Of a stretch of DNA of 64,000 bases, positions 1 to 64,000 are shown one piece after another. This DNA is from an uncultured Ignavibacteriota bacterium (GTDB lineage: Bacteria > Bacteroidota > Ignavibacteria > UBA10030 > UBA8401), in assembly GCA_903861125.1 (NCBI GenBank), contig CAIOTF010000011.1, positions 1 through 64,000 of the forward strand, written 5' to 3'. A program made the translations under genes and the position numbers. The first letter of the stretch is position 1. Each line of letters begins with the position of its first letter. The notes under the pieces are model-generated. The model did no database searches and had not been told where the DNA came from. It worked only from the letters and a program-made list of their open reading frames with translations.

Positions 1-52
1 AAACCGCCGTACGCTTAACAGTGTACCCCGAGTTCGAATCTCGGCTTCTCCG
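1..52 (+). tRNA. tRNA-Ser, 3' part only (5' part outside window)
   Basis: The window opens inside a class II tRNA. The end of an anticodon arm is followed by a long variable arm whose 6-bp stem GTACGC/GTGTAC closes a TTAACA loop. A T arm with the TTCGAAT loop and the 3' acceptor strand follow. The discriminator base is G, as in tRNA-Ser; Leu and Tyr tRNAs normally have A. The anticodon lies upstream of the window, so the isoacceptor is unknown. CCA is not encoded. Confidence 0.75.
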
Positions 53-63
53 CAATAATTGTT

Positions 64-138
64 CGGGGTGTGGCTCAGCCCGGTTAGAGCGCGTGGTTCG
101 GGACCACGAGGTCGGAGGTTCGAATCCTCTCACCCCGA
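64..138 (+). tRNA. tRNA-Pro(CGG)
   Basis: A full cloverleaf is visible. The acceptor stem CGGGGTG (64-70) pairs with CACCCCG (131-137). The anticodon stem CGTGG/CCACG encloses the loop TTCGGGA with anticodon CGG at 99-101, and the T arm carries TTCGAAT. The discriminator is A at 138, and CCA is not encoded (CAA follows). It lies 11 nt after the Ser-type tRNA, so the two are probably co-transcribed and end at the terminator at 145-178. Confidence 0.95.
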
Positions 139-144
139 CAACAC

Positions 145-178
145 AAAAAAAGGGGACGTTCTTCAACGTCCCTTTTTT
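145..178 (+). terminator. Rho-independent terminator of the tRNA unit
   Basis: An 8-bp stem GGGACGTT/AACGTCCC closes a CTTC tetraloop, with an A run on the left and six T on the right. It directly follows tRNA-Pro and precedes the OmpA-family gene. The flanking A and T runs could let it work on both strands. Confidence 0.9.
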
Positions 179-224
179 ATTTTCCTTCCGTATTCGTATA
201 TTTGACCATTAGATAGAGGGCCCT

Positions 225-1226
225 ATGAAAAATCTCCGCGTTTTCGTACTCTTCATACTTCCATTAATCCTTCCGGCATGCGTTTCAATCGGTAAATTCG
301 AAGAAATGCAGTCACATCGCGATGCATTACAGATCTCCGTCGATTCACTCAAGAATGTCGTCGGATCAATGCAGTCACGAATGGAAAATTTAACGACGGA
401 CAATGCTGCTCTCAAAAATCAAAACGCCGATTATCAAAAAGAGGTCGCTGATCTACAGCATCAGACTGATACGCTGAAAGACCGCATCCGTACATTGGAG
501 AACGATCTCACGATCGCAAATCAAAATTACGATCAGTCCAAAGCGAAGAATTCAGCCGAGATAAAAAAACTGCTGACGAATCTTGAAGCATTGCAAAAAG
601 ATGTCGCCACGCGCGAACAGAAACTAAAAGATTACGAGGAAGCGCTGGCTGTGCGTGATTCCACTCTTGCGGCGATCCAGCGCGATCTTATAGGACGCGA
701 ACAGAGGGTCGGCGACCTGGAGAAACGTCTGGCAGCGCGTGACTCCGCATTGAATGCTTTGAAATCAAAATTGAACGATGCGTTGTTTGGATTTACTAAC
801 AGCGGACTGTCGATCACTATCGTGAATGGCCGCGTGTATGTATCGCTCTCCAACCAACTACTCTTTTCAACGGGAAAAACTGACATCGATAAACATGGGA
901 AAGATGCACTGCTCGGTCTTGCACGCGTATTGAACACACAGGAAGATCTGAGCATACTTGTTGAAGGACATACGGACAAACAACCGGTTTCCAATCTTGG
1001 TGCGATAAAAGATAATTGGGATCTGAGCGTTATGCGTGCAACCGAAGTGGTCCGGTATTTGGCGATAGAAGGAAAAGTTGAGCCGAAAAGAATTACGGCA
1101 TCAGGACGCAGCGAATACTTCCCTATCGATCCAGCAAATTCATCCGAAGCAAAAGCTAAGAACCGCCGTACGGAGATTATTCTGATCCCGAAGCTATCCG
1201 AGTTGTTTGAAATCCTGGAAAAATAA
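225..1226 (+). CDS. OmpA-family peptidoglycan-binding lipoprotein with long coiled coil
   Basis: The 333-residue protein begins with a lipoprotein signal peptide; the lipobox LPAC puts the modified Cys near residue 19. Residues about 25-190 are a charged heptad-like coiled coil with a Leu/Asp/Lys-rich pattern and degenerate internal repeats (REQ...DLEKRLA-like units around 135-185). Residues about 205-325 form an OmpA/MotB C-terminal domain, with LLFSTGKTDIDKHG, the VEGHTDKQP motif and the NRRTEI end motif typical of peptidoglycan (diaminopimelate) binding. Expected role: outer-membrane lipoprotein tethering the membrane to the wall, with the coiled coil as a periplasmic spacer. It heads a tight three-gene group, with only 3 nt before the next likely start. 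OmpA-domain function is well established; the partner or structural role here is inference. Confidence 0.85.
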   Translation: MKNLRVFVLFILPLILPACVSIGKFEEMQSHRDALQISVDSLKNVVGSMQSRMENLTTDNAALKNQNADYQKEVADLQHQTDTLKDRIRTLENDLTIANQNYDQSKAKNSAEIKKLLTNLEALQKDVATREQKLKDYEEALAVRDSTLAAIQRDLIGREQRVGDLEKRLAARDSALNALKSKLNDALFGFTNSGLSITIVNGRVYVSLSNQLLFSTGKTDIDKHGKDALLGLARVLNTQEDLSILVEGHTDKQPVSNLGAIKDNWDLSVMRATEVVRYLAIEGKVEPKRITASGRSEYFPIDPANSSEAKAKNRRTEIILIPKLSELFEILEK

Positions 1227-1229
1227 TTG

Positions 1230-2207
1230 ATGAAACCGCTCATGAATGGAAAAAGCGTGACAGTATTCTGTTGCGCTTTTTTTTTATTTCTGTTCAATTC
1301 CTGCAGTGCAGTGAAAGATTTTACTGCAAACGAAACAAATACGTTCTCTTCGTTCGATCCCGAAATCCGGATCATGGTCAATTCGCCAAAAGAGTTCGAG
1401 CGTTCAAAGCCTTCCCTGCTGATCGTATACGCCCTGCCGAACGGCAACACGATCGAAATGACTGCTGGAAAGAAACTGAAGAGCGGCGACGATTGGCATT
1501 ACGATATCCAGCATATTGCAGCGCAAACCCGTTTCCTGCGGAATACACTAAAAGAATTTACCATTCATATTGCATACCTGGAATCTGCTCAGAAAAGTTG
1601 GCCTTCATGGAGAAAAAAATACAATGACGGTGAAATCGCACGGATTGTAGACCGGGTCCGTTCTGAAACCGGGAATCCTGTATCGGTAATTCTTTCGGGA
1701 CACAGCGGCGGCGGAAGTTTCATCACAGGGTTCATCAATGCCTATGATACAATTCCGGGTTATATTACCCGCATTGCGTATCTTGATGCAAATTACAGTT
1801 ATGATGACTCATTAAACCATGGAATGAAACTGCTGCAATGGCTTCGTTCAGATTCGACTCATCACTTATCCGTGATCGCATATGATGACCGTGAAATTTC
1901 ATTGAACGGCAAAAAGGTCGTTTCACCGACCGGCGGAACATACCGCGCAACTCAGCGAATGGTCAAATATTTTCGCGAAGTGACGGATATTAAATCATTC
2001 CAGGATTCAACGATCATTCAATATGAATGCTGGCATCATCGATTGCGTTTTCTCGTCCATTCAAATCCGGATACTCTCATTCTCCACACGGTACTGGTCG
2101 AGAAAAACGGATTGATCCATTCTGTATTGTTCAACACGGCGTTCGAAGAGAAGGAATATTCATTCTTCGGCGACCGTGCATATACAAATTTTATTAGCGG
2201 GGAATAA
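1230..2207 (+). CDS. Putative lipoprotein alpha/beta-hydrolase (esterase-like)
   Basis: About 325 residues. I take ATG at 1230 rather than the in-frame TTG at 1227. The N terminus has a hydrophobic stretch ending in FNSC, a probable lipobox, so an exported lipoprotein is likely. The central GHSGGGS motif is a nucleophile elbow of alpha/beta hydrolases. A later LDANYSYDD segment and the His in NGLIHS are plausible acid and base of a Ser-Asp-His triad. The substrate is unknown; no closer family is recognised. It sits between an OmpA-type lipoprotein and an amino-acid permease and overlaps the permease start (TAATG), suggesting translational coupling. A role in releasing a solute that the permease imports is only a guess. 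Confidence 0.6.
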   Translation: MKPLMNGKSVTVFCCAFFLFLFNSCSAVKDFTANETNTFSSFDPEIRIMVNSPKEFERSKPSLLIVYALPNGNTIEMTAGKKLKSGDDWHYDIQHIAAQTRFLRNTLKEFTIHIAYLESAQKSWPSWRKKYNDGEIARIVDRVRSETGNPVSVILSGHSGGGSFITGFINAYDTIPGYITRIAYLDANYSYDDSLNHGMKLLQWLRSDSTHHLSVIAYDDREISLNGKKVVSPTGGTYRATQRMVKYFREVTDIKSFQDSTIIQYECWHHRLRFLVHSNPDTLILHTVLVEKNGLIHSVLFNTAFEEKEYSFFGDRAYTNFISGE

Positions 2208-3529
2208 TGCAGCAAGAAACCCTTAAACGCGATCTCTCTTTCACCCAGGCCGTCGCGCTCAATATGATCGACATGGTCGGCATCGGTCCGTTCGTTGTAC
2301 TCCCGCTAGTCATTGGTATTATGGGAGGTCCGCAGCATATCGCCGCATGGATTGCAGGAGCAATTTTGGCGTTGATCGACGGATTCATCTGGGCGGAATT
2401 TGGTGCAGCAATGCCGAAGGCCGGCGGAAGTTATGTTTTTCTTCTTGAATCATTCGGTCCGCGATGGGGAAAATTGATGTCCTTCCTGTTCATCTGGCAA
2501 ACAATGATCCAGGCGCCGCTTGTGATTGCTTCCGGATCGATCGGTTTTGCCCAATATCTCTCCTATCTTGTTCCGCTTGACGATGTCACACGGCGCGTCG
2601 CTTCCGGAACACTGGTTATTGTCTTAACATTTATTTTATACCGTAAGATCTCCACCATCGGAAAGATCTCCGTTGCGTTGTGGATAGGCGTGATGGGAAC
2701 AATGGCGTGGTTCATTATCGGCGGACTTTCTCATTTCGACCCCAAACTGGCATTCAGTTATCCGGATGGAGCATGGGATTTCACATGGGCATTTTGGGTT
2801 GCGCTTGGTCAAGGGACGGTAAAAACAATGTATTCATATCTCGGCTACTATAATGTGAATCATCTTGGCGGCGAGATCAAGAATCCCGAAAAGAATATCC
2901 CCCGTGCAATTTTTATTTCGATTATCGGCATCGCATTTCTTTATCTTGCAATGCAGTTTGCAGTCATCGGCGTTATTCCATGGCAGGAAGCGAAAGACTC
3001 ACAATTTATTGTCAGCACACTCATCGAACGGCTGTACGGAACGGCTGCCGCCACCGTTGCAACAATTCTTGTTCTATGGATCGCATTTGCTTCGTTGTTC
3101 GCAGTGATGCTGGGATATTCAAGAATTCCATATGCGGCGGCATTGGACGGAAATTTCTTTTCCGTTATGGGAAAAATTCATCCGACCAAGAAATTTCCGC
3201 ACATTTCTTTATTGTGGCTTGGAGGAGCGGCTTTTATTTTCAGTCTGTTGTTCCGGTTGAGTGATGTGATCAGCGCAATACTGGCAATGAGAATTCTTGT
3301 TCAATTCATCGGCGGTGCGGTCGGCGTGATGATTCTGAGGAATCGGATCGGGAAAGAACATCTCCCCTTCAAGATGTGGTTGTATCCTCTTCCCGCTTTG
3401 ATTGCTATTGTTCTCTGGTTCTCTATTATGCTTTCTACGGGATGGAAATTTGCACTTTCTGGATTAGGGATGACGTTGCTGGGAATAATTGTCTATTTCG
3501 TCCGTGAACAGCTTCAGAAAAATAAATAG
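2207..3529 (+). CDS. APC-superfamily amino acid permease
   Basis: 440 residues with about 12 hydrophobic helices. The N-terminal segment TQAVALNMIDMVGIGPFVV matches the first broken helix of the amino acid/polyamine/organocation (APC) superfamily, where an unwound glycine-containing stretch binds substrate. A later GYYNVNHLGGEIKNPEKNIP segment is the APC signature after helix 6 (E.kNP.k.iP). The start codon overlaps the stop of the upstream hydrolase by one base. Substrate cannot be read from sequence; amino acid uptake or exchange across the inner membrane is the family expectation. The gene ends 33 nt from the convergent Sel1-repeat gene with no clear terminator between them. Confidence 0.85.
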   Translation: MQQETLKRDLSFTQAVALNMIDMVGIGPFVVLPLVIGIMGGPQHIAAWIAGAILALIDGFIWAEFGAAMPKAGGSYVFLLESFGPRWGKLMSFLFIWQTMIQAPLVIASGSIGFAQYLSYLVPLDDVTRRVASGTLVIVLTFILYRKISTIGKISVALWIGVMGTMAWFIIGGLSHFDPKLAFSYPDGAWDFTWAFWVALGQGTVKTMYSYLGYYNVNHLGGEIKNPEKNIPRAIFISIIGIAFLYLAMQFAVIGVIPWQEAKDSQFIVSTLIERLYGTAAATVATILVLWIAFASLFAVMLGYSRIPYAAALDGNFFSVMGKIHPTKKFPHISLLWLGGAAFIFSLLFRLSDVISAILAMRILVQFIGGAVGVMILRNRIGKEHLPFKMWLYPLPALIAIVLWFSIMLSTGWKFALSGLGMTLLGIIVYFVREQLQKNK

Positions 3530-3562
3530 TGGGCCTACACAGAAAGTGAAGAATGTAAATCA

Positions 3563-5116
3563 CTATTCCGTGATCAGAAATTCCTTCTCTTTCGGTCTTC
3601 GCTCATCATACATTCTGCTCAATGCTGTCAGTGCAGATTGGTTTCCCCTTTGCGCCGACTTCCGATAGAAGTATACCGCCTGCATATAATTGATTGGAAC
3701 AAGAATTCCTTTCTCATAACAATATCCGAGTGCAGTCTGGGCAAGCACAGAACCTTGCGCAGAATACTTTTCAAGTTCTTCAAACGACCTTTTGGCATCG
3801 GTGACCGTTCCGTCAAATACCTCGGCAACTGCGGCGCGGATCTTCCCTTCCGTATTGCCGCGGTCAGCAGCATATTTCCAGAATTCTTTTGCCTTCTTTT
3901 TATCTGCTTTTACCCATTGACCCTGTGAATAACAATTTCCAAGATCAAGAACGGCCGGAATGTACGAAGTTGAGACAGCGATTTGTAAGAACTGCAGTGC
4001 CTGTTCATCTGTCAATGATCCGGACAACCCAAGTGCATGCAATGATGAAATCACGTATAGCGCGTCCGGTACATTCTTACCCGCTTGTTGATTGAATGCT
4101 GCCTGCACATTCTTTTCATTAATCAGCTTCCATAGCAATGCCGGTGCTCGACGTGAGTCAAGTCGAATTGCGCGGATATAATACACTGCTGCCTGTAGTT
4201 TGTCTTTCTTTACACCGATTCCGCGTTCATAACATCTGGCAACAATTGTCATCGCCTCCGGATTGCCGATCTCGGACGCCTGTTTGATAAGAGAAAATCC
4301 GGTAGAGTCTGTCTGGAGACTGTCACTTAATATTTTTGACACTCCCAGTGCATTACGCAGTTCCTCATTCCCTTCGTTGAACAGTTCTTTGAGAAGCGTC
4401 AGATCATCAACCTGTGTTGTTTTATCATCCTCAAACTCAAGCAGAATAGGTTGAATAATTTGCTGGGAAGGCTGTTGGGGTTTACCTGATTTTGAAGCGA
4501 CTGGTTTCAATTTAACCGAATCTTTTTCCGGTACTTTCACACCATTGATTCCCCGTTTATCAAATTCCGCCAGCACATCTTTTGCGGGATCATAATTCTG
4601 GTCGGCAGATTTTTTTATCCACTCGTACGCTAAGGGATAATTTCTTGGCACGACAAGATTATCCGTATAAAAAAGTCCCAGCACATACTCCCCCTCACGC
4701 ATCTCTTTGTCTGCTGCAAATTGAAAATATCGGTACGCGGCAAACGGATTCCAGTCAACTCCCCAGCCGTTGTTCAGGAATATTCCGTAATTGAATTTTG
4801 CCAGAATATAGTCCTGATCGGCAGCTTTTTTCATCCATTGTGCTGCTTTCACCGTGTCAAACGAGAATCCTTTTCCGGTAAGATACCGCAGGCTGAGTTC
4901 ATGTTGAGAAGGTGCATCACCTGCATTCGCGTTCCTCATCAGTTGAAATCCTTCCCACAATTGATATGTTACATCAGATTGCCGTATCTCCAAAACTCGA
5001 AATGGTGCACTTTTCGTCTTAAAAGCCTTGCTCCCTTTATTCTGGAATGAAAAAAGCGGAAGTGTTACACAATATAACAGAATGATAATCGTTCTATAGA
5101 AAGGTGATGGTATCAT
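3563..5116 (-). CDS. Sel1-like (TPR-type) repeat protein, exported
   Basis: Several Sel1-like repeats are visible in two blocks: residues about 60-170 (A...WMKKAADQ, GLFYTDNL, AYEWIKKSADQ patterns) and about 260-500 (AMTIVARCYERGIGVKKD, DLGNCYSQGQWVKADKKKA, LGYCYEKGILVP). Sel1 repeats are alpha-helical solenoids for protein-protein contacts. The hydrophobic stretch just after the chosen start (TIIILLYCVTLPLFSF) reads as a signal peptide or anchor. An upstream in-frame ATG at 5164 would add 16 residues before it, so the start is uncertain. No catalytic motif is visible. It is divergent from the ABC transporter at 5210; the two share a roughly 90-nt promoter region. Precise function is unknown. 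Confidence 0.75.
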   Translation of the reverse strand: MIPSPFYRTIIILLYCVTLPLFSFQNKGSKAFKTKSAPFRVLEIRQSDVTYQLWEGFQLMRNANAGDAPSQHELSLRYLTGKGFSFDTVKAAQWMKKAADQDYILAKFNYGIFLNNGWGVDWNPFAAYRYFQFAADKEMREGEYVLGLFYTDNLVVPRNYPLAYEWIKKSADQNYDPAKDVLAEFDKRGINGVKVPEKDSVKLKPVASKSGKPQQPSQQIIQPILLEFEDDKTTQVDDLTLLKELFNEGNEELRNALGVSKILSDSLQTDSTGFSLIKQASEIGNPEAMTIVARCYERGIGVKKDKLQAAVYYIRAIRLDSRRAPALLWKLINEKNVQAAFNQQAGKNVPDALYVISSLHALGLSGSLTDEQALQFLQIAVSTSYIPAVLDLGNCYSQGQWVKADKKKAKEFWKYAADRGNTEGKIRAAVAEVFDGTVTDAKRSFEELEKYSAQGSVLAQTALGYCYEKGILVPINYMQAVYFYRKSAQRGNQSALTALSRMYDERRPKEKEFLITE

Positions 5117-5209
5117 GAATGAATTGTAAATGAATCTTTCCTCAATTACAACAACCTTTCGCATTTTACCTATAGTTTCGTTACTTTCTTCAACACAAAA
5201 AGGAATTTT

Positions 5210-7003
5210 ATGAAACTGCTCTACTCATATCTCAAAAATTATTGGCAACTGGTTCTACTGGCATTGTTCCTTGCAACGGTGAATCAGACATTTTCGTTGC
5301 TCGATCCGCTCGTATTTCGCTATGTGATCGATAATTATGCGATGAAATTCAGTCATTATACAACCAACCAATTCCTTCAAGGGGTGGTCGGCTTGCTATT
5401 ATTAGCCATGGGAGTCGCATTCGTATCACGCGTCGCAAAAAATTTTCAGGATTATTATATCAACGTCATTGTTCAGCGTCTTGGGGCACAGATCTATTCT
5501 GACGGTCTTAAACATTCACTTGAACTGCCGTATTCTGTTTTTGAGGATCAACGGAGCGGAGAAACACTCGGCAAGCTGCAAAAGGTCCGTTCTGATGTTG
5601 AACGTCTTATCTCTGCGGCGATCAATATACTCTTCACATCGTTGGTTGGAATTGTGTTTGTGATGATCTATTCTCTTTCGGTTCACTGGTTTATTGCACC
5701 GCTATATTTTTCAACTGTGCCAATTCTGGCATTCTTAAGTTCCACTCTCAGTAAAAAAATAAAAAAGATCCAAAAAACTATTGTTGGTGAAACTACAGCA
5801 CTGGCTGGATCAACGACAGAATCACTGCGGAACATTGAACTGGTAAAAAGCCTTGGACTCGCACAACAAGAGATCGATCGGTTGAACAGCACCACGCAAA
5901 AGATACTTGCCTTGGAACTCAAAAAGGTGAAGTACATCCGCGGGCTGAGTTTCATCCAGGGTACATCCGTGAATTTCCTCCGTACGATGATCCTGTTCAC
6001 CATGCTGTATTTGATCTTCACACAGCAAATCTCCGTCGGACAGTTTTTCTCTCTTTGGATATATTCATTCTATATTTTTGGACCTCTTCAGCAGCTTGGC
6101 GACATTATTAATATCTACCGTGAGGCAGAGGTCTCTCTCAATAATTTTGAAACAATACTCAATACTCCGAAAGAACCGAAACCAACGTCTCCTGTTACGG
6201 TATCGAATGTGGAAACGCTTGCATTCAGCAAGGTTACATTTCAGCATCAGTCTGCAAACAAATCAGCGTTGAATGAAATTTCATTCAAAACAAAGATCGG
6301 TGAAACGATTGCTTTCGTCGGACCTTCCGGGGCCGGTAAAACAACGCTAGTGAAGTTACTGGTGGGATTATACCGCCCGCAATCGGGAAAGATACTTTAT
6401 AACGGAAAGAATTTCGACGAGATCAATTTCGATGTGTTACGGGAGCGGATCGGTTTCGTCACACAGGATACGCAGTTATTTTCCGGATCGATCCGGGAAA
6501 ACCTACTCTTCGTCAACCCGAAGGCATCCGATCAAGATTGTCTTGACGTATTAAATAAAGCCGCTTGTCAATCGCTACTGGCGCGAGCGGATAAAGGACT
6601 GGATACTATTATCGGTGAAGGAGGCGTGAAAGTCTCCGGCGGTGAAAAGCAGCGTTTATCAATTGCACGCGCATTATTGCGTAACCCGAATTTGCTGGTA
6701 TTCGATGAAGCAACATCGTCACTAGATTCGCTGACCGAAGAAGAGATCAGCGAAACGATACGCGGTATTTCCGACCGAAAAAATATGATCACAATACTGA
6801 TTGCTCACCGGCTTTCGACGGTTATGCATGCCGATACGATCTTTGTATTGGAAAAAGGAAGTGTAGTTGAGTCCGGTTCACATGCAAAACTTGTTAAAGC
6901 TAAAGGCTTGTATTATGCTATGTGGCGTCAGCAGGTTGGCGAACAGACCAGCGGTATCACAAAAACCGCCGTTAAAGCACGAAAATTATTGACTAAAAAT
7001 TAA
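5210..7003 (+). CDS. ABC transporter, MsbA/multidrug-exporter type (fused TMD-NBD)
   Basis: 597 residues. The N-terminal half (about 1-320) is a six-helix exporter transmembrane domain. The C-terminal half is a complete ATPase: Walker A GPSGAGKTT near residue 370, Q-loop FVTQDTQLF, signature VSGGEKQRLSIARAL, Walker B NLLVFDEATSS, and an H-loop in LIAHRLSTV. This half-transporter layout is typical of homodimeric type IV exporters for lipids, lipid A precursors or drugs. No dedicated partner gene adjoins, so the substrate is unassigned. AAAGGA precedes the ATG by 5 nt. A basic tail of about 25 residues follows the ATPase domain. An inverted repeat (7006-7041) lies between it and nth. Confidence 0.92.
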   Translation: MKLLYSYLKNYWQLVLLALFLATVNQTFSLLDPLVFRYVIDNYAMKFSHYTTNQFLQGVVGLLLLAMGVAFVSRVAKNFQDYYINVIVQRLGAQIYSDGLKHSLELPYSVFEDQRSGETLGKLQKVRSDVERLISAAINILFTSLVGIVFVMIYSLSVHWFIAPLYFSTVPILAFLSSTLSKKIKKIQKTIVGETTALAGSTTESLRNIELVKSLGLAQQEIDRLNSTTQKILALELKKVKYIRGLSFIQGTSVNFLRTMILFTMLYLIFTQQISVGQFFSLWIYSFYIFGPLQQLGDIINIYREAEVSLNNFETILNTPKEPKPTSPVTVSNVETLAFSKVTFQHQSANKSALNEISFKTKIGETIAFVGPSGAGKTTLVKLLVGLYRPQSGKILYNGKNFDEINFDVLRERIGFVTQDTQLFSGSIRENLLFVNPKASDQDCLDVLNKAACQSLLARADKGLDTIIGEGGVKVSGGEKQRLSIARALLRNPNLLVFDEATSSLDSLTEEEISETIRGISDRKNMITILIAHRLSTVMHADTIFVLEKGSVVESGSHAKLVKAKGLYYAMWRQQVGEQTSGITKTAVKARKLLTKN

Positions 7004-7005
7004 TT

Positions 7006-7041
7006 CACAAGTACATCCCCTATCGTGAGAAGGTACTTGTG
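7006..7041 (+). repeat. 9-bp inverted repeat between ABC transporter and nth
   Basis: CACAAGTAC (7006-7014) and GTACTTGTG (7033-7041) are perfect inverted copies separated by 18 nt. There is no T run, so it is not a standard intrinsic terminator. It could be an mRNA hairpin between the two genes or an operator for nth. Confidence 0.55.
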
Positions 7042-7056
7042 CAAAGGTAACAGCAT

Positions 7057-7731
7057 ATGGTAAAAAAACAATCAAGCAAATCCGGAAATTCATCTGTTCG
7101 GGAAGTGGCTATTGATTGGAATAAAGAACTGCTTCCTCTCTTCAAAAAATACAAAGGCAAAAAACACCCGCTTCAATTCCAAAATCCATATCAGCTGATG
7201 GTAATGATCGTTCTTTCCGCCCGTGCTTCTGATGTCATGGTCAACAATCTGGCGCCGGAATTTTTCAAACACTATCCTACATTCGGTCGACTGGCAAAAG
7301 CTGCGCCTGTAGAACTGTATCCGTTACTACGGGTTCCCGGATTCAGAAAGAAGGCTGAATGGATCATCGACATAGCTAAATCAATTGAGAATTTACCGGC
7401 AATACCGACAGCAATTGGTGACCTTACAAAGCTGAAAGGATTCGGCAGGAAGTCGGCGAATGTGTATATGAGTCAGGTCGGTTTGCCGGCAGAGGGAGTT
7501 ATCGTCGATCTGCACACACTTCGCGTTGCACCGCGATTAGGAATTGCCGAAGGAACAGATCCTAAAAAGATTGAGCAGATACTGATGAAATGTGTGGACA
7601 AAAAGAACTGGCATATTCTGGGCATGTCGCTTACGTATCTTGGCAGAGAAACGTGCAGGCCTAAAGATCCTACGTGTGAAGAGTGTTTGGTAAAAAAAGT
7701 TTGTCTGTTCAATCAGCAGAAGAAAAAGTAA
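7057..7731 (+). CDS. nth: Endonuclease III (DNA glycosylase/AP lyase)
   Basis: 224 residues, close to the family norm plus a short basic N-terminal tail. The helix-hairpin-helix segment LKGFGRKSANV carries the catalytic Lys, and the conserved Asp follows in VIVDLHTLRV. The C terminus has the 4Fe-4S motif C-x6-C-x2-C-x5-C (CRPKDPTCEECLVKKVC). The enzyme removes oxidised pyrimidines and nicks the abasic site in base excision repair. It follows the ABC transporter at 53 nt with an inverted repeat between. Its stop codon abuts the stop of the convergent DMT transporter with no spacer. Substrate range is inferred from the family. Confidence 0.93.
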   Translation: MVKKQSSKSGNSSVREVAIDWNKELLPLFKKYKGKKHPLQFQNPYQLMVMIVLSARASDVMVNNLAPEFFKHYPTFGRLAKAAPVELYPLLRVPGFRKKAEWIIDIAKSIENLPAIPTAIGDLTKLKGFGRKSANVYMSQVGLPAEGVIVDLHTLRVAPRLGIAEGTDPKKIEQILMKCVDKKNWHILGMSLTYLGRETCRPKDPTCEECLVKKVCLFNQQKKK

Positions 7732-8592
7732 CTACGTCCTCTGTGTTAATAGAACACCTGCAATCGTAATAGTCCCCCCAATCAGAAATGCGGCCGTTAT
7801 CGGTTGATTCAAGAATATCACCGCTAAAATCGTCGTCAGTATCGGCTGTGCGTTTGCAAAGACCGCGACTTTCGTCGTATCCATTCGTGCAAGAGAATAA
7901 AACCAAAGTATGTATGATATAACGGATGTACCCAGACTGAGATACAAAATACCCCACCAATTTTGTGTTGTGATCGTTGGAATACCAACGGATACCATAT
8001 AGTACGTTCCAATCGGTAAGAACATTATTGCTCCGCCTATCATCGATAACGCGGTAATATGAAATGCACCGTATTTTTTTACCAGTTTTTTCCCTTGAAT
8101 TGCAAATAATGCCCAGGAGATGACGGCTATAAATATCATCACATTTCCATAGAAATAATCCGATGAAAAATCGATCCCTTTTTCGAACACGACAATGGAA
8201 ATACCGGTGAATGCAACCATTACTCCAATAATTTTTTTACGGGTCAGCGTTTCTTTGAGTATGAAATACGACAAGATCAGAACCAATGCCGGAGTCATTG
8301 CGTATAGTAATGCTCCATTGGAAGCGAGTGTGAATTTAATTCCGTAGAGGTACAGAAACTGATTTATCGGAACGGCAAGAAATGAAAGCCACAACAAATG
8401 CTTTAGATCCTTTTTTTCTATTTTTACCCGCTTTTCTCTGATAAGAAACAGGAACAGCATGGCAATTAAAGAAAATATGTTTCGTAAAAATGTAAGAAAC
8501 ACAGGATGCACCTCCTGTGTGACCGTCTTTGCCACAAGGTGTGTCCCGGCCGCAAGCAATTGCTGAAAGAAAATGACAATATATATATTCAT
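7732..8592 (-). CDS. EamA/DMT-family transporter
   Basis: 286 residues in ten predicted membrane helices arranged as two EamA repeats of five. Each repeat has the typical glycine-rich end, for example the first-half region with NQFLYLYGIKFTLAS and the second-half region with SLGTSVISYILWFYSLARM. The drug/metabolite transporter superfamily exports or imports small metabolites such as amino acids and nucleosides; nothing in the sequence fixes the substrate. The gene converges on nth with zero spacing and no terminator. No strong ribosome-binding site precedes the start, so the exact N terminus is less certain, although the first helix begins right at this Met. Confidence 0.85.
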   Translation of the reverse strand: MNIYIVIFFQQLLAAGTHLVAKTVTQEVHPVFLTFLRNIFSLIAMLFLFLIREKRVKIEKKDLKHLLWLSFLAVPINQFLYLYGIKFTLASNGALLYAMTPALVLILSYFILKETLTRKKIIGVMVAFTGISIVVFEKGIDFSSDYFYGNVMIFIAVISWALFAIQGKKLVKKYGAFHITALSMIGGAIMFLPIGTYYMVSVGIPTITTQNWWGILYLSLGTSVISYILWFYSLARMDTTKVAVFANAQPILTTILAVIFLNQPITAAFLIGGTITIAGVLLTQRT

Positions 8593-8715
8593 GAGTTATT
8601 TGGTCGTTCGAACACAAAAAGCGGCAGGTTTGGTTTCATTTCTTTCGTTCAGTAACTTTTGGTATATTTAACTACAATAATTTTTTGCATCAATATACTT
8701 TAACTTTGCTTCACT

Positions 8716-11505
8716 ATGAAACGTAAAGAGACCCTTTTCTTAATCGACTCGATGGGTATCGCGTACAGAAGTTATTTCGCGTTCATCCAGAATCCTCTCA
8801 TTAATTCCAAAGGTGAAAATACCAGCGCGATCTATGGTTTTGTGAATTACCTTAACAAAATTCTCGATGAACATAAACCAGATCACATTGCTGCAGTCTT
8901 TGATACGGATAAACCAACGTTCCGACACATTGCCTACAAAGAGTATAAAGCAACCCGCAACAAAATGCCCGACGAACTTGCTGCATCTCTTGGATACTTG
9001 AAGGATGTTGTGAAAGCGTTCAATGTTCCCGTTCTTGAACTGGACGGTTTCGAAGCGGACGATATTATGGGAACATTGGCAAAACAAGCGGAGAAGGAAA
9101 ATATCGATACATACCTTGTCACCTCCGATAAGGATTTTATGCAGCTTGTGTCGAACAGAGTAAAAATCTACCGACCGGGAAAATTCGGGAGTGATGATGA
9201 GATTGTCGGCGAAGAAGGTGTAATGGAAAAATTCGGCGTAACTCCCGAACACGTGATCGATATGCTAGGTTTGATCGGCGATTCATCGGACAATGTACCC
9301 GGCGTTCCCGGCGTAGGTCCTAAAACAGCTCTTCCGCTCGTCCTTAAGTATAAAACCATCGAAAAGATCCTCGACAATATTGACAATATTCCGCAAAAAG
9401 GATTGCAGGAGAAACTTCGTACGCATAGGGAACTTGCCCTTCTTTCCAAACGGCTTGTCACGATCGATATCAATGTTCCGATAAAGGTCGACATCCATCA
9501 GTTAATGGCAAAGAAAAAAGATATACCGGCGCTCATTAAACTGTACGACCAGTTGGAGTTTAAAACGTTTGCCAAAAAATTGAGAGAAAAAGAGAGCGTT
9601 TCTGCAGTTACGGAAGAAATTGCCGAAGACGTTGTGCCGCGACCTGAGATGCAGAATATCAATACTGCAAAACACGATTATCGAATCATTAAAAAAGATG
9701 CGGAATATCTAAAATTTCTTGTTGAGTTAAAAAAGGCGAAGGCATTTGTCTTCGATACGGAAACCACTTCAACAGATGCATTGCGGGCCGAACTGGTAGG
9801 AATCGCCTTCTGTTTTCAGAAAGACAATGCCTATTATCTCCCGGTTATTGATAATGCCGTTCAGACGGAAACCACTGACTTATTCAGCGGAAAATCCGAA
9901 ACTGCGCGCGAAGGTTTCCCAATCGACAGGATTGTGAAGGATCTGAAGCCCATTTTCGGGAATGATAAAATAAAAAAATACGGTCAGAATATTAAATACG
10001 ATTCTCTCGTTCTTGCCGCAAAAGGACTCCCCGTTTTGGGTGTTACGTTTGACACGATGATCGCCGCGTACGTGCTCCGTTCCGACCGTCAGCATTCGCT
10101 TGATGCCCTCGCCGCAGAACATCTGAATTATAAAATGGTCTCGTTCGATGAACTGACAAATGAAGGAAAGAGTGACATACGCGAGATACCGGTTGATGAA
10201 GTGGGTAACTATTCCGCAGAGGACGCCGACATTACAATGCAGCTTGTCGATATTCTCCACGATAAAGTCTCATCGGACGGTCTGAAAACGCTCTGTTCTG
10301 AGATTGAGTTTCCGCTAATTGAAGTGCTGACAGATATGGAGATCAGCGGCGTGAAGATCGATGTTCCCTTCCTTTCTACCATGTCCGGTGAGATCGGATT
10401 GACACTCGATGAACTCATAAAAAATATTTATAAACTTGCCGACGAGAAATTCAACATCAATTCAACGCAGCAGCTGGCAAAGATCCTTTTTGAGAAATTG
10501 AAATTGCGTTCCGTTAAAAAAACCAAAACTGGTTTTTCAACCGACGTTGCGGTGCTCGAGATGTTACGCAGAGAACATCCTATTGTTGAGCATTTATTGG
10601 AATACCGGCAATTGCAGAAATTAAAATCGACCTACGTTGACGCACTTCCGAAACTGATCCATCCGCTGACAGGGAAACTGCACACCTCTTTTAATCAGAC
10701 GGTTGCGGCAACCGGACGCCTTTCGAGCAGTGACCCCAATCTACAGAACATACCGATACGCACAGAATTGGGAAGAAAGATGCGCAAAGCCTTCATCCCT
10801 TCGGACAAAAAATCCCTCATCCTTTCTGCCGACTACTCCCAGATTGAACTGCGAATCATGGCGCACGTCTCCGGCGATGCAGGATTGATCGATGCATTTA
10901 ACAACCACGAGGATATCCACTCGTCTACTGCTGCTAAGGTATTCGGTGTTGATCAAAAGGATATTACAAGAGATATGCGGCGCAAGGCAAAGGAAGTGAA
11001 TTTCGGGATCATGTACGGCATCGGTCCGTTCGGCTTAGCTTCGCGCCTTGATATCACGCAAAGCGAAGCAAAAGAGATTATTAAAAAATATTTCGAACGC
11101 TTTCCGAAAGTGAACCAGTATATTTCAGACACAATTGCTTCAGCACATTCGAACGGATTCGTCGAGACATTAAAAGGAAGACGACGGTATTTCCCGGATA
11201 TCAACAACAAAAATCAGAATATCCGCTCTAATGCAGAACGGCAATCTATTAATATGCCGATTCAGGGAACAGCAGCGGATATGATCAAAATTGCGATGAT
11301 AAGTATCCACCGCGAACTCAAAGCCAAAAAACTGAAGAGTAAAATGGTACTGCAGGTACACGACGAACTGGTTTTTGATATAGCACAGGAAGAGGAATCA
11401 AGCATGAGGAAGATCGTGGAGAAAGAAATGTGTGAAGCTATGCCGTTAGTCGTTCCGGTAGAGGTTGAGATCGGTTGCGGAAAGAATTGGCTTGAAGCAC
11501 ATTAA
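8716..11505 (+). CDS. polA: DNA polymerase I (5' nuclease, 3'-5' exonuclease, polymerase)
   Basis: 929 residues with all three domains. The 5' nuclease/FEN domain occupies about 1-300 (FEADDIMGT, SDKDFMQLV, GDSSDNVPGVPGVGPKTA). The proofreading exonuclease occupies about 320-520, with intact Exo I DTETT near residue 346, Exo II in NIKYDSLVL and Exo III in YSAEDADI, so proofreading is probably active, unlike many bacterial PolA. The polymerase domain occupies about 540-929, with motif A DYSQIELRIMAH, motif B RRKAKEVNFGIMYGIGPFG and motif C VLQVHDELVFD. It fills gaps in repair and removes Okazaki primers. A convergent terminator follows 30 nt after the stop. Confidence 0.98.
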   Translation: MKRKETLFLIDSMGIAYRSYFAFIQNPLINSKGENTSAIYGFVNYLNKILDEHKPDHIAAVFDTDKPTFRHIAYKEYKATRNKMPDELAASLGYLKDVVKAFNVPVLELDGFEADDIMGTLAKQAEKENIDTYLVTSDKDFMQLVSNRVKIYRPGKFGSDDEIVGEEGVMEKFGVTPEHVIDMLGLIGDSSDNVPGVPGVGPKTALPLVLKYKTIEKILDNIDNIPQKGLQEKLRTHRELALLSKRLVTIDINVPIKVDIHQLMAKKKDIPALIKLYDQLEFKTFAKKLREKESVSAVTEEIAEDVVPRPEMQNINTAKHDYRIIKKDAEYLKFLVELKKAKAFVFDTETTSTDALRAELVGIAFCFQKDNAYYLPVIDNAVQTETTDLFSGKSETAREGFPIDRIVKDLKPIFGNDKIKKYGQNIKYDSLVLAAKGLPVLGVTFDTMIAAYVLRSDRQHSLDALAAEHLNYKMVSFDELTNEGKSDIREIPVDEVGNYSAEDADITMQLVDILHDKVSSDGLKTLCSEIEFPLIEVLTDMEISGVKIDVPFLSTMSGEIGLTLDELIKNIYKLADEKFNINSTQQLAKILFEKLKLRSVKKTKTGFSTDVAVLEMLRREHPIVEHLLEYRQLQKLKSTYVDALPKLIHPLTGKLHTSFNQTVAATGRLSSSDPNLQNIPIRTELGRKMRKAFIPSDKKSLILSADYSQIELRIMAHVSGDAGLIDAFNNHEDIHSSTAAKVFGVDQKDITRDMRRKAKEVNFGIMYGIGPFGLASRLDITQSEAKEIIKKYFERFPKVNQYISDTIASAHSNGFVETLKGRRRYFPDINNKNQNIRSNAERQSINMPIQGTAADMIKIAMISIHRELKAKKLKSKMVLQVHDELVFDIAQEEESSMRKIVEKEMCEAMPLVVPVEVEIGCGKNWLEAH

Positions 11506-11534
11506 CAGTGAACCGACGTTAGTGCAATAACAAA

Positions 11535-11565
11535 AAACCCAAATCTGCTGAGATTTGGGTTTTTA
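11535..11565. terminator. Bidirectional intrinsic terminator between polA and LiaF-like gene
   Basis: A 12-bp stem AAACCCAAATCT/AGATTTGGGTTT closes a GCTG loop, with an A run on the left and a T run on the right. It lies between the convergent ends of polA (+) and the gene at 11569 (-), so it can serve both. Confidence 0.9.
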
Positions 11566-11568
11566 TTT

Positions 11569-12087
11569 TCAACTGATTCTTTTCTCTTTTCTTCGGAACA
11601 GCATCAGCACACCAAAAAGAATAATTGCTACGGGCCAATATTGACTAATCGCTTCTTTCACATCGCTGGGATACAGATAGCCGATCTCCGTCATCATAAA
11701 TGCTATTCCCAGACCAATGAAGATCACTGCCGGAAGAAGTAGATGAAAATCCTTGAAATTGAACAGGAACAGCATCACGAACGCCAGACCGAATACCATA
11801 AGGAATCCAGGCACATAGATATATGCAGAATTTTCGATCAGTTCATAGTTCCCCAGTACAAGCAGGATACCTGAAAAGAAACACAAACTACCGAAGAACA
11901 ATGACTGTCGAATATTCGTCAGGAATGAACGTATCACCATTGCACCGCCATAAGCGATCAGACCGAAAAGCAAGAGTGACGTCCCGTCAATTCGAACAAT
12001 GTGCAATTGGCGTAGCAATAGACCTACCCCGATAACGACAAGAATAATTCCGAAAAATGGTATACGATTGAGTTGTTGTTTATCCAT
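11569..12087 (-). CDS. Small multi-helix membrane protein, LiaF/LiaI transmembrane-like
   Basis: 172 residues, mostly hydrophobic, with about six predicted membrane helices and a basic C-terminal tail (FRRKEKRIS). The glycine-rich paired helices (GIILVVIGVGLLLRQL; YWPVAIILFGVLMLFRRK) resemble the transmembrane region of LiaF/LiaI-like and DUF5668 proteins. These are commonly linked to PspC proteins and envelope-stress responses. It overlaps the upstream PspC gene by one base (TAATG), indicating translational coupling. No soluble sensor domain is present. An envelope-stress role is inferred from that neighbour. Confidence 0.65.
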   Translation of the reverse strand: MDKQQLNRIPFFGIILVVIGVGLLLRQLHIVRIDGTSLLLFGLIAYGGAMVIRSFLTNIRQSLFFGSLCFFSGILLVLGNYELIENSAYIYVPGFLMVFGLAFVMLFLFNFKDFHLLLPAVIFIGLGIAFMMTEIGYLYPSDVKEAISQYWPVAIILFGVLMLFRRKEKRIS

Positions 12088-12785
12088 TATGGTACCCTCG
12101 TAGAGAAGATATTGTCATACGGAACAATGATAGCAATTAACACATAGAGAACCAATCCTGCACCAAATGATGCAAGACACAAAACAACATATAACATCCT
12201 GATCAGGCTTGGATCAATGTCGAAATATTGTGCAAGTCCCCCGCACACGCCGAAGATCTTTTTATCCGAGGAAGACCGGCGATATTGCCGGTATGATCGA
12301 GTCTGAGATGAATATTCGGACGATGTCGATGACTGTTCCTTTTCTGAATTTTCTTTAGTGGTTTGTGTCTGGGACTGGCGGTAATAAATGATCGCCATTC
12401 CAAGTATTATTAATAAAACCGGAAATACATATTCAAAAGCATCTTCAAGGAAATTAAAAACATGGAAAATCTCCATGTTCGCAAGCAGCAGCAGTATCCC
12501 GATGGTAACGAGAGCTATGCCAAACCAATTGCGTGCCGTATCATTATTGGGTGAGACTGAGGCCGTTTGCTGTTCAACTGGCACATCCTGAATCATCAGC
12601 GATTTTTTGGGAACAATAAAAATAGCTGCAATGTAAAGAACTATTCCCGTTCCGCCGAACAGGACCATCAAAACGAATAAAATGCGGATTACTATCGGAT
12701 CGACATCAAAATATTCCGCCAAACCGCCGCAGACACCTGCAAATACTTTATTAGTGCGTGAGCGGTATAATTTTTGGTTGTTCAT
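12087..12785 (-). CDS. Double PspC-domain membrane protein
   Basis: About 232 residues. The start at 12785 is chosen because AAAGGAGC lies 5 nt upstream; longer reading is open but would run into the neighbouring gene. Two PspC domains are seen. The first is N-terminal (about 1-60, KVFAGVCGGLAEYFDVDP, then a membrane helix). The second is C-terminal (about 170-232, KKIFGVCGGLAQYFDIDP, then a helix). Between them lie two LiaF-like membrane helices and a Ser/Gln/Tyr-rich linker. PspC proteins sense or stabilise the stressed inner membrane. The tandem arrangement with a central LiaF-like segment and a coupled LiaF-like gene suggests a self-contained membrane-stress module. No pspA is seen in the window. 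Confidence 0.85.
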   Translation of the reverse strand: MNNQKLYRSRTNKVFAGVCGGLAEYFDVDPIVIRILFVLMVLFGGTGIVLYIAAIFIVPKKSLMIQDVPVEQQTASVSPNNDTARNWFGIALVTIGILLLLANMEIFHVFNFLEDAFEYVFPVLLIILGMAIIYYRQSQTQTTKENSEKEQSSTSSEYSSQTRSYRQYRRSSSDKKIFGVCGGLAQYFDIDPSLIRMLYVVLCLASFGAGLVLYVLIAIIVPYDNIFSTRVP

Positions 12786-12831
12786 TTTTTGCTCCTTTGT
12801 CTGACAAAGATTGTTACGGCTTTCCGGACAA

Positions 12832-13398
12832 TTAGTTGCGGCAACGAATGATTTCTTGTTCTGTAACAATAAATGACACAGGAATATCGGTTTTTTCAAC
12901 GGGAACTTCATCTTTGAGTTGAAAATCGTAGGCGAGCGCGATTGTCGGCAGGCGAAGATCTTGAAGAAATCGGTCATAGAAACCCGCTCCAAATCCCAAT
13001 CTGTTCCCTTTTCTATCTACGGCAAGGGCCGGTAATACAATCACCTGCAGTTCAGAGACAGGAACGGGCCGGCACATTTTCGGTTCAAGTATACCGTAAG
13101 CGCCTCCGACAAGTTCACTTAGCGAAAATAGTTCCGAATGCTTCATCGTCTTGGTCGCCTTATCGGCGATAGGAACAACAACGCGCTTCCGTTGCTTCAC
13201 CAGCACACGGATAAGTTCGTGAGTATCCACTTCATGGTTCTTCGACGAAATGTACGTGTGAACAACGTCGGCCCGGAAGAAATCCGGAAGCGACAGCAGT
13301 TGCTCTACAATCTGTTTTGAACGCTGCCGCACTTCGTCTTTGGAAAGTGCCTGCCGCTGTAATTGTAATTCCTCACGCAATGCTTTTTTACTTATCAT
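12832..13398 (-). CDS. 5-formyltetrahydrofolate cyclo-ligase
   Basis: About 188 residues from ATG 13398; a longer reading to 13488 adds a Cys/Phe-rich segment that runs through the frr terminator and is not credible. Family features are the basic N terminus (KKALREELQLQRQAL), RKRVVVPIAD, and the C-terminal glycine-rich nucleotide-binding motif LGFGAGFYDRFL followed by a conserved LAYDFQ. The enzyme converts 5-formyl-THF to 5,10-methenyl-THF using ATP, recovering inhibitory folate. It is cut off from frr by a terminator and has no clear ribosome-binding site. It lies 46 nt upstream of the PspC gene and may be co-transcribed with it. Also known as fau/ygfA or MTHFS. Confidence 0.88.
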   Translation of the reverse strand: MISKKALREELQLQRQALSKDEVRQRSKQIVEQLLSLPDFFRADVVHTYISSKNHEVDTHELIRVLVKQRKRVVVPIADKATKTMKHSELFSLSELVGGAYGILEPKMCRPVPVSELQVIVLPALAVDRKGNRLGFGAGFYDRFLQDLRLPTIALAYDFQLKDEVPVEKTDIPVSFIVTEQEIIRCRN

Positions 13399-13421
13399 AA
13401 AACATTTACAAAAATTCTTTC

Positions 13422-13472
13422 TTAAATAAAAAGTCCCGCTCAACGAGTCATAGTAATAGACCGCGGCGGGAC
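13422..13472 (-). terminator. Intrinsic terminator after frr
   Basis: On the minus strand a GC-rich stem GTCCCGC/GCGGGAC closes a loop of about 26 nt, followed by TTTTTATTT. It begins 21 nt after the frr stop and ends the pyrH-frr transcript. Confidence 0.75.
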
Positions 13473-13493
13473 GGAATGTACATTTCAACGAAC

Positions 13494-14054
13494 TTACACT
13501 TCCATTATTTCTTTTTCTTTAATGACCAGAAGATTGTCTATCTCTTTTATATATTTGTCGGTATACTTCTGAACTTCTTGTTCACCGCGTTTACGATCAT
13601 CTTCCGAAAAATGTTCTTCTTTTTCGGATTTCTTTAACTGTTCATTCTCGTCTCGGCGGACATTGCGAATGGCTACCTTCCCTTCTTCTCCGAATTTCTT
13701 AACTAGCTTCACCAGTTCTCTGCGCCGTTCTTCATTCAGCATCGGGATCGGAACCCGAACGATCTTTCCGTCAACACTCGGATTCAAACCAAGGTTCGAA
13801 GCGATGATCCCTTTTTCAATATGCTGCAGCATTCCCTGATCCCATGGAGTAACAGCAAGCATATGAGCATCCACAACGCTCACCGATCCTACTTGATTGA
13901 TCGGCATCATTGTACCATATGCGTCAACTTTTACCGTATCCAGCAGTGCCGTTGTCGCCTTGCCGGTCCGGATCTTTACCAATTCATGGCGGACACTTTC
14001 CACAGCTTTTTGCATTCGCGTATCACAATTTTTCAGTATATCTTTTAACTGCAT
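13494..14054 (-). CDS. frr: Ribosome recycling factor
   Basis: 186 residues, the normal length. Recognised by the domain I start (CDTRMQKAVESVRHELVKIR), then GKATTALLD, the domain II centre PWDQGMLQHIEKGI, and the C-terminal RREL and NVRRDENEQLKK helix pattern. RRF acts with EF-G to split the post-termination ribosome. GGAGGTG sits 4 nt before the ATG. It follows pyrH by 22 nt, the usual order pyrH-frr, and a terminator closes the unit. Confidence 0.98.
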   Translation of the reverse strand: MQLKDILKNCDTRMQKAVESVRHELVKIRTGKATTALLDTVKVDAYGTMMPINQVGSVSVVDAHMLAVTPWDQGMLQHIEKGIIASNLGLNPSVDGKIVRVPIPMLNEERRRELVKLVKKFGEEGKVAIRNVRRDENEQLKKSEKEEHFSEDDRKRGEQEVQKYTDKYIKEIDNLLVIKEKEIMEV

Positions 14055-14076
14055 AATGCACCTCCGATGTTTATTG

Positions 14077-14811
14077 TTATGACAACGATGGAGCAGATTC
14101 CATCACTTTTGTGCCAACGTTCTCGCCAACGATGAGTTTAAGGAGATTATCCGTGATGTTCATATTAAAAACTCCGATCGGTAATTTATTCTCTTTGCAG
14201 AGCGTTATTGCCGTCATATCCATCACTTTAAGATTTCTTTTGAACACATCATCGTAATTGATCAGAGTAAATTGTTTCGCATGGGGATTCTTTTCCGGAT
14301 CGGAATCATATATCCCGTCCACACGCGTGCCTTTGATGATGATATCCGCTTCTATCTCAATTCCGCGAAGTACAGCCGCGGTATCTGTGGTAAAATACGG
14401 ATTTCCTGTCCCTGCTGCAAAAATTACGATACGATTTTTTTCCAGATGCCGAACGGCTTTACGGCGGATATATGGCTCGGCAATGCGGGCCATATCAATG
14501 GCTGTCTGGCAGCGTGTATACATTCCATGATGTTCCAGCGTATTTTGCAGAGCCAGGGCGTTAATCACAGTTGCCAGCATACCCATATGATCGCCGGTCA
14601 CTTTATCGATACCGTCGGACGAATTCTCAATTCCACGGTAGATATTTCCCCCGCCAATCACAATTCCGATCTGTACGCCAAGATTGTGAATCTTTTTAAT
14701 CTCTTCCGCATATTGTCCAAGGATCTTGGAATCGATGCCGAATTCCAGATCACCCATCAGAGCTTCACCGCTCAGTTTAAGAAGTATCCGTTTGTATTTT
14801 GGCGCTGCCAT
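14077..14811 (-). CDS. pyrH: UMP kinase
   Basis: 244 residues of the amino acid kinase fold. Features are [13 protein letters not shown] at the N terminus, the glycine-rich [27 protein letters not shown], and the uridine/ATP region [16 protein letters not shown]. It phosphorylates UMP to UDP, the committed step to UTP/CTP, and in bacteria is hexameric and inhibited by UTP. A terminator-type hairpin separates it from tsf; GGGAG lies 6 nt before the start, just downstream of that hairpin. Expression of pyrH-frr may therefore be lower than that of rpsB-tsf. Confidence 0.97.
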
Positions 14812-14822
14812 AGGTCTCTCCC

Positions 14823-14854
14823 AATAAAAAGAAAGGTCTCAATTGAGACCTTTC
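14823..14854 (-). terminator. Terminator-like hairpin between tsf and pyrH
   Basis: A perfect palindrome of about 24 nt (arms GAAAGGTCTC/GAGACCTTTC around AATT) is followed on the minus strand by TTTTTATT. It sits just after tsf and just before the pyrH ribosome-binding site, so it may act as a partial terminator or as an mRNA-processing hairpin. Confidence 0.75.
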
Positions 14855-14859
14855 AGATA

Positions 14860-15702
14860 TTAATTCATCGATTCGCCAAGCTGAAATCTCTTGAACTGCT
14901 TCACAGTAACATTCGGAGAAAGAAGTTCCTTAACCGCCTTTCCGGCGTCTTTAATGAAACTCTGTTCAAGAAGTACAACTTCCTGATAGTATTTTTCCAG
15001 GCGTCCGTTCGCGATCTTCTCTGCGATTTGATCCGGTTTCCCCTCGTTCTTCGCTTGAGTGCGGTAGATCTCGAGTTCCTTTGCAATCAATTCTTTGGAA
15101 ACATTCTCTCTGGATACCACGATTGGACTCATCGCTGCAATCTGCATAGCAATATCGCGTGCCAATGTTTTGTTGACAGAATTCATCTCGGCACCAATTT
15201 CAACAATGACACCTAATTTTGCTCCCATATGAATATATTGCTGCAGGAATCCACCGTCACTGTTAAGATCGAAGATACGGCGGATTTCCAATTTTTCGCC
15301 AACCTTGCCGATCAAGTCAGACAGAGCTACTGCAACAGTTTTTGCTTCAGGATGCGGCATTGCGAGCAAGTCATCAATCGTCTTTGGTGTTTTTTCAAAA
15401 ACGATCTGTGCAATGGATTGTGCGAACGATGTAAAATCTTCGCCGCGTGCAACAAAATCCGTTTCACAATTGACTTCAACAAGAATTCCGTGTTTACCAT
15501 CTTCAGAGATTCTGGCAACGATCGTACCTTCATTGGCTGCTTTATCGGCTCTTTTAGCTGCCGTTGCCGCCCCTTTTTTACGGAGCACTTCGATCGCTAT
15601 TTCCAAATTCCCGTTGGATTCATCGAGTGCTTTTTTACAATCCATCATACCTGCGCCGGTCTTCTCGCGCAGTTGTTTTACCATTTCACTAGTGACTGCC
15701 AT
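14860..15702 (-). CDS. tsf: Translation elongation factor Ts
   Basis: 280 residues. The N-terminal UBA-like domain carries VKQLREKTGAGMMDCKKAL, followed by the core motif VEVNCETDFVARG that contacts EF-Tu. Later segments (DIAMQIAAMSPIVVS; LEKYYQEVVLLEQ) are the dimerisation and C-terminal regions. EF-Ts exchanges GDP for GTP on EF-Tu. It starts 2 nt after the rpsB stop and is followed by a hairpin terminator, so rpsB-tsf form the main unit. Confidence 0.98.
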   Translation of the reverse strand: MAVTSEMVKQLREKTGAGMMDCKKALDESNGNLEIAIEVLRKKGAATAAKRADKAANEGTIVARISEDGKHGILVEVNCETDFVARGEDFTSFAQSIAQIVFEKTPKTIDDLLAMPHPEAKTVAVALSDLIGKVGEKLEIRRIFDLNSDGGFLQQYIHMGAKLGVIVEIGAEMNSVNKTLARDIAMQIAAMSPIVVSRENVSKELIAKELEIYRTQAKNEGKPDQIAEKIANGRLEKYYQEVVLLEQSFIKDAGKAVKELLSPNVTVKQFKRFQLGESMN

Positions 15703-15704
15703 AA

Positions 15705-16499
15705 TTATGCTTTATCCGTTTCTTGTTGTGGTCGTCTTGGTCGTCGTTCTCGACGATCGAATTTATCATTTTTCTCTTGCTTCTCTGATTCTTCAGATTC
15801 AGGTGCGGTCTCAACCTTTCGTGCATTTCCTTCCACGATTGCATCAGTGATGACACGAGCAATCAGTTGAATCGATTTTAATGCATCATCGTTTGCCGGA
15901 ATGATATAGTCTATTCCATCGGTATCGCAGTTCGTATCGACTAATGCAAACACCGGTATTCCGAGACGATTTGCTTCTTGTACTGCAATCGTTTCCTTCT
16001 TCACATCGACAATGAACAACGCACCAGGTAAACGCGTCATATCAACAATACCGGAGAGTGATTTTTGCAGTTTTTCTTTTTCGCGCGATAGGAACAGTGT
16101 TTCTTTTTTTGTGATCTTTTCAAATGTTCCGTCTGTTTCCATTTTTTCGATGTTCGTCAGCCGTTTTACACTTTTACGAATTGTTGTAAAGTTGGTTAGC
16201 ATTCCGCCGAGCCAGCGGTCGGTCGCATAATACTGATGACCGCGCACAGCTTCTGCCTGAATAACTTCTTTTGCTTGTTTTTTTGTTCCGACGAAGAGCA
16301 CTTTCTTACCATCTGCAACAACATTGGAAATGGCAGTAGCAGCTTCTTCAAGAAGAGTTTGTGTTTTCTTAAGATCGAAAATGTGGATGCCGTTTCGTTC
16401 CATAAAAATATATGGACGCATTTTTGGATTCCAACGGCGGGTAAGGTGTCCGAAGTGGGCACCGGCAGCGAGTAATTCTGCGAGTTCTACACGAGGCAT
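15705..16499 (-). CDS. rpsB: 30S ribosomal protein S2
   Basis: 264 residues. Family motifs are [39 protein letters not shown] and PGALFIVDV. About 35 residues at the C terminus form a charged Glu/Lys/Arg-rich tail ([10 protein letters not shown]) beyond the conserved core. S2 binds late to the 30S head-body junction. AAAGGA precedes the start by 6 nt. The 157-nt region before it contains two hairpins that could mediate S2 autoregulation. It is followed at 2 nt by tsf. Confidence 0.98.
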
Positions 16500-16543
16500 A
16501 GTGTTCCTTTATGTTTGGTTTGTGTTCTTCTACTCCCTTCACT

Positions 16544-16583
16544 TTGATGCAGAGTTCCGCAGTGCGAAACACCGCTGCATCAA
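16544..16583 (-). promoter_or_regulatory. Leader hairpin upstream of rpsB
   Basis: A perfect 9-bp stem TTGATGCAG/CTGCATCAA encloses a 22-nt apical part that itself contains GTG/CAC pairing around a CGAAA loop. It lies 45 nt before the rpsB start. S2 is autoregulated through leader RNA in gammaproteobacteria; a similar function here is inference only. Confidence 0.45.
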
Positions 16584-16615
16584 TCCGGAAGTATGCTTGA
16601 TTTAGTGTAACATGA

Positions 16616-16643
16616 TCTTCCGAAATCGTACGACGTCGGAAGA
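16616..16643 (-). promoter_or_regulatory. Hairpin between rpsI and rpsB
   Basis: TCTTCCGA (16616-16623) and TCGGAAGA (16636-16643) form a perfect 8-bp stem with a 12-nt loop, 14 nt past the rpsI stop. There is no T run after it, so it is more likely an RNA processing or leader structure than a strong terminator. Confidence 0.45.
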
Positions 16644-16656
16644 CCGGTAAAACATT

Positions 16657-17046
16657 TTAACGTTTGGAGAACTGGAATCTCTTACGTGCTTTTTTCTGAC
16701 CGTATTTTTTACGTTCGACCATACGGGGATCACGGGTCATAAGACCATTCTTGCGCAGTATCGGACGATTCTCTTCACTGATCTCTACCAATGCACGGGC
16801 AACACCCAGGATCACAGCACCAGCCTGACCTGACGGGCCTCCGCCTTCTACATTCACATTCACATCATACTTTCCAAGCGTGTCCGTTACCGAGAACGCT
16901 TTAGTAATAGAATTACGATGTGTTTCGAGAGGAAAATAGTTTTCAAATTCGCGTTCGTTGACCGTGATTTTTCCTGAACCGTTCTTTAAGAACACACGGG
17001 CGACCGAAGTTTTGCGGCGACCGACTGCGTTGATCATTTGCTGCAT
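16657..17046 (-). CDS. rpsI: 30S ribosomal protein S9
   Basis: 129 residues, the typical length. Features are [19 protein letters not shown] at the N terminus, [12 protein letters not shown] in the middle, and the basic tail [14 protein letters not shown] that reaches the P-site tRNA. It follows rplM by 11 nt, the near-universal L13-S9 pair. AGAAGGA precedes the chosen ATG; a second in-frame ATG three codons later is possible. Confidence 0.98.
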
Positions 17047-17057
17047 GGATGTCCTTC

Positions 17058-17504
17058 TTATTTAAATTCGATGATTTCGGGTTTTTGTGCGGCATGCGGA
17101 TGTTCCGTGCCTGCATACACTTTTAATTTTTTAATGATCTGTCGTCCGAGTTTCGTATGCGGTATCATACCTTTCACGGCATGCTCGATGATACGTTCCG
17201 GATGATTTTTCAATACATCTTTGAACTGCTGGAATACTGCTCCGCCGGGATATCCTGTGTAATGAAAATATTCTTTCATCTCAGTCCGTTTTCCCGTTAC
17301 CTTCACTTTATCGGCATTCACAACAATAACAAAATCGCCCATGTCTGAATTGGGTGTGAATTGCGGTTTATGTTTCCCGCGAAGGATGTGCGCTACATGC
17401 GATGCGATGCGACCCAATGTTTTTCCATCAGCGTCAACAACGAACCATTTCTGCGCAATATCACCTTCTCTAAAAAATGTAGTACTCTTATCAACAAAAG
17501 CCAC
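17058..17504 (-). CDS. rplM: 50S ribosomal protein L13
   Basis: 148 residues. L13 signatures are [42 protein letters not shown] and the C-terminal [19 protein letters not shown]. The start codon is GTG, fixed by AGGAGAG about 7 nt upstream and by the normal N-terminal length. A sigma70-type promoter lies about 45 nt upstream. It forms an operon with rpsI, possibly reading on into rpsB-tsf. Confidence 0.97.
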
Positions 17505-17546
17505 GTTTATCTCTCCTAAAAAATTATGCCTGAATTATAGGGAATA

Positions 17547-17575
17547 AATATATGCTTTTTCGGCGGAAAAATCAA
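17547..17575 (-). promoter_or_regulatory. Promoter for rplM-rpsI
   Basis: On the minus strand TTGATT (17570-17575) and TATATT (17547-17552) are spaced by exactly 17 nt, giving a short leader of about 35 nt before the rplM ribosome-binding site. This is consistent with a housekeeping sigma70-type promoter. Confidence 0.5.
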
Positions 17576-17668
17576 TAGTTAACCGCAACAAACTTCATAT
17601 TCTGGAATTACTTGCATTTCAGTGATCACATCGTTACTTTTTTGCAGTTTATTAACAAAGGAGAATAT

Positions 17669-19126
17669 ATGAGTGCCGCCACACTGTCAAATTATATCTC
17701 GGGAACATGGCAAAATGTCAATGAACGCAAGACGTTACCTGTTGAAAACCCCTCCACAGGTGAAGTTATTGCTTATGTTCCCCTGTCGGGAGCATATGAT
17801 GTTGATGTAGCAGTGAGAGCAGCGGAAAAAGCACTCCCCGGTTGGTCATCGACACCAATTAAAGAACGTGTTCAGATTTTCTTCCGATACAGGTCATTGT
17901 TGGAAAAATATTCTCAGGAACTTGCAGAACTCATTCATAAAGAAAATGGAAAAATTCTCAGTGAAGCAACTGCTGAGATCGAAAAAAGTATTGAACTGAC
18001 GGAGTTTGCATGTTCAATGCCGCAACTAATATCCGGCGAGATACTGGAAGTGAGCCGCGGTGTTGAATGCCGCATCGACCGTTATCCTGTCGGAGTCGTT
18101 GCATGCATTACTCCATTCAATTTCCCCGCGATGGTGCCTAATTGGACAATTCCGAATGCTCTTGTTCTCGGAAATACTATGGTACTGAAACCATCTGAAC
18201 TTGTTCCGTTGAGTTCGTGCAGATTGGCTGAGCTATTGAAAGAAGCTGGACTGCCTGACGGTGTATTTAATATTGTTCATGGCGGACAAGAAACAGTTGA
18301 AGCGCTTTGCAATCACCGGGGAATTCAGGCAATCACGTTTGTCGGATCTACGAAAGTTGCAAAGATTGTTTATCAGCGCGCAACCAATCAGTTAAAAAGA
18401 GCATTGTGTCTTGGCGGAGCAAAAAATCATCTTATCGTTATGCCCGACGCACATGAAGAGATGACCGCCTCGAATGTTGCGGCATCGATGAGCGGATGTG
18501 CAGGACAACGATGCATGGCCGCATCTGCAATGGTGGCTGTCGGATCCGTCGATCACATCATCACAAAGCTGGTGGAAGAATCGAAAAAGATCGTCCCCGG
18601 AAAAAATCTCGGCGCGGTAATCTCAAAAGCAGCAAAAGAAAGAATCGAGCGTTATATAACGGAAGCTGAACAACAAGGAGCAACGATACTGCTTGACGGA
18701 CGAGGAGTAAAAGTTGCAGGAAAAGAAAACGGATATTATGTTGGTCCTACAGTGATCGATAATGTAACACCAGATATGAAAATTGCACAGGAAGAAGTGT
18801 TCGGTCCCGTCCTTTCCATAATGCGTGCGAATGATGTTGATGAAGCGCTGAAAATTGAAAATGCAAATCCATATGGAAATGCAGCATCGATCTTTACGCA
18901 AAGCGGCGGAATCGCGCGGTATGTTGCAGAGCATGCCAACGCTGGAATGATCGGTGTGAATATCGGAGTTCCCGTCCCCCGCGAGCCGTTCTCATTTGGC
19001 GGTTGGAATGAATCAAAATTCGGTTCCGGAGACATCACCGGAAAAAGTTCGATCGAGTTCTTTACGAAACCGAAAAAAACTACGACCAAATGGAACGCCG
19101 AAGCAAGAAAGAATTGGATGAGTTGA
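17669..19126 (+). CDS. mmsA: CoA-acylating (methyl)malonate-semialdehyde dehydrogenase
   Basis: 485 residues from ATG 17669, chosen because AAAGGAG lies 6 nt before it; an upstream in-frame ATG at 17612 is rejected. It is an aldehyde dehydrogenase with CITPFNFPAMVPNW and the nucleophile region GCAGQRCMAASAM, which is diagnostic of the CoA-dependent methylmalonate-semialdehyde subfamily. The usual general-base Glu of the ALDH family is absent there (LCLGGAKNH). It converts malonate or methylmalonate semialdehyde plus CoA and NAD+ to acetyl- or propionyl-CoA with release of CO2/bicarbonate. Here it is the natural last step for uracil (beta-alanine) and thymine (beta-aminoisobutyrate) breakdown encoded next door, and also for valine degradation via the dehydrogenases further right. 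Confidence 0.93.
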   Translation: MSAATLSNYISGTWQNVNERKTLPVENPSTGEVIAYVPLSGAYDVDVAVRAAEKALPGWSSTPIKERVQIFFRYRSLLEKYSQELAELIHKENGKILSEATAEIEKSIELTEFACSMPQLISGEILEVSRGVECRIDRYPVGVVACITPFNFPAMVPNWTIPNALVLGNTMVLKPSELVPLSSCRLAELLKEAGLPDGVFNIVHGGQETVEALCNHRGIQAITFVGSTKVAKIVYQRATNQLKRALCLGGAKNHLIVMPDAHEEMTASNVAASMSGCAGQRCMAASAMVAVGSVDHIITKLVEESKKIVPGKNLGAVISKAAKERIERYITEAEQQGATILLDGRGVKVAGKENGYYVGPTVIDNVTPDMKIAQEEVFGPVLSIMRANDVDEALKIENANPYGNAASIFTQSGGIARYVAEHANAGMIGVNIGVPVPREPFSFGGWNESKFGSGDITGKSSIEFFTKPKKTTTKWNAEARKNWMS

Positions 19127-19149
19127 AGAAATAGAAAAAGTCTATTTCT
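19127..19149. terminator. Hairpin directly after mmsA
   Basis: A perfect 9-bp stem AGAAATAGA/TCTATTTCT closes an AAAAG loop, starting at the base after the mmsA stop. The 3' flank lacks a T run, so termination efficiency is doubtful. It sits between convergent mmsA and the NCS1 permease. Confidence 0.5.
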
Positions 19150-19204
19150 ATCTCGATATCAGTTGGCTGCATCCAATCCGTACATCCGGGATGGTTATAA
19201 CTTC

Positions 19205-20716
19205 TTATCTCTGTGCTGAGCGGTTGAACAATTTCACTTTCATCATTCCTACATAGACAACAAACGCTGCAATAAATCCCACAAACCATGCATAGCTATA
19301 TAGATGCATGAAGAACGAACCAACCATTGCCGGATCGATCACAGAAATTGTTCCTAAAAAACCGGGAATATTTGGAATAACTCCAACGATGAGGGCAACA
19401 ACTGCTGCAGTATTAAAACCTTTAGAATACGTATATTCACCATTCATCCGATAGAGATCCTGAACATTCAGATTTGTCTTCCGAACGACAAAATAATCAG
19501 CGATCAATATACCGCCGATCGGTCCGAGTAACGCAGAATAGCCGACAAGCCAGGTAAAAATGTACCCGCTCGGATCGGCGACAAGTTTCCACGGCTGGAT
19601 GAGGATTCCAATTATGCCGGTGATCAATCCGCCGATGCGGAACGTGATTTTCGACGGCCAAATGTTGGAAAAATCGTTTGCCGGACTAACAACATTTGCG
19701 GCAAGATTAGTTGCGAGCGTTGCGAGACAGAGTGCAAACAAGGAAACTGCAAGAACGATGGGATTGGTAAACTTGGTTATCAAAATAACAGGGTCCCATA
19801 TTGGAAATCCGCCAAAGATAACAATGGTAGCCGATGTAACTGCAACGCCGATAAATGCATACAATCCCATTGTCAATGGCAAGCCAAGTAATTGTCCGAG
19901 CATTTGACTCCGCTGCGTCTTTGAATACCGTGTGAAGTCAGGGATATTGAGTGATAGGGTTGCCCAAAAACCGATCATACCAGTAAGAGAAGGGAAAAAT
20001 ACCATCCAAAATTGTCCTTCTTTGATTCCGCCGGCTGCAAACTGCGACGGCTGCGAAAGCATCGGACCGAATCCACCGGCCTGCTGGTATGCCCACCCGA
20101 GCAATACTAATCCAAGAACAATCAATAGAGGTGCTTTGATATCCAAAAGGAAACGAATGGAATCTATTCCCTTATAAATAACAAACATGTTGATGCTCCA
20201 AAAAAAGATAAAGCATCCGAACTGTGCTATGTTGATTCCGGCAAACCAAACAGGCAATGCATCCCATGCAGGGATGAAAATTGTCATAATCTTATAGATG
20301 GCCCAGCCTCCGATCCACGTTTGTATGCCAAACCAGCCGCAGGCAACAAACGCGCGCAGCAATGCAGGAATATTGGCACCATGAACGCCGAACGATGCGC
20401 GACAATAAACGGGAAACGGAATTCCATATTTCGTTCCGGCATGTGCATTGAGGATCATCGGAACCAGGACTATAAGATTTCCGAGAAATACCGTTATTAC
20501 CGCTTGGTACCAATTCATCCCTTCGGCGATCAATCCCGACGCAAGCATATAGGTTGGTATGCAGGCCGACATTGATATCCACAGTGCGGCAATGTTATAC
20601 GTCCCCCATTTCCGTTCAGCCTTCGTCGTCGGCGCCAGATCGTGATTGAGAAGTGGACTGTTCCCGACTGATTTCAGATCAGTCTCGACGATTTCTGCTG
20701 AAAGAAGTGTTTTCAT
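19205..20716 (-). CDS. NCS1-family nucleobase:cation symporter
   Basis: 503 residues with about 12 membrane helices. Family features are the N-terminal NHDLAPTTKAERKWGTYNIA, helix-1 ISMSACIPTYMLASGLIAEGM, YGIPFPVYCRASFGVHGAN, and the AANVVSPANDFSNIWP stretch. The nucleobase-cation-symport-1 family imports uracil, allantoin, hydantoin, cytosine or thiamine-type rings with Na+ or H+. Lying between dihydropyrimidinase and the semialdehyde dehydrogenase, it most likely imports uracil/thymine or dihydropyrimidines. It is separated from the catabolic operon by a terminator and must have its own promoter in the 104 nt upstream or rely on read-through. Confidence 0.9.
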   Translation of the reverse strand: MKTLLSAEIVETDLKSVGNSPLLNHDLAPTTKAERKWGTYNIAALWISMSACIPTYMLASGLIAEGMNWYQAVITVFLGNLIVLVPMILNAHAGTKYGIPFPVYCRASFGVHGANIPALLRAFVACGWFGIQTWIGGWAIYKIMTIFIPAWDALPVWFAGINIAQFGCFIFFWSINMFVIYKGIDSIRFLLDIKAPLLIVLGLVLLGWAYQQAGGFGPMLSQPSQFAAGGIKEGQFWMVFFPSLTGMIGFWATLSLNIPDFTRYSKTQRSQMLGQLLGLPLTMGLYAFIGVAVTSATIVIFGGFPIWDPVILITKFTNPIVLAVSLFALCLATLATNLAANVVSPANDFSNIWPSKITFRIGGLITGIIGILIQPWKLVADPSGYIFTWLVGYSALLGPIGGILIADYFVVRKTNLNVQDLYRMNGEYTYSKGFNTAAVVALIVGVIPNIPGFLGTISVIDPAMVGSFFMHLYSYAWFVGFIAAFVVYVGMMKVKLFNRSAQR

Positions 20717-20805
20717 CGGTTCGTGTATATTGTGGATGGAAATGTGATTTGCAATGTCCGCGATTTTAATATTTGGTTAAAGAAATTTTTCCGTGCTTAA
20801 TCCGT

Positions 20806-20851
20806 GATAAAAATAAATATGCCGTGTATCATAGAAGAAGATATACACGGC
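20806..20851 (-). terminator. Terminator of the pyrimidine catabolic operon
   Basis: The inverted repeat GCCGTGTAT (20821-20829)/ATACACGGC (20843-20851) is followed on the minus strand by ATATTTATTTTTATC. It lies 34 nt after the dihydropyrimidinase stop. The + side also has a T-rich flank. Confidence 0.7.
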
Positions 20852-20884
20852 ACTATTTTTAAATAAATAAATGATTCATGAAAT

Positions 20885-22267
20885 CTAAATCATTCCGTTT
20901 ACTTTTTTTCGTTTTACAAATTTTCCATATCCGGGTTTCACGTTGATTTGATTGTTTTCGATCGCAACCTGCCCGCGCATCAATACAGATTTCACTTTTC
21001 CTTTTATCTTCCATCCTTCGTATCCGGAGTAGTCCACATTCATGTGATGCGTTTTGGCCGATAGCGTATGTTCTTCGTTCGGATCAACAATGATGATATC
21101 CGCATCTGAACCGACAGCCACGCATCCTTTTTTCGGGAACATACCGAAGATCTTTGCAGCATTTGTAGATGTAAGTTCAACAAATTTATTGAGGGAGATC
21201 CGTCCCTTGTTTACTCCCTCTGAAAAGAGTAATTCCATTCTGCTTTCGATGCCTGGAGCACCGTTCGGGATCTTGGAGAAATCATCTTTGCCCATCAACT
21301 TTTGTTCCCAAGTGAACGGACAATGATCCGTGGCGACGACCTGCACTGTTCCCTGATTGATCGCACCCCATAATGCTTCCTGATCTTTTTTCTGACGAAG
21401 AGGCGGAGACATCACCCATTTTGCTCCTTCAAAGTTCTGTTCGTATAGCGATGCGTCGAGAATAAGATATTGGATGCAAGTTTCACCGTACACTTTTTGG
21501 TTTCGCTGCGCCACACGGCGTACCTGATTAATAGCTCCTTCACACGTCATATGAACGATGTATGCCGGAACTCCGGTGTAATGTGCCATGTCGGAAAAGC
21601 GTCCGGATGCTTCTGATTCTGTAATCTCAGGCTGGGAAAGATAATGATAGATCGGTGCTAATTTTCCTTCCGCACGATGCTTGGCAACAAGAAAGTCGAT
21701 CACATCTCCATTCGTGGCATGCACTGTCACCATACCGCCTTGTTTCTTCACCTCCTGCATCAGACCTACCATTTGGCGATCGTCAATCATCAACGCGCCT
21801 TTATATGCCATAAATGTTTTAAAGGATGTGATTCCTTCATCGTTCACCATTTTGGTAATTTCCGCTTTCGTGCTTTCATTGAAGTCGGTTACAGCCATAT
21901 GGAACGAATAGTCGCACGCGGCTTTTCCGTTCGATCTTCCCTGCCACGCTTCAAGTGCGTTGTATAACGATTTGCCCTGGGTCTGCAGAACAAAGTCGAT
22001 CACCATTGTTGTTCCGCCGAATAGTGCAGCGCTTGTTCCAGTTGCATAATTATCGCTTGAAAATGTACCCATGAACGGCATATCGAGATGAACATGCGGA
22101 TCAATACCGCCTGGCATAACAAGTTTCCCTGTTGCATCAATGGTCTTATCTGCTTTTACCTGAAGATTTTTTCCGATGAGGGAAACGGTTTCTCCTTCAA
22201 CGAATATATCGGCAATAAAATCTTCATCTGCCGTGATGATTCTTCCATTCTTGATCAATACTGACAT
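20885..22267 (-). CDS. hydA: Dihydropyrimidinase (hydantoinase)
   Basis: 460 residues of the amidohydrolase superfamily. The metal site HVH in PGGIDPHVHLDMPF is followed by the SFKTFMAYKGA region; the carboxylated bridging Lys of this family lies in this stretch. The His ligand in HATNGD, the VHMTCEGA His and the Asp of VATDHCPF complete the binuclear zinc centre. The enzyme opens dihydrouracil to N-carbamoyl-beta-alanine, or dihydrothymine to the beta-aminoisobutyrate analogue. It follows preA by 17 nt and is the last gene of the five-gene operon before a terminator. The neighbours favour the pyrimidine substrate over allantoin or synthetic hydantoins. Confidence 0.95.
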   Translation of the reverse strand: MSVLIKNGRIITADEDFIADIFVEGETVSLIGKNLQVKADKTIDATGKLVMPGGIDPHVHLDMPFMGTFSSDNYATGTSAALFGGTTMVIDFVLQTQGKSLYNALEAWQGRSNGKAACDYSFHMAVTDFNESTKAEITKMVNDEGITSFKTFMAYKGALMIDDRQMVGLMQEVKKQGGMVTVHATNGDVIDFLVAKHRAEGKLAPIYHYLSQPEITESEASGRFSDMAHYTGVPAYIVHMTCEGAINQVRRVAQRNQKVYGETCIQYLILDASLYEQNFEGAKWVMSPPLRQKKDQEALWGAINQGTVQVVATDHCPFTWEQKLMGKDDFSKIPNGAPGIESRMELLFSEGVNKGRISLNKFVELTSTNAAKIFGMFPKKGCVAVGSDADIIIVDPNEEHTLSAKTHHMNVDYSGYEGWKIKGKVKSVLMRGQVAIENNQINVKPGYGKFVKRKKVNGMI

Positions 22268-22284
22268 AGTATACTCCTGATTTT

Positions 22285-23595
22285 TTAATGAACGTCTATT
22301 CCATGTTTGTGTTGAAATTTGCGAAGGTCTTCAATCGAAAGAGGCTGAGGAAGTTCTTTCACCAATTCGTTCCATGTTTTTGACTGAGCGCCGTTATCCT
22401 TTTGCACCATTGTGATACAATGATCAACCGGGCAGACGATGTAACACAACCTGCAACCAACACAATCCGACTCACGTACGGTCGGCTGTATCTTTCCTTT
22501 CTTCTGCACAAGATCGATGCACTGATGAGCGGTATCTTCACAGGCGATATAGCAAAGATTGCAGTGGATACATTTCCCCGCATCTATGTGTGCGATATGT
22601 TTTGAGAGCAGGTTCATATCGCCGAAGTTTGCAATATTCGCCAAAGCTTTACCGCGGATCTGGTCCAGAGACGTATATCCTTTTTCTTCCATCCAATTTG
22701 TCGTTCCGTCGATCATATCCTCAACGATACGGAATCCATAATGCATCACTGCCGTGCATACCTGAACACTTGTTGCGCCGAGCAAAATAAATTCAAGCGC
22801 ATCTTTCCAATTTGAAATTCCCCCCATTGCTGAAATGGGCAAATTGATCTCCGGATCCCGTGCAATTTCGGACACCATATTGAGCGCAATCGGTTTTATC
22901 GCCGGACCGGCATAACCGCCGTGTCCCCCTTTCCCTCCGCGAGACGGTTCAATTTGGAACGTATCAAGATCCACACCGATGATTGTATTGATCGTATTGA
23001 TGAGAGAGATCCCGTTCGCATTACCCTTCTTTGCTGCACGACCAGGGAAACGGATGTCGGTTACATTCGGAGTGAGTTTAACAAGAACCGGTATGGTAGA
23101 AACCTCCGTCACCCATTCTGTGATCATTGTGCAATATTCCGGAACTTGGCCAACGGCGGAGCCCATGCCGCGTTCGCTCATACCGTGCGGACAACCGTAA
23201 TTCAACTCGATTCCGTCGGCACCCGCATCAATCGTCCGTTTGACAATATCATGCCATATTTTTCTGTCGGATTCGACCATCAACGAAGCAACGATCGCCC
23301 TATCCGGCCACAATTTTTTCGTCTCGGCAATCTCTTTCAAATTGATTTCGATGGATCGATCGCTGATGAGTTCAATATTGTTCAATCCGATGATCTTCTG
23401 ACCGTTGAAATCAACAGCACCATAGCGGTTGACAACGTTCATTACCGGTGCGCCGATTGTTTTCCATACAGCGCCTCCCCAGCCTACTTCGAACGCTTTG
23501 CAGATCTGATATCCTGAATTGGTCGGCGGTGCTGAAGCAAGCCAAAACGGATTAGGAGATGTAATTCCTGCACAGTTGATACGTAAGTCGACCAT
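22285..23595 (-). CDS. preA: NAD-dependent dihydropyrimidine dehydrogenase, PreA subunit
   Basis: 436 residues. The N-terminal 330 are a dihydroorotate-dehydrogenase-like FMN barrel, with ITSPNPFWLASAPPT at the start and the active-site segment LNYGCPHGMSERGMG holding the catalytic Cys. The C terminus carries two 4Fe-4S motifs (CIHCNLCYIAC and CVGCRLCYIVCP). PreA reduces uracil or thymine at the FMN, with electrons passing from PreT through these clusters. It starts 12 nt after preT. About 25 residues longer than the E. coli protein, with the extension at the C terminus. In vivo direction is assumed catabolic from the following hydA. Confidence 0.95.
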   Translation of the reverse strand: MVDLRINCAGITSPNPFWLASAPPTNSGYQICKAFEVGWGGAVWKTIGAPVMNVVNRYGAVDFNGQKIIGLNNIELISDRSIEINLKEIAETKKLWPDRAIVASLMVESDRKIWHDIVKRTIDAGADGIELNYGCPHGMSERGMGSAVGQVPEYCTMITEWVTEVSTIPVLVKLTPNVTDIRFPGRAAKKGNANGISLINTINTIIGVDLDTFQIEPSRGGKGGHGGYAGPAIKPIALNMVSEIARDPEINLPISAMGGISNWKDALEFILLGATSVQVCTAVMHYGFRIVEDMIDGTTNWMEEKGYTSLDQIRGKALANIANFGDMNLLSKHIAHIDAGKCIHCNLCYIACEDTAHQCIDLVQKKGKIQPTVRESDCVGCRLCYIVCPVDHCITMVQKDNGAQSKTWNELVKELPQPLSIEDLRKFQHKHGIDVH

Positions 23596-23607
23596 AGTTC
23601 CTCAATA

Positions 23608-24939
23608 TTATTTCTTCTTGAAAATGAAATTATGAATTCCGTACGCCGCACGTTTTCCGTCATATGCAGCATTCACAACTTCTTTCCCGCCGTTAATACA
23701 ATCGCCTCCGGCAAAATATTTCGGATTCGAAGTTTGGTATGATTTTGTGTTGACAACTACCATACCGTCTTTGATCTTCAGTTTTGGTATAGAAGCAAGA
23801 AACGTCTCGTCGATATTTTGTCCGACCGCTTTAATCACCATATCGACAGGAATCTTGAATTCAGAACGGGGTATCGTCTTCAGTTTTCCATTCACGATCC
23901 TTGTTTCAAGACATTCCAATGCCTGCACTTTCTTTTTCCCGACGATCTTCTTCGGTTGAGCGTGGAAATAAAAAGTTATACCATCCCGTTTAGCCAGTTC
24001 GAATTCAAAGTCATAGGCGGACATCTGTTCCCTGCCGCGGCGATACACCATAAACACTTCTTCCGCTCCAAGGCGTTTTGCTTCTGTAGCGGCATCTATC
24101 GCCGTATTTCCCGCACCAATGACTGCAACGCGTCTGCCAACATCTACGGATTTCCATTTCCGTTTCGTAACATTCTCGACAAAATCGAGAGCGTTAACAA
24201 CGCCAATCATTTCTTCACCGGAAATCTTTAGATCTGCCGGCATTGAAAGTCCCACACCGATAAAAACAGCATCATGTGTTTTTTCCAATTTTTCAAATGA
24301 AATATCCTTGCCAACCCGAACACCGGTCTTTATCTTGACCCCGAGACGTTTAATCATCTTTACTTCATTCAAACTGTCCTGCTGCTGCATTTTGTACGGT
24401 GCTATACCATGTGTGTCCAAACCGCCGGCAAGTTTGCTAGCCTCATAGATCGTCACTTCGAATCCAAACAAAGTTAATTCAGCCGCACATGCAAGGCCTG
24501 CGGGACCTGCACCGATAATGCCGACAGTTTTACCATTCATTTCTGCAGGAGTGAATAATTGGGGCATTCTTTTTTCAACATACCAATCCATCACATGGCG
24601 CTGAAGTTTGCCGATCTGAATCGGTTTTTCCCCTTTGGCATGATACACACATGCGCCTTCGCAGAGTTCGTCCACAGGACACGCTTTAGCACAGGTTAAC
24701 GCCACCCAATTTGAAGAAAGGATTGTCTTAGCGGATCCTCTCAAATTCCCGGTGGAGATCTTTTTGATGAATGTCGAGATATCGATATGCGTCGGGCAGG
24801 CGGTCATACAAGGGGAATCGTAACAGTAGAGGCAGCGGTTTGCTTCCGCAAGCGCAGCGACATCGGTGAGTGCCGGTTTCAGTTCAGCAAAATTCGCTTC
24901 GTATTCCTTTGAAGTGAGTTTCGGAGCAACATTGTTCAT
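23608..24939 (-). CDS. preT: Dihydropyrimidine dehydrogenase, PreT (FAD/NADH, Fe-S) subunit
   Basis: 443 residues. The N terminus has the Cys-rich glutamate-synthase-small-subunit type clusters (CLYCYDSPCMTACP and CAKACPVDELCEGAC). It is followed by an FAD motif GIIGAGPAGLACAAEL near residue 140 and a nucleotide motif VAVIGAGNTAIDAATEAKRL near 265. The end GGDCINGGKEVVNAAYDGKRAA is the FAD closing motif. It takes electrons from NAD(P)H and feeds PreA. The domain set equals the N-terminal half of eukaryotic DPD; together preT and preA represent the split form of that enzyme. Confidence 0.93.
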   Translation of the reverse strand: MNNVAPKLTSKEYEANFAELKPALTDVAALAEANRCLYCYDSPCMTACPTHIDISTFIKKISTGNLRGSAKTILSSNWVALTCAKACPVDELCEGACVYHAKGEKPIQIGKLQRHVMDWYVEKRMPQLFTPAEMNGKTVGIIGAGPAGLACAAELTLFGFEVTIYEASKLAGGLDTHGIAPYKMQQQDSLNEVKMIKRLGVKIKTGVRVGKDISFEKLEKTHDAVFIGVGLSMPADLKISGEEMIGVVNALDFVENVTKRKWKSVDVGRRVAVIGAGNTAIDAATEAKRLGAEEVFMVYRRGREQMSAYDFEFELAKRDGITFYFHAQPKKIVGKKKVQALECLETRIVNGKLKTIPRSEFKIPVDMVIKAVGQNIDETFLASIPKLKIKDGMVVVNTKSYQTSNPKYFAGGDCINGGKEVVNAAYDGKRAAYGIHNFIFKKK

Positions 24940-24966
24940 ACTGTTTGTCCTTCACGATTCAATTCA

Positions 24967-26313
24967 TCATGCAGTAACTAATGCGTCGGCTATCGCCAAA
25001 GCAGAATCCAAAGCAGCAATGCCGATATCGATCTCTTCCTTCGAAATGATCAACGGCGGAGCGATCACAAAATGGCTCACCCACGCTTGAAGAAACACAC
25101 CGTTTTTCATCATTTCCGCGGCAACTTTCTCCACAACAGACTGCACGCCGCTGACCTTATCCAGTTTCGTATTGAAGGGTTCTCGGGTCTTCTGATTTTT
25201 GACAAGATCAACAGCCCAGAACAATCCGAGTCCGCGCACATCACCGATGCATATATGTTTTGCTTTCAGTGCATTCAGCTTTTCCTTAAAATATCCTTCA
25301 AGTTCTTTCGCTCTTACTACAAGATTCATTCTTCTCATTTCCGCTATAGCGGCAATTGCCGGAGCAAGCGTTATGGGATGTGCTTCATAGGTATGGCCGT
25401 GTGAAAAGAAATGTTCGTCGAAGAATGAAGCGATCTTCATTGTAGTGGCACAGAGACCGAGAGGAACATACGCTGCAGTGATCCCTTTTGCTGTTACGAG
25501 AATATCCGGTTTTACGTTCCAATGATCGACGGCAAACCACGTACCGGTACGCCCCCAACCGCTCATTACTTCGTCGGCGATCAGCAAGACATTATGTGTA
25601 TCACAAATCTTCCGAAGTCTCGGCAGATATTCGTTCGGCGGAATCAGCACACCGTTGGTGCCGACGATCGGTTCAACAAGAACTGCGGCGACATCTCCTT
25701 CATTTTCTATCATGTGATTTATATACTCAACACAGGCTATTCCGCAGCCCGGATAGGTGTGAAGAAGAGGACATTTATAACAATTCACTTCCGGAGCAAA
25801 AATAACGCCGGGTATCTTCCCTGCCGGTTCCATTGCCCACCGCCTCGGATCTCCGGTTGCAGCAATTGAACCCATTGTTGATCCGTGATATGAGCGGTAC
25901 CGTGAAATGATCTTCGTCTTACCGGTGTACATCCGTGCTATTTTGAACGCCGCTTCATTTGCTTCCGTACCGGATGTTGTGAAAAAGAATTTTTCCAACC
26001 CTTCCGGAAGAACTTCCAAAAGTAATTTGCTGAGCTCAACACGAACATCGGTCGCAAATCCCGGTGCAATGTATGCAAGTTTTTTTGCTTGCTCACCTAT
26101 TGATTCAATCACCGCTTTATTCTTATGTCCAAGCGTGCAGCACATGAGCTGCGACGAAAAATCGAGATAGCGTTTCCCGTTCGAGTCGATAAAATAGCAT
26201 CCTTCAGCATCAACTATATGAAGCGGTTTCCATCCTTTTTGTTTACGCCAAGTTCCGTAAGTATATCGTGCCGTAAGTTCGACGATCTCTTGGGATGATA
26301 AAGTTGAGTTCAT
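24967..26313 (-). CDS. Class III omega-amino acid aminotransferase (beta-alanine/beta-aminoisobutyrate type)
   Basis: 448 residues of fold-type I PLP enzymes. Features are GKRYLDFSSQLMCCTLGH near the N terminus, FTTSGTEANEAAFKIAR, the PLP Asp in LIADEVMSGWGRTG, and the PLP-binding Lys in TAKGITAAYVPLG. Class III members transfer distal amino groups. Between ureidopropionase and preT, the expected reaction is beta-alanine or beta-aminoisobutyrate with pyruvate or 2-oxoglutarate to (methyl)malonate semialdehyde, which mmsA then oxidises. Taurine or GABA activity cannot be excluded by sequence. A Cys-rich insertion (NCYKCPLLHTYPGCGIAC) near residue 175-195 is notable, but its role is unknown. 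Confidence 0.88.
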   Translation of the reverse strand: MNSTLSSQEIVELTARYTYGTWRKQKGWKPLHIVDAEGCYFIDSNGKRYLDFSSQLMCCTLGHKNKAVIESIGEQAKKLAYIAPGFATDVRVELSKLLLEVLPEGLEKFFFTTSGTEANEAAFKIARMYTGKTKIISRYRSYHGSTMGSIAATGDPRRWAMEPAGKIPGVIFAPEVNCYKCPLLHTYPGCGIACVEYINHMIENEGDVAAVLVEPIVGTNGVLIPPNEYLPRLRKICDTHNVLLIADEVMSGWGRTGTWFAVDHWNVKPDILVTAKGITAAYVPLGLCATTMKIASFFDEHFFSHGHTYEAHPITLAPAIAAIAEMRRMNLVVRAKELEGYFKEKLNALKAKHICIGDVRGLGLFWAVDLVKNQKTREPFNTKLDKVSGVQSVVEKVAAEMMKNGVFLQAWVSHFVIAPPLIISKEEIDIGIAALDSALAIADALVTA

Positions 26314-26360
26314 TAGTAAGGAACCTCTTCCCGATTAACGTTCGACTAAAAATTGACCTT

Positions 26361-27227
26361 TTATTCCGTGATCTTTCCGTATTCTTCCGGTCTCCTGTCC
26401 CTGTAGAATTGCCATACAGAACGTACCTCCTGAATCATCTTCATGTCGAGATCGCAAATGATAAGCTCATCCTTGTCGCGGCTTGCTTGTTTCAATATCT
26501 TTCCGCGCGGTGAACAGAAATAACTTTTACCGTAAAATTCGCCGATGTTCCACGGCGCTTCCGTGCCAACACGATTGATCGCACCGACAAAATATCCGTT
26601 CGCCGCGGCATGGGCAGGCTGTTCCAATTCCCACAAATATTCTGATAAACCGGCAACCGTGGCGGATGGATTGTAAACAATCTCGGCACCATTGAGACCG
26701 AGGATACGCGCTCCTTCGGGGAAATGACGGTCGTAACAGATATAGACACCGATATCGGCATATTTCGTTTTAAAGACTGGAAATCCGAGATTCCCCGGTT
26801 TGAAATAGAATTTTTCCCAGAATCCCGGTTCTACCTGAGGAATGTGATGCTTGCGATATTTTCCTAGAAATGTTCCGTCAGCATCGATCACTGCGGCCGT
26901 ATTGTAATAGACACCTTCCATTTCTATTTCATAGATCGGTACGATCATCACCATTTTGTATTTTTTCGCGTACTTCTGCATCAGTTTCACTGTTGGTCCG
27001 TCCGGTATTTTTTCGGTCATTTCATACCATTTCGTTTTTTGTTCTGCGCAAAAATACGGACCATTGAACACTTCCTGAAGACACAAGATCTGAACACCTT
27101 CTTTTCCTGCTTTTTCTATCAGCGGTATATGCTTGTCGATCATTGCCTTTTTGATCTTTGGTATGGGCTGGTCGTTGGAAATTGCGATGGAACACTGGAT
27201 GAGACCACTTCTGACTATACGGGACAT
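26361..27227 (-). CDS. Beta-ureidopropionase (N-carbamoyl-beta-alanine amidohydrolase), nitrilase superfamily
   Basis: 288 residues of the carbon-nitrogen hydrolase fold. The catalytic triad is visible: Glu in LCLQEVFNGPYF, Lys in YRKHHIPQ, and Cys in YICYDRHFPEGAR. The GPYFCAEQ and DRHFPEGAR segments are characteristic of the beta-ureidopropionase branch. It hydrolyses N-carbamoyl-beta-alanine to beta-alanine, CO2 and ammonia. It is the first gene of the pyrimidine operon, with AAGGAG 5 nt before the ATG and a promoter at 27279-27307. Assignment is strengthened by its place between promoter and the other four pathway genes. N-carbamoylputrescine amidase is the main alternative. Confidence 0.9.
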   Translation of the reverse strand: MSRIVRSGLIQCSIAISNDQPIPKIKKAMIDKHIPLIEKAGKEGVQILCLQEVFNGPYFCAEQKTKWYEMTEKIPDGPTVKLMQKYAKKYKMVMIVPIYEIEMEGVYYNTAAVIDADGTFLGKYRKHHIPQVEPGFWEKFYFKPGNLGFPVFKTKYADIGVYICYDRHFPEGARILGLNGAEIVYNPSATVAGLSEYLWELEQPAHAAANGYFVGAINRVGTEAPWNIGEFYGKSYFCSPRGKILKQASRDKDELIICDLDMKMIQEVRSVWQFYRDRRPEEYGKITE

Positions 27228-27278
27228 AAACGCTCCTTAACAGTGAATGGTAAATAACTGAAGAATAAAATGTAGGTT

Positions 27279-27307
27279 ATGTTAAGAAGTTCTCGCGGGA
27301 TTGTCAA
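27279..27307 (-). promoter_or_regulatory. Promoter of the pyrimidine catabolic operon
   Basis: On the minus strand TTGACA (27302-27307) and TAACAT (27279-27284) are separated by exactly 17 nt. The -35 matches the sigma70 consensus fully. The leader to the first gene is about 45 nt. No clear operator palindrome is seen around it. Confidence 0.75.
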
Positions 27308-27328
27308 TAGAATGGAGGTCAAACGGTT

Positions 27329-27374
27329 GATTTAAAAACAACAACGTCATTCCATGTTTCGTGGAATGACGTTG
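27329..27374 (-). terminator. Terminator of the 2-oxoacid dehydrogenase operon
   Basis: A perfect 13-bp stem CAACGTCATTCCA/TGGAATGACGTTG closes a 7-nt loop and is followed on the minus strand by TTGTTTTTAAA. It lies 25 nt after the pdhC stop and insulates the pyrimidine operon promoter just downstream. Confidence 0.88.
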
Positions 27375-27398
27375 AATTTGACCATAGTCAGGTCTTGA

Positions 27399-28607
27399 TC
27401 AAATGACAAGCATTAACGGATTTTCCATTATCCTCTTAAATGATTGCAGGAACTGCGCACCGACTGCACCGTCTACAACCCGGTGATCGCAAGACATCGT
27501 TACCTTCATTGTATGTCCGGCCACAACCTGACCATTTTCCACAATCGGTTTTTCAACGATGGAGCCGACGGCAAGAATAGCTCCTTCGGGAGGATTGATG
27601 ATGGCGGCAAAATTTTCTATATCATACATACCAAGATTGCTGACCGTAAATGTGCCGTTGGTGAACTCTTCCGGTTTTAATTTTCCTTCGCGGGCGCGTT
27701 TGGCAAGTTCTTTTGTTTCAGCAGAAATTTCCGGTAATGTTTTTTGATCTGTATTCCGTATAACGGGTGTAATAAGTCCATCATCAACTGCAACTGCAAC
27801 GCTGACATCGATGCGTCCATGCTGAACGATTTTTTCGGGAAAGAATGAGCTGTTGGCTTTCGGATTTTCACGAAGTGCTAACGCAACTGCTTTTACGACA
27901 ATATCATTGTAACTGATCTTCGTTCCTGTGGCATCATTGAATGAATTACGGAAATCGATGGCGCGTTTCATATTCATCTCTATCGTAAGATAAAAATGCG
28001 GTATAGTGCTTTTGCTTTCCAGCAGCCGTTTTGCAATCGTTTTTCGCATCATGGAATGCGGGATCTCTTTTGTCTGCATCGGAGCAAGAATTTTTCGTGG
28101 CATTGACGATGATCCGCTCTTCGATTCAACATCGGCCTTCACGATCCTGCCGTACGGGCCGCTCCCTGCGATCGACCGTAGATCGATCTTCTTTTCTTCA
28201 GCGATCTTTTTCGCTAACGGTGATGCTTTCACACGCACATCGCTGTTCGCAAGCGTTGCAACTTCCTGTACGGGTGCATGAACCGGCGCAGTAGCAGCAG
28301 GAACAGATTGTTGTTTCGGAGCAATTGAAGCCGTGACGGCACCGGTCAGTAACGAGGAAATATCTTCTCCTGCTTTGCCGATGATTGCCAGCGGTGCACC
28401 AACCTTTACGCCTTCGCCTTCTTTCGCAAATAATTTAAGGATCACACCGGAGTCATACGCTTCCTGTTCCATATCAGCTTTATCGGATTGGATGTCCGCA
28501 AGAATATCGCCGGACTTGATCGACTCTCCCTCTTTTTTTCTCCATTTCAGAATGACACCCTCTTCCATCGTGTCACTGAGTTTCGGCATTAGCATTTTTG
28601 TTGCCAT
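27399..28607 (-). CDS. pdhC: Pyruvate dehydrogenase E2, dihydrolipoamide acetyltransferase
   Basis: 402 residues. One N-terminal lipoyl domain carries the lipoylated Lys in SDKADMEQEAY. A peripheral-subunit-binding domain follows at about 133-170 (ASPLAKKIAEEKKIDL, GSGPYGRIVKADVE), then the catalytic domain with CDHRVVDGAVG near the C terminus holding the active His and Asp. An Ala/Pro/Val linker joins lipoyl and binding domains. It transfers acetyl groups from E1 to CoA in the complex core. It is last in the ten-gene operon, after pdhB by 61 nt. The DKADME lipoyl motif with a single domain is typical of alpha/beta-type PDH rather than BCKDH. Confidence 0.93.
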   Translation of the reverse strand: MATKMLMPKLSDTMEEGVILKWRKKEGESIKSGDILADIQSDKADMEQEAYDSGVILKLFAKEGEGVKVGAPLAIIGKAGEDISSLLTGAVTASIAPKQQSVPAATAPVHAPVQEVATLANSDVRVKASPLAKKIAEEKKIDLRSIAGSGPYGRIVKADVESKSGSSSMPRKILAPMQTKEIPHSMMRKTIAKRLLESKSTIPHFYLTIEMNMKRAIDFRNSFNDATGTKISYNDIVVKAVALALRENPKANSSFFPEKIVQHGRIDVSVAVAVDDGLITPVIRNTDQKTLPEISAETKELAKRAREGKLKPEEFTNGTFTVSNLGMYDIENFAAIINPPEGAILAVGSIVEKPIVENGQVVAGHTMKVTMSCDHRVVDGAVGAQFLQSFKRIMENPLMLVI

Positions 28608-28668
28608 AATTTTCCTTTAAAATATTCCGTACGTTTTCCGTTTTAATAAAATTCGGAAAAGTTATCTA

Positions 28669-29652
28669 TTATCGGTATAGAACTTTTTTTACTGCTGCAA
28701 TTACTTTTTCCGGACTCGGTAATGCTTCGTGTTCAAGATTTTCTGCATACGGCATCGGGATATCAGCACTGTTGATTTTTTCCACCGGCGCATCAAGATA
28801 ATCGAATGCCTTCGTATGAATACGGTGAGCAATCTCCGTCCCAACGCTAGCATACGGCCATGAATCTTCTACAATAACGCAGCGATTCGTTTTTCTGATC
28901 GATTCCAGGATAAGATCTTCATCTAACGGGCGCAGAGTACGCGGATCAATTACTTCGGCATTGATCCCTTCTTTTTGCAGCTCTTCCGCTGCCTTTAATG
29001 CAACCGCAACCATTTTCGTCCAGGCGATAATAGTTACGTCTGTTCCTTCCCGTTTGATATCTCCCTTTCCGATCGGAACAAGATATTCTTCGTCTGGAAC
29101 TTCTCCTTTTATTCCGTACATCAGTTCGCTTTCCATGAAGATCACCGGATTGTCATCGCGGATTGCAGACTTCAGCATTCCTTTTGCATCATACGGCGTT
29201 GATGGTGTCATCACGATCAAACCGGGAACATGCGCCATCATCGATTCGAGAGCCTGAGAGTGCTGCGCACTTAACATATGCGCAGGCCCGTTCGGTCCAC
29301 GGAACACGATGGGCACCTTAAATTGACCGGCGGACATATACCGGGCTTTCGCCGCGTGATTGATAATCTGGTCAAACGCAAGGATCGCAAAATTCCAGGT
29401 CATCATTTCAACAATTGGACGAACACCGATGCCGGTCATTGCGGCGCCGATACCGATTCCGGCAAAGCCGGCTTCCGTAATCGGAGTATCGATGACCCGT
29501 TTGTCTCCGTATTTTTTCCAGAGTCCCTGTGTAACTTTATATGCACCGTTATATTGAGCAACCTCTTCGCCCATAATGAAGACACCGGTATCCCGTGCCA
29601 TCTCTTCGTCGATCGCCTGATTGATTGCTTCACGAATTTGTAAAACTGCCAT
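28669..29652 (-). CDS. pdhB: Pyruvate dehydrogenase E1 component, beta subunit
   Basis: 327 residues of the transketolase pyrimidine/C-terminal type. Features are REAINQAIDEEMARD at the start, VFIMGEEVAQYNGAYKVTQG, the motif PITEAGFAGIGIGAAMTG that contacts thiamine diphosphate, the potassium-site region, and a C-terminal domain starting near VTIIAWTKMV. It pairs with PdhA as an alpha2beta2 tetramer. It is 74 nt downstream of pdhA. FRGPNGPAHMLSAQHSQ matches mitochondrial-type PDH E1 beta well, supporting pyruvate as substrate. Confidence 0.94.
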   Translation of the reverse strand: MAVLQIREAINQAIDEEMARDTGVFIMGEEVAQYNGAYKVTQGLWKKYGDKRVIDTPITEAGFAGIGIGAAMTGIGVRPIVEMMTWNFAILAFDQIINHAAKARYMSAGQFKVPIVFRGPNGPAHMLSAQHSQALESMMAHVPGLIVMTPSTPYDAKGMLKSAIRDDNPVIFMESELMYGIKGEVPDEEYLVPIGKGDIKREGTDVTIIAWTKMVAVALKAAEELQKEGINAEVIDPRTLRPLDEDLILESIRKTNRCVIVEDSWPYASVGTEIAHRIHTKAFDYLDAPVEKINSADIPMPYAENLEHEALPSPEKVIAAVKKVLYR

Positions 29653-29726
29653 TGTCGTATTTTCCTTTTTCCCTAATTTTTTAAGCGATGAAATCCGTTG
29701 TTTCGGCAGATCTCACCGGTTGATGA

Positions 29727-30731
29727 TTATGCATAAATATTATCATACAACACTTCTATCGGCGGCTGCGGACTTGCATCGGCAAATTCTACCGCCTCCT
29801 GAACTTCTTTTTTTATCGCTTCGTCCATCAATTCAATATCAGATTGTTTCAAAATACCTTCAGCCACCAATTCTTTGCCGAATGTTTCGATTGGATCTCT
29901 TTTTTTGTATTCTTCAATCTCTTCCTTCGTGCGGTATTGTCCGGGATCGGACATTGAATGTCCGCGAAAACGATATGTGCGTGCCTCTAAGAATGTCGGA
30001 AGATTTTCTTTCCGTGCGCGTTCAATGGCAATGGTCATCTCGCGATACATTTCGATAACATCCATTCCGTTCACTGCGCCGCGTGCCATTTCATATCCTG
30101 CGGCTTTGTCGAACAATTCCTCGCCGGCCATTGCACGTGAAATTGCAGTGCCCATGCCGTATCCGTTGTTCTCGCAGATGAAAATCACCGGCAATTTCCA
30201 AAGTTGAGCCATATTCAATGTTTCGTGAAAGACCCCCTGGTTTGTAGAAGCTTCACCCATAAAGCAGATCGTCACGGAATCTCTTCCTTGATATTTAGTT
30301 GCAAATGCAGAACCAGCCGCAAGCGGAGGATGTCCGCCAACGATTCCCCATCCGCCCATGAATCCTTTTGATAGATCATAGAAGTGCATCGAACCGCCCA
30401 TTCCTTTTGATACACCGGTTACTTTGCCGAATAACTCCGCCATACAGCCGTTGGTATCCATTCCCCGTGCTAACGCCTGGCCATGATCGCGGTATGCAGT
30501 ATAGATAAAGTCATCTTCGCGAAGCGGCGCAATAGCACCGACACCGGTTGCTTCCTGGCCGATATATAAGTGACAGAAACCGCCGATCTTCCCTTTGCCG
30601 TATTCCTGCGCTGCGCGTTCCTCGAACCGGCGGATGAGAAGCATATCTCGGTACATCTTGATCAGCTTTTCGTTGGAAAGATTCAGATCAGACCAGCGCG
30701 GCTGTGTTGTTTTCTTTTTTTCTTCTTTCAT
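29727..30731 (-). CDS. pdhA: Pyruvate dehydrogenase E1 component, alpha subunit
   Basis: About 334 residues. The ThDP fold is recognised by YRDMLLIRRFEERAAQEYGKG, GFCHLYIGQEA, the GGSMHFYD loop, and the cofactor region CFMGEASTNQGVFHE...ENNGYGMGTA. The normal GDG of the ThDP-binding motif is GEA here, so the Mg2+ ligand Asp is replaced by Glu. YRFRGHSMSDPGQYRTKEE is the conserved phosphorylation-loop region of PDH E1 alpha. It decarboxylates pyruvate and reductively acetylates E2. I prefer ATG at 30731; an in-frame GTG two codons upstream is closer to the AGGA and also possible. Confidence 0.92.
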   Translation of the reverse strand: MKEEKKKTTQPRWSDLNLSNEKLIKMYRDMLLIRRFEERAAQEYGKGKIGGFCHLYIGQEATGVGAIAPLREDDFIYTAYRDHGQALARGMDTNGCMAELFGKVTGVSKGMGGSMHFYDLSKGFMGGWGIVGGHPPLAAGSAFATKYQGRDSVTICFMGEASTNQGVFHETLNMAQLWKLPVIFICENNGYGMGTAISRAMAGEELFDKAAGYEMARGAVNGMDVIEMYREMTIAIERARKENLPTFLEARTYRFRGHSMSDPGQYRTKEEIEEYKKRDPIETFGKELVAEGILKQSDIELMDEAIKKEVQEAVEFADASPQPPIEVLYDNIYA

Positions 30732-30784
30732 TGTCACTGTTTCCTGTTTAGATAATTTCGTTTGAGTAAAGTTGCAATTTTTGT

Positions 30785-31696
30785 TTACACGAGTTTCTCT
30801 GCGTGATAAGAACTCCTTGTAAGCGGACTGGACTGAACGTGTTTAAAACCCATCTCCATACCCCTCACACGATACATAGCAAACTCATCCGGATGAACAT
30901 ACCGTTCAACCGGCAAATGATTTTTTGTCGGTTGCAAATATTGACCAATGGTAAAAATATCGCAGTCAACGGCGCGAAGGTCTGCCATAACTTCGATCAC
31001 TTCGTCCGACGACTCTCCAAGACCCACCATAATCCCGGTCTTGGTAGTGAATCCTTTCTGCTTTGCACGTTCCAGCAATTCCAGCGTGCGATGATAATGC
31101 GCCTGCGGTCGCACGGTGCGGTACAGCCGCGGAACAGTTTCAATATTATGGTTAAGGATATCGGGCTGAGCATTGAGGACAACATTCAATGCTTCTTCAC
31201 TCCCCATGAAATCAGGGATAAGCACTTCAACCGTACAATGAGAAACCCGTTTTCGGATTTCCTGAATCGTGCCGGCGAAAATGTGCGAACCGCCATCATA
31301 AAGTTCATCGCGATTGACGGACGTAATAACGGCATGACGAAGATTCATCAACGCAACCGCTTCGCCTACTCTTCGCGGCTCATCTTCATCAACAAAGTGC
31401 ATTTTCCCCGTCTTCACATTACAAAAACCGCAACTGCGAGTGCAGGTGTCACCGAGAATCATGAACGTAGCCGTTCCGGAATTCCAGCACTCACCCATAT
31501 TCGGACAGCGTGCCTCTTCGCAAACGGTATGGAGTTTTCTCTCTTCGATCATGTTCTTCAGTCGGGAATAATTTTCTCCACCGGGAACACGCGCTTTCAG
31601 CCATTCAGGTTTTCGCTGAACAATCGATGCATCCAACGGTATTACGACATCAGACGGACTATGTATTGCCGGTATCTCTTGTATGATTATCTCCAT
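30785..31696 (-). CDS. lipA: Lipoyl synthase (radical SAM)
   Basis: 303 residues. The auxiliary 4Fe-4S cluster motif C-x4-C-x5-C ([12 protein letters not shown]) precedes the radical-SAM motif CTRSCGFC, and the C-terminal SSY cluster ligand occurs in TRSSYHAEK. It inserts two sulfurs into octanoyl groups on E2 lipoyl domains. Lying inside the dehydrogenase operon, 2 nt after the E2 gene and 54 nt before pdhA, it is placed to lipoylate all the complexes encoded around it. lipB is in the same operon, so the complete endogenous lipoylation pathway is present. Confidence 0.97.
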
Positions 31697-31698
31697 TA

Positions 31699-33372
31699 TT
31701 ACACCGCTTGTGAAACGTCGAAGTTCTCTAAATAGTAAACAACCTTTTGCATAAACATTCCGCCGAGTGCACCGTCTATAATTCTATGATCGTACGACAT
31801 CGAAATATATACCATCGACCGGACCGCAATCGCATCGTCGATCACAACAGGACGTTTCTTTATTGCGCCGACGCCAAGGATCGCAACTTGCGGCTGGTTG
31901 ATGATCGGAAATCCGTACAGATTACCGAATCCTCCGGGATTGGTAACGGTGAATGTTCCGCCGGTCACTTCATCCGGCATCAATTTTTTATTGCGTGCCC
32001 TCGTTGCAAGATCGTTCAATGTGCGGGCAATGCCGGCAAGATTTTTTTGCTCTGCATTCTTAATCACAGGAACGATCAATCCGTTTTCAAGAGCCACCGC
32101 AACACCAAGATTGATATCTTTTCGAATAATGATCGTATCGCCGTCAACGGAAGAATTCATCAGCGGAAAATCTTTGATCGCTTTCACTACCGCTTCAAGG
32201 AAGAACGGCGTATAGGTTAAATTGAATCCTTCTCGTTTTTCAAATGCCGATTTGTTCTTTTCCCGGTACTTCACGATCGCAGTCAGATCCGCTTCTGAGA
32301 GCGAACCGACATGTGCTGACGTATGCTTACTCCGCACCATGTGCTCCGAGATCGCTTTACGCATCGTATCCATTTTGATCAACTCAACACGCCCCGCAGG
32401 GTAACTGATTGGCCGGCGGCTCGAATCATCCTGCGTTCCTGATTTCGGTGATGCATAAGACGGTTGTGATACATTTTGCACCGGCACTGTAACTTTTCCG
32501 CTTTTCCTATTCTGCACATAGGCAAGGATGTCATTCTTAGAAACCCTTCCGTTCGCACCTGATCCCGGGATAGTTTCAAGTTCGTTCATTGTAACATTTT
32601 CTGTCCGCGCAATGTTCAATACGAGAGGGGAATAAAAACGTCCGGAAGTGTTCTGTTCTTGAGCAGCCGGTTGCGCTGTTGTCGCCTGCGCCTGCATTTT
32701 TTGAACATCATGTTTTACTTCACTGATTTGCGGCTGTTTTGAATCCTTCACTGAAGAAGTAATACCTGCGCTAACTCCTGTAGATATTTTCGCAATAACC
32801 GTATTAACGCCAACGGTTGTTTGAGCAGGAAATAAAATCTCGGCAAGTATCCCTGCTACTGGGGCCGGAATTTCTGTATCTACCTTATCCGTGCTGATCT
32901 CAACAATTGTCTCATCTTTAGCAATTGCATCACCGATCTTTTTATGCCATTTAGTGATTGTTCCTTCCGCTATGCTTTCTCCCATCTGCGGCATAATAAC
33001 CTCTACCAAAGCACCGGTTGGCGCTTTTATTCCTGCAACATATGTGTCAGAAACTTTTGTTTGCTGAACTGATTCAATTTTTGTTGCAACCGGAGCAGAC
33101 GAAGGTAGAGATTTATTCACGACAGCATTCGTGTCGGTATTGATGCGGGCTATTACTGTATTGACATTGACCGTTGTTGTTTCTTGATACAACAGTTCGG
33201 CCACAATTCCAGCTGCGGGAGCAGGAATTTCGGAATCGACTTTGTCCGTGCTGATCTCAAGAAGCGTTTCATCCTTGGCAATTTTATCGCCAACTTTTTT
33301 ATGCCATTTGGAGATCGTTCCTTCGGCAATGCTTTCGCCCATTTGAGGCATGATTACGTCAATGAAAGCCAT
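31699..33372 (-). CDS. 2-oxoacid dehydrogenase E2 with two lipoyl domains (branched-chain/2-oxoacid acyltransferase)
   Basis: 557 residues. Two lipoyl domains (about 1-77 and 125-200) each begin with [15 protein letters not shown] and carry the lipoyl Lys in EISTDKVD. A subunit-binding domain lies near 245-285 ([27 protein letters not shown]). The catalytic domain ends with [12 protein letters not shown], holding the active His/Asp. Tandem lipoyl domains with DKVD motifs are typical of BCKDH- or 2-oxoglutarate-type E2 in actinobacteria and Bacteroidota. It follows the split E1 genes and most likely works with them and perhaps with the fused E1. Branched-chain 2-oxoacids are the favoured substrates; 2-oxoglutarate is less likely because the E1s are of the alpha/beta type. 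Confidence 0.9.
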
Positions 33373-33396
33373 ATTTTTTTATGATTATAAAATATT

Positions 33397-34374
33397 TTAA
33401 AATGCTGCCAACTCTTGTAAAGCGGCAACAACTTTTTTTGTGTTCGGCAGAAAATATTCTTCCAGTGTCGGACTATACGGCGTCGGTGTATCGATCGCAC
33501 CGATACGTTTGATGGGTGCATCAAGAAATTGGAAGCAAATATCCGAGATCATTGCGGCTATCTCTCCGCCAATACCGCCCGTAATGTTATCTTCGTGTGC
33601 GATCAAAACTTTCCCCGTCTTTCGCACGGAAGAGAAGATTAACTCACTATCAAGCGGCATCAAGCTGCGCAGATCGATAACTTCAACGCTCACGCCATTT
33701 TCATTCTGCAGAACTTCTGCCGCTTCCAACGCCATATGGACCATTGAACCATACGTAATGACAGAAATATCGTTCCCCGTCCGCTTTACGTCCCCTTTTC
33801 CTATCTCAACAATATAATCCGTATCCGGAACTTCCCCTTTGATGTGACGATAGAGACGTTTATGTTCGAGATACAATACCGGATTATTATCCCGCACAGC
33901 CGCTTTGATCAAACCCTTTGCGTCGTATGGGGTCGAAGGTGCAACGATCTTGAATCCTGGCTGATGAAAGAACCATGCTTCAGGGTTCCGCGAATGGAAT
34001 GGTCCGCCATGAATCCCTGCTCCGCTCGGTAACCGAACAACCATCGGACACGGAATGTGCCAGCGATAATGGACCGATGCGCTGTTGTTCACTAACTGAC
34101 TGAAACCGGTCGTAACAAAATCCGCAAATTGTATCTCAGCAACCGGACGCATGCCGACAACGGCTGCGCCTGTTGCAGCACCAAGGATCGCCGTTTCGGC
34201 AAGCACGGTGTCAACCACACGGTCTTCACCAAAATGCTGAAGGAAACCTTTCGTTGCTTTGAACGCTCCGCCGAACGGACCGATATCTTCTCCAAGAAGG
34301 AACACGGATGAATCCCGTTCCATTTCCTCCCAGAGTCCCTTTGATATTGCTTCGATATATGTTATGATTGCCAA
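33397..34374 (-). CDS. 2-oxoacid dehydrogenase E1 beta subunit (branched-chain type)
   Basis: 325 residues. Features are ISKGLWEEMERDSSVFLLGEDIGPFGGAFKATKG, VDTVLAETAILGAATGAAVVG, QFADFVTTGFSQLVN and a C-terminal transketolase domain from ISVITYGSMVHMA. The Phe-rich QFADF and the GGPFHSRNPEAWFFHQPGFK region are closer to branched-chain 2-oxoacid dehydrogenase E1 beta than to PdhB in this window. It starts 36 nt after its E1 alpha partner and precedes the two-lipoyl E2 by 24 nt, giving an alpha-beta-E2 set. Substrate remains inference. Confidence 0.88.
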   Translation of the reverse strand: MAIITYIEAISKGLWEEMERDSSVFLLGEDIGPFGGAFKATKGFLQHFGEDRVVDTVLAETAILGAATGAAVVGMRPVAEIQFADFVTTGFSQLVNNSASVHYRWHIPCPMVVRLPSGAGIHGGPFHSRNPEAWFFHQPGFKIVAPSTPYDAKGLIKAAVRDNNPVLYLEHKRLYRHIKGEVPDTDYIVEIGKGDVKRTGNDISVITYGSMVHMALEAAEVLQNENGVSVEVIDLRSLMPLDSELIFSSVRKTGKVLIAHEDNITGGIGGEIAAMISDICFQFLDAPIKRIGAIDTPTPYSPTLEEYFLPNTKKVVAALQELAAF

Positions 34375-34410
34375 GTTGTTTGTCGGTTTCGATAATTTTA
34401 TGATATACTG

Positions 34411-35433
34411 TTAATCAGCGTACACGCCGATCGCTGCTTCTTCTGCCGGAGGATATGGTGAATCGATCGCAAATTGTGTCGCATCATCAAGTTCCGCGAC
34501 AACTTTTCTTTCAAATTCTTCAATGATTTTTGGTGTAAGGATCTTTCTATCAAGGAGCAATTTTTCAATCCTCTGCACGGGATCCTTTTTCTTCCATTCA
34601 GCGAGTAATGTTTTAGGAACATATTCCGCACCATCGTGAGCAGAATGTCCGTGCATTCTCATCGTTACAGATTCGATCAATGTCGGTCCGCCCCCTTCTC
34701 TCGCACGCTCGACAGCTTCTTTACATGTTCTATAGACCAATTCAAGATCTGTTCCGTCGATCGTATATCCGGGAATCCCATATCCTAACGCACGGTCGGA
34801 ATATTTTTCCATCGCCTTTTGTTTCGAGACCGGCGTGGAATATGCAAATTGATTGTTCTCGATAATAAGGATCAACGGCAGTTTCATCACAGACGCCATG
34901 GCAAGTGATTCATGAACGTCGCCGACATTGCTTCCACCATCGCCGATATATGTCAGTGCAACCGATCGTTCTTTCCGTAACTTGCTTGCCAATGCAACAC
35001 CGGCAGCCATCGGTATCATTGCACCAAGATGACTGATGTTACCGTAAATTCTCAGAGCTGGATCAGCATAATGACCGGTGCCGTCCCTTCCTTTCGATAA
35101 CGAATTACCCCGCGCCAGATGCTGAAGCATCAAATGCCTCAGCGTTTGACCTTTCACTAAATGCGCTCCCATATCGCGATGCATCGGGAACAAGTAGTCC
35201 TGTTTCTCCAGTGCAAACGCACTGCCAACTGCCGTCGCTTCATTTCCATTTCCAGTATAGGCGCCGCCAACAATTTTCCCTTGACGATAGAGCTTTAGTA
35301 TCGACTCCTCGAACTCGCGCGTCAACCGCATGTAGTAATACAATTGAAGATATTGTTCCTTCGTCAATTCGAAAGATTTTTTCTTGGATTCAACAGTTTT
35401 AGTTTTAATTATTTTCTTTTTTATGCCAGTCAT
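34411..35433 (-). CDS. 2-oxoacid dehydrogenase E1 alpha subunit (branched-chain type)
   Basis: 340 residues. The thiamine-diphosphate motif is canonical here (YIGDGGSNVGDVHESLAMA ... ENNQFAYSTPVS), unlike the other two E1 alpha modules in the operon. YTGNGNEATAVGSA, LFPMHRDMGAHLVKG and MHGHSAHDGAEYVP are E1 alpha features; the last corresponds to the loop phosphorylated in animal enzymes. The basic Lys/Thr-rich N-terminal 20 residues look flexible. It follows the fused E1 by 12 nt and pairs with the downstream E1 beta. Likely substrates are branched-chain 2-oxoacids from Val, Leu and Ile. Confidence 0.88.
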   Translation of the reverse strand: MTGIKKKIIKTKTVESKKKSFELTKEQYLQLYYYMRLTREFEESILKLYRQGKIVGGAYTGNGNEATAVGSAFALEKQDYLFPMHRDMGAHLVKGQTLRHLMLQHLARGNSLSKGRDGTGHYADPALRIYGNISHLGAMIPMAAGVALASKLRKERSVALTYIGDGGSNVGDVHESLAMASVMKLPLILIIENNQFAYSTPVSKQKAMEKYSDRALGYGIPGYTIDGTDLELVYRTCKEAVERAREGGGPTLIESVTMRMHGHSAHDGAEYVPKTLLAEWKKKDPVQRIEKLLLDRKILTPKIIEEFERKVVAELDDATQFAIDSPYPPAEEAAIGVYAD

Positions 35434-35445
35434 TTCAATAGACAG

Positions 35446-37536
35446 TTAATATGCCGCTAATTTTTCCAATGCACTTGTTATATGGTGTTCCTGCGGAAGC
35501 ACCGCATTTTCAAGTGCCGGTGCAAACGGGATTGGTGCGTCAAGTGCCGCCACGCGGGCAAGAGGTGCATCCAGATTTTCGAAACACTCTTCGGCGATCT
35601 GCATTCCAATCTCTGCACCATAACCGCCGGTTCTGGTATCTTCATGAACAATAAGAACCTTCCCCGTCTTGCGTATGGAATTATATATCGTTTCTTTATC
35701 CCACGGTATCAGCGTACGCAGATCGATCACTTCAACACTGACCCCTTTTTCTTCCATCTTTCGCGCTGCTTCAATGGAACGCTGTACCATGAATCCCCAC
35801 GTAACAACCGTAATGTCGTTCCCTTCGCGTTTCACTTTTGCAAGACCGAATGGCAGACAATAATTTTCATCCGGCTCATTCGTCGCCGCAAATTGCTGCC
35901 GATACAATCCTTTGTGTTCACAAAATAGAACGGGATTATCCTCACGTATCGCGGTTTTCAACAATCCTTTTGCATCTGCAGCATTCGACGGCATCGCAAC
36001 CCATAGTCCGGGAACGTGCGTAAATATGCCTTCGATGCTTTGACTGTGATACAATCCGCCGCGGATATAGCCGCCTGAAGCAACACGGATCACCACAGGA
36101 CAACTCCAGTCACCATCGGTTCGGTATCTCATGTGTACCAACTCATCTTTTATCTGCATGAATGCAGGCCAGATGTAGTCGCCAAACTGTATTTCCACTA
36201 CAGGTTTGAAACCCCGAACAGCAAGACCGATTGCAGTTCCCATAATGCTAGCCTCTGCTAGCGGAGAATTGAAACACCGGTCGTTGCCGAACTTGTTTGT
36301 TAAATTTTTTGTTGCTGTGAATACTCCCCCCTTGCCATCTGCAACATCTTCACCGTACACAACCATTTTCGGATTCCGTTTCATCTCTTCGTGCAATGCA
36401 TGGTTGATCGCATCAACCATAACAATATTTTTTCCGGTATGTTCCGGTTCCACAAAATTTTCTTTTGGGATAAAAATATTCGGAGAAAATACATTCCGTT
36501 CAGCACTATCGGCAGTTGGACTTAACGCTGCTTCAGCATAATCAGCTGCATCCTCGACTTCCTTCTTCACATCTGCACGGATTGCTTCCAATTCTTTTAA
36601 GGAAGCATAACCGTTATTCACCAGATATTTTTCAAATTTCGGGATCGGGTCTTTCGCCTTGTCATCTTCGATCTCCTTAGCCGTCATATATTTTTTCGGG
36701 TCATCGGAGGATGAGTGCGGGAACAGACGAACACAGTGCGCCTCGATCATCGCCGGACCTTTACCACTGCGGCAATACTCCACCGCATCGACAGCCGCGC
36801 GATACGATTCGATAAAATCTGTTCCGTCAATGTCGTAAGTCTTCAAATTCGGATATGCACTATACAAACGTGCAACGGAACCGCCAACGATCTGGTCCTT
36901 CACAGGAACGGAGATCGCAAACTTGTTATTCTGCACACAAAAAATCACAGGAAATTTTTCGCGGCTCGCCCAGGAAACGGCTTCGGCAAATTCTCCTTCA
37001 CTGGTTGCCCCTTCACCGGATGAAACATACGTTACTTCATCCTTTCCCTCTTTCCGTGAACCCATCGCAGTCCCGACGGCCTGAAGGTATTGTGTTCCCG
37101 TTGGAGACGATTGTCCGACAATGCGGTATCGTTTATCACCATAATGCGAAGGCATTTGCCGTCCATGCGAAGAAGGACCTTCGATCCGGTGCATGTTTTC
37201 ACATAAAATATCTTTTGCCGTCGATCCAAGCGCCAGTGAGAATGCAAGATCCCGGTAGTACGGATACGCCCAATCGTATCCTGATTTCATTGCCATGGCA
37301 ATAGCAACTTGAGCAGCCTCGTGTCCTGGTCCGCTGATATGAAAAAGAATCTTCCCCTGCTTCAGCAGGTTCATTTCCTTCTCATCAATGGTGCGGGCAA
37401 GAACCATCGTGCGGTAGGCAAACAATAACCGCTCCGTATTCAGTTCGCCGATATGTGCATTCGCTTTTTTCATGAGACCATTGGAGTGCAGTGCAGATTT
37501 TTTCTTTCCCAACACATCCGTTTTTTTCGAAACCAT
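35446..37536 (-). CDS. Fused alpha-beta E1 of a 2-oxoacid dehydrogenase
   Basis: 696 residues. Residues about 30-350 are a complete E1 alpha (LLFAYRTMVLARTIDEKEM, WAYPYYRDLAFSLALG, SGEGATSEGEFAEAV, QNNKFAISVPV). Residues about 365-696 are a complete E1 beta (VDAINHALHEEMKRNPKMVVYGEDVADGKGG, SPLAEASIMGTAIGLAV, QFGDYIWPAFMQIKDEL). A short linker joins them with no frameshift. The ThDP-Mg motif reads GEG instead of GDG (Glu at residue 175). Such fusions occur in Bacteroidota and relatives and are usually annotated as 2-oxoisovalerate dehydrogenase. No E2 of its own adjoins; the nearest is the two-lipoyl E2. Substrate unknown, branched-chain 2-oxoacids favoured. Confidence 0.9.
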   Translation of the reverse strand: MVSKKTDVLGKKKSALHSNGLMKKANAHIGELNTERLLFAYRTMVLARTIDEKEMNLLKQGKILFHISGPGHEAAQVAIAMAMKSGYDWAYPYYRDLAFSLALGSTAKDILCENMHRIEGPSSHGRQMPSHYGDKRYRIVGQSSPTGTQYLQAVGTAMGSRKEGKDEVTYVSSGEGATSEGEFAEAVSWASREKFPVIFCVQNNKFAISVPVKDQIVGGSVARLYSAYPNLKTYDIDGTDFIESYRAAVDAVEYCRSGKGPAMIEAHCVRLFPHSSSDDPKKYMTAKEIEDDKAKDPIPKFEKYLVNNGYASLKELEAIRADVKKEVEDAADYAEAALSPTADSAERNVFSPNIFIPKENFVEPEHTGKNIVMVDAINHALHEEMKRNPKMVVYGEDVADGKGGVFTATKNLTNKFGNDRCFNSPLAEASIMGTAIGLAVRGFKPVVEIQFGDYIWPAFMQIKDELVHMRYRTDGDWSCPVVIRVASGGYIRGGLYHSQSIEGIFTHVPGLWVAMPSNAADAKGLLKTAIREDNPVLFCEHKGLYRQQFAATNEPDENYCLPFGLAKVKREGNDITVVTWGFMVQRSIEAARKMEEKGVSVEVIDLRTLIPWDKETIYNSIRKTGKVLIVHEDTRTGGYGAEIGMQIAEECFENLDAPLARVAALDAPIPFAPALENAVLPQEHHITSALEKLAAY

Positions 37537-37540
37537 TACG

Positions 37541-38248
37541 TTAGTTCTCCTCTACGGCAACTTCAGTGTGGTGAAGAAGTGATAAAAGTTGTTCCTTGGA
37601 AATCTGTTTGACCTCGAAGGAAAAAATATTGGAAAAATGTTTAATGAGATGCTGGTGAACATCTGCAATTTCAATCGTTTTTCCGAGAACATTTTGAAGT
37701 GATGTTATTCCTTTATGAAAAATTCCGCAGGGAATAATCCTGTCAAAGAAAGTCAGATCGGTGTTCACATTAAACGCAAACCCATGCATTGTGATCCATT
37801 TGCTGACTTTAACTCCTAACGCTGCGATCTTTTCATTCTTTACCCATACTCCTGTGAACTCTTTCTCTCTCCCCGAATCAATGCCGTAATCATTCAATGA
37901 TCGAATGATCATCTCTTCAAGTTCACGTAAATACCGATGGATATCAAGATAATGCTGATTCAGATCGAGGATCGGATAACCGACGATCTGTCCGGGCCCG
38001 TGAAATGTTACATCTCCTCCACGGTCGATCCAGAACATATCGATTTTCTTTTCGTTCAGTTCTTGTGTGTTTGCAAGAAGGTGATTTTCATCCGCTCCTT
38101 TTCCGAGAGTGAAAACCGGATCATGCTCCGTCAATATAAGCACATCGCCGATACGTTGAGCAAGACGTGCAGAAAATATCTGTTTCTGCAACTCCCACGC
38201 ATCAGCGTACTTTGTTCTTCCAATATTGACTACGAGCAGTTGTTTCAT
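37541..38248 (-). CDS. lipB: Lipoyl(octanoyl) transferase
   Basis: 235 residues. Family motifs are ALTEHDPVFTLGKG-like (LILTEHDPVFTLGKGA), GGDVTFHGPGQIVGYPILDL, VKNEKIAALGVKVSKWIT, and the catalytic region PCGIFHKGITSL with the acyl-thioester Cys and the Lys. It moves octanoate from acyl carrier protein to lipoyl domains, before LipA adds sulfur. It is 4 nt upstream of the fused E1 and 51 nt after lpd. The C-terminal roughly 25 residues are less conserved. Confidence 0.95.
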   Translation of the reverse strand: MKQLLVVNIGRTKYADAWELQKQIFSARLAQRIGDVLILTEHDPVFTLGKGADENHLLANTQELNEKKIDMFWIDRGGDVTFHGPGQIVGYPILDLNQHYLDIHRYLRELEEMIIRSLNDYGIDSGREKEFTGVWVKNEKIAALGVKVSKWITMHGFAFNVNTDLTFFDRIIPCGIFHKGITSLQNVLGKTIEIADVHQHLIKHFSNIFSFEVKQISKEQLLSLLHHTEVAVEEN

Positions 38249-38299
38249 TGTGAATATATTATTGAGACAGTTAAAACTTCGGAAATCGATTCCACACCG

Positions 38300-39691
38300 T
38301 TAAATGTGCAATGCGCGGCCATAGGCATCCAGCGCAGCTTCGGCAATACCTTCCGTTAGTGTCGGGTGTGCATGGATCGTTGTATAAAGCTGTTCAGCTG
38401 TAGTTTCGAGAGTTCTTGCTACGACAAGTTCTGCAATCATTTCCGTTGCTTCAGGTCCAATAATGTGTGCACCGAGCAGTTCTCCGTATTTTGCATCAAA
38501 GATCAGTTTTATCATTCCTTCGGTCTCATTCATAGCAAGGGCTTTACCATGCGAACGGAATGGATAGCGACCAACCTTAATCTCTTTACCTGCCGCTCGG
38601 GCTTTTTCTTCCGTCATACCCACGCTTGCCACCTGCGGCTGACAATACGTGCACCCTGGAATATTTCCATAATCAACAGCATGCGGATGTTTACCGGCAA
38701 TTGCCTCTACGCAAACGATCCCCTCATGCGAGGCTTTATGCGCGAGGCATGGCGGACCGGCAACATCACCGATCGCATAAATCCCTTCCACATTTGTCTT
38801 AAGATTTTTATCCACTTTGATGAACGATTTTTCGGTCTTCACACCAAGTGCTTCCAGTCCCAGGTTTTCAATATTCCCCTGGACGCCGATTGCACTCAAC
38901 ACGATATCCGCTTTTATCTCTTTCACTCCATCCTTATTGGAATATTTTATCGTCGCTTCTTTTCCGGTTGTGACACTTTCAACTTTTGTATCCACCAGCA
39001 CTTCTATCCCGGATTTTTCAAAATTACGGCGGAGGATTTTTGTAATCTCACGGTCTTCGATCGGCAGCAGACTGTCAAGCATTTCTATCAACGTGACCTT
39101 CGTTCCATACGCATTATAAATATATGCGAATTCAGAACCGATCGCTCCTGAACCGATGATCACCATTCTTTTCGGCACTTCAGGCAGAATCATTGCTTCG
39201 GTACTGGTGATGATCTGCTTATAGTCAATAGGAATATTTGGAAGAATACGCGGACGGGCACCCGTTGAAACAATGATATGTTGCGCACCGATCTTTTCTT
39301 TCTTTCCGCCGGTATCAACTTCTACAACGCCTTTGGCAATGATCTTTGCCGTTCCGTAGAGATGCTCTACTTTATTTTTTTTCAAAAGGAATTCGATACC
39401 TTTCGAACTTTTTGCCGAGATATCCCGGCTACGTTTCACCGCTTTTGAAAAATCCGCTTTCAAATTGTCGAATGAAAATCCGAAATCTTCAGCATGCTTG
39501 AATGTAGTAAGAACTTCTGCGTTTTTGATCAGCGCCTTTGTCGGAATGCATCCCCAATTTAAACAGATGCCACCGAGTTTATCTTTTTCAATAACAAGAG
39601 TTTTTAATCCTAATTGACCGGCTCGAATACCTGCAACATAACCCCCTGGTCCTCCGCCAATAACAATTACATCATACTGTTTGTCTGCCAT
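38300..39691 (-). CDS. lpd: Dihydrolipoamide dehydrogenase (E3)
   Basis: 463 residues. The FAD motif GGGPGGYVAGIRAGQLG is followed by the redox disulfide GGICLNWGCIPTKALI. The NAD motif is VIIGSGAIGSEFAYIY, the second FAD motif AIGDVAGPPCLAHKASHEG, and the active-site His-Glu pair lies in HAHPTLTEGIAEA. It reoxidises dihydrolipoamide on E2 and makes NADH. As the single E3 here it must serve PDH, the branched-chain complex and possibly a 2-oxoglutarate or glycine-cleavage complex elsewhere. It is the first gene of the operon, preceded by a leader with a terminator-like hairpin at 39714-39751. Confidence 0.97.
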   Translation of the reverse strand: MADKQYDVIVIGGGPGGYVAGIRAGQLGLKTLVIEKDKLGGICLNWGCIPTKALIKNAEVLTTFKHAEDFGFSFDNLKADFSKAVKRSRDISAKSSKGIEFLLKKNKVEHLYGTAKIIAKGVVEVDTGGKKEKIGAQHIIVSTGARPRILPNIPIDYKQIITSTEAMILPEVPKRMVIIGSGAIGSEFAYIYNAYGTKVTLIEMLDSLLPIEDREITKILRRNFEKSGIEVLVDTKVESVTTGKEATIKYSNKDGVKEIKADIVLSAIGVQGNIENLGLEALGVKTEKSFIKVDKNLKTNVEGIYAIGDVAGPPCLAHKASHEGIVCVEAIAGKHPHAVDYGNIPGCTYCQPQVASVGMTEEKARAAGKEIKVGRYPFRSHGKALAMNETEGMIKLIFDAKYGELLGAHIIGPEATEMIAELVVARTLETTAEQLYTTIHAHPTLTEGIAEAALDAYGRALHI

Positions 39692-39713
39692 AGAGTCCTC
39701 TAATTTAAAAAAG

Positions 39714-39751
39714 CCAAAAAATACGAAAGAGGGGCAAGCCCTCCATCCGTA
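39714..39751 (-). promoter_or_regulatory. Terminator-like attenuator in the lpd operon leader
   Basis: Minus-strand order: TACG, a 4-nt internal loop, GAGGG, loop CTTGC, CCCTC, TTT, CGTA, then TTTTTT and a second T6 a few bases later. It ends about 25 nt before the lpd start codon. No minus-strand gene upstream needs a terminator, so an attenuator acting on the ten-gene operon is plausible. No known riboswitch class is recognised. Confidence 0.5.
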
Positions 39752-39912
39752 AATACACTGACCAAAATTTGCATAAATAATATTCGATCAGACATTTTCC
39801 TTGTTTCAATAATTTTGCGGGGAAATATATCGAATTTTGCCCTTAAAATCAATGAAGTGAGAAAAAGAAGGCATTGGCACAACCCGTCTCTAAAAATTAA
39901 ACGGAAAACTTC

Positions 39913-39948
39913 TTGACTAGAGTGAACGAAATTTAGTATTTTATACTA
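39913..39948 (+). promoter_or_regulatory. Promoter with overlapping palindromic operator for zinc-ribbon gene and rpsU
   Basis: TTGACT (39913-39918) resembles a -35; TATTTT (39937-39942) at 18 nt is the likeliest -10. The -10 is embedded in a perfect palindrome TAGTAT-TTT-ATACTA (39934-39948), which could be a repressor site covering the start of transcription. The regulator is unknown. Confidence 0.45.
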
Positions 39949-40034
39949 GCACAATAACACAAAGGTAACCTTCGACACACACGTTGTTATTATTTTCGCG
40001 CGGCTAAAGCTGTTGCGAACGGAGAGTTGTATTT

Positions 40035-40409
40035 ATGAGCAAATCAAAATATGTAACACAAGTCTGTACCTCGTGCGGAAGAGAGTCGAAAATGGAGATT
40101 ATTGGTGAAGTTGTCGGAGCTGAAAATAAGGTCTGGTATCGGTGCACACGGTGTCATCATAGCATGATGCTCGATTCTGCAGCAAAGAAAAAAGAAGACA
40201 ATATCATCACCTATATCCGGGAAGATTGCGTTAACTATTCTCCTGAAAAAATCTTTGATGTCGGCGTTTCTATCTACCACACGGATTGGGACGACATGGG
40301 GAAAGTGACATCAAAAGAAAAGACATCCAGCGGCGGGAACGCTATTTGGGTTAAGTTTGAGAAAAGCGGCATTAAAAAATTGATTGAGAATTTACAATTA
40401 GCAGATTAA
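40035..40409 (+). CDS. Zinc-ribbon protein with UvrD/PcrA-C-terminal (Tudor-like) domain
   Basis: 124 residues. The N terminus is a zinc ribbon with two CxxC knuckles (C11-C14 and C37-C40, CTSC and CTRC). A basic linker (SAAKKKEDN) leads to a C-terminal domain at about 68-122. Its pattern FDVGVSIYHTDWDDMGKV ... IWVKFEKSGIKKLI matches the G..I.H..wG.G.V...I.V.Fe..G.K.L pattern of the small beta-barrel at the C terminus of UvrD/PcrA helicases, which binds RNA polymerase, and of CarD-like domains. So a small RNA-polymerase- or nucleic-acid-binding regulator is plausible. It is 34 nt upstream of rpsU and likely co-transcribed with it. I do not recognise a named family; domain similarity is by eye. 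Confidence 0.6.
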   Translation: MSKSKYVTQVCTSCGRESKMEIIGEVVGAENKVWYRCTRCHHSMMLDSAAKKKEDNIITYIREDCVNYSPEKIFDVGVSIYHTDWDDMGKVTSKEKTSSGGNAIWVKFEKSGIKKLIENLQLAD

Positions 40410-40443
40410 TACACAAACGCCAAATGGTAGGAGGTGAAATAAC

Positions 40444-40641
40444 TTGGTAGGAATCGTTGTCAACGAAAATGAATCCATTGATCGTGCAATCAGACGCTTC
40501 AAGAAGAAATACGAACGATCCGGAGTTCTCAAAGAATTCAAAAAACGGACATTCTTCACAAAACCATCTGTGAAAAAACGTATGAAGTTGGTAAAGGCAG
40601 TACGCAGAAACCAACGCACTGAAGAAGAAGAAGCTATGTAA
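40444..40641 (+). CDS. rpsU: 30S ribosomal protein S21
   Basis: 65 residues. S21 features are VVNENESIDRAIRRFKKK, LKEFKKRTFFTKPS and a basic C-terminal helix ending in an acidic tail. The start codon is TTG, fixed by the strong AGGAGGTG 6-8 nt upstream and by the fit of the N terminus to the family; no ATG or GTG is available at that place. S21 is needed for efficient initiation on the 30S subunit. The gene ends at a strong terminator. Confidence 0.95.
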   Translation: MVGIVVNENESIDRAIRRFKKKYERSGVLKEFKKRTFFTKPSVKKRMKLVKAVRRNQRTEEEEAM

Positions 40642-40645
40642 AATG

Positions 40646-40674
40646 AAAACCCTCGCCGAGCGAGGGTTTTTTTT
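40646..40674. terminator. Strong intrinsic terminator after rpsU
   Basis: A 7-bp GC-rich stem CCCTCGC/GCGAGGG with a CGA loop is preceded by A4 and followed by T8. It lies between the convergent ends of rpsU and the dipeptidase gene, whose stop begins two bases after the T run, so it may serve both strands. Confidence 0.92.
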
Positions 40675-40675
40675 A

Positions 40676-41842
40676 TCATTTCATATTTGCTTTCAGTACT
40701 CTCATAACATTCCCGCCGAGAATTTTCTTTATATCTTTTTCCTTATACCCACGCTTCACCAATTCTTTTGTAATATTTGGAAGAAACGTTACGTCATCCA
40801 ATTCCAGAGGTAATGATTCTATCCCGTCAAAATCACTACCAATTCCCACATAATCAGTTCCGACGAGTTTTGCAATATAGTCAATGTGATCGATCAATTT
40901 CGAAAGAGGGGGCCGCGCCTCTGCATAAAATGGCGCCAGCACAGAATCAATCAGCATCTCACCTTTCCAAAAATCAGGGTTGGCTTTCTTGATCGAATCG
41001 ACGACCGGCATAAATTTATTTCTGATTTCCTTCACATGCGTAGAGAAACTGCTGTCAATGAAACCGGAATAAAAATTTACACAAATCACCCCTTTATTCT
41101 TTGCCACCGCCTTGATCTGATCATCCTTCACATTTCTGCGACCGGGACAGAGAGCATAGACTGATGAATGTGAAACAATAACTGGTTTATTGACAATGCT
41201 GATAGCATCCCAAAATGTTCGTTCCCCAACATGCGACAGATCGACCATGACACCAAGTTCATTCAATCGATGTACCACCTTCTTCCCAAACTCCGTCAAT
41301 CCTTTGAAGGATAAGGAATCTCCTTTTTCGGTCTCATCTGCCGCCGAAGTAGCCCACGACGTGCTGTTATTCCATGTCAGCGTCAAATAATTCATCCCCC
41401 GCTTTGCAAGAGAGTCAAGAAAGGCCAGACTATCCTCAATCATATGCCCTCCCTCTACCCCAATCAAAACTACCATCTTCTTTTGTTTCAAGATAGTTTG
41501 CATATCCTTAAAGTTTCTTGCAAAAACTGCTTTGTCAGCGCTGCGTTCTACAATGGCATTCAATGTATCAATCATTTGCACGGCTCGGTGAAACGCACGT
41601 CCGTTTCCATAATCCCCGCCGCACCAGATAGAAAATATCTGAACATCAACACCCCCCTCACGTAAACGGATTATATCCGAGTGACCTTGAGTCGTCCGTT
41701 TTGATAGTTCCTCACCGTTTAGCGCACGTAACAAAACATCATTATGCGTATCGACAACAATTGCTTCACGATGGATTTTTTTATAATCTGCCCCTAATAA
41801 TGTTACTGAACAGATCAAGACAAACAGTGCAAAATATTTCAT
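40676..41842 (-). CDS. Membrane-dipeptidase-type peptidase (family M19)
   Basis: 388 residues with an N-terminal signal peptide (YFALFVLICSVTLLGA). The binuclear zinc site of renal dipeptidase is complete: HND in VDTHNDVLLRAL, Glu in GVEGGHMIE, His in VDLSHVGERTF, His in VIVSHSSVYAL with the following CPGRRNVKDDQI, and Asp in GIGSDFDGIES. It hydrolyses L-X or L-D dipeptides in the periplasm or outside. AAAGGGG precedes the ATG by 4 nt. It is transcribed alone, bounded by terminators on both sides. In this genome it fits with the M1/M28 and M16 peptidases and the amino-acid permease as part of peptide use. Confidence 0.93.
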   Translation of the reverse strand: MKYFALFVLICSVTLLGADYKKIHREAIVVDTHNDVLLRALNGEELSKRTTQGHSDIIRLREGGVDVQIFSIWCGGDYGNGRAFHRAVQMIDTLNAIVERSADKAVFARNFKDMQTILKQKKMVVLIGVEGGHMIEDSLAFLDSLAKRGMNYLTLTWNNSTSWATSAADETEKGDSLSFKGLTEFGKKVVHRLNELGVMVDLSHVGERTFWDAISIVNKPVIVSHSSVYALCPGRRNVKDDQIKAVAKNKGVICVNFYSGFIDSSFSTHVKEIRNKFMPVVDSIKKANPDFWKGEMLIDSVLAPFYAEARPPLSKLIDHIDYIAKLVGTDYVGIGSDFDGIESLPLELDDVTFLPNITKELVKRGYKEKDIKKILGGNVMRVLKANMK

Positions 41843-41893
41843 TATTCCCCTTTCAAAGGTATGCCAATGTATACAAGGCAGATTAAAAGTCCT

Positions 41894-41933
41894 AATAAAA
41901 AAAGAAAAACCCTAAAAGAGATTCTTTTAGGGT
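41894..41933 (-). terminator. Terminator of the sigma/anti-sigma operon
   Basis: An 11-bp stem ACCCTAAAAGA/TCTTTTAGGGT with a 3-nt spacer is followed on the minus strand by TTTTCTTTTTTTATT. It lies 32 nt after the anti-sigma gene stop. Confidence 0.9.
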
Positions 41934-41964
41934 GAAATTCTATTCTACAATTTTTAGATCTTCA

Positions 41965-43524
41965 TCACATAACAATACCAAGTTCTAATTTTTTGGTCGG
42001 TTTTTCCGGTTTCCCCGGCACCCCATATTGCTGCTTTTCGCTCTCGCGGAGGAGTGAATCGATATCAATTAGCTCATTTTCACGTTCCTTCATCTCCCGT
42101 ATTTTAGCATCGAATTCACGCTTCCGTGATGATGATTTAAACAATAACTTCATCTTGGGCTCACGCATCATTGAATCAACGACCTCAAGTCGGAACTCTC
42201 CTTTCGGAAGTCGCTTGAAAACCCGAACCGTTTGATCATTTGCTGGAAGTTCAAATGAGAATGCCGAATCTCCAATAACAGTTACTTGATTGATCAGATC
42301 GCTATTAGGATCTTGAATGCGGATTCTAGGTCGTACCATTTCTACCATTTCAATTTCAGGGGACGCAGCTTCCGCCGATCGTTCAAAATTTATTTGAAAT
42401 GCTCCGCTTGAAGATTGAACGTGAATGCGGTTTTCCCCCATTGTGACCATATTTTCTTCCGCCCGCCGCTGACGCTCTGCCAATTCTGCAACCATTCGTT
42501 CAGTAATATTCTTACGGTATTCCATTCCCTGCCGGCGTGCAACATCACGGATGCTGTCCATATTAATCGTCATTTCCGCAATCTCTATTGTTCCCGGAGA
42601 GATAACAACATAATTATTGCTTCTGGACATTTTCGGGATCTTATTCAGAATAACATGTGATGGCACTTTGGGGCTATTGACTGCAACGACAGCATAAGGA
42701 GCTTTCCTGATATCCAGATATTTTTGAAACCGCGACCTTTGCGGCGGTTCAAGACATGCAGCAATTGTAGAGACCATTGCGCGATTAAGATCTACAAGTT
42801 CGGCATGGATTGCTACTTCATCATTTTCACTGACGAGGACCGAAGCCTGAAGTCTTTCCTGGTACGATACAAGAATCGAATCTATAAGATCACGTTGATT
42901 GTCTGAAAATCCGATTTCGTTTGCAAAATCTTTCACCGTCACGGACGGCGCGGATATCGAATTATTACGAACGATCTGAATCTGTGATCCCTTGTCTTCT
43001 GTATTTTTGACCTGCAGCGATGTATTTTTTGATGAATCTATGGATAGACTCCCGAACAAAGCAAAATTCAACACATCGTCTTTATTAAGATTCGTAAACA
43101 ATGGCAGAATATTCCCCGTCATTATATTATTGCGGTACACATTTTCCGCCTGAATTTTATTTTCCAGAAAATATTGATTGAAAAACTGCGCATCTTTGAA
43201 ATAGATCGCAGTAATAACTAGGATTGCACCTGCGGTCAGTGATGCTAATGCAAATATCGGTTTTGCATTAGGCAAAAATCTCCGGGTGCGGAAGTCCTTT
43301 TCCTCTAACTTGTTCGATAATTTCAACCAGAACCAGTCGTTTTTGTGTAATTTTTCTTTTGAAGAGAGGGAACGTTTTGCGGTGCGCAATATTTCGATCT
43401 CGCGGGCAACGGCGGGATGTGTCGTAAGGTACTCTTCGAGTTTTTTTATTTCAACAGTATCCAGTTCACCGTCAATAAAAAGCGAAATGATCTGTTCTAA
43501 TTCTTTTTTTGTTAATTGATTCAT
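41965..43524 (-). CDS. Membrane anti-sigma factor with periplasmic Spy/LTXXQ-like region
   Basis: 519 residues. The first 55 resemble an anti-sigma N-terminal domain (ISLFIDGELD, EYLTTHPAVAREI) but have no HxxxCxxC zinc ligands. One transmembrane helix lies at about 90-109. Residues about 206-270 (FSDNQRDLIDSILVSYQERL ... LEPPQRSRFQKYL) resemble the helical Spy/CpxP/heavy-metal-resistance LTXXQ fold used by periplasmic stress sensors. The final 230 residues are charged, with a coiled-coil-like stretch (RMVAELAERQRRAEEN). It starts 1 nt after the ECF sigma stop. Probable role: hold the sigma factor at the membrane and release it on an envelope signal; that is inferred from gene order and domains. 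Confidence 0.75.
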   Translation of the reverse strand: MNQLTKKELEQIISLFIDGELDTVEIKKLEEYLTTHPAVAREIEILRTAKRSLSSKEKLHKNDWFWLKLSNKLEEKDFRTRRFLPNAKPIFALASLTAGAILVITAIYFKDAQFFNQYFLENKIQAENVYRNNIMTGNILPLFTNLNKDDVLNFALFGSLSIDSSKNTSLQVKNTEDKGSQIQIVRNNSISAPSVTVKDFANEIGFSDNQRDLIDSILVSYQERLQASVLVSENDEVAIHAELVDLNRAMVSTIAACLEPPQRSRFQKYLDIRKAPYAVVAVNSPKVPSHVILNKIPKMSRSNNYVVISPGTIEIAEMTINMDSIRDVARRQGMEYRKNITERMVAELAERQRRAEENMVTMGENRIHVQSSSGAFQINFERSAEAASPEIEMVEMVRPRIRIQDPNSDLINQVTVIGDSAFSFELPANDQTVRVFKRLPKGEFRLEVVDSMMREPKMKLLFKSSSRKREFDAKIREMKERENELIDIDSLLRESEKQQYGVPGKPEKPTKKLELGIVM

Positions 43525-43525
43525 T

Positions 43526-44125
43526 TTATACCAAAATAGGCATCAAAATTTCCTTCAGCATAGTTCGTCCGCGCGACAATCGTGATTTCACCGTACCAAC
43601 TTCACAATCCAATACCTCGGCGATTTCATCGTATGACATCCCGTCGATATCCTTTAATATGATCGGCATACGAAATTTTTCCGGAATCTTCTTCAATGAT
43701 TCCTCTATAACGCCGCGCATATTCTCATCGTCAAACGTTGTCGTGGCAAAATTTTCAATTTTGAGGTTCGTTGTTTTTTCAAAACTATGGAAACTGAAAA
43801 ACCGTTTAACCTTTTTTTTCCGCAGTTCATCCCGGCATTTATTCACTGCAATCCGGTATACCCATGTGTAAAAAGAAGATTCGAAACGGAATTTGGGGAG
43901 AGCTTGATAAACCTTGATAAATATTTCTTGCGAAATGTCATCCACAAGATCCGTATCATTGAATATCGAAAATATTATATTTCGGACTTTCTCCTGATAG
44001 CGTTCGACCAAATATCGAAAAATTTCCTTCTCCCCGTTCTGAAAAAGCGTAATCAACGCATCATCGCTTTTCTGAGCATGCGGGATATTGGCATCAATAA
44101 GATTGATAACTGCTGGTTTCGCCAT
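43526..44125 (-). CDS. ECF-type RNA polymerase sigma factor
   Basis: 199 residues, typical for sigma-70 family group 4. Region 2 is visible as LFQNGEKEIFRYLVERYQEKVRNII, DDISQEIFIKVYQAL and FRFESSFYTWVYRIAVNKCRD. Region 4 is IPEKFRMPIILKDIDGMSYDEIAEVL with the helix-turn-helix GTVKSRLSRGRTMLKE. It directs RNA polymerase to stress-type promoters. It is coupled to the membrane anti-sigma gene downstream. No obvious ribosome-binding site precedes the ATG, although the leader is A/T-rich. Confidence 0.95.
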   Translation of the reverse strand: MAKPAVINLIDANIPHAQKSDDALITLFQNGEKEIFRYLVERYQEKVRNIIFSIFNDTDLVDDISQEIFIKVYQALPKFRFESSFYTWVYRIAVNKCRDELRKKKVKRFFSFHSFEKTTNLKIENFATTTFDDENMRGVIEESLKKIPEKFRMPIILKDIDGMSYDEIAEVLDCEVGTVKSRLSRGRTMLKEILMPILV

Positions 44126-44170
44126 TGTGTAATTTTTAGTAATTAGACGCTTTTCTGGCCAAAATGTTCC

Positions 44171-44210
44171 AAAACTAAAAAGCCGGCGCAGTGCGTCGGC
44201 TTTTTTAGTT
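44171..44210 (-). terminator. Terminator between Hc1-like gene and ECF sigma gene
   Basis: The stem GCCGGCGCA/TGCGTCGGC (one mismatch) is extended by the complementary flanks AAACTAAAAA and TTTTTTAGTTT. On the minus strand it is followed by TTTTTAGTTTT. It sits 15-50 nt after the Hc1-like gene. Confidence 0.85.
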
Positions 44211-44224
44211 TGATACTGCTCTTT

Positions 44225-44437
44225 TTATGCATTTTCTGACGTTTCTGAAGCATTCGAATCGTCTGTCGTGCCTTTCAATTCCTGGACTTCAACACGGATA
44301 TCCTGTGCTTTACGTTTTAATTCTGCCATGTGTTTACGAACTCTTGTACCGGCAGATTTGTTACCTTTATCGTAAAATTTGATGAAATCTTTCTCGAAAG
44401 TTTGAACTAATTCAACAAGTTCTGTAAAACGACTCAT
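44225..44437 (-). CDS. Histone H1-like (Hc1-type) small nucleoid protein
   Basis: 70 residues. The core LVELVQTFEKDFIKFYDKGN followed by KSAGTRVRKHMAELKRKAQD matches the N-terminal domain of chlamydial Hc1 and its Bacteroidota relatives (short helical hairpin with a KGNK.A..R.RK..L pattern). The tail is acidic rather than the Lys/Ala-rich tail of Hc1. Probable DNA or RNA binding as a nucleoid protein. Of two tandem ATGs, the second (44437) lies 5 nt from AAAGGAG and is chosen. It is single, bounded by a terminator. Confidence 0.75.
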   Translation of the reverse strand: MSRFTELVELVQTFEKDFIKFYDKGNKSAGTRVRKHMAELKRKAQDIRVEVQELKGTTDDSNASETSENA

Positions 44438-44520
44438 CATTACTCCTTTGATTGATGAAAAAATATCCTGTTAACAACTAAATATTGCCCGAATTCGCGA
44501 AATAGTCAAGAAATATTTCT

Positions 44521-45339
44521 TTAAGCTGCATTTTCGGTCAAGACACTCTTCTTTGTTGAAAATACAAACGACAAACCTATGAGTAGCACAGAAACAATGA
44601 CTCCTTCTGCTATAAAAATACTCGAACTTGAAGCGAAAAAAGAATCCGATTCGACCAGCTGCGACGTCAAAGTTATCGGTGTAAGGGTGATAATACCTAT
44701 CCGAAATGAATACCCGGGCCAGATCGAGTGATACCTATTGACAAGCATAGTGAGGAAAAGACCTATAGATAAGAAGAACAATAATATTATTGAAATTGTC
44801 AGAAGAGTAAGATCTTCAAAACCGAGCAATTCGCTACCGATAAAAAGTGTCCAAAATATGCTGGAAATGAGAGTAGTGAGTATTGCTGAATTTGATCGTT
44901 GAAATGATGATAGCAGAATTCCCCTAAAGATAATCTCCTCAAAAAGCACAGATGTTGCAGAAAAAACATAGAGTGCAGGAATGTCGAACACCGTGGCCAA
45001 AACCAATGTGGAGGCATTATCAAGTCTATTGACCGATATTTGTTTGAACAACAATCCCAACACAATGGTAACAGAATACACCAGAATGGGTGCAAAGAAA
45101 ATTGCTACATTTTTTTTCCAATCAAATCTAAGAAGCAATAATTCATTGGAGGCAAATATAATCTCTTTTCGTTTCTTGAAAAGTATTACAACACCGACCA
45201 GCGTCAATATTTTGAGATCGACAAAGAACTCCCAAAGATAGAACTGATATTGTATTTTAAAATATCCTAAAATACCGAAGAAAAATGATATAATGAGAAT
45301 ATATACTAAATAGCGGTATAGAAATTTTTTTTCGATCAT
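44521..45339 (-). CDS. CPBP-family membrane protein with degenerate active site
   Basis: 272 residues and about eight membrane helices. Motif 1 of the CPBP (Abi/CAAX-protease-like) family is intact: EEIIFRG at about 134-140. Motif 2, normally FxxxH, reads FWTLF at about 162-166 with no His. The region of motif 3 (SIWPGYSFRIG, about 205-215) lacks the usual His and Asn. A glutamyl protease activity is therefore doubtful. It overlaps the upstream SRPBCC gene by 4 nt (ATGA) and is last in a three-gene unit with an SDR. Function unknown; a non-catalytic membrane scaffold or chaperone role is possible. Confidence 0.75.
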   Translation of the reverse strand: MIEKKFLYRYLVYILIISFFFGILGYFKIQYQFYLWEFFVDLKILTLVGVVILFKKRKEIIFASNELLLLRFDWKKNVAIFFAPILVYSVTIVLGLLFKQISVNRLDNASTLVLATVFDIPALYVFSATSVLFEEIIFRGILLSSFQRSNSAILTTLISSIFWTLFIGSELLGFEDLTLLTISIILLFFLSIGLFLTMLVNRYHSIWPGYSFRIGIITLTPITLTSQLVESDSFFASSSSIFIAEGVIVSVLLIGLSFVFSTKKSVLTENAA

Positions 45340-45788
45340 CGGATAGAGAAATATTCTTTTGTTTTTTTATGGCGGTAAGCAAAGACCATTTTTTGGATGA
45401 ATCTCATTAAAATAATATCAACCAGTAAGCCCAGGATTCCAAACGGAAGTTGATATTCAATCCTGTCTGTTAACACTGTCCTGCTATTTCGTATTGTAAA
45501 CAGATGTTTATGCTTCCAGGACTTAAAGGGACCTCTTCCTGATTGATAATCGACCAATAATGAATTCGGGATTAGTTCCTTTACTTTAACATCCCACGGT
45601 ATCCAGAAACCAAATTGTTTTATCTCTACCGTCATCTCGCTCCCTTCTGCCATTGAGTCCGGAATCATTACAAACCGTACTTCGAATACCGGCGGCGTAA
45701 CAATTGCAACATTTTTGAAATTCGTGTGAAAATCAAAAAGTTCTTTCTGCGTAGCATTTATCTCGGTAGAAAATTCCAATACGGCCAT
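45336..45788 (-). CDS. SRPBCC (START/Bet v1-like) ligand-binding protein
   Basis: 150 residues. The pattern FSTEINATQKELFDFHTNFKN is the N-terminal strand and helix pair of SRPBCC ligand-binding proteins. It is followed by FWIPWDVKV, the GRGPFKSWKHKH strand pair and a long C-terminal helix (ILMRFIQKMVFAYRHKKTKEYF). The fold holds hydrophobic ligands. It starts just before the SDR stop region and overlaps the CPBP gene by 4 nt, so the three are translated together. Ligand unknown; a lipid or steroid-like molecule processed by the SDR is a guess. Confidence 0.75.
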   Translation of the reverse strand: MAVLEFSTEINATQKELFDFHTNFKNVAIVTPPVFEVRFVMIPDSMAEGSEMTVEIKQFGFWIPWDVKVKELIPNSLLVDYQSGRGPFKSWKHKHLFTIRNSRTVLTDRIEYQLPFGILGLLVDIILMRFIQKMVFAYRHKKTKEYFSIR

Positions 45789-46547
45789 TTACCCGATCAA
45801 TACGCTTCCTCCGTTCACATTCAGGATCTCTCCGGTAATGTGACGGGCAAGATCTGATGCAAGGAATAATATCGGACCGGCTATATCATCCGGTGTAGGA
45901 ATTCTCTGTATGGGTATTTTCCTACGCTCTTGTTCTTTATATTTTTTATCAGAGAACACTGAATTGTTCAGATCTGTATCAACCCAACCCGGCGCTACTG
46001 AATTAACATTAATATTGAAGGGACCTAGTTCGGTAGCAATTGCTTTTGTAAATGATATCATGCCCCCCTTAGATGCTGCATAATGCGAATGTTCAGCCTC
46101 ACCGCGTTGCCCGGCCGTACTGGAAATATTGATAATCTTTCCTGACCTTTGTTTTTTCATTTGCGGAACAATTGCATTGGTCATATAAAACATACCGTCA
46201 AGATTCACCTGCATAGTTTCTTTCCACACTTTTTCACTCATCGTACCAATCTTGCCGTATGTCCAAATGCCGGCGTTATTCACAAGAATATCGATCCGAC
46301 CGAATTTTTTCATAGTCTGTTGAATAACTTTTTTTGCACTCGCTGAATTTGCAACATCGGCTTTAATTGCGATACCGTCACGCCATTCATTCTTTACTTG
46401 ATCAATTATAGCATTCGCAGCTTTTGCATTTTTTGTATATGTAATGACCACATCAGCTCCTGCTTTAGCAAATAAAACTGCAGCAGCAGCCCCAATACCT
46501 CTTGATCCTCCGGTAATAACAACTACTTTGTTCCAAAGACTGATCAT
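45789..46547 (-). CDS. Short-chain dehydrogenase/reductase (FabG-like)
   Basis: 252 residues from ATG 46547, preferred because AAAGGA lies about 4 nt before it; a Met 13 codons upstream is rejected. NAD(P) motif TGGSRGIGAAAAVLF, NNAGIWT, catalytic Ser in NISSTAG, Tyr-x3-Lys in HYAASKGG, and the C-terminal substrate-loop region are all present. It is a 3-oxoacyl-[ACP] reductase-like or general ketoreductase. It heads a unit with an SRPBCC protein and a CPBP membrane protein and is divergent from the fur-feoAB operon. Confidence 0.88.
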   Translation of the reverse strand: MISLWNKVVVITGGSRGIGAAAAVLFAKAGADVVITYTKNAKAANAIIDQVKNEWRDGIAIKADVANSASAKKVIQQTMKKFGRIDILVNNAGIWTYGKIGTMSEKVWKETMQVNLDGMFYMTNAIVPQMKKQRSGKIINISSTAGQRGEAEHSHYAASKGGMISFTKAIATELGPFNINVNSVAPGWVDTDLNNSVFSDKKYKEQERRKIPIQRIPTPDDIAGPILFLASDLARHITGEILNVNGGSVLIG

Positions 46548-46656
46548 ATTTTCCTTTAACGACAAAATTGTATGATAAATGTTCAATATCTTAGAGAATA
46601 TACAAAAAAGTGCTCTGGAAGAGTAATTTTTTGTTATTTAGACAATACTGGTTAAT

Positions 46657-46667
46657 ATTGGTCCAAT
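46657..46667. promoter_or_regulatory. 11-bp palindrome in the SDR/fur divergent region
   Basis: ATTGG-T-CCAAT is a perfect palindrome. TTGGAC within it could be a weak -35 for the SDR gene on the minus strand. It may be a repressor site; no regulator is assigned. Confidence 0.3.
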
Positions 46668-46699
46668 TTACGTTTTTAGCGCAAATTCGCATATTTTTG

Positions 46700-46728
46700 T
46701 TGATGTTTGGTAAAATATAAACTATATT
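46700..46728 (+). promoter_or_regulatory. Promoter of the fur-feoAB operon
   Basis: TTGATG (46700-46705) and TATATT (46723-46728) are spaced by 17 nt. Transcription would begin near 46735, giving a leader of about 20 nt without a clear ribosome-binding site. Confidence 0.55.
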
Positions 46729-46735
46729 TATTTAG

Positions 46736-46748
46736 ATTAAGTCTTAAT
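46736..46748 (+). promoter_or_regulatory. Palindromic operator candidate (Fur-type) at the fur start
   Basis: ATTAAG-T-CTTAAT is a perfect 13-bp palindrome with AT-rich flanks (TTTAG on the left, AAAAT on the right) covering the predicted transcription start. Its size and A/T pattern resemble Fur/PerR boxes, though it is not the E. coli consensus. Autoregulation by the adjacent Fur-family protein is inferred. Confidence 0.5.
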
Positions 46749-46755
46749 AAAATTA

Positions 46756-47190
46756 ATGGAACTCGAATTAGTAAAAGAAAATTTTACAAAGTATCTCAAA
46801 TCAGGGAACTATAGAATTACGCCTGAGCGGTTTGTAATTCTCGAAGCGGTAATGAATTATGGCGGGCACTTTGATGCGGATGAACTTTTCTTCCAGATGA
46901 AATCTGGGGGACAAAAAGTATCCCGTGCAACCGTATACAATACACTTGATCTTCTTCAGGACTGCGGTTTAATCTCCAAATATCGTTTCGGAGAGAATCA
47001 TTCTCGCTACGAAATTGCGTTCGGACGGCCACATCATCATCATCTGATCTGTTTGGAATGCGGAGATATCATCGAGTTCGTGAATGATAAGATCGAAAAA
47101 GTTCAAAAAGAAGTTTGCGACACGAACAAGTTCACTGTTCAAACAACAACCCTGCAGATCTTTGGAGTCTGTTCGAAATGCCAAAAATGA
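46756..47190 (+). CDS. fur: Fur-family metal-dependent transcriptional repressor
   Basis: 144 residues. The winged helix holds YRITPERFVILEAVM and the recognition helix ...SRATVYNTLDLLQDCGLI. The metal-binding end has HHHHLICLECGDIIEF and two CxxC pairs (CLEC and CSKC), the structural zinc site. It directly precedes feoA and feoB with overlapping stop and start (ATGA), so iron sensing (Fur) is favoured over PerR or Zur. A palindrome sits at its own transcription start. Ferrous-iron-bound Fur would repress the whole operon and thus itself. Confidence 0.9.
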   Translation: MELELVKENFTKYLKSGNYRITPERFVILEAVMNYGGHFDADELFFQMKSGGQKVSRATVYNTLDLLQDCGLISKYRFGENHSRYEIAFGRPHHHHLICLECGDIIEFVNDKIEKVQKEVCDTNKFTVQTTTLQIFGVCSKCQK

Positions 47191-47420
47191 ATTTGAAAAC
47201 CTTAGCACAAACACCTGCCGGTTCAACTGTAACGATCTCTCACCTTGATTCCCATCCGGACACATGCAATCGGCTGCGCGAAGTAGGCTTTTGCGAAAAT
47301 GCAACCATCCATTTGGTATCCAGTGGTTCCTCCCAATTAATCTGTGAAGTCTGCAACACAAGGATCGGATTAAGTTACACGACAGCAGACGCAATCGTTG
47401 TCCTGCCCAGCAAAGAGTAA
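47187..47420 (+). CDS. feoA: Ferrous iron transport protein A (SH3-like)
   Basis: 77 residues from ATG 47187, which overlaps the fur stop (ATGA); another ATG nine bases upstream is possible. The FeoA pattern is LAQTPAGSTVTISHLD ... CNRLREVGFCENATIHL ... CNTRIGLSYTTADAIVV. FeoA is a small cytoplasmic SH3-fold partner needed for FeoB activity. It lies 36 nt before feoB. Confidence 0.9.
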   Translation: MNLKTLAQTPAGSTVTISHLDSHPDTCNRLREVGFCENATIHLVSSGSSQLICEVCNTRIGLSYTTADAIVVLPSKE

Positions 47421-47456
47421 TCAAGCGTACCACCAAGAATTGTTTGTGCCTACACT

Positions 47457-49562
47457 ATGAATTCCACCGTCCAAAAAATATCTCTCCGAACGATAGCTCT
47501 TATTGGAAATCCTAATTGCGGAAAAACCACACTCTTTAATGAACTGACCGGACTGCGACAAAAAGTAGGTAATTATCCCGGTGTGACTGTTGAGAAAAAG
47601 GAAGGCAAGATACTGATCGGCACTGAAGAGATCACTGTTTTGGATCTGCCGGGCACCTATTCCCTATCCGCCAATTCACTTGATGAGAAAGTAGTTACGG
47701 ATATCCTGTTCGGCAAGATTCCCGGAACACCTATTCCCGATATTGTCGTATTTGTTTCCGATGCAACTAATCTTGAACGCAATCTTTATCTGCTCAGTCA
47801 GGTAATTGATCTAAAAATACCAACAGTCGTTGCATTGAATATGTACGACCGTATTCAGGATACAGGGATCACTATTGATACTGCGCAGCTGCGCAACGAA
47901 TTTGGTGTGCCGTTCATTCCGATGACAGCAAGCAAAGGAGCAGGGATTAAAGAACTTTTATCCTCATTCGAGAACATAGTTTCAAATACTGATGGCATAC
48001 GGAAATGGAAATTGCCAGACATTGTCCGCATTGAACATGAGGAACTTGTTTCGATACTTGTTGAGAATGAAAAGATGGCGGAATCTGCAGCATTTCATGA
48101 AGCGCAATTGCTGTTATCCACTCCAAAAGATATTATTTCATTTTCAGATGAATACTCCGGTGAAACGCTCACTCACCTTCAGCGTGATCACAATAATTTA
48201 GAAATGAACGGGTACAACCGGCATTCAGTTTTCGTGGAATCACGGTTTCGCTGGACAAACTCTGTCTATAAAAACAGCGTTCGACATACCGCACCTCGGC
48301 ATCAAAAAACCGTACACGATGCTATTGATGCTGTACTGACACACCACATCTGGGGATTCGTAATCTTTTTCGCGTTAATGGCTGTGATGTTCCAGATGAT
48401 CTTCACCTGGGCAATTTACCCGATGCTGCTAATCGGTTCGGCATTCGATACGCTTGCCCATTTGATTTCTGCAATAATTCCGCAGGGAGACCTTCAAAGT
48501 CTAATTACACGCGGGATTATAGGCGGAGTCGGTGCCGTTGTTACCTTCCTACCGCAGATATTATTTCTTTTTTTATTCCTCGGCTTTCTGGAAGATACAG
48601 GATATATGGCCCGCGCAGCCTTTATAATGGATAGAATAATGAATAAGGTGGGATTACACGGAAAATCATTCATCCCGCTGCTATCGTCCTTTGCATGTGC
48701 AATTCCGGGGATCATGGCAACACGGACGATCGAAAACCCGCGGGACCGTCTAGTAACGATCCTTGTTGCACCGTTAATGAGCTGCAGCGCCCGGCTTCCG
48801 GTCTTTTCATTATTGATTGCTTCGTTCATACCGAATATTCTATTGTTTGGTTTCGTTAGTCTTCCTGCAGTTGTTTTGATCTCTCTGTATCTGTTGGGAC
48901 TAATCTCTGCCTTACTAACAGCACGCCTGCTGAAAAGCACTGTGCTTAAGGGACCGAAGCCTGCATTCATTATGGAACTTCCTCCATACCGAATACCGAC
49001 GCTAAAGAATACTTTTATTCATATGTGGGAACGGTCATTATTGTTCCTTAAGAATGCAGGGACAATTATTCTGGGTGTGTCGATCGTATTATGGTTCCTG
49101 GCGACATATCCGAAGATGGAAGAAGGAACTTCATCAGAAAAGCTTGCTCACAGTTTTGTGGGACGTGCAGGACATGTTATAGAACCTGTATTGAAGCCAT
49201 TGGGTTTTGACTGGAAGATCGGGATCGGCATCATCAGTTCATTGCTTCAGCGCGAAGTATTTGTTGGAACACTTGGCACGATCTACAATATAGAGCATGC
49301 GGATGAAGAATCGGCAACGCTGAAACAGCAAATGCAAAAAGATAAAGATCCGGTAACAGGACAACCGGTATTTTCAATTCTGACCGCGCTTTGTATCATG
49401 GTTTATTACGTCCTTGCCATGCAATGTTTATCTACTGTAGCGGTTGTACGCAGAGAAACAAACGGATGGAAATGGCCCGCGGCACAATTCGTCTATATGA
49501 CATTGCTCGCATACCTTGGAACATTCATTACATATCGGGTGGGGTTATGGATACTCTCGTAA
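47457..49562 (+). CDS. feoB: Ferrous iron transporter B
   Basis: 701 residues. The N-terminal G domain has G1 GNPNCGKTTLFNELTG, G2/switch region VGNYPGVTVEKKEG, G3 DLPGTYSL and G4-like NMYD. A helical GDI region runs to about 270. The membrane part follows with FEO_B signatures such as PFxxCSARLPV-type (APLMSCSARLPVFSLL) and GFLEDTGYMARAAFIMD. It imports Fe2+ across the inner membrane, driven by GTP hydrolysis. It belongs to the fur-feoA-feoB operon, and its 3' end overlaps the next small gene by 16 nt. Confidence 0.97.
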   Translation: MNSTVQKISLRTIALIGNPNCGKTTLFNELTGLRQKVGNYPGVTVEKKEGKILIGTEEITVLDLPGTYSLSANSLDEKVVTDILFGKIPGTPIPDIVVFVSDATNLERNLYLLSQVIDLKIPTVVALNMYDRIQDTGITIDTAQLRNEFGVPFIPMTASKGAGIKELLSSFENIVSNTDGIRKWKLPDIVRIEHEELVSILVENEKMAESAAFHEAQLLLSTPKDIISFSDEYSGETLTHLQRDHNNLEMNGYNRHSVFVESRFRWTNSVYKNSVRHTAPRHQKTVHDAIDAVLTHHIWGFVIFFALMAVMFQMIFTWAIYPMLLIGSAFDTLAHLISAIIPQGDLQSLITRGIIGGVGAVVTFLPQILFLFLFLGFLEDTGYMARAAFIMDRIMNKVGLHGKSFIPLLSSFACAIPGIMATRTIENPRDRLVTILVAPLMSCSARLPVFSLLIASFIPNILLFGFVSLPAVVLISLYLLGLISALLTARLLKSTVLKGPKPAFIMELPPYRIPTLKNTFIHMWERSLLFLKNAGTIILGVSIVLWFLATYPKMEEGTSSEKLAHSFVGRAGHVIEPVLKPLGFDWKIGIGIISSLLQREVFVGTLGTIYNIEHADEESATLKQQMQKDKDPVTGQPVFSILTALCIMVYYVLAMQCLSTVAVVRRETNGWKWPAAQFVYMTLLAYLGTFITYRVGLWILS

Positions 49563-49702
49563 CACACTGGCAGGAAATTATTTCGCTTGCGATCGTTGCA
49601 TCGGCTGTGGGAGCAATGATCCGCTCTGCACTTAATCGCAAGGACATGAAAAATAATTGCAGCAATTGCGCCCTGATGGAGATGAAAAAAAAGGAATACT
49701 AA
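49547..49702 (+). CDS. FeoB-associated Cys-containing membrane protein
   Basis: 51 residues. A single membrane helix (IISLAIVASAVGAMI) is followed by a basic segment and a CSNC motif, then a charged tail. This helix plus C-x2-C layout is that of the short FeoB-associated Cys-rich membrane proteins found after feoB in anaerobes and Bacteroidota. It starts inside the last 16 nt of feoB, so translation is coupled. A role in receiving or chaperoning Fe2+ is inferred from context. Confidence 0.75.
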   Translation: MDTLVTHWQEIISLAIVASAVGAMIRSALNRKDMKNNCSNCALMEMKKKEY

Positions 49703-49778
49703 AAGGGTAACAAGCGTGAATGCAAAATAATATCATCTATTCAATAACACTTCTATCATTCATTACTCCGGATTTTCA

Positions 49779-51032
49779 TTAATAAACGACTGACAGTGCA
49801 GTCGTCCATTCGTCTTTCGCGGGAATATGAATCACATTCAGAATAAGATTTTCTGAAAATGTTGCTCCGAGATGGTAGGAAAAATATTTGGATACAGAAT
49901 CATCAAAAAGATGACTGGTCATATTCATAGTCGGTGATGTCTCTTCATTGTAAAAGATTCCTAAAACCGGTTTGGAAATATTCAAGACACTGATTTCATC
50001 AAATATCTTAAACGCTTGAAATGCTCTTATACCAACATGGTTCACCGTCCCCGGTATTATTGTAATTCCCTGTTTTAGATAGACATAAAAAAGTGTAATG
50101 TCGGAATTTCGATAATCGTCCGTAATGCTCATTAATTGACCTTGCCGCAGTTCGCTGTTTTCGCGTAAAGCGATACTACTGATGAACATTCCCTGACTCA
50201 TTCCAATAACGGCCGGCTGGACTACGATATTCGTGTTTCCCCAGAATATCCCTCCAAGTTGAAAGTCATAGTTTTCTTTGTGCTTCCAAATAAATATCCC
50301 GCTCGGCATTCCATCCGGACGATAAGGCGCACCACGGCCGATGGCGAGGGTGCGAACATTTTCTTTACTGTCATCGCTCCGTATATAACCGCCGAGGAAA
50401 AACATATTGTACGGACCGTCAAACATTCCGGCAGCACCATATCGAGTATTAAGTGTATTATCAATTTTTCCATTTCCTAAAACACCAAGAACCGAAAACA
50501 TGCCAACAGAAACCTTGCCCGCAAAGTAATTCGAGTTTAGAATAGTATTTTTAAACTGAGAAGGATGTCCCGCTTTATAACCGTCATAATACTCAGAACC
50601 GAAGCGAAACCATAGGCTACGAGATGGACGATATGTAATCCTTGAATACGACGCTTTTTCCGCTAATGTCGTATCGTGGATAATGTCGTATGTACCCCCA
50701 AGTTCCAATTGATACCGATCATCATCGTTTACAGGAAAAAGAACCGCGCCGCCGGTTACTTCTCTGACCCGAAATTCACTCCGGTTATTCAGATCATTAT
50801 TCGCCACCTTAAAAAACAGCGTTTTATTCCGTTGATCCTTACGATAGAAATTAAACGAGGTAATATTTTCACTCGATTGATTCATCCGTGATAATTGAAA
50901 CTCCCACATTGCAGGACGCGGCGGGCCAAATACTGTATGGAGTTGATCCTTATTCTCGCCTGCCTGCGAATGCAGACTTTTCGTACCAACTGCCAACACG
51001 AATAAAATGAAAAGAAAATATTTATTATACAT
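49779..51032 (-). CDS. Exported outer-membrane beta-barrel-like protein, unknown function
   Basis: 417 residues with a signal peptide (FLFILFVLAVGTKSLHSQA). The rest alternates hydrophobic and polar residues in many aromatic-rich strands (RITYRPSRSLWFRFGSEYYDG, NMFFLGGYIRSD), as in outer-membrane barrels. It ends in the aromatic-capped strand TTALSVVY. No conserved enzymatic motif is recognised. It is next to a TolB-like propeller gene (51 nt) in the same direction but otherwise unassigned. It converges on the feoB unit with no terminator seen. Confidence 0.6.
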   Translation of the reverse strand: MYNKYFLFILFVLAVGTKSLHSQAGENKDQLHTVFGPPRPAMWEFQLSRMNQSSENITSFNFYRKDQRNKTLFFKVANNDLNNRSEFRVREVTGGAVLFPVNDDDRYQLELGGTYDIIHDTTLAEKASYSRITYRPSRSLWFRFGSEYYDGYKAGHPSQFKNTILNSNYFAGKVSVGMFSVLGVLGNGKIDNTLNTRYGAAGMFDGPYNMFFLGGYIRSDDSKENVRTLAIGRGAPYRPDGMPSGIFIWKHKENYDFQLGGIFWGNTNIVVQPAVIGMSQGMFISSIALRENSELRQGQLMSITDDYRNSDITLFYVYLKQGITIIPGTVNHVGIRAFQAFKIFDEISVLNISKPVLGIFYNEETSPTMNMTSHLFDDSVSKYFSYHLGATFSENLILNVIHIPAKDEWTTALSVVY

Positions 51033-51083
51033 CTGTTTCCGTAGCTATCAAATTAATAATGAAAACTATATGAGTTACTCCGT

Positions 51084-52076
51084 TTATTTTTTTACACCAA
51101 GATGAAGCGATGAAATATCCATCATATACGGCCGTAATTTTTTCTCCCCGGACTTTGCGTCACGATTCGAGTCAAATGTAAGTAAATTGCCATCTGGTGA
51201 AATAACAGGGAAACCATCGAACGCATCATTGTATGTAATACGCGTTTGTTCTCCTGTTTTAAGACTCATGAGATAAATCTCATAATTATGCGGGGGAAGC
51301 ACTTTTACAAACACGAAATGGTCTCCATCCGGCGCAGGATGCGGAGCCCAATTTGTTCCGGTGTCGTTCGTAATTCTTTTCCGATCACTCCCATCAGCCC
51401 GTATGGTGAAAATACTCATTGGCATTCCGCGTTGAGCCTGATCTTTTATATCCCATGCACGGCAAATGATCGTTGTATCGTCTATAAAAAAAGCTCCACC
51501 CTCCTGCCATTCTTTTGTGAATGTTATTTGTTTTTGGTCCGTTCCATCAGGCCGCATTTTCCACAAATCAAGCATCCCATCAACCTGCCGTGAGAACAGA
51601 ATCCACTTTCCACTCGGCGATACAGAGACTTCCGCATCATAATATTTATTGTTCGTGAGTCTCTTGATATTGCCCCCTTGCAAATCACTGGCATAGAGTT
51701 CGGATCCCTGTGGATAATTGTTCGGATCGGAATAGTTTCCTTTCGACATATCGAGATTATCTCTTGTTGTCGTGAAGATCAAACGCTTCCCATCAGGGAA
51801 ATAAAATGAACACGCATCTTCCCCTTTGTTATTAATGCGAAGAATATTTTTCCCGTCGATATTGAAAGTATACACTTGATGGACAGAATCGGTGCTAAAT
51901 TTTGCATTGCCAATCAGACTCTTCCCGTCGGGTGAGAAATAAAATTCTGCTCCTTCATCCACATTGGGTATTTTCCATACCGGCAATTCTTTGCCTTCTT
52001 GTGCCATGATATTCATCATTACAACGGCAATAGAAATTACCATTAATGAAAAGCGTGTTATTCCTTGGTGTTTCAT
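51084..52076 (-). CDS. TolB-like WD40/PD40 beta-propeller exported protein
   Basis: 330 residues with a signal peptide (LMVISIAVVMMNIMAQ). PD40-type repeats with the pattern G..L.F.S.RDG..eLY are clear (FSPDGKSLIGNAKF, FPDGKRLIFTTTRDN, VSPSGKWILFSRQ, PAPDGDHFVFVK, ISPDGNLLTFDSNRD). TolB-type propellers bind partners or peptides and often partner with peptidases. AAAGGAG precedes the start by about 10 nt. It follows the M1-M28-PDZ gene by 58 nt in the same direction, so a shared envelope function is plausible. Confidence 0.82.
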   Translation of the reverse strand: MKHQGITRFSLMVISIAVVMMNIMAQEGKELPVWKIPNVDEGAEFYFSPDGKSLIGNAKFSTDSVHQVYTFNIDGKNILRINNKGEDACSFYFPDGKRLIFTTTRDNLDMSKGNYSDPNNYPQGSELYASDLQGGNIKRLTNNKYYDAEVSVSPSGKWILFSRQVDGMLDLWKMRPDGTDQKQITFTKEWQEGGAFFIDDTTIICRAWDIKDQAQRGMPMSIFTIRADGSDRKRITNDTGTNWAPHPAPDGDHFVFVKVLPPHNYEIYLMSLKTGEQTRITYNDAFDGFPVISPDGNLLTFDSNRDAKSGEKKLRPYMMDISSLHLGVKK

Positions 52077-52134
52077 TCGTGCTGTCTCCTTTATGAGGTA
52101 ATAAAATTCAGTATCTTATTTTTCTCTTCCACCC

Positions 52135-55100
52135 CTATTTTGCAGCCAATTCTATTTTTACTGTCATTTCCTGATTACCCCTGACAAATACAAACTCAAC
52201 AATATTGCCCGGCTGGAATGTTTTCAGGGCATCCGAATATTCGCGTAAATTGGTGATCTTAAATTGTCCGATTTTTTTTATGATGTCTCCGGTCTGCATT
52301 CCGGCTTTCGCAGCGGGTGATTCCGCAGCTACATCGGCTATGCGAACACCTTCACCTGAGTAAGCAAAATCAGGCATGCTGCCTGTGGAGACTTTTCGTT
52401 CGCCGGCGCTCTGTATTTTTTTCGTTTCAGGCACCGCTTGAATCTGTGATGTTAACGGTTCGATTCTATCTGCCAGATACAAAAGCCCTTCACGGCCGAA
52501 TGTAGCCACTTTTACAAGACCCGAGGCATCAATTTTGCCGGCAACGTCTGTCGGTTTGTGGTAATCTTCATTTGCTCCGCCAAACAACTGCACACCCGGA
52601 ACTCCAATTTCGATGAAACTTCGTTGATCGCTGGCATCAAGATCCTGCGTTACCGTTTCCGATTCTACTCCGGTAACATAACTTGCGCCCATAAAAATGA
52701 ATTTCCATTCGCGTGCGCTGCTGCTGCTGAGCACCATGAGTTTCTTACTTCCAAGTCTTCCGACAGCATCAAAATTGATCACACCGATAGCTTTTTTTGC
52801 CGGGAACCTTTTCGTATTCTGCACATAATATTTTGATCCCCGCAAATTATTCTCTTCCGAAGTAAAGGCAACAAAAACAATGGTACGCTGCGGTTTCAGC
52901 GTTTTACCAAGCAGATCCGCCAATTCAAGCATTACCGCTACACCGCTTGCATTGTCATCTGCACCATAATGTATCTTTCCGACGTTACCAACGTTGCCTC
53001 CCGGCCAACCTAAACCTAGGTGGTCGTAATGTGCACTGATAACGACTGATTCATCTTTAAGATTTGGATTTGTTCCCGGTATAATGCCAATAATATTTTT
53101 GACCGGTGCCTTATCCCCTTTTTCATTCACAACTTCATTCCATGTCTGGAAAAATGTGCTGTCATCCGATCCTGGCAACAGTCCCGCATTTTTGAACTTG
53201 TCTGCAATAAAATCGATTGCCTTATTCATTGCCTCGGAACCCGGTGCACGTCCGGCCAATTCATCACTTGCAAGAAAATTCACTGTCTTCATCATTCTTT
53301 CTGGTAAAAATACAGGATCAAGAGTTGCCAATGCCTTACGACGCTTGAAATCAGCAGGTATGCCCGGTGAAGGCGAAGAATTTGCAGAACTTACTTTAGC
53401 CATCAGTGGCGAATTTGTTGAACCCCACTCACCTTTAGCTACATTCGTCGGTTCAGTTCCTTCGAATACCAGATAACTATATTTTCCGTAATGGGGAAGT
53501 TTACGGGCAAGTCCCTGTACAGCATCCTTATTATCTATGGAGACCAGCACCAGAACTGCCGAAGAATTTTTTGGATGCCTAACCGAAATAACAAAACTGC
53601 ATTTATTATTTTCAAAAGATGTTTTTGCAAAACGGACTTTATCGTTCGTCAACTCGGCGTCATAGTCCTTCAAGCCTGTTTTTATATTTTGCGCATAACT
53701 ATTTTCGGTCCCGAATATCCAAACACTTTTGTTCTTCGGTAATTCTTTTACTGCATTATCGTATTTCACTTCGATCTTCTTGGTTGGATCTCCCGACCAT
53801 ATTTTTGACAGTTCCTTATAATATTCCAAGCGGTCTTTATCTGCTTTTGACGGTAGTATGATCAATAGTTCTTCTGAACCAAATATTTTTGAAAACGACG
53901 GAGGAATCTCGTTATAGTGAAGTTTCCGGAACAGATTGAATTGCGGATCGATCTGAACCATTAGTGGGCTTTCCGGAAAGACCATATCATAGCTTTGATC
54001 TTTTTGCGTCATCGATACATTTTTCATTTCTGTCCGTTTCTCAAATGAAACGGCAACCGGAATATCCAACACAAATGCATTTTCTTTTTGAATCTGTTTG
54101 ATTGCAAATTTCAGGTGATAACCATCGGTTTCCTTCTTTACATTCAGTTTTGACAGACTCAATTCCGGAGCACCAGTCCGTTCGACCCATTGTTCAAAGA
54201 ATTGTTTCAGTTCTTTTCCAGTGACCGATTCGAACGCTACACGAATATCATTATAGGAAGCAGCTTTGAATTTACTATCCCTGTAAAATCTTTGAAAACC
54301 TTTAACAAATTGTTCATCGCCCACTTGCTCACGAAGCATATTCCACATCATCATGTTTTTTCCGTACCCAATTGCTTCGGAGGGAGCACTTGTTCTGGAA
54401 AGGAATTTCTTTAACGGAAAATCATTGGAAGGATTTACATAATCAGTAAATTTCTGCAATGTCGCACGACGGTATTCATCCCCCTGCCCACGCTGCTCTG
54501 AGATGAGATGATCTGCCATGTACGCCGTTAAACCTTCGCACCAGTTGCCGCTCTTAAAATCAACATACGCGCTGTTTCCCCAATAATTATGGAGCAATTC
54601 GTGCGGATAGGATGAATGGAGAATGAAAGGAAAACGGATGATCTGTTCGCCCAACAATGTGAACGATGGCATACCGTATCCTGTTTCCCAAAAATTTTCT
54701 ACCAGGGCAAATTTTGTGAACGGATATGGTCCGATCAGTTTTCTATACATTTCAAGATATTGTGAAGTTGTTTCCAGATATTTATTTGCCAGCGATTCAT
54801 CGGGAGTCCGTAAATACGCCATCACATCGGTTGCACCAGCCTGCAAATAATATTCTTTGAACTGAGCAGCAATGAGATATACTTCTTCCATCGGTTCAGG
54901 GGAATCCCAACGTATTGTATGAATACCGTTCTTTGTTTCGTTCAATGTCCGTTTTCCCTGACTGACAACATCCCACGGTTCGGGAGCAGAGGCGGTCAAT
55001 TCAAAACTAATCCATTTATTATTGAACCATGGCACCCAATATGTTGAACCGCCAAGATAAACACCCTTTTCATCAATGATGCCCGGCGTTTGACTGAAAC

Positions 55101-55515
55101 CGCGTGCATACTCTTCACCTAACTGTTTTATTGGATAATTGATCACCCCACTAAAGGTTGCAGTAAATGTTACATCACTTTTTGCGCCGTTGGTCACAGT
55201 AAGAATATATTTGTTTTGCGTAATATCGGATGATTGGTTGAAATCCTCGCGGTCCATTCCAAAATCTTCCGCTTTCACTCCGTTCTTGTCCAGCGTGATC
55301 GTGACCTCAGACGAAAAAGACGTTATGGATAAATTACTATTCAGCAAGAAACTCATGGTTCCCTTATTTTGATCTGCTGGAATAGTAATTTGGTCAGCGA
55401 CTTCAAGAGTATGTTTCGCCGGATCGAACTTTGCCGCTATTTTATGATGAAGCGTTGTCCCGGCAAAGGAAATTGATGCGATAACGCAGAATAAGAAATA
55501 TGTTTTTTTTAACAT
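52135..55515 (-). CDS. Exported M1-like/M28 double peptidase with C-terminal PDZ
   Basis: 1126 residues in one frame. A signal peptide (CVIASISFAG) leads to an M1 aminopeptidase-like part with HELLH at 305-309 and the third zinc ligand Glu at about 327 (NWCEGLTAY), one residue closer than in classical M1 enzymes. Residues about 540-700 match nothing I know. A complete M28 peptidase domain at about 735-1015 has its metal ligands in SAHYDHLG (829-832), GADDNASG (about 853), SEE (about 887), NFDAVG and DYHKPTD. A PDZ domain at about 1040-1126 (AGMQTGDIIKKIG) ends it. It would remove N-terminal residues at two centres outside the cytoplasm. GGAGA precedes the ATG. Confidence 0.88.
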   Translation of the reverse strand: MLKKTYFLFCVIASISFAGTTLHHKIAAKFDPAKHTLEVADQITIPADQNKGTMSFLLNSNLSITSFSSEVTITLDKNGVKAEDFGMDREDFNQSSDITQNKYILTVTNGAKSDVTFTATFSGVINYPIKQLGEEYARGFSQTPGIIDEKGVYLGGSTYWVPWFNNKWISFELTASAPEPWDVVSQGKRTLNETKNGIHTIRWDSPEPMEEVYLIAAQFKEYYLQAGATDVMAYLRTPDESLANKYLETTSQYLEMYRKLIGPYPFTKFALVENFWETGYGMPSFTLLGEQIIRFPFILHSSYPHELLHNYWGNSAYVDFKSGNWCEGLTAYMADHLISEQRGQGDEYRRATLQKFTDYVNPSNDFPLKKFLSRTSAPSEAIGYGKNMMMWNMLREQVGDEQFVKGFQRFYRDSKFKAASYNDIRVAFESVTGKELKQFFEQWVERTGAPELSLSKLNVKKETDGYHLKFAIKQIQKENAFVLDIPVAVSFEKRTEMKNVSMTQKDQSYDMVFPESPLMVQIDPQFNLFRKLHYNEIPPSFSKIFGSEELLIILPSKADKDRLEYYKELSKIWSGDPTKKIEVKYDNAVKELPKNKSVWIFGTENSYAQNIKTGLKDYDAELTNDKVRFAKTSFENNKCSFVISVRHPKNSSAVLVLVSIDNKDAVQGLARKLPHYGKYSYLVFEGTEPTNVAKGEWGSTNSPLMAKVSSANSSPSPGIPADFKRRKALATLDPVFLPERMMKTVNFLASDELAGRAPGSEAMNKAIDFIADKFKNAGLLPGSDDSTFFQTWNEVVNEKGDKAPVKNIIGIIPGTNPNLKDESVVISAHYDHLGLGWPGGNVGNVGKIHYGADDNASGVAVMLELADLLGKTLKPQRTIVFVAFTSEENNLRGSKYYVQNTKRFPAKKAIGVINFDAVGRLGSKKLMVLSSSSAREWKFIFMGASYVTGVESETVTQDLDASDQRSFIEIGVPGVQLFGGANEDYHKPTDVAGKIDASGLVKVATFGREGLLYLADRIEPLTSQIQAVPETKKIQSAGERKVSTGSMPDFAYSGEGVRIADVAAESPAAKAGMQTGDIIKKIGQFKITNLREYSDALKTFQPGNIVEFVFVRGNQEMTVKIELAAK

Positions 55516-55555
55516 GATTATCTCCGATAATTTTCATAACAACAACGCCGTAACG

Positions 55556-58180
55556 TTATCGAACAATGAGTGACATGGGATTTTGCACGACCATATATTT
55601 TTGCGCAGCTTTTTTTACATCCTCCAGTTTTACATTCTTCAATTCGTCGAGGAATTGCTTATCGTAAGCATAGTTATCATAGAAATAGAGAGAACTTCCG
55701 AGATAAAATGCCTGGTTAATGCTAGAAAGTCTCCTGAACATCATCCGTCCCAAATACATATTGACTGATTTTTCAAGACCATCCTGCGTTAGTGAATCGA
55801 TGGTTTTCATCTGAAAAAAACCGGGATATTGCGGCACTAATTTATCTACATTCTGCGGACGGGTCCCTTGCGAGATATAGAAAAGTGCTTTATCCTTTAT
55901 CACTTCTATACCAGCACTCATGTTGTAAGCCATCCCCTGTTTTTCTCTGATATCAAAAATAATCTCAGTGGAAAGAACAAGTGATAGTGCCTGCAGTACT
56001 GGAGCATCCTTAGGATCGATCGTTGTTGTAAAACCCCAAAAAATGTATGAACGCTCGCCGCCGGCACCGGGTTTATCTATCGCCACCGGTTTCGACTGCA
56101 AAAGAAATGAAGGAGTAAAGACAGGGTCTTCAGTCTGTGCCGGAGACACATAAAATTGTTTGAAGAGTGCATTGAGACTATCAGGAACTCCGGGGGAGAC
56201 AACCGAAATAATCATATTTGACAGTTTGAAATATTCCTTCGTGAAAGAGACCAGGTTGCCGTACGTAAGTTCTTTTTTATTTTGACCGAACTGATCCGGT
56301 TCATAGACCATTGTTTTATAGGCTTCATCGAACACCTTTTTTGTTTTGTTACCGCCCATCGACATCATTGATATGTTCTTATACTTCTCAACCGCTTTCT
56401 TAAATTCCTCTTCTGTTGGTATAAAATCCTTCATCTGAGTATTGAGATATTTTACGGCACCGGACAGATCATCCGCCAGACCTTCCACCCGGATGTAACC
56501 GAAATCAGGATGTAAATAAATATCATCCATCGGGATGTACGGATTATCGTTGACGGTAAAACTGAAGCCGAATTGATTGCTGATCTTCTGGTTCGCATCG
56601 GATTTCAATCGTTGGTCAAAACAATCGTGCAGGATCTTCGATGCATCCTTTCCATACTTTAATTCATATACAGCTTTGTGTTTTACCAAATAGTGTATTG
56701 CAAGAAGATTGTTAGCATCGTTTTGCACGACCACTATTTTTTTCCCAACGGCTTCATCCTTGAATGCTTTCACGGACGTTGATGCTTCTGTTTTGTCTTT
56801 TTCTTTCTTTACAGACGGTGATTGGATAATGACGATCGGATGCACTGCAACGACAAGTTTTTCCAGTTCTTTCGCGGCGGTATAATATCCGTTTCCGGTA
56901 TACGACGAAAGCACAGCCTCTATACCATCTTTTACAATTGAGCTCGAATTATAAATTCCAAACATATGCGGTTTTTCAATATTCCGGGCAAATTCAGTAC
57001 GGGTCTTTGTCACTTCGGATTTCACTGCATCAGCCGGCAGTTTAAAACTCATTGCACCGAGTTTTTTCGTGACGGAATTAACGAGAGTATTGTAATCAAC
57101 ATCTTTGTCCAACACTACTACAGCCTCCAAATAATTTCCCAGGTGTGAACTTCTCGTTGATACTCTTGCCGATTTCACGGCCTGTTGAAATTCTGTCTTC
57201 AAAGCAGACTGCATTGCATCCTTGTTCTTTTCGGTCACAACACCAAGTAACGAGAAATACTCTGACGATGCATCTACCGGAAGCTGGTAAAATATCTGCA
57301 CAGTTCTATCATCACCATCATAAAACCGATGATAGTATGTTGTTTTTCCTGCTCCCTTCGTTGTTGTCATTTGAAGTCCGGTCGCCCATTCGGGATCATT
57401 TTCACGATGCACCTGTCCCGGGTTCGCCTTCCCGTAGATCTCTTTAACAATCGGCAGCATTTCGCTTGTCTTAAAATTTCCGATAACACTGAGGATCATA
57501 TTATTCGGGACATAATTATTTTTGTAAAATGTGTTAACATTCTCGCGCGACATTGATTGAATGGTTGAATATGTTCCCAACGTCGGCAACGACAAAGCGT
57601 GGCCTTCATACAAAACAGAAAGCGTATTCCGTTCCCACTGTTCCTGAGGATCCGCAAGACTTTTCGATATTTCCTCAAGGACGATTCCTTTTTCTTTTTC
57701 AAATTTATCCAACGGCAGAGTTGAGTTGAACAGCATGTCTGCCTGTATTTCCATCCCCTTCTTAATATTATCGGTTGGCGTGACCATCATATAATTCGTA
57801 TAGAAATCCGCCGTACTTGCATTGTTGTAGCCGCCGATGCGGTCAACATCGTCATAAAGCTGTTTTTGGATACGTGTTGTTGTACCATTGAACAAGAGAT
57901 GTTCCAGCATGTGACTCATGCCGCTTGTAGAGAATGTTTCATGTGCGGATCCAATTTTCACAATCACATTCACGCCGATCATCGGCAAAGCGGAATTTTC
58001 TATCAGCAATACGCTTATTCCATTGTTCATTTGGTAGATGGACACACCTTTGGGGAGTGTTTGAGTTTGGGTCGATGATTCACCTGCGATCATGTGTCCC
58101 ATTACAGAAATTGATGAAACAAACATTGATCCTATAAAAAAGATCGATGAATAGAATAGTATGGAACGGAATTTTTTCAT
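55556..58180 (-). CDS. Exported M16-family zinc peptidase (pitrilysin/PqqL-like)
   Basis: About 874 residues from the chosen ATG 58180, which is preceded by GGAGA and starts a signal peptide (ILFYSSIFFIGSMFVSS); longer open frame upstream adds 33 implausible residues. The inverted zinc motif H-x2-E-H occurs in GMSHMLEHLLFNG near residue 90, with the third ligand Glu in KGIVLEEISK about 70 further. Two to four M16 repeats follow; the C-terminal half lacks a second HxxEH, as usual. Related enzymes degrade small peptides in the periplasm or cooperate with T9SS/TonB systems. It lies 40 nt upstream of the M1-M28 gene, so the two may be co-transcribed. Confidence 0.9.
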   Translation of the reverse strand: MKKFRSILFYSSIFFIGSMFVSSISVMGHMIAGESSTQTQTLPKGVSIYQMNNGISVLLIENSALPMIGVNVIVKIGSAHETFSTSGMSHMLEHLLFNGTTTRIQKQLYDDVDRIGGYNNASTADFYTNYMMVTPTDNIKKGMEIQADMLFNSTLPLDKFEKEKGIVLEEISKSLADPQEQWERNTLSVLYEGHALSLPTLGTYSTIQSMSRENVNTFYKNNYVPNNMILSVIGNFKTSEMLPIVKEIYGKANPGQVHRENDPEWATGLQMTTTKGAGKTTYYHRFYDGDDRTVQIFYQLPVDASSEYFSLLGVVTEKNKDAMQSALKTEFQQAVKSARVSTRSSHLGNYLEAVVVLDKDVDYNTLVNSVTKKLGAMSFKLPADAVKSEVTKTRTEFARNIEKPHMFGIYNSSSIVKDGIEAVLSSYTGNGYYTAAKELEKLVVAVHPIVIIQSPSVKKEKDKTEASTSVKAFKDEAVGKKIVVVQNDANNLLAIHYLVKHKAVYELKYGKDASKILHDCFDQRLKSDANQKISNQFGFSFTVNDNPYIPMDDIYLHPDFGYIRVEGLADDLSGAVKYLNTQMKDFIPTEEEFKKAVEKYKNISMMSMGGNKTKKVFDEAYKTMVYEPDQFGQNKKELTYGNLVSFTKEYFKLSNMIISVVSPGVPDSLNALFKQFYVSPAQTEDPVFTPSFLLQSKPVAIDKPGAGGERSYIFWGFTTTIDPKDAPVLQALSLVLSTEIIFDIREKQGMAYNMSAGIEVIKDKALFYISQGTRPQNVDKLVPQYPGFFQMKTIDSLTQDGLEKSVNMYLGRMMFRRLSSINQAFYLGSSLYFYDNYAYDKQFLDELKNVKLEDVKKAAQKYMVVQNPMSLIVR

Positions 58181-58357
58181 GATACAATTCTCCAATCGGT
58201 TCTTCATTTTATTATTATTATACGGCTGGTGAGAGAGCATTTGCTGTTTCCCGAGATCACTATGGTTGCGTCGATGCATGTTGCTGCGGTTTTTTAAAAA
58301 TACTATTCTGTCTTCTATTTGTGCGTCCTTAAGGCAAAGTTACTTCTTTCAAAATAT

Positions 58358-58385
58358 ATTATAACGAGAGATTGCTGCTTTTCAA
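58358..58385 (-). promoter_or_regulatory. Promoter for the M16/M1-M28 peptidase genes
   Basis: On the minus strand TTGAAA (58380-58385) and TATAAT (58358-58363) are spaced by 16 nt, with a leader of about 170 nt before the M16 start. The -10 is a full consensus match. No strong structure is seen in the leader. Confidence 0.6.
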
Positions 58386-58404
58386 ATCCGGAAACGATGT
58401 ATTT

Positions 58405-59427
58405 TCAGAATCCAAATTCAACGGAAAGACGTGATACTTTACCAAGGTCATGATAATCGACCAACGCATAATCAAAACCAATTTTTTGTGTGCCAATACT
58501 CAGTTTAACACCGGCACCGTAGGCCCATTTTTCTACATCATAATTCGCTTTATAACCAATCCTGGCATACACTGTTTCATTCCAAGAATATTCGCCGCCG
58601 ATATTGATTCTTTCATCATTATCGTTCGGATGATTGCCGTCGAGCGCTACGGTAACATGATGAGATTCTGATTCAAAAACAGGATCCGTTCCGCCAATGA
58701 TATCCATTGCAATTCCAACACGAAAATTCAACGGAAGCGTCCATGGTTCGGTCTTTAGCCGTGAATCGGGATTGTATTCCCCTGATATTTGCTTGTTGAT
58801 ATCTGCAAGAGCGATAAGGTCCCTTCCTTCTAATTGCATATCGCCGCCGAAATTTGAGACACACATTCCGATGATCAAATTGTGGAATCCGGTACGGAGA
58901 TATGTCCCGACATCGATCGCCAATGTGTTTGCCGATTCATTGTAAGCGTCCTGCTGAATATATTTTGCCGTGATCCCGACAGAGAAACGATCGGTAAGAG
59001 TCCGGGCATACGATAGACCGATCGCAATATCGTTCACATTGTAATACACTCCCGCGCCGTCCGGCTGCTCAACGGTAGTGACTTCCTGTTCATGAGTTGT
59101 CAATGAAATTGCTGAAACTCCCACCACACCATTTTCACCAAACGGAATGACAATACCGGCATAGTTGTGAAAGAGTTCGGCGAACCATTGTGTGTGACTG
59201 ACATTCACCGACAGGTCGGTGATATTCGTTATGCCTGATGGATTCCAATATAGTGCACTGGCATCATTTGCCACGGCAACAAACGATTCTCCCATGCCCG
59301 TTGCTCTGGCACCGACTCCAATCTTAAGGAACTGCGCAGCAGCAGTACCAACTTTGGAAAAACCGCCGCCTGCTGCAGTATCCGTAAATGAAAGTACCAA
59401 CAGGACCAACAATATTTTTTTTATCAT
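58405..59427 (-). CDS. PorV/PorQ-family outer-membrane protein (type IX secretion associated)
   Basis: About 340 residues from ATG 59427, which has GGAG 7 nt before it. The N-terminal signal peptide is followed by the family signature GTAAAQFLKIGVGARATGMG and ANDASALYWNPSG. The rest is a FadL-like 14-strand barrel ending in a typical C-terminal strand (KVSRLSVEFGF). PorV is the T9SS outer-membrane shuttle that carries cargo from the translocon to the attachment complex. Its neighbour at 59455 ends with a T9SS sorting domain, supporting this role. Other PorV/PorQ paralogues of unknown use exist in these bacteria, so a general T9SS role here is inferred. Confidence 0.82.
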   Translation of the reverse strand: MIKKILLVLLVLSFTDTAAGGGFSKVGTAAAQFLKIGVGARATGMGESFVAVANDASALYWNPSGITNITDLSVNVSHTQWFAELFHNYAGIVIPFGENGVVGVSAISLTTHEQEVTTVEQPDGAGVYYNVNDIAIGLSYARTLTDRFSVGITAKYIQQDAYNESANTLAIDVGTYLRTGFHNLIIGMCVSNFGGDMQLEGRDLIALADINKQISGEYNPDSRLKTEPWTLPLNFRVGIAMDIIGGTDPVFESESHHVTVALDGNHPNDNDERINIGGEYSWNETVYARIGYKANYDVEKWAYGAGVKLSIGTQKIGFDYALVDYHDLGKVSRLSVEFGF

Positions 59428-59454
59428 CGCAATTCTCCGCATACGGTGAAGTGA

Positions 59455-62400
59455 CTATTTAATCACTAAAAATTTTCCGACTTGTTTTTGTCCATCAGGA
59501 AGCGACACAACATAGATGTACAGTCCATAGGCAATGTACTGATCGTTCGATGTCCTCATATCCCAAAATTCATACCCGGTGTTACCGTTATGATTGATTT
59601 GGGCCACACGGTCACCTGCAACGGTAAAGACTGTGATTGCACATGAATTCGGCAAATGGGTGAACATCAATTTTTTGCCGAATTGATTTGTTTCCCACAC
59701 ATTCGACACTACATATGGATCGGGAACAACACGGATCTTTTTAAGATCAACATTCTGGTATGAGGCATAATCCACTTTCTTTGTGCTGAATTCATACCAG
59801 ATCTCTTTCCGGAACGGTTTATATGTTTTAATTGTAAACTGATCTCCGTGTGATGGTGCGATAGCTTTACGGATCACTTTGTTCCCGTCAGCATCGTAGG
59901 AAGTATCGGGAACGTTATTGGTAAAGAGATAGAGACCTGTATACGTAGTATCGTGTTTTATCGGATCGATCTGCATTCGTTCCAAATCCAGGACATCAAT
60001 ATATTTTTCGTAGTAACCGGAACTTCCTGCCGTATATCCTTTGCCGCCGGGTACAATATCCCATCCCAACGGACTATAATAGAATTTTCTATAGCTCTCC
60101 CAATCTGCTTTTACGGCAAATTCGTGCAGCCAGGTATACTTGCCGACATCGATAGGATTGGACGGATCGGTCACGACGTCAATCTTTAGCGGCAGATGCT
60201 GCAAAGAATCTTGTATTTTGTTTGCGAATTCATCATACCATGTCGCCGATACTCCTCCCGCCGCAGTGGTATCAACAGTAATGCGGTAGTCATCAATCGT
60301 AAAAATTGTCTCCGGAATAGCGTCTTTGGCGTTCTTAAATTTTGGTAATTGACTTGTTCGCCAGTCAAAGTTACATGTATCCCCTTTTACTTTAGTCCAT
60401 CCAATCGTTTCAACGCCGGAAGGACTATTTTGAACTGTTAACCTGAATCCATCAACAATTGGTAAATTGTCGCCGGAAATATCCGTGAACAGATGGCGAT
60501 ATAACAAAAGTGTCGTATCATGTTTTACAGAAGAAACTCTATACAAATTAAAGCCAAGTTCATACGATGTGACATTACCAACAACTTTTTTCGCGGAATC
60601 AACAAAAGTAATTACATAATTATCTCCGGTGATCAATTCCGGTTTTACGATATCCACTTTTACCAGTCCTTGCGAAACACCGCCGTTTGCATTTAATGCT
60701 CCTTCGATATTTACTTGTGGCGAATATTTCGGGGGAATATAGTTTTGCGCCTGCACACCGGGAACAACCGAAACAGTGTTGGATTGCATTGTGGAATGTC
60801 CGAGCGCGGACTGATATGATTGCTCAAGACTATCCGTTTTTTGATTCCCTTTCGTAAACGAAGTGACGCAATACCAGTATTCCACACCGTTGATCAAATG
60901 GTCATCAACAAAACTATGCTTTATTCCGGTATCATCACCCAATAATTGATTGAATACCGGATCCGGTCCTTTAATCCCGTCAATGAGATCGTATATTTTT
61001 ATCGGTTTGTAGCCGACAATGTTTCCAAACGCATCCGTTGTAGGCGTACCCCATGTGACTCCAAGATCGTCGCTTCTGTAGATCTTGTATCCTTCAAAGT
61101 TTTCTTTCCCGGTCAGTACATCCTTCGAATTTTCCGCTTCAGCATCCCACGTCAATCGTACCTGTTTATCACCCGGTGTGGCTGTAACTTTGGGTGTAGG
61201 CGGCGCTCCGGAACCCTGAAACTTTCGTTGGTACATTTGCCGGGCAACCCTCAGATTCTTCATCAGATCGGAGGTATCGGGTTTATCCGGAACAGTACCG
61301 GAGTTCCCCATAATTATAGCAACGGATGATTTTACCGATGAATCGGCCTGCAAACTAAATGGACCGGTCATGATAAAAAAATTAATATTTGCGCCAACTT
61401 TATCACCGTCGCTATAATATTTTTTTAGACTATCCGGATGCGTCATATCCATTCTGCGGTTCAATCCGTGGAATACTGCTTTTACATTCGTGATGTTCGG
61501 ATCATTCGGATTACTTGAAATAATCGGCCACATTTCTTCGTCAACCTTCGGCGCGATATCACGGCTGAAAAAATGGAAATCTGTTACTCCCATATTTTTC
61601 GGTGTCTCCAAAACATTCAGTCCTATAATTCCTAATGGCGACGCGTCTCCTGCCCAGGCTCCGTCTTTGGTGTTGTTGGCATCCCACACATACACAAAAT
61701 CGCCGTTATTATTTGCGTCGGTCGGATCACTGTCTACAATATTTACAAGATCCCTATTATCATAGTCCGGCCGGAAGATCGCAATGTATCCTACATACAC
61801 ACTATCAAGCTGATGACCGCTCTTGTTATGGATTGTATAATCCCAGTACAACATGTCCTCGGCATACGGTCTGCCGTACGTATATGCAGTTTGCTCAACT
61901 TCGATACCTACTTTCCCTTTGGCATTCGAATTGTCATTGTCATTAAAAATGGAATAGATATCACGATCCGATGCGAATTCCCCCGGAACCTCTTTTCCAT
62001 AGTTAGCCGATGATTTGTCAATTTCAATTCTATTATGTCCGGGCCAATGCCTTTTTCCGGGAGTGCTTATCCATGAACCGGTATTACTGAAATATCCCTG
62101 CGGCCATGTTTCCGGGTTATCGCTTGCGGCCAGAAACGGTGTCTCATCCGGCGGAGGTGCTATGACATCACCGGAAAATATTTTTCCGCGCGAACCTGCT
62201 TTGGGAGACCAATCGACTCTTTCTGATGGACCGCTGATCACCGATGTTATAACATTACCCTTTACAGCAACAACAAGACCCAGTCCGAAGCTGTACTGGG
62301 TTGAAGCATTTGCGGTGGTAGGCCAGTGAATGGCATTGTTAAAATATTCATGATAATTTGAAAGCACTCCGTAATTTCCAAGATAGTTCGCCACCTGACC

Positions 62401-62583
62401 TTTGTCCATAATTCCAATGCCCCGTTCAGCAGCAGAATGTGTTTTCAAGAAACGGCTGATCTGTTCAGGCGTGATGTCCTTATGGCAATTACTGCAATTT
62501 TGCTTTTGCGCTTGCAGTTGCGGATAGAACTGGAGCGAAAGTATCACGGCAAACAAAAAGCATCTTATCATAAATTTAGTCAT
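59455..62583 (-). CDS. Large T9SS cargo protein with N-terminal CxxCH motif and C-terminal sorting domain
   Basis: About 1042 residues from ATG 62583, preceded by GGAGAA 6 nt upstream. The signal peptide ends near AQA, then a haem c motif CSNCH lies at residues 30-34 of the mature N terminus. A long unassigned region with Asn/Asp-rich stretches and a probable fibronectin-III-like domain (VTATPGDKQVRLTWD ... YKIYRSDD) follows. The C terminus is a type A T9SS sorting domain: VVPDPYVVSNVWETN, TVAGDRVAQI, GNTGYEFWDMRTSNDQYIA and LPDGQKQVGKFLVIK. It should be exported across the outer membrane by T9SS and anchored or released. Function unknown. It ends 27 nt from the PorV gene. Confidence 0.8.
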   Translation of the reverse strand: MTKFMIRCFLFAVILSLQFYPQLQAQKQNCSNCHKDITPEQISRFLKTHSAAERGIGIMDKGQVANYLGNYGVLSNYHEYFNNAIHWPTTANASTQYSFGLGLVVAVKGNVITSVISGPSERVDWSPKAGSRGKIFSGDVIAPPPDETPFLAASDNPETWPQGYFSNTGSWISTPGKRHWPGHNRIEIDKSSANYGKEVPGEFASDRDIYSIFNDNDNSNAKGKVGIEVEQTAYTYGRPYAEDMLYWDYTIHNKSGHQLDSVYVGYIAIFRPDYDNRDLVNIVDSDPTDANNNGDFVYVWDANNTKDGAWAGDASPLGIIGLNVLETPKNMGVTDFHFFSRDIAPKVDEEMWPIISSNPNDPNITNVKAVFHGLNRRMDMTHPDSLKKYYSDGDKVGANINFFIMTGPFSLQADSSVKSSVAIIMGNSGTVPDKPDTSDLMKNLRVARQMYQRKFQGSGAPPTPKVTATPGDKQVRLTWDAEAENSKDVLTGKENFEGYKIYRSDDLGVTWGTPTTDAFGNIVGYKPIKIYDLIDGIKGPDPVFNQLLGDDTGIKHSFVDDHLINGVEYWYCVTSFTKGNQKTDSLEQSYQSALGHSTMQSNTVSVVPGVQAQNYIPPKYSPQVNIEGALNANGGVSQGLVKVDIVKPELITGDNYVITFVDSAKKVVGNVTSYELGFNLYRVSSVKHDTTLLLYRHLFTDISGDNLPIVDGFRLTVQNSPSGVETIGWTKVKGDTCNFDWRTSQLPKFKNAKDAIPETIFTIDDYRITVDTTAAGGVSATWYDEFANKIQDSLQHLPLKIDVVTDPSNPIDVGKYTWLHEFAVKADWESYRKFYYSPLGWDIVPGGKGYTAGSSGYYEKYIDVLDLERMQIDPIKHDTTYTGLYLFTNNVPDTSYDADGNKVIRKAIAPSHGDQFTIKTYKPFRKEIWYEFSTKKVDYASYQNVDLKKIRVVPDPYVVSNVWETNQFGKKLMFTHLPNSCAITVFTVAGDRVAQINHNGNTGYEFWDMRTSNDQYIAYGLYIYVVSLPDGQKQVGKFLVIK

Positions 62584-62597
62584 ATACATTTCTCCGG

Positions 62598-64000
62598 TTA
62601 CCAAATTAATTGTACCCCTGCCGTTATCACTCTTGGAGGACCCACGTAGCTTGGATTATGATCTGCATCCGGTGATGAACCGACGAGTCCTGAAAGCCCC
62701 GTATCGAAGGGCTTACCCGTACGAGAATTTACATAACGAACATTTTGCGTATTCAGTACATTTGCGATCTCCATAAAGAGAGAAGCAGCGATATCCGAAA
62801 TCCATATTTTTTTGATCATGCGAAGACCCACCGTTGTTGTCCATGGTTTCCGCGCCGAGTTTACATCGATACGAACCGTCGGATCGACATACGGAGTATA
62901 AGGAAGACCGCTTCCTGCCTGTGCCAGGACATTAAGATTAAAATCGGATAACGGTTTTATGCCGGCAATTTCCGGACCCTGTTCTTTCGGAATATTCAAA
63001 TTAAGATTTATGGCAAAATCATGACGCTGGTCAAAATCCAAATAATATTCCTGGTGGGGAATTTCTTCTTTCGATGACGCGCTGATGAATCCGCCGAGTG
63101 GTTGGGAATTATTCCCCTTGGCCACGCTCAGTGTATAATCAATGGATCCTGAAATATAATCGCTGTAACGTTTTTGAAGTGTTACATCGATGCCCTTGAC
63201 TCCGGCATAATCTGAATTGTAGAAGACGACATAATCCTGCGATAAATAACTCACTTGAAGTGTCGAAAGAAGATCAGTGATATCCTTATACCATGCGGAA
63301 ACATCCAAACTCCAGTTTTCACTCAGTTTGTTTTTCACTCCTATTTCGTACGCCACTGTTTTTTGAGCCTTCACGCCGGGGTTGCCGACAAGAGGCATTG
63401 ATGTGCTTAAATCCTTGTTGTGATTATAATAGAGGGAATTGAAATCCGGATTTTGGAAGAAGTGCCCGTACGAGAAATGAAGCACAGCCTGATCGGTAAT
63501 AGGATGCGCCAATCCGATACGCGGACTCAATTGCGTTTTCGCAGTAACTTTTTCTTCTTGAGCCGGAATCCAATTATTGGCGGCATCAAAATAACCGAAC
63601 CTGCGTATATTCGGCCACATTGTGGCTTTGGGATCCACATAATCATACCGCAAGCCGAGATTAATGATGATATAATCGTATTCAATTTTATCCTGCACAT
63701 ACGCAGCACCTTCCAATGGTGACCGGTCATAGATATCTTTATATTGGGCACCGGAAGGCCAGGGCTGCGATTCTTCGTGCACCTGAATTCGATAACTTTT
63801 TACTTCAACACCGCTCTTCATCTGATTGTGCTGGTTTGCCTGCCAGGTTCCATCAATTTTCCCGCTCGTTGTAGCTGTATGGTCATCCGAATATTGAGCA
63901 TCGTCTCCACTGACATAAAAATAGACCGTTGAACCTGTTTGTCCGCGCACATAATCCTGCGGCTGTTTATTTCCAACCTGAACTTTCATAGCATTTTCAA
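62598..64000 (-). CDS. TonB-dependent receptor, C-terminal beta-barrel part (5' end outside window)
   Basis: At least 467 codons are open to the window end. They encode a long run of amphipathic, aromatic-rich strands (YDYVDPKATMWPNIRRFGYF, LRYDYVDPKATM, IDYTLSVAKG), extracellular Asn/Asp-rich loops, and a terminal strand with an aromatic end (GPPRVITAGVQLIW). This is the barrel half of a TonB-dependent outer-membrane receptor. The plug and signal peptide lie beyond base 64000. It is 14 nt upstream of the T9SS cargo gene, so they are likely co-transcribed. The substrate is unknown. Confidence 0.85.
   Translation of the reverse strand, partial: ENAMKVQVGNKQPQDYVRGQTGSTVYFYVSGDDAQYSDDHTATTSGKIDGTWQANQHNQMKSGVEVKSYRIQVHEESQPWPSGAQYKDIYDRSPLEGAAYVQDKIEYDYIIINLGLRYDYVDPKATMWPNIRRFGYFDAANNWIPAQEEKVTAKTQLSPRIGLAHPITDQAVLHFSYGHFFQNPDFNSLYYNHNKDLSTSMPLVGNPGVKAQKTVAYEIGVKNKLSENWSLDVSAWYKDITDLLSTLQVSYLSQDYVVFYNSDYAGVKGIDVTLQKRYSDYISGSIDYTLSVAKGNNSQPLGGFISASSKEEIPHQEYYLDFDQRHDFAINLNLNIPKEQGPEIAGIKPLSDFNLNVLAQAGSGLPYTPYVDPTVRIDVNSARKPWTTTVGLRMIKKIWISDIAASLFMEIANVLNTQNVRYVNSRTGKPFDTGLSGLVGSSPDADHNPSYVGPPRVITAGVQLIW

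Follow-up and report, generated by a model that had tools for sequence, protein, structure and literature searches.

What a small protein that joins a zinc ribbon to a Tudor-like barrel does beside rpsU, the gene for ribosomal protein bS21, is the question raised by one locus in the window, that is, in the whole stretch of 64,000 nucleotides of DNA that was analysed. The 4.19-Mb genome carries one copy of the gene, in the following setting:

39913..39942, plus strand: sigma-70-like promoter TTGACT-18-TATTTT before the zinc-ribbon/Tudor gene; TTGACT kept in 14/15 aligned leaders
39960..39974, plus strand: palindrome CAAAGGTAACCTTCG; present in the window, not conserved
40035..40409, plus strand: zinc-ribbon/Tudor gene, 124 aa, ATG start, single copy in the genome
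40035..40184, plus strand: N-terminal ribbon, residues 1-50; four Cys in 87/116 distinct members, strands in the AlphaFold model
40065-40067, 40074-40076, 40143-40145 and 40152-40154, plus strand: ribbon cysteines C11, C14, C37 and C40, two CxxC pairs
40248..40394, plus strand: putative PcrA/UvrD-type Tudor barrel, residues 72-120, from Pfam, hhalign and AlphaFold models
40278-40280, 40287-40289, 40374-40376 and 40380-40382, plus strand: predicted contact residues H82, W85, K114 and L116, corresponding to PcrA H681, W684, K712 and L714
40429..40437, plus strand: extended Shine-Dalgarno (SD) sequence AGGAGGTGA of rpsU; -17.2 kcal/mol for pairing of the leader with the 16S tail, which is of the usual type
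40444..40641, plus strand: rpsU, ribosomal protein bS21, TTG start; PF01165 1.8e-19, TIGR00030 1e-19
40645..40671, plus strand: intrinsic terminator, end of the two-gene unit

Only 34 nt separate the zinc-ribbon/Tudor gene from rpsU in the window, and the long flanking ORFs (38300-39691 and 40676-41842) lie on the opposite strand, so that the unit appears to comprise these two genes, which probably share one transcript. A promoter with a palindrome ahead of the pair had been proposed in the first-pass annotation. Both elements are present in the window and the TTGACT box recurs in nearly all aligned leaders, but promoter-like sites turn up equally often after shuffling (3 found versus a mean of 3.0), and the palindrome arms AAGGT/ACCTT are intact in 1/15 leaders, that of the window itself. 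The palindrome was therefore rejected as an operator or regulatory element, because it is not conserved. A structured leader RNA element was likewise rejected, the leader being no more structured than its shuffles (z -0.29), and an Rfam search of the leader returned no family at its gathering score.

The family to which the protein belongs is real and unannotated. Of 296 sampled genomes of the phylum, 123 contain it according to a profile (A1), far beyond chance, and 122 contain relatives found by BLAST. A contig scan over all phyla, with patterns tuned to close relatives, gave 115 relatives; the 80 that were listed come from entries titled Ignavibacteria(e), Ignavibacteriales, Ignavibacteriota, Bacteroidetes, Bacteroidota, Bacteroidia, Kapabacteria/Kapaibacterium, Chlorobi/Chlorobiota or plain bacterium, with the single exception of a MAG titled Armatimonadetes. 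Among the matches listed, the closest named relatives share 98-80% identity with the protein and belong to MAGs with the titles Ignavibacteriae, Ignavibacteriales, Bacteroidetes or Bacteroidota, so that an Ignavibacteriales-type genome is the most likely source of the window. A tblastn search of viral contigs with the window protein yielded no relatives. The protein scores above the cut-off of no Pfam or NCBIfam model, falling below those of the FmdB family (TIGR02605, 13.1 of the 31.3 bits needed) and of the ECs_2282 zinc-ribbon family (NF047912, 18.1 of 37 bits); its 124 residues match no helicase family in either library, the SF1A helicase motors being absent, and by sequence the PDB gave chance-level matches only, none of them convincing. 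Searches of open-licence papers yielded neither a characterised protein of the ribbon-Tudor architecture nor a tie of such a protein to rpsU. They agree with the earlier statement that this architecture is known from no characterised protein, and the family is unnamed in the libraries searched. The residue counts given here refer to 116 distinct members, retained from 130 loci after removal of duplicates.

The linkage to rpsU, noticed from the window alone in the first-pass annotation, proved to be a property of the family when the co-occurrence survey suggested there was carried out. An S21 gene lies downstream on the same strand in 128/130 loci, or 114/116 without duplicate proteins, at a median gap of 33 nt. 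One true exception was seen (L106, with no S21 within 3,994 bases after the gene), and in L124 the contig ends 86 bases after the zinc-ribbon/Tudor gene; in two loci (L012 and L038) other ORFs stand between the two genes. The only genome seen with two copies (G136) has the gene pair duplicated together, S21 lying beside both (G136:C5:386-952 and G136:C9:69493-70059). S21 itself was detected in 291/296 genomes, as against 123/296 for the zinc-ribbon/Tudor protein, which indicates that bS21 does not need this protein; the sole host genome without a detected S21 (G284) carries only the front part of the zinc-ribbon/Tudor gene. As judged from ORF ends, a universal-stress-like ORF precedes rpsU in 8 of 18 same-class genomes that lack the protein (family f5; L255, L257, L258, L260, L261, L263, L265 and L267).

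The two-knuckle zinc ribbon read from the window is borne out by the family, as all four cysteines of the pairs C11/C14 and C37/C40 are kept in 87/116 distinct members. In 28 further members C11 is replaced by Ser, C14 by Leu and C40 by Ser or Thr. These members retain C37 and the Tudor half, and all but L045 keep W34; the remaining member, L036, is a partial row. Since these 28 members have lost three of the four cysteines with the ribbon otherwise kept, one clade seems to retain the ribbon without the full zinc site. This cysteine-poor clade includes L022, L023, L025, L028-L030, L045, L047, L049 and L050 (29 listed, with L036 partial). The relatives L031-L044 (families f22, f24, f37 and f49) are longer, 177-231 aa as referenced, with uncertain starts and L036 partial; a long insert interrupts their ribbon, their C-terminus is extended by a basic tail, and in the rows read they carry Leu or Ile at the position of W85.

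For the C-terminal part, a resemblance to the RNA-polymerase-binding barrel of UvrD/PcrA had been suggested, to be checked by profile comparison and AlphaFold modelling, and both now agree with it at different levels of detail. PF21196, the PcrA/UvrD Tudor family, is the most-matched Pfam family, hit at E<=1 by 16/44 family members with a best value of 2.1e-5. Among 41 members taken singly (the window protein and 40 relatives, with L015, L019 and L032 left out of this comparison), L046 alone passes the cut-off, with 24.7 versus 23.9 bits over residues 81-124. For the window protein alone no match to PF21196 is obtained even at E 10, and the Tudor resemblance therefore becomes visible only together with its relatives. 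When the Tudor half was aligned by hhalign to 28 UvrD-like tails of the same phylum, a probability of 44 was reached (E 2.3e-4, 45 columns); none of 40 column-shuffled decoys exceeded 6.7, and the ribbon half scored 0.14. In sequence the barrel is thus probably nearest to the Tudor domain of PcrA/UvrD, and the specific evidence lies at this level.

The structure models are more general in what they indicate. AlphaFold gave a mean pLDDT of 80.8 and a pTM of 0.48 for the whole protein, and 85.2 and 0.67 for the Tudor part alone, with four strands of at least three residues. Foldseek with the Tudor part placed 5dma (the PcrA Tudor) second, at E 0.21 and probability 0.99, with nothing below 0.001, and with the whole model it gave no match at or below E 0.001. 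In VIA, 5dma ranked 22nd for the Tudor part (Z 5.4, rmsd 2.8, 47 aligned), tied with EF-P, eukaryotic Tudors and CarD, whose rows have Z 5.4-5.6. For the whole model, 7egs_B (Z 5.6, rmsd 2.3, 47 aligned; 7EGS is the UvrD CTD bound to the RNAP lobe), 9dqs and 5dma came within the first seven, beside a designed SH3 and ribosomal rows; 7egs was not among the best 50 VIA matches listed for the Tudor-only model. The ribbon half of the model gave L44E-type ribosomal and Tudor-like matches at Z about 5, which are not decisive. Structure comparison of the models therefore supports a small SH3/Tudor-like barrel, but no specific one.

Whether the barrel could bind RNA polymerase may be judged from its contact face. 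Binding of RNAP by the CTD of Geobacillus stearothermophilus PcrA is severely impaired by each of the changes H681A, W684A, K712A and L714A (Sanders et al., 2017; PMC5397179). In the VIA superposition, residues 73-120 of the model align with 672-718 of 5dma; the numbering differs by 599 at first and by 598 towards the end, so that these four residues correspond to H82, W85, K114 and L116 of the window protein, and the hhalign alignment agrees on these positions for the UvrD tails. All four are identical to PcrA in the window protein. Across the 116 distinct members, position 82 is His in 115 and position 116 Leu in 115; position 85 is Trp in 90, Phe in 2, Leu in 23 and Ile in 1, and position 114 is basic throughout (Lys in 68, Arg in 48). 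The conservation of H82 and L116 may reflect structure alone, and the always-basic position 114 and mostly aromatic position 85 are for this reason the more telling.

On the polymerase side, the PcrA-CTD site is the sequence [VIL]-D-x-x-T-G-E-[VIL]-[VILT] in SI1 of RpoB (Urrutia-Irazabal et al., 2021; PMC8318588). The RpoB of the same genome contains VDRKTGEII, a strict match, and a genome-wide DNA scan with a degenerate form of the motif, which misses TTR leucine codons, found two matches, the one in RpoB and one in an ORF read as pyruvate phosphate dikinase. The motif is strict in 19/22 host genomes examined and in 20/29 genomes without the zinc-ribbon/Tudor protein, with TGE kept in the other 3 and the other 9, respectively. 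It was accordingly rejected as a discriminator between hosts and non-hosts; its presence in genomes with and without the protein means that the interaction is permitted, not proven. A UvrD-like helicase that carries a Tudor of its own is encoded separately, elsewhere in the genome.

We compared the protein with known bearers of such barrels. With the PcrA/UvrD Tudor (PF21196; PDB 5DMA and 7EGS) it shares a small barrel, a matching series of conserved residues, among them the RNAP-contact positions, and a docking motif in the beta subunit of the host. It differs from PcrA/UvrD in having no helicase motors and in being joined to a zinc ribbon, in staying below the Pfam cut-off in 40/41 members taken singly, and in K94 (116/116) and E118 (108/116), which are unconserved in the PcrA/UvrD tails in the alignments as read. 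DinX likewise carries a PcrA-like Tudor (DUF3553, PF12073) on a non-helicase as a proposed RNAP binder (PMC6511836), fused there to a Y-family polymerase instead of forming part of a small ribbon protein; with this precedent the zinc-ribbon/Tudor protein is no new category. The RNAP-interaction domains of CarD/CdnL and Mfd are also small Tudor-like barrels that bind RNAP beta. Their site, however, is the beta1 region, and the Mfd domain is described as having no apparent homology in sequence with the Tudor of PcrA (PMC5397179); among the matches listed, no family member matched the CarD/Mfd family of Pfam.

The second gene of the pair is itself distinguished by its translation signal. The genome has a 16S tail of the usual sequence. 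The window rpsU pairs with it at -17.2 kcal/mol, and the strongest pairing among 49 further long ORFs of the window, taken mechanically, is -13.2. Over 112 scored loci (two of the 114 linked loci were skipped, as no start could be placed), the median is -17.0, versus -6.1 for shuffled leaders, and values at or below -13 occur in 85/112 loci versus 1/112 shuffled leaders, the start with the best SD having been chosen in both. The chosen start is TTG in 73, GTG in 31 and ATG in 8, hence non-ATG in 104/112, mostly with an extended SD. Among the 19 loci with an SD above -9, 12 belong to the cysteine-poor clade, and in L070, L091 and L093, which have weak SDs, the starts look misplaced.

In Flavobacterium johnsoniae, ribosomes without bS21 gain the use of such an rpsU SD, autoregulation of bS21 has been inferred for many Bacteroidota, and the absence of bS21 alters which mRNAs are translated (McNutt et al., 2023; PMC9976891). 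The published criteria for autoregulation are an rpsU SD stronger than -13 kcal/mol that is also the strongest among ribosomal-protein genes (PMC9976891), and the window and the 85 loci above bear on the strength half of these. The window resembles F. johnsoniae in its strong rpsU SD and TTG start, and differs in that rpsU is reported to be transcribed alone there (PMC9976891) and is second in a two-gene unit here. An rpsU SD at or below -13 is also found in 11/18 same-class genomes without the zinc-ribbon/Tudor protein, and in a few of the other 7 the rpsU starts look misplaced. The extended SD was thus rejected as a consequence of the protein; the two are separable, and autoregulation does not need the protein. 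All Chlorobia are said to fall under the published criterion (PMC9976891), and if the cysteine-poor clade includes Chlorobia, its weak SDs would be at odds with that statement.

Based on these findings, we propose that the protein is a small RNAP-associated factor, a detached Tudor that would sit on the TGE hairpin of the beta subunit, keep UvrD off and be produced together with bS21, and we give this reading a probability of about 0.42. The C-terminal barrel, as a free PcrA/UvrD-type Tudor, would dock on the helicase interaction motif, the same site as is used by the PcrA C-terminus, and the bound protein would exclude UvrD from the elongating polymerase, which could limit backtracking or R-loop surveillance at well-translated transcripts. 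The N-terminal zinc ribbon, or the cysteine-poor ribbon of one clade, may contact nucleic acid or the ribosome, the protein thus having two parts with different partners. As it would be translated from the same two-gene transcript as bS21, its level would track the demand for completed 30S subunits, and competition with UvrD might in this way be coupled to ribosome completion. The PcrA Tudor is known as a helicase tether; free PcrA CTD and full-length PcrA compete for RNAP, and the free CTD, over-expressed in cells as an experimental competitor, raises R-loops (PMC8318588), so that a natural free Tudor may be expected to act likewise. Against docking on the polymerase stand the failure of the window protein to match PF21196 at E 10, a structure that indicates only a common small barrel, a docking motif nearly as common in non-hosts, and Leu in place of W85 in 23/116 members. 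That the protein is dedicated to occupying the helicase-docking site and, being made together with bS21, ties the access of UvrD to elongating polymerase to the supply of complete 30S subunits is a more specific claim, and we regard it as rather doubtful.

Linkage to a ribosomal-protein gene points to the ribosome at least as naturally as to the polymerase, and because the constant neighbour is such a gene, a ribosomal role is the main rival of polymerase docking. The ribbon and barrel would then have their binding site on rRNA or on the 30S platform and would assist in loading, protecting or replacing bS21, the Tudor-like residues being retained for another partner. The pairing in 114/116 distinct loci and the joint duplication in G136 fit such a role, as do the L44E-type rows among the matches of the ribbon half; ribosomal-protein ribbons, too, have lost cysteines with the rest of the ribbon kept, as in the 28 members described above. 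We nevertheless consider it unlikely, given the kinship to a polymerase-binding domain with its contact residues kept, and a bS21 that manages without the protein in most genomes in which it was detected. The gene order, the short gap and the extended SD would also suit a local regulator of the operon that binds rpsU mRNA or leader DNA and adjusts the output of bS21, and the UvrD CTD has been found to bind DNA non-specifically (PMC7585439). Yet the strong SD occurs in same-class genomes without the protein, and the leader offers neither a conserved palindrome, nor structure beyond its shuffles, nor an Rfam family at its gathering score, which makes local regulation quite improbable. An adaptor in DNA repair, which recruits or displaces UvrD partners bearing the TGE motif without acting on transcription, could be imagined from the Tudor of Bacillus subtilis PcrA, which also binds UvrB via the same motif (PMC8318588), and from the fusion of a PcrA-like Tudor to the DinX polymerase (PMC6511836); however, the UvrB of the same genome has no match even to the relaxed motif, and the constant neighbour is rpsU, so that we hold this to be very improbable.

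Under the preferred reading of a polymerase-docking Tudor, many bacteria would encode what is apparently a natural free PcrA-type Tudor, paired with the gene for bS21, and if this is true, it would be a transcription-translation coupling factor of a kind undescribed in the open-licence papers searched. The barrel and the rpsU pairing together hint at an unstudied link between the machineries of transcription and translation, and the candidate link between polymerase surveillance and ribosome composition is cheaply testable.

Other ORFs around the pair in the window were read from their translations. Upstream, minus-strand ORFs at 35446-39691 look like those for a fused 2-oxoacid dehydrogenase E1, a lipB-like protein and a dihydrolipoamide dehydrogenase. 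Further downstream, an ORF that reads as an ECF-type sigma factor (43526-44125, minus strand) adjoins a long ORF (41965-43524, minus strand), which may encode its anti-sigma partner.
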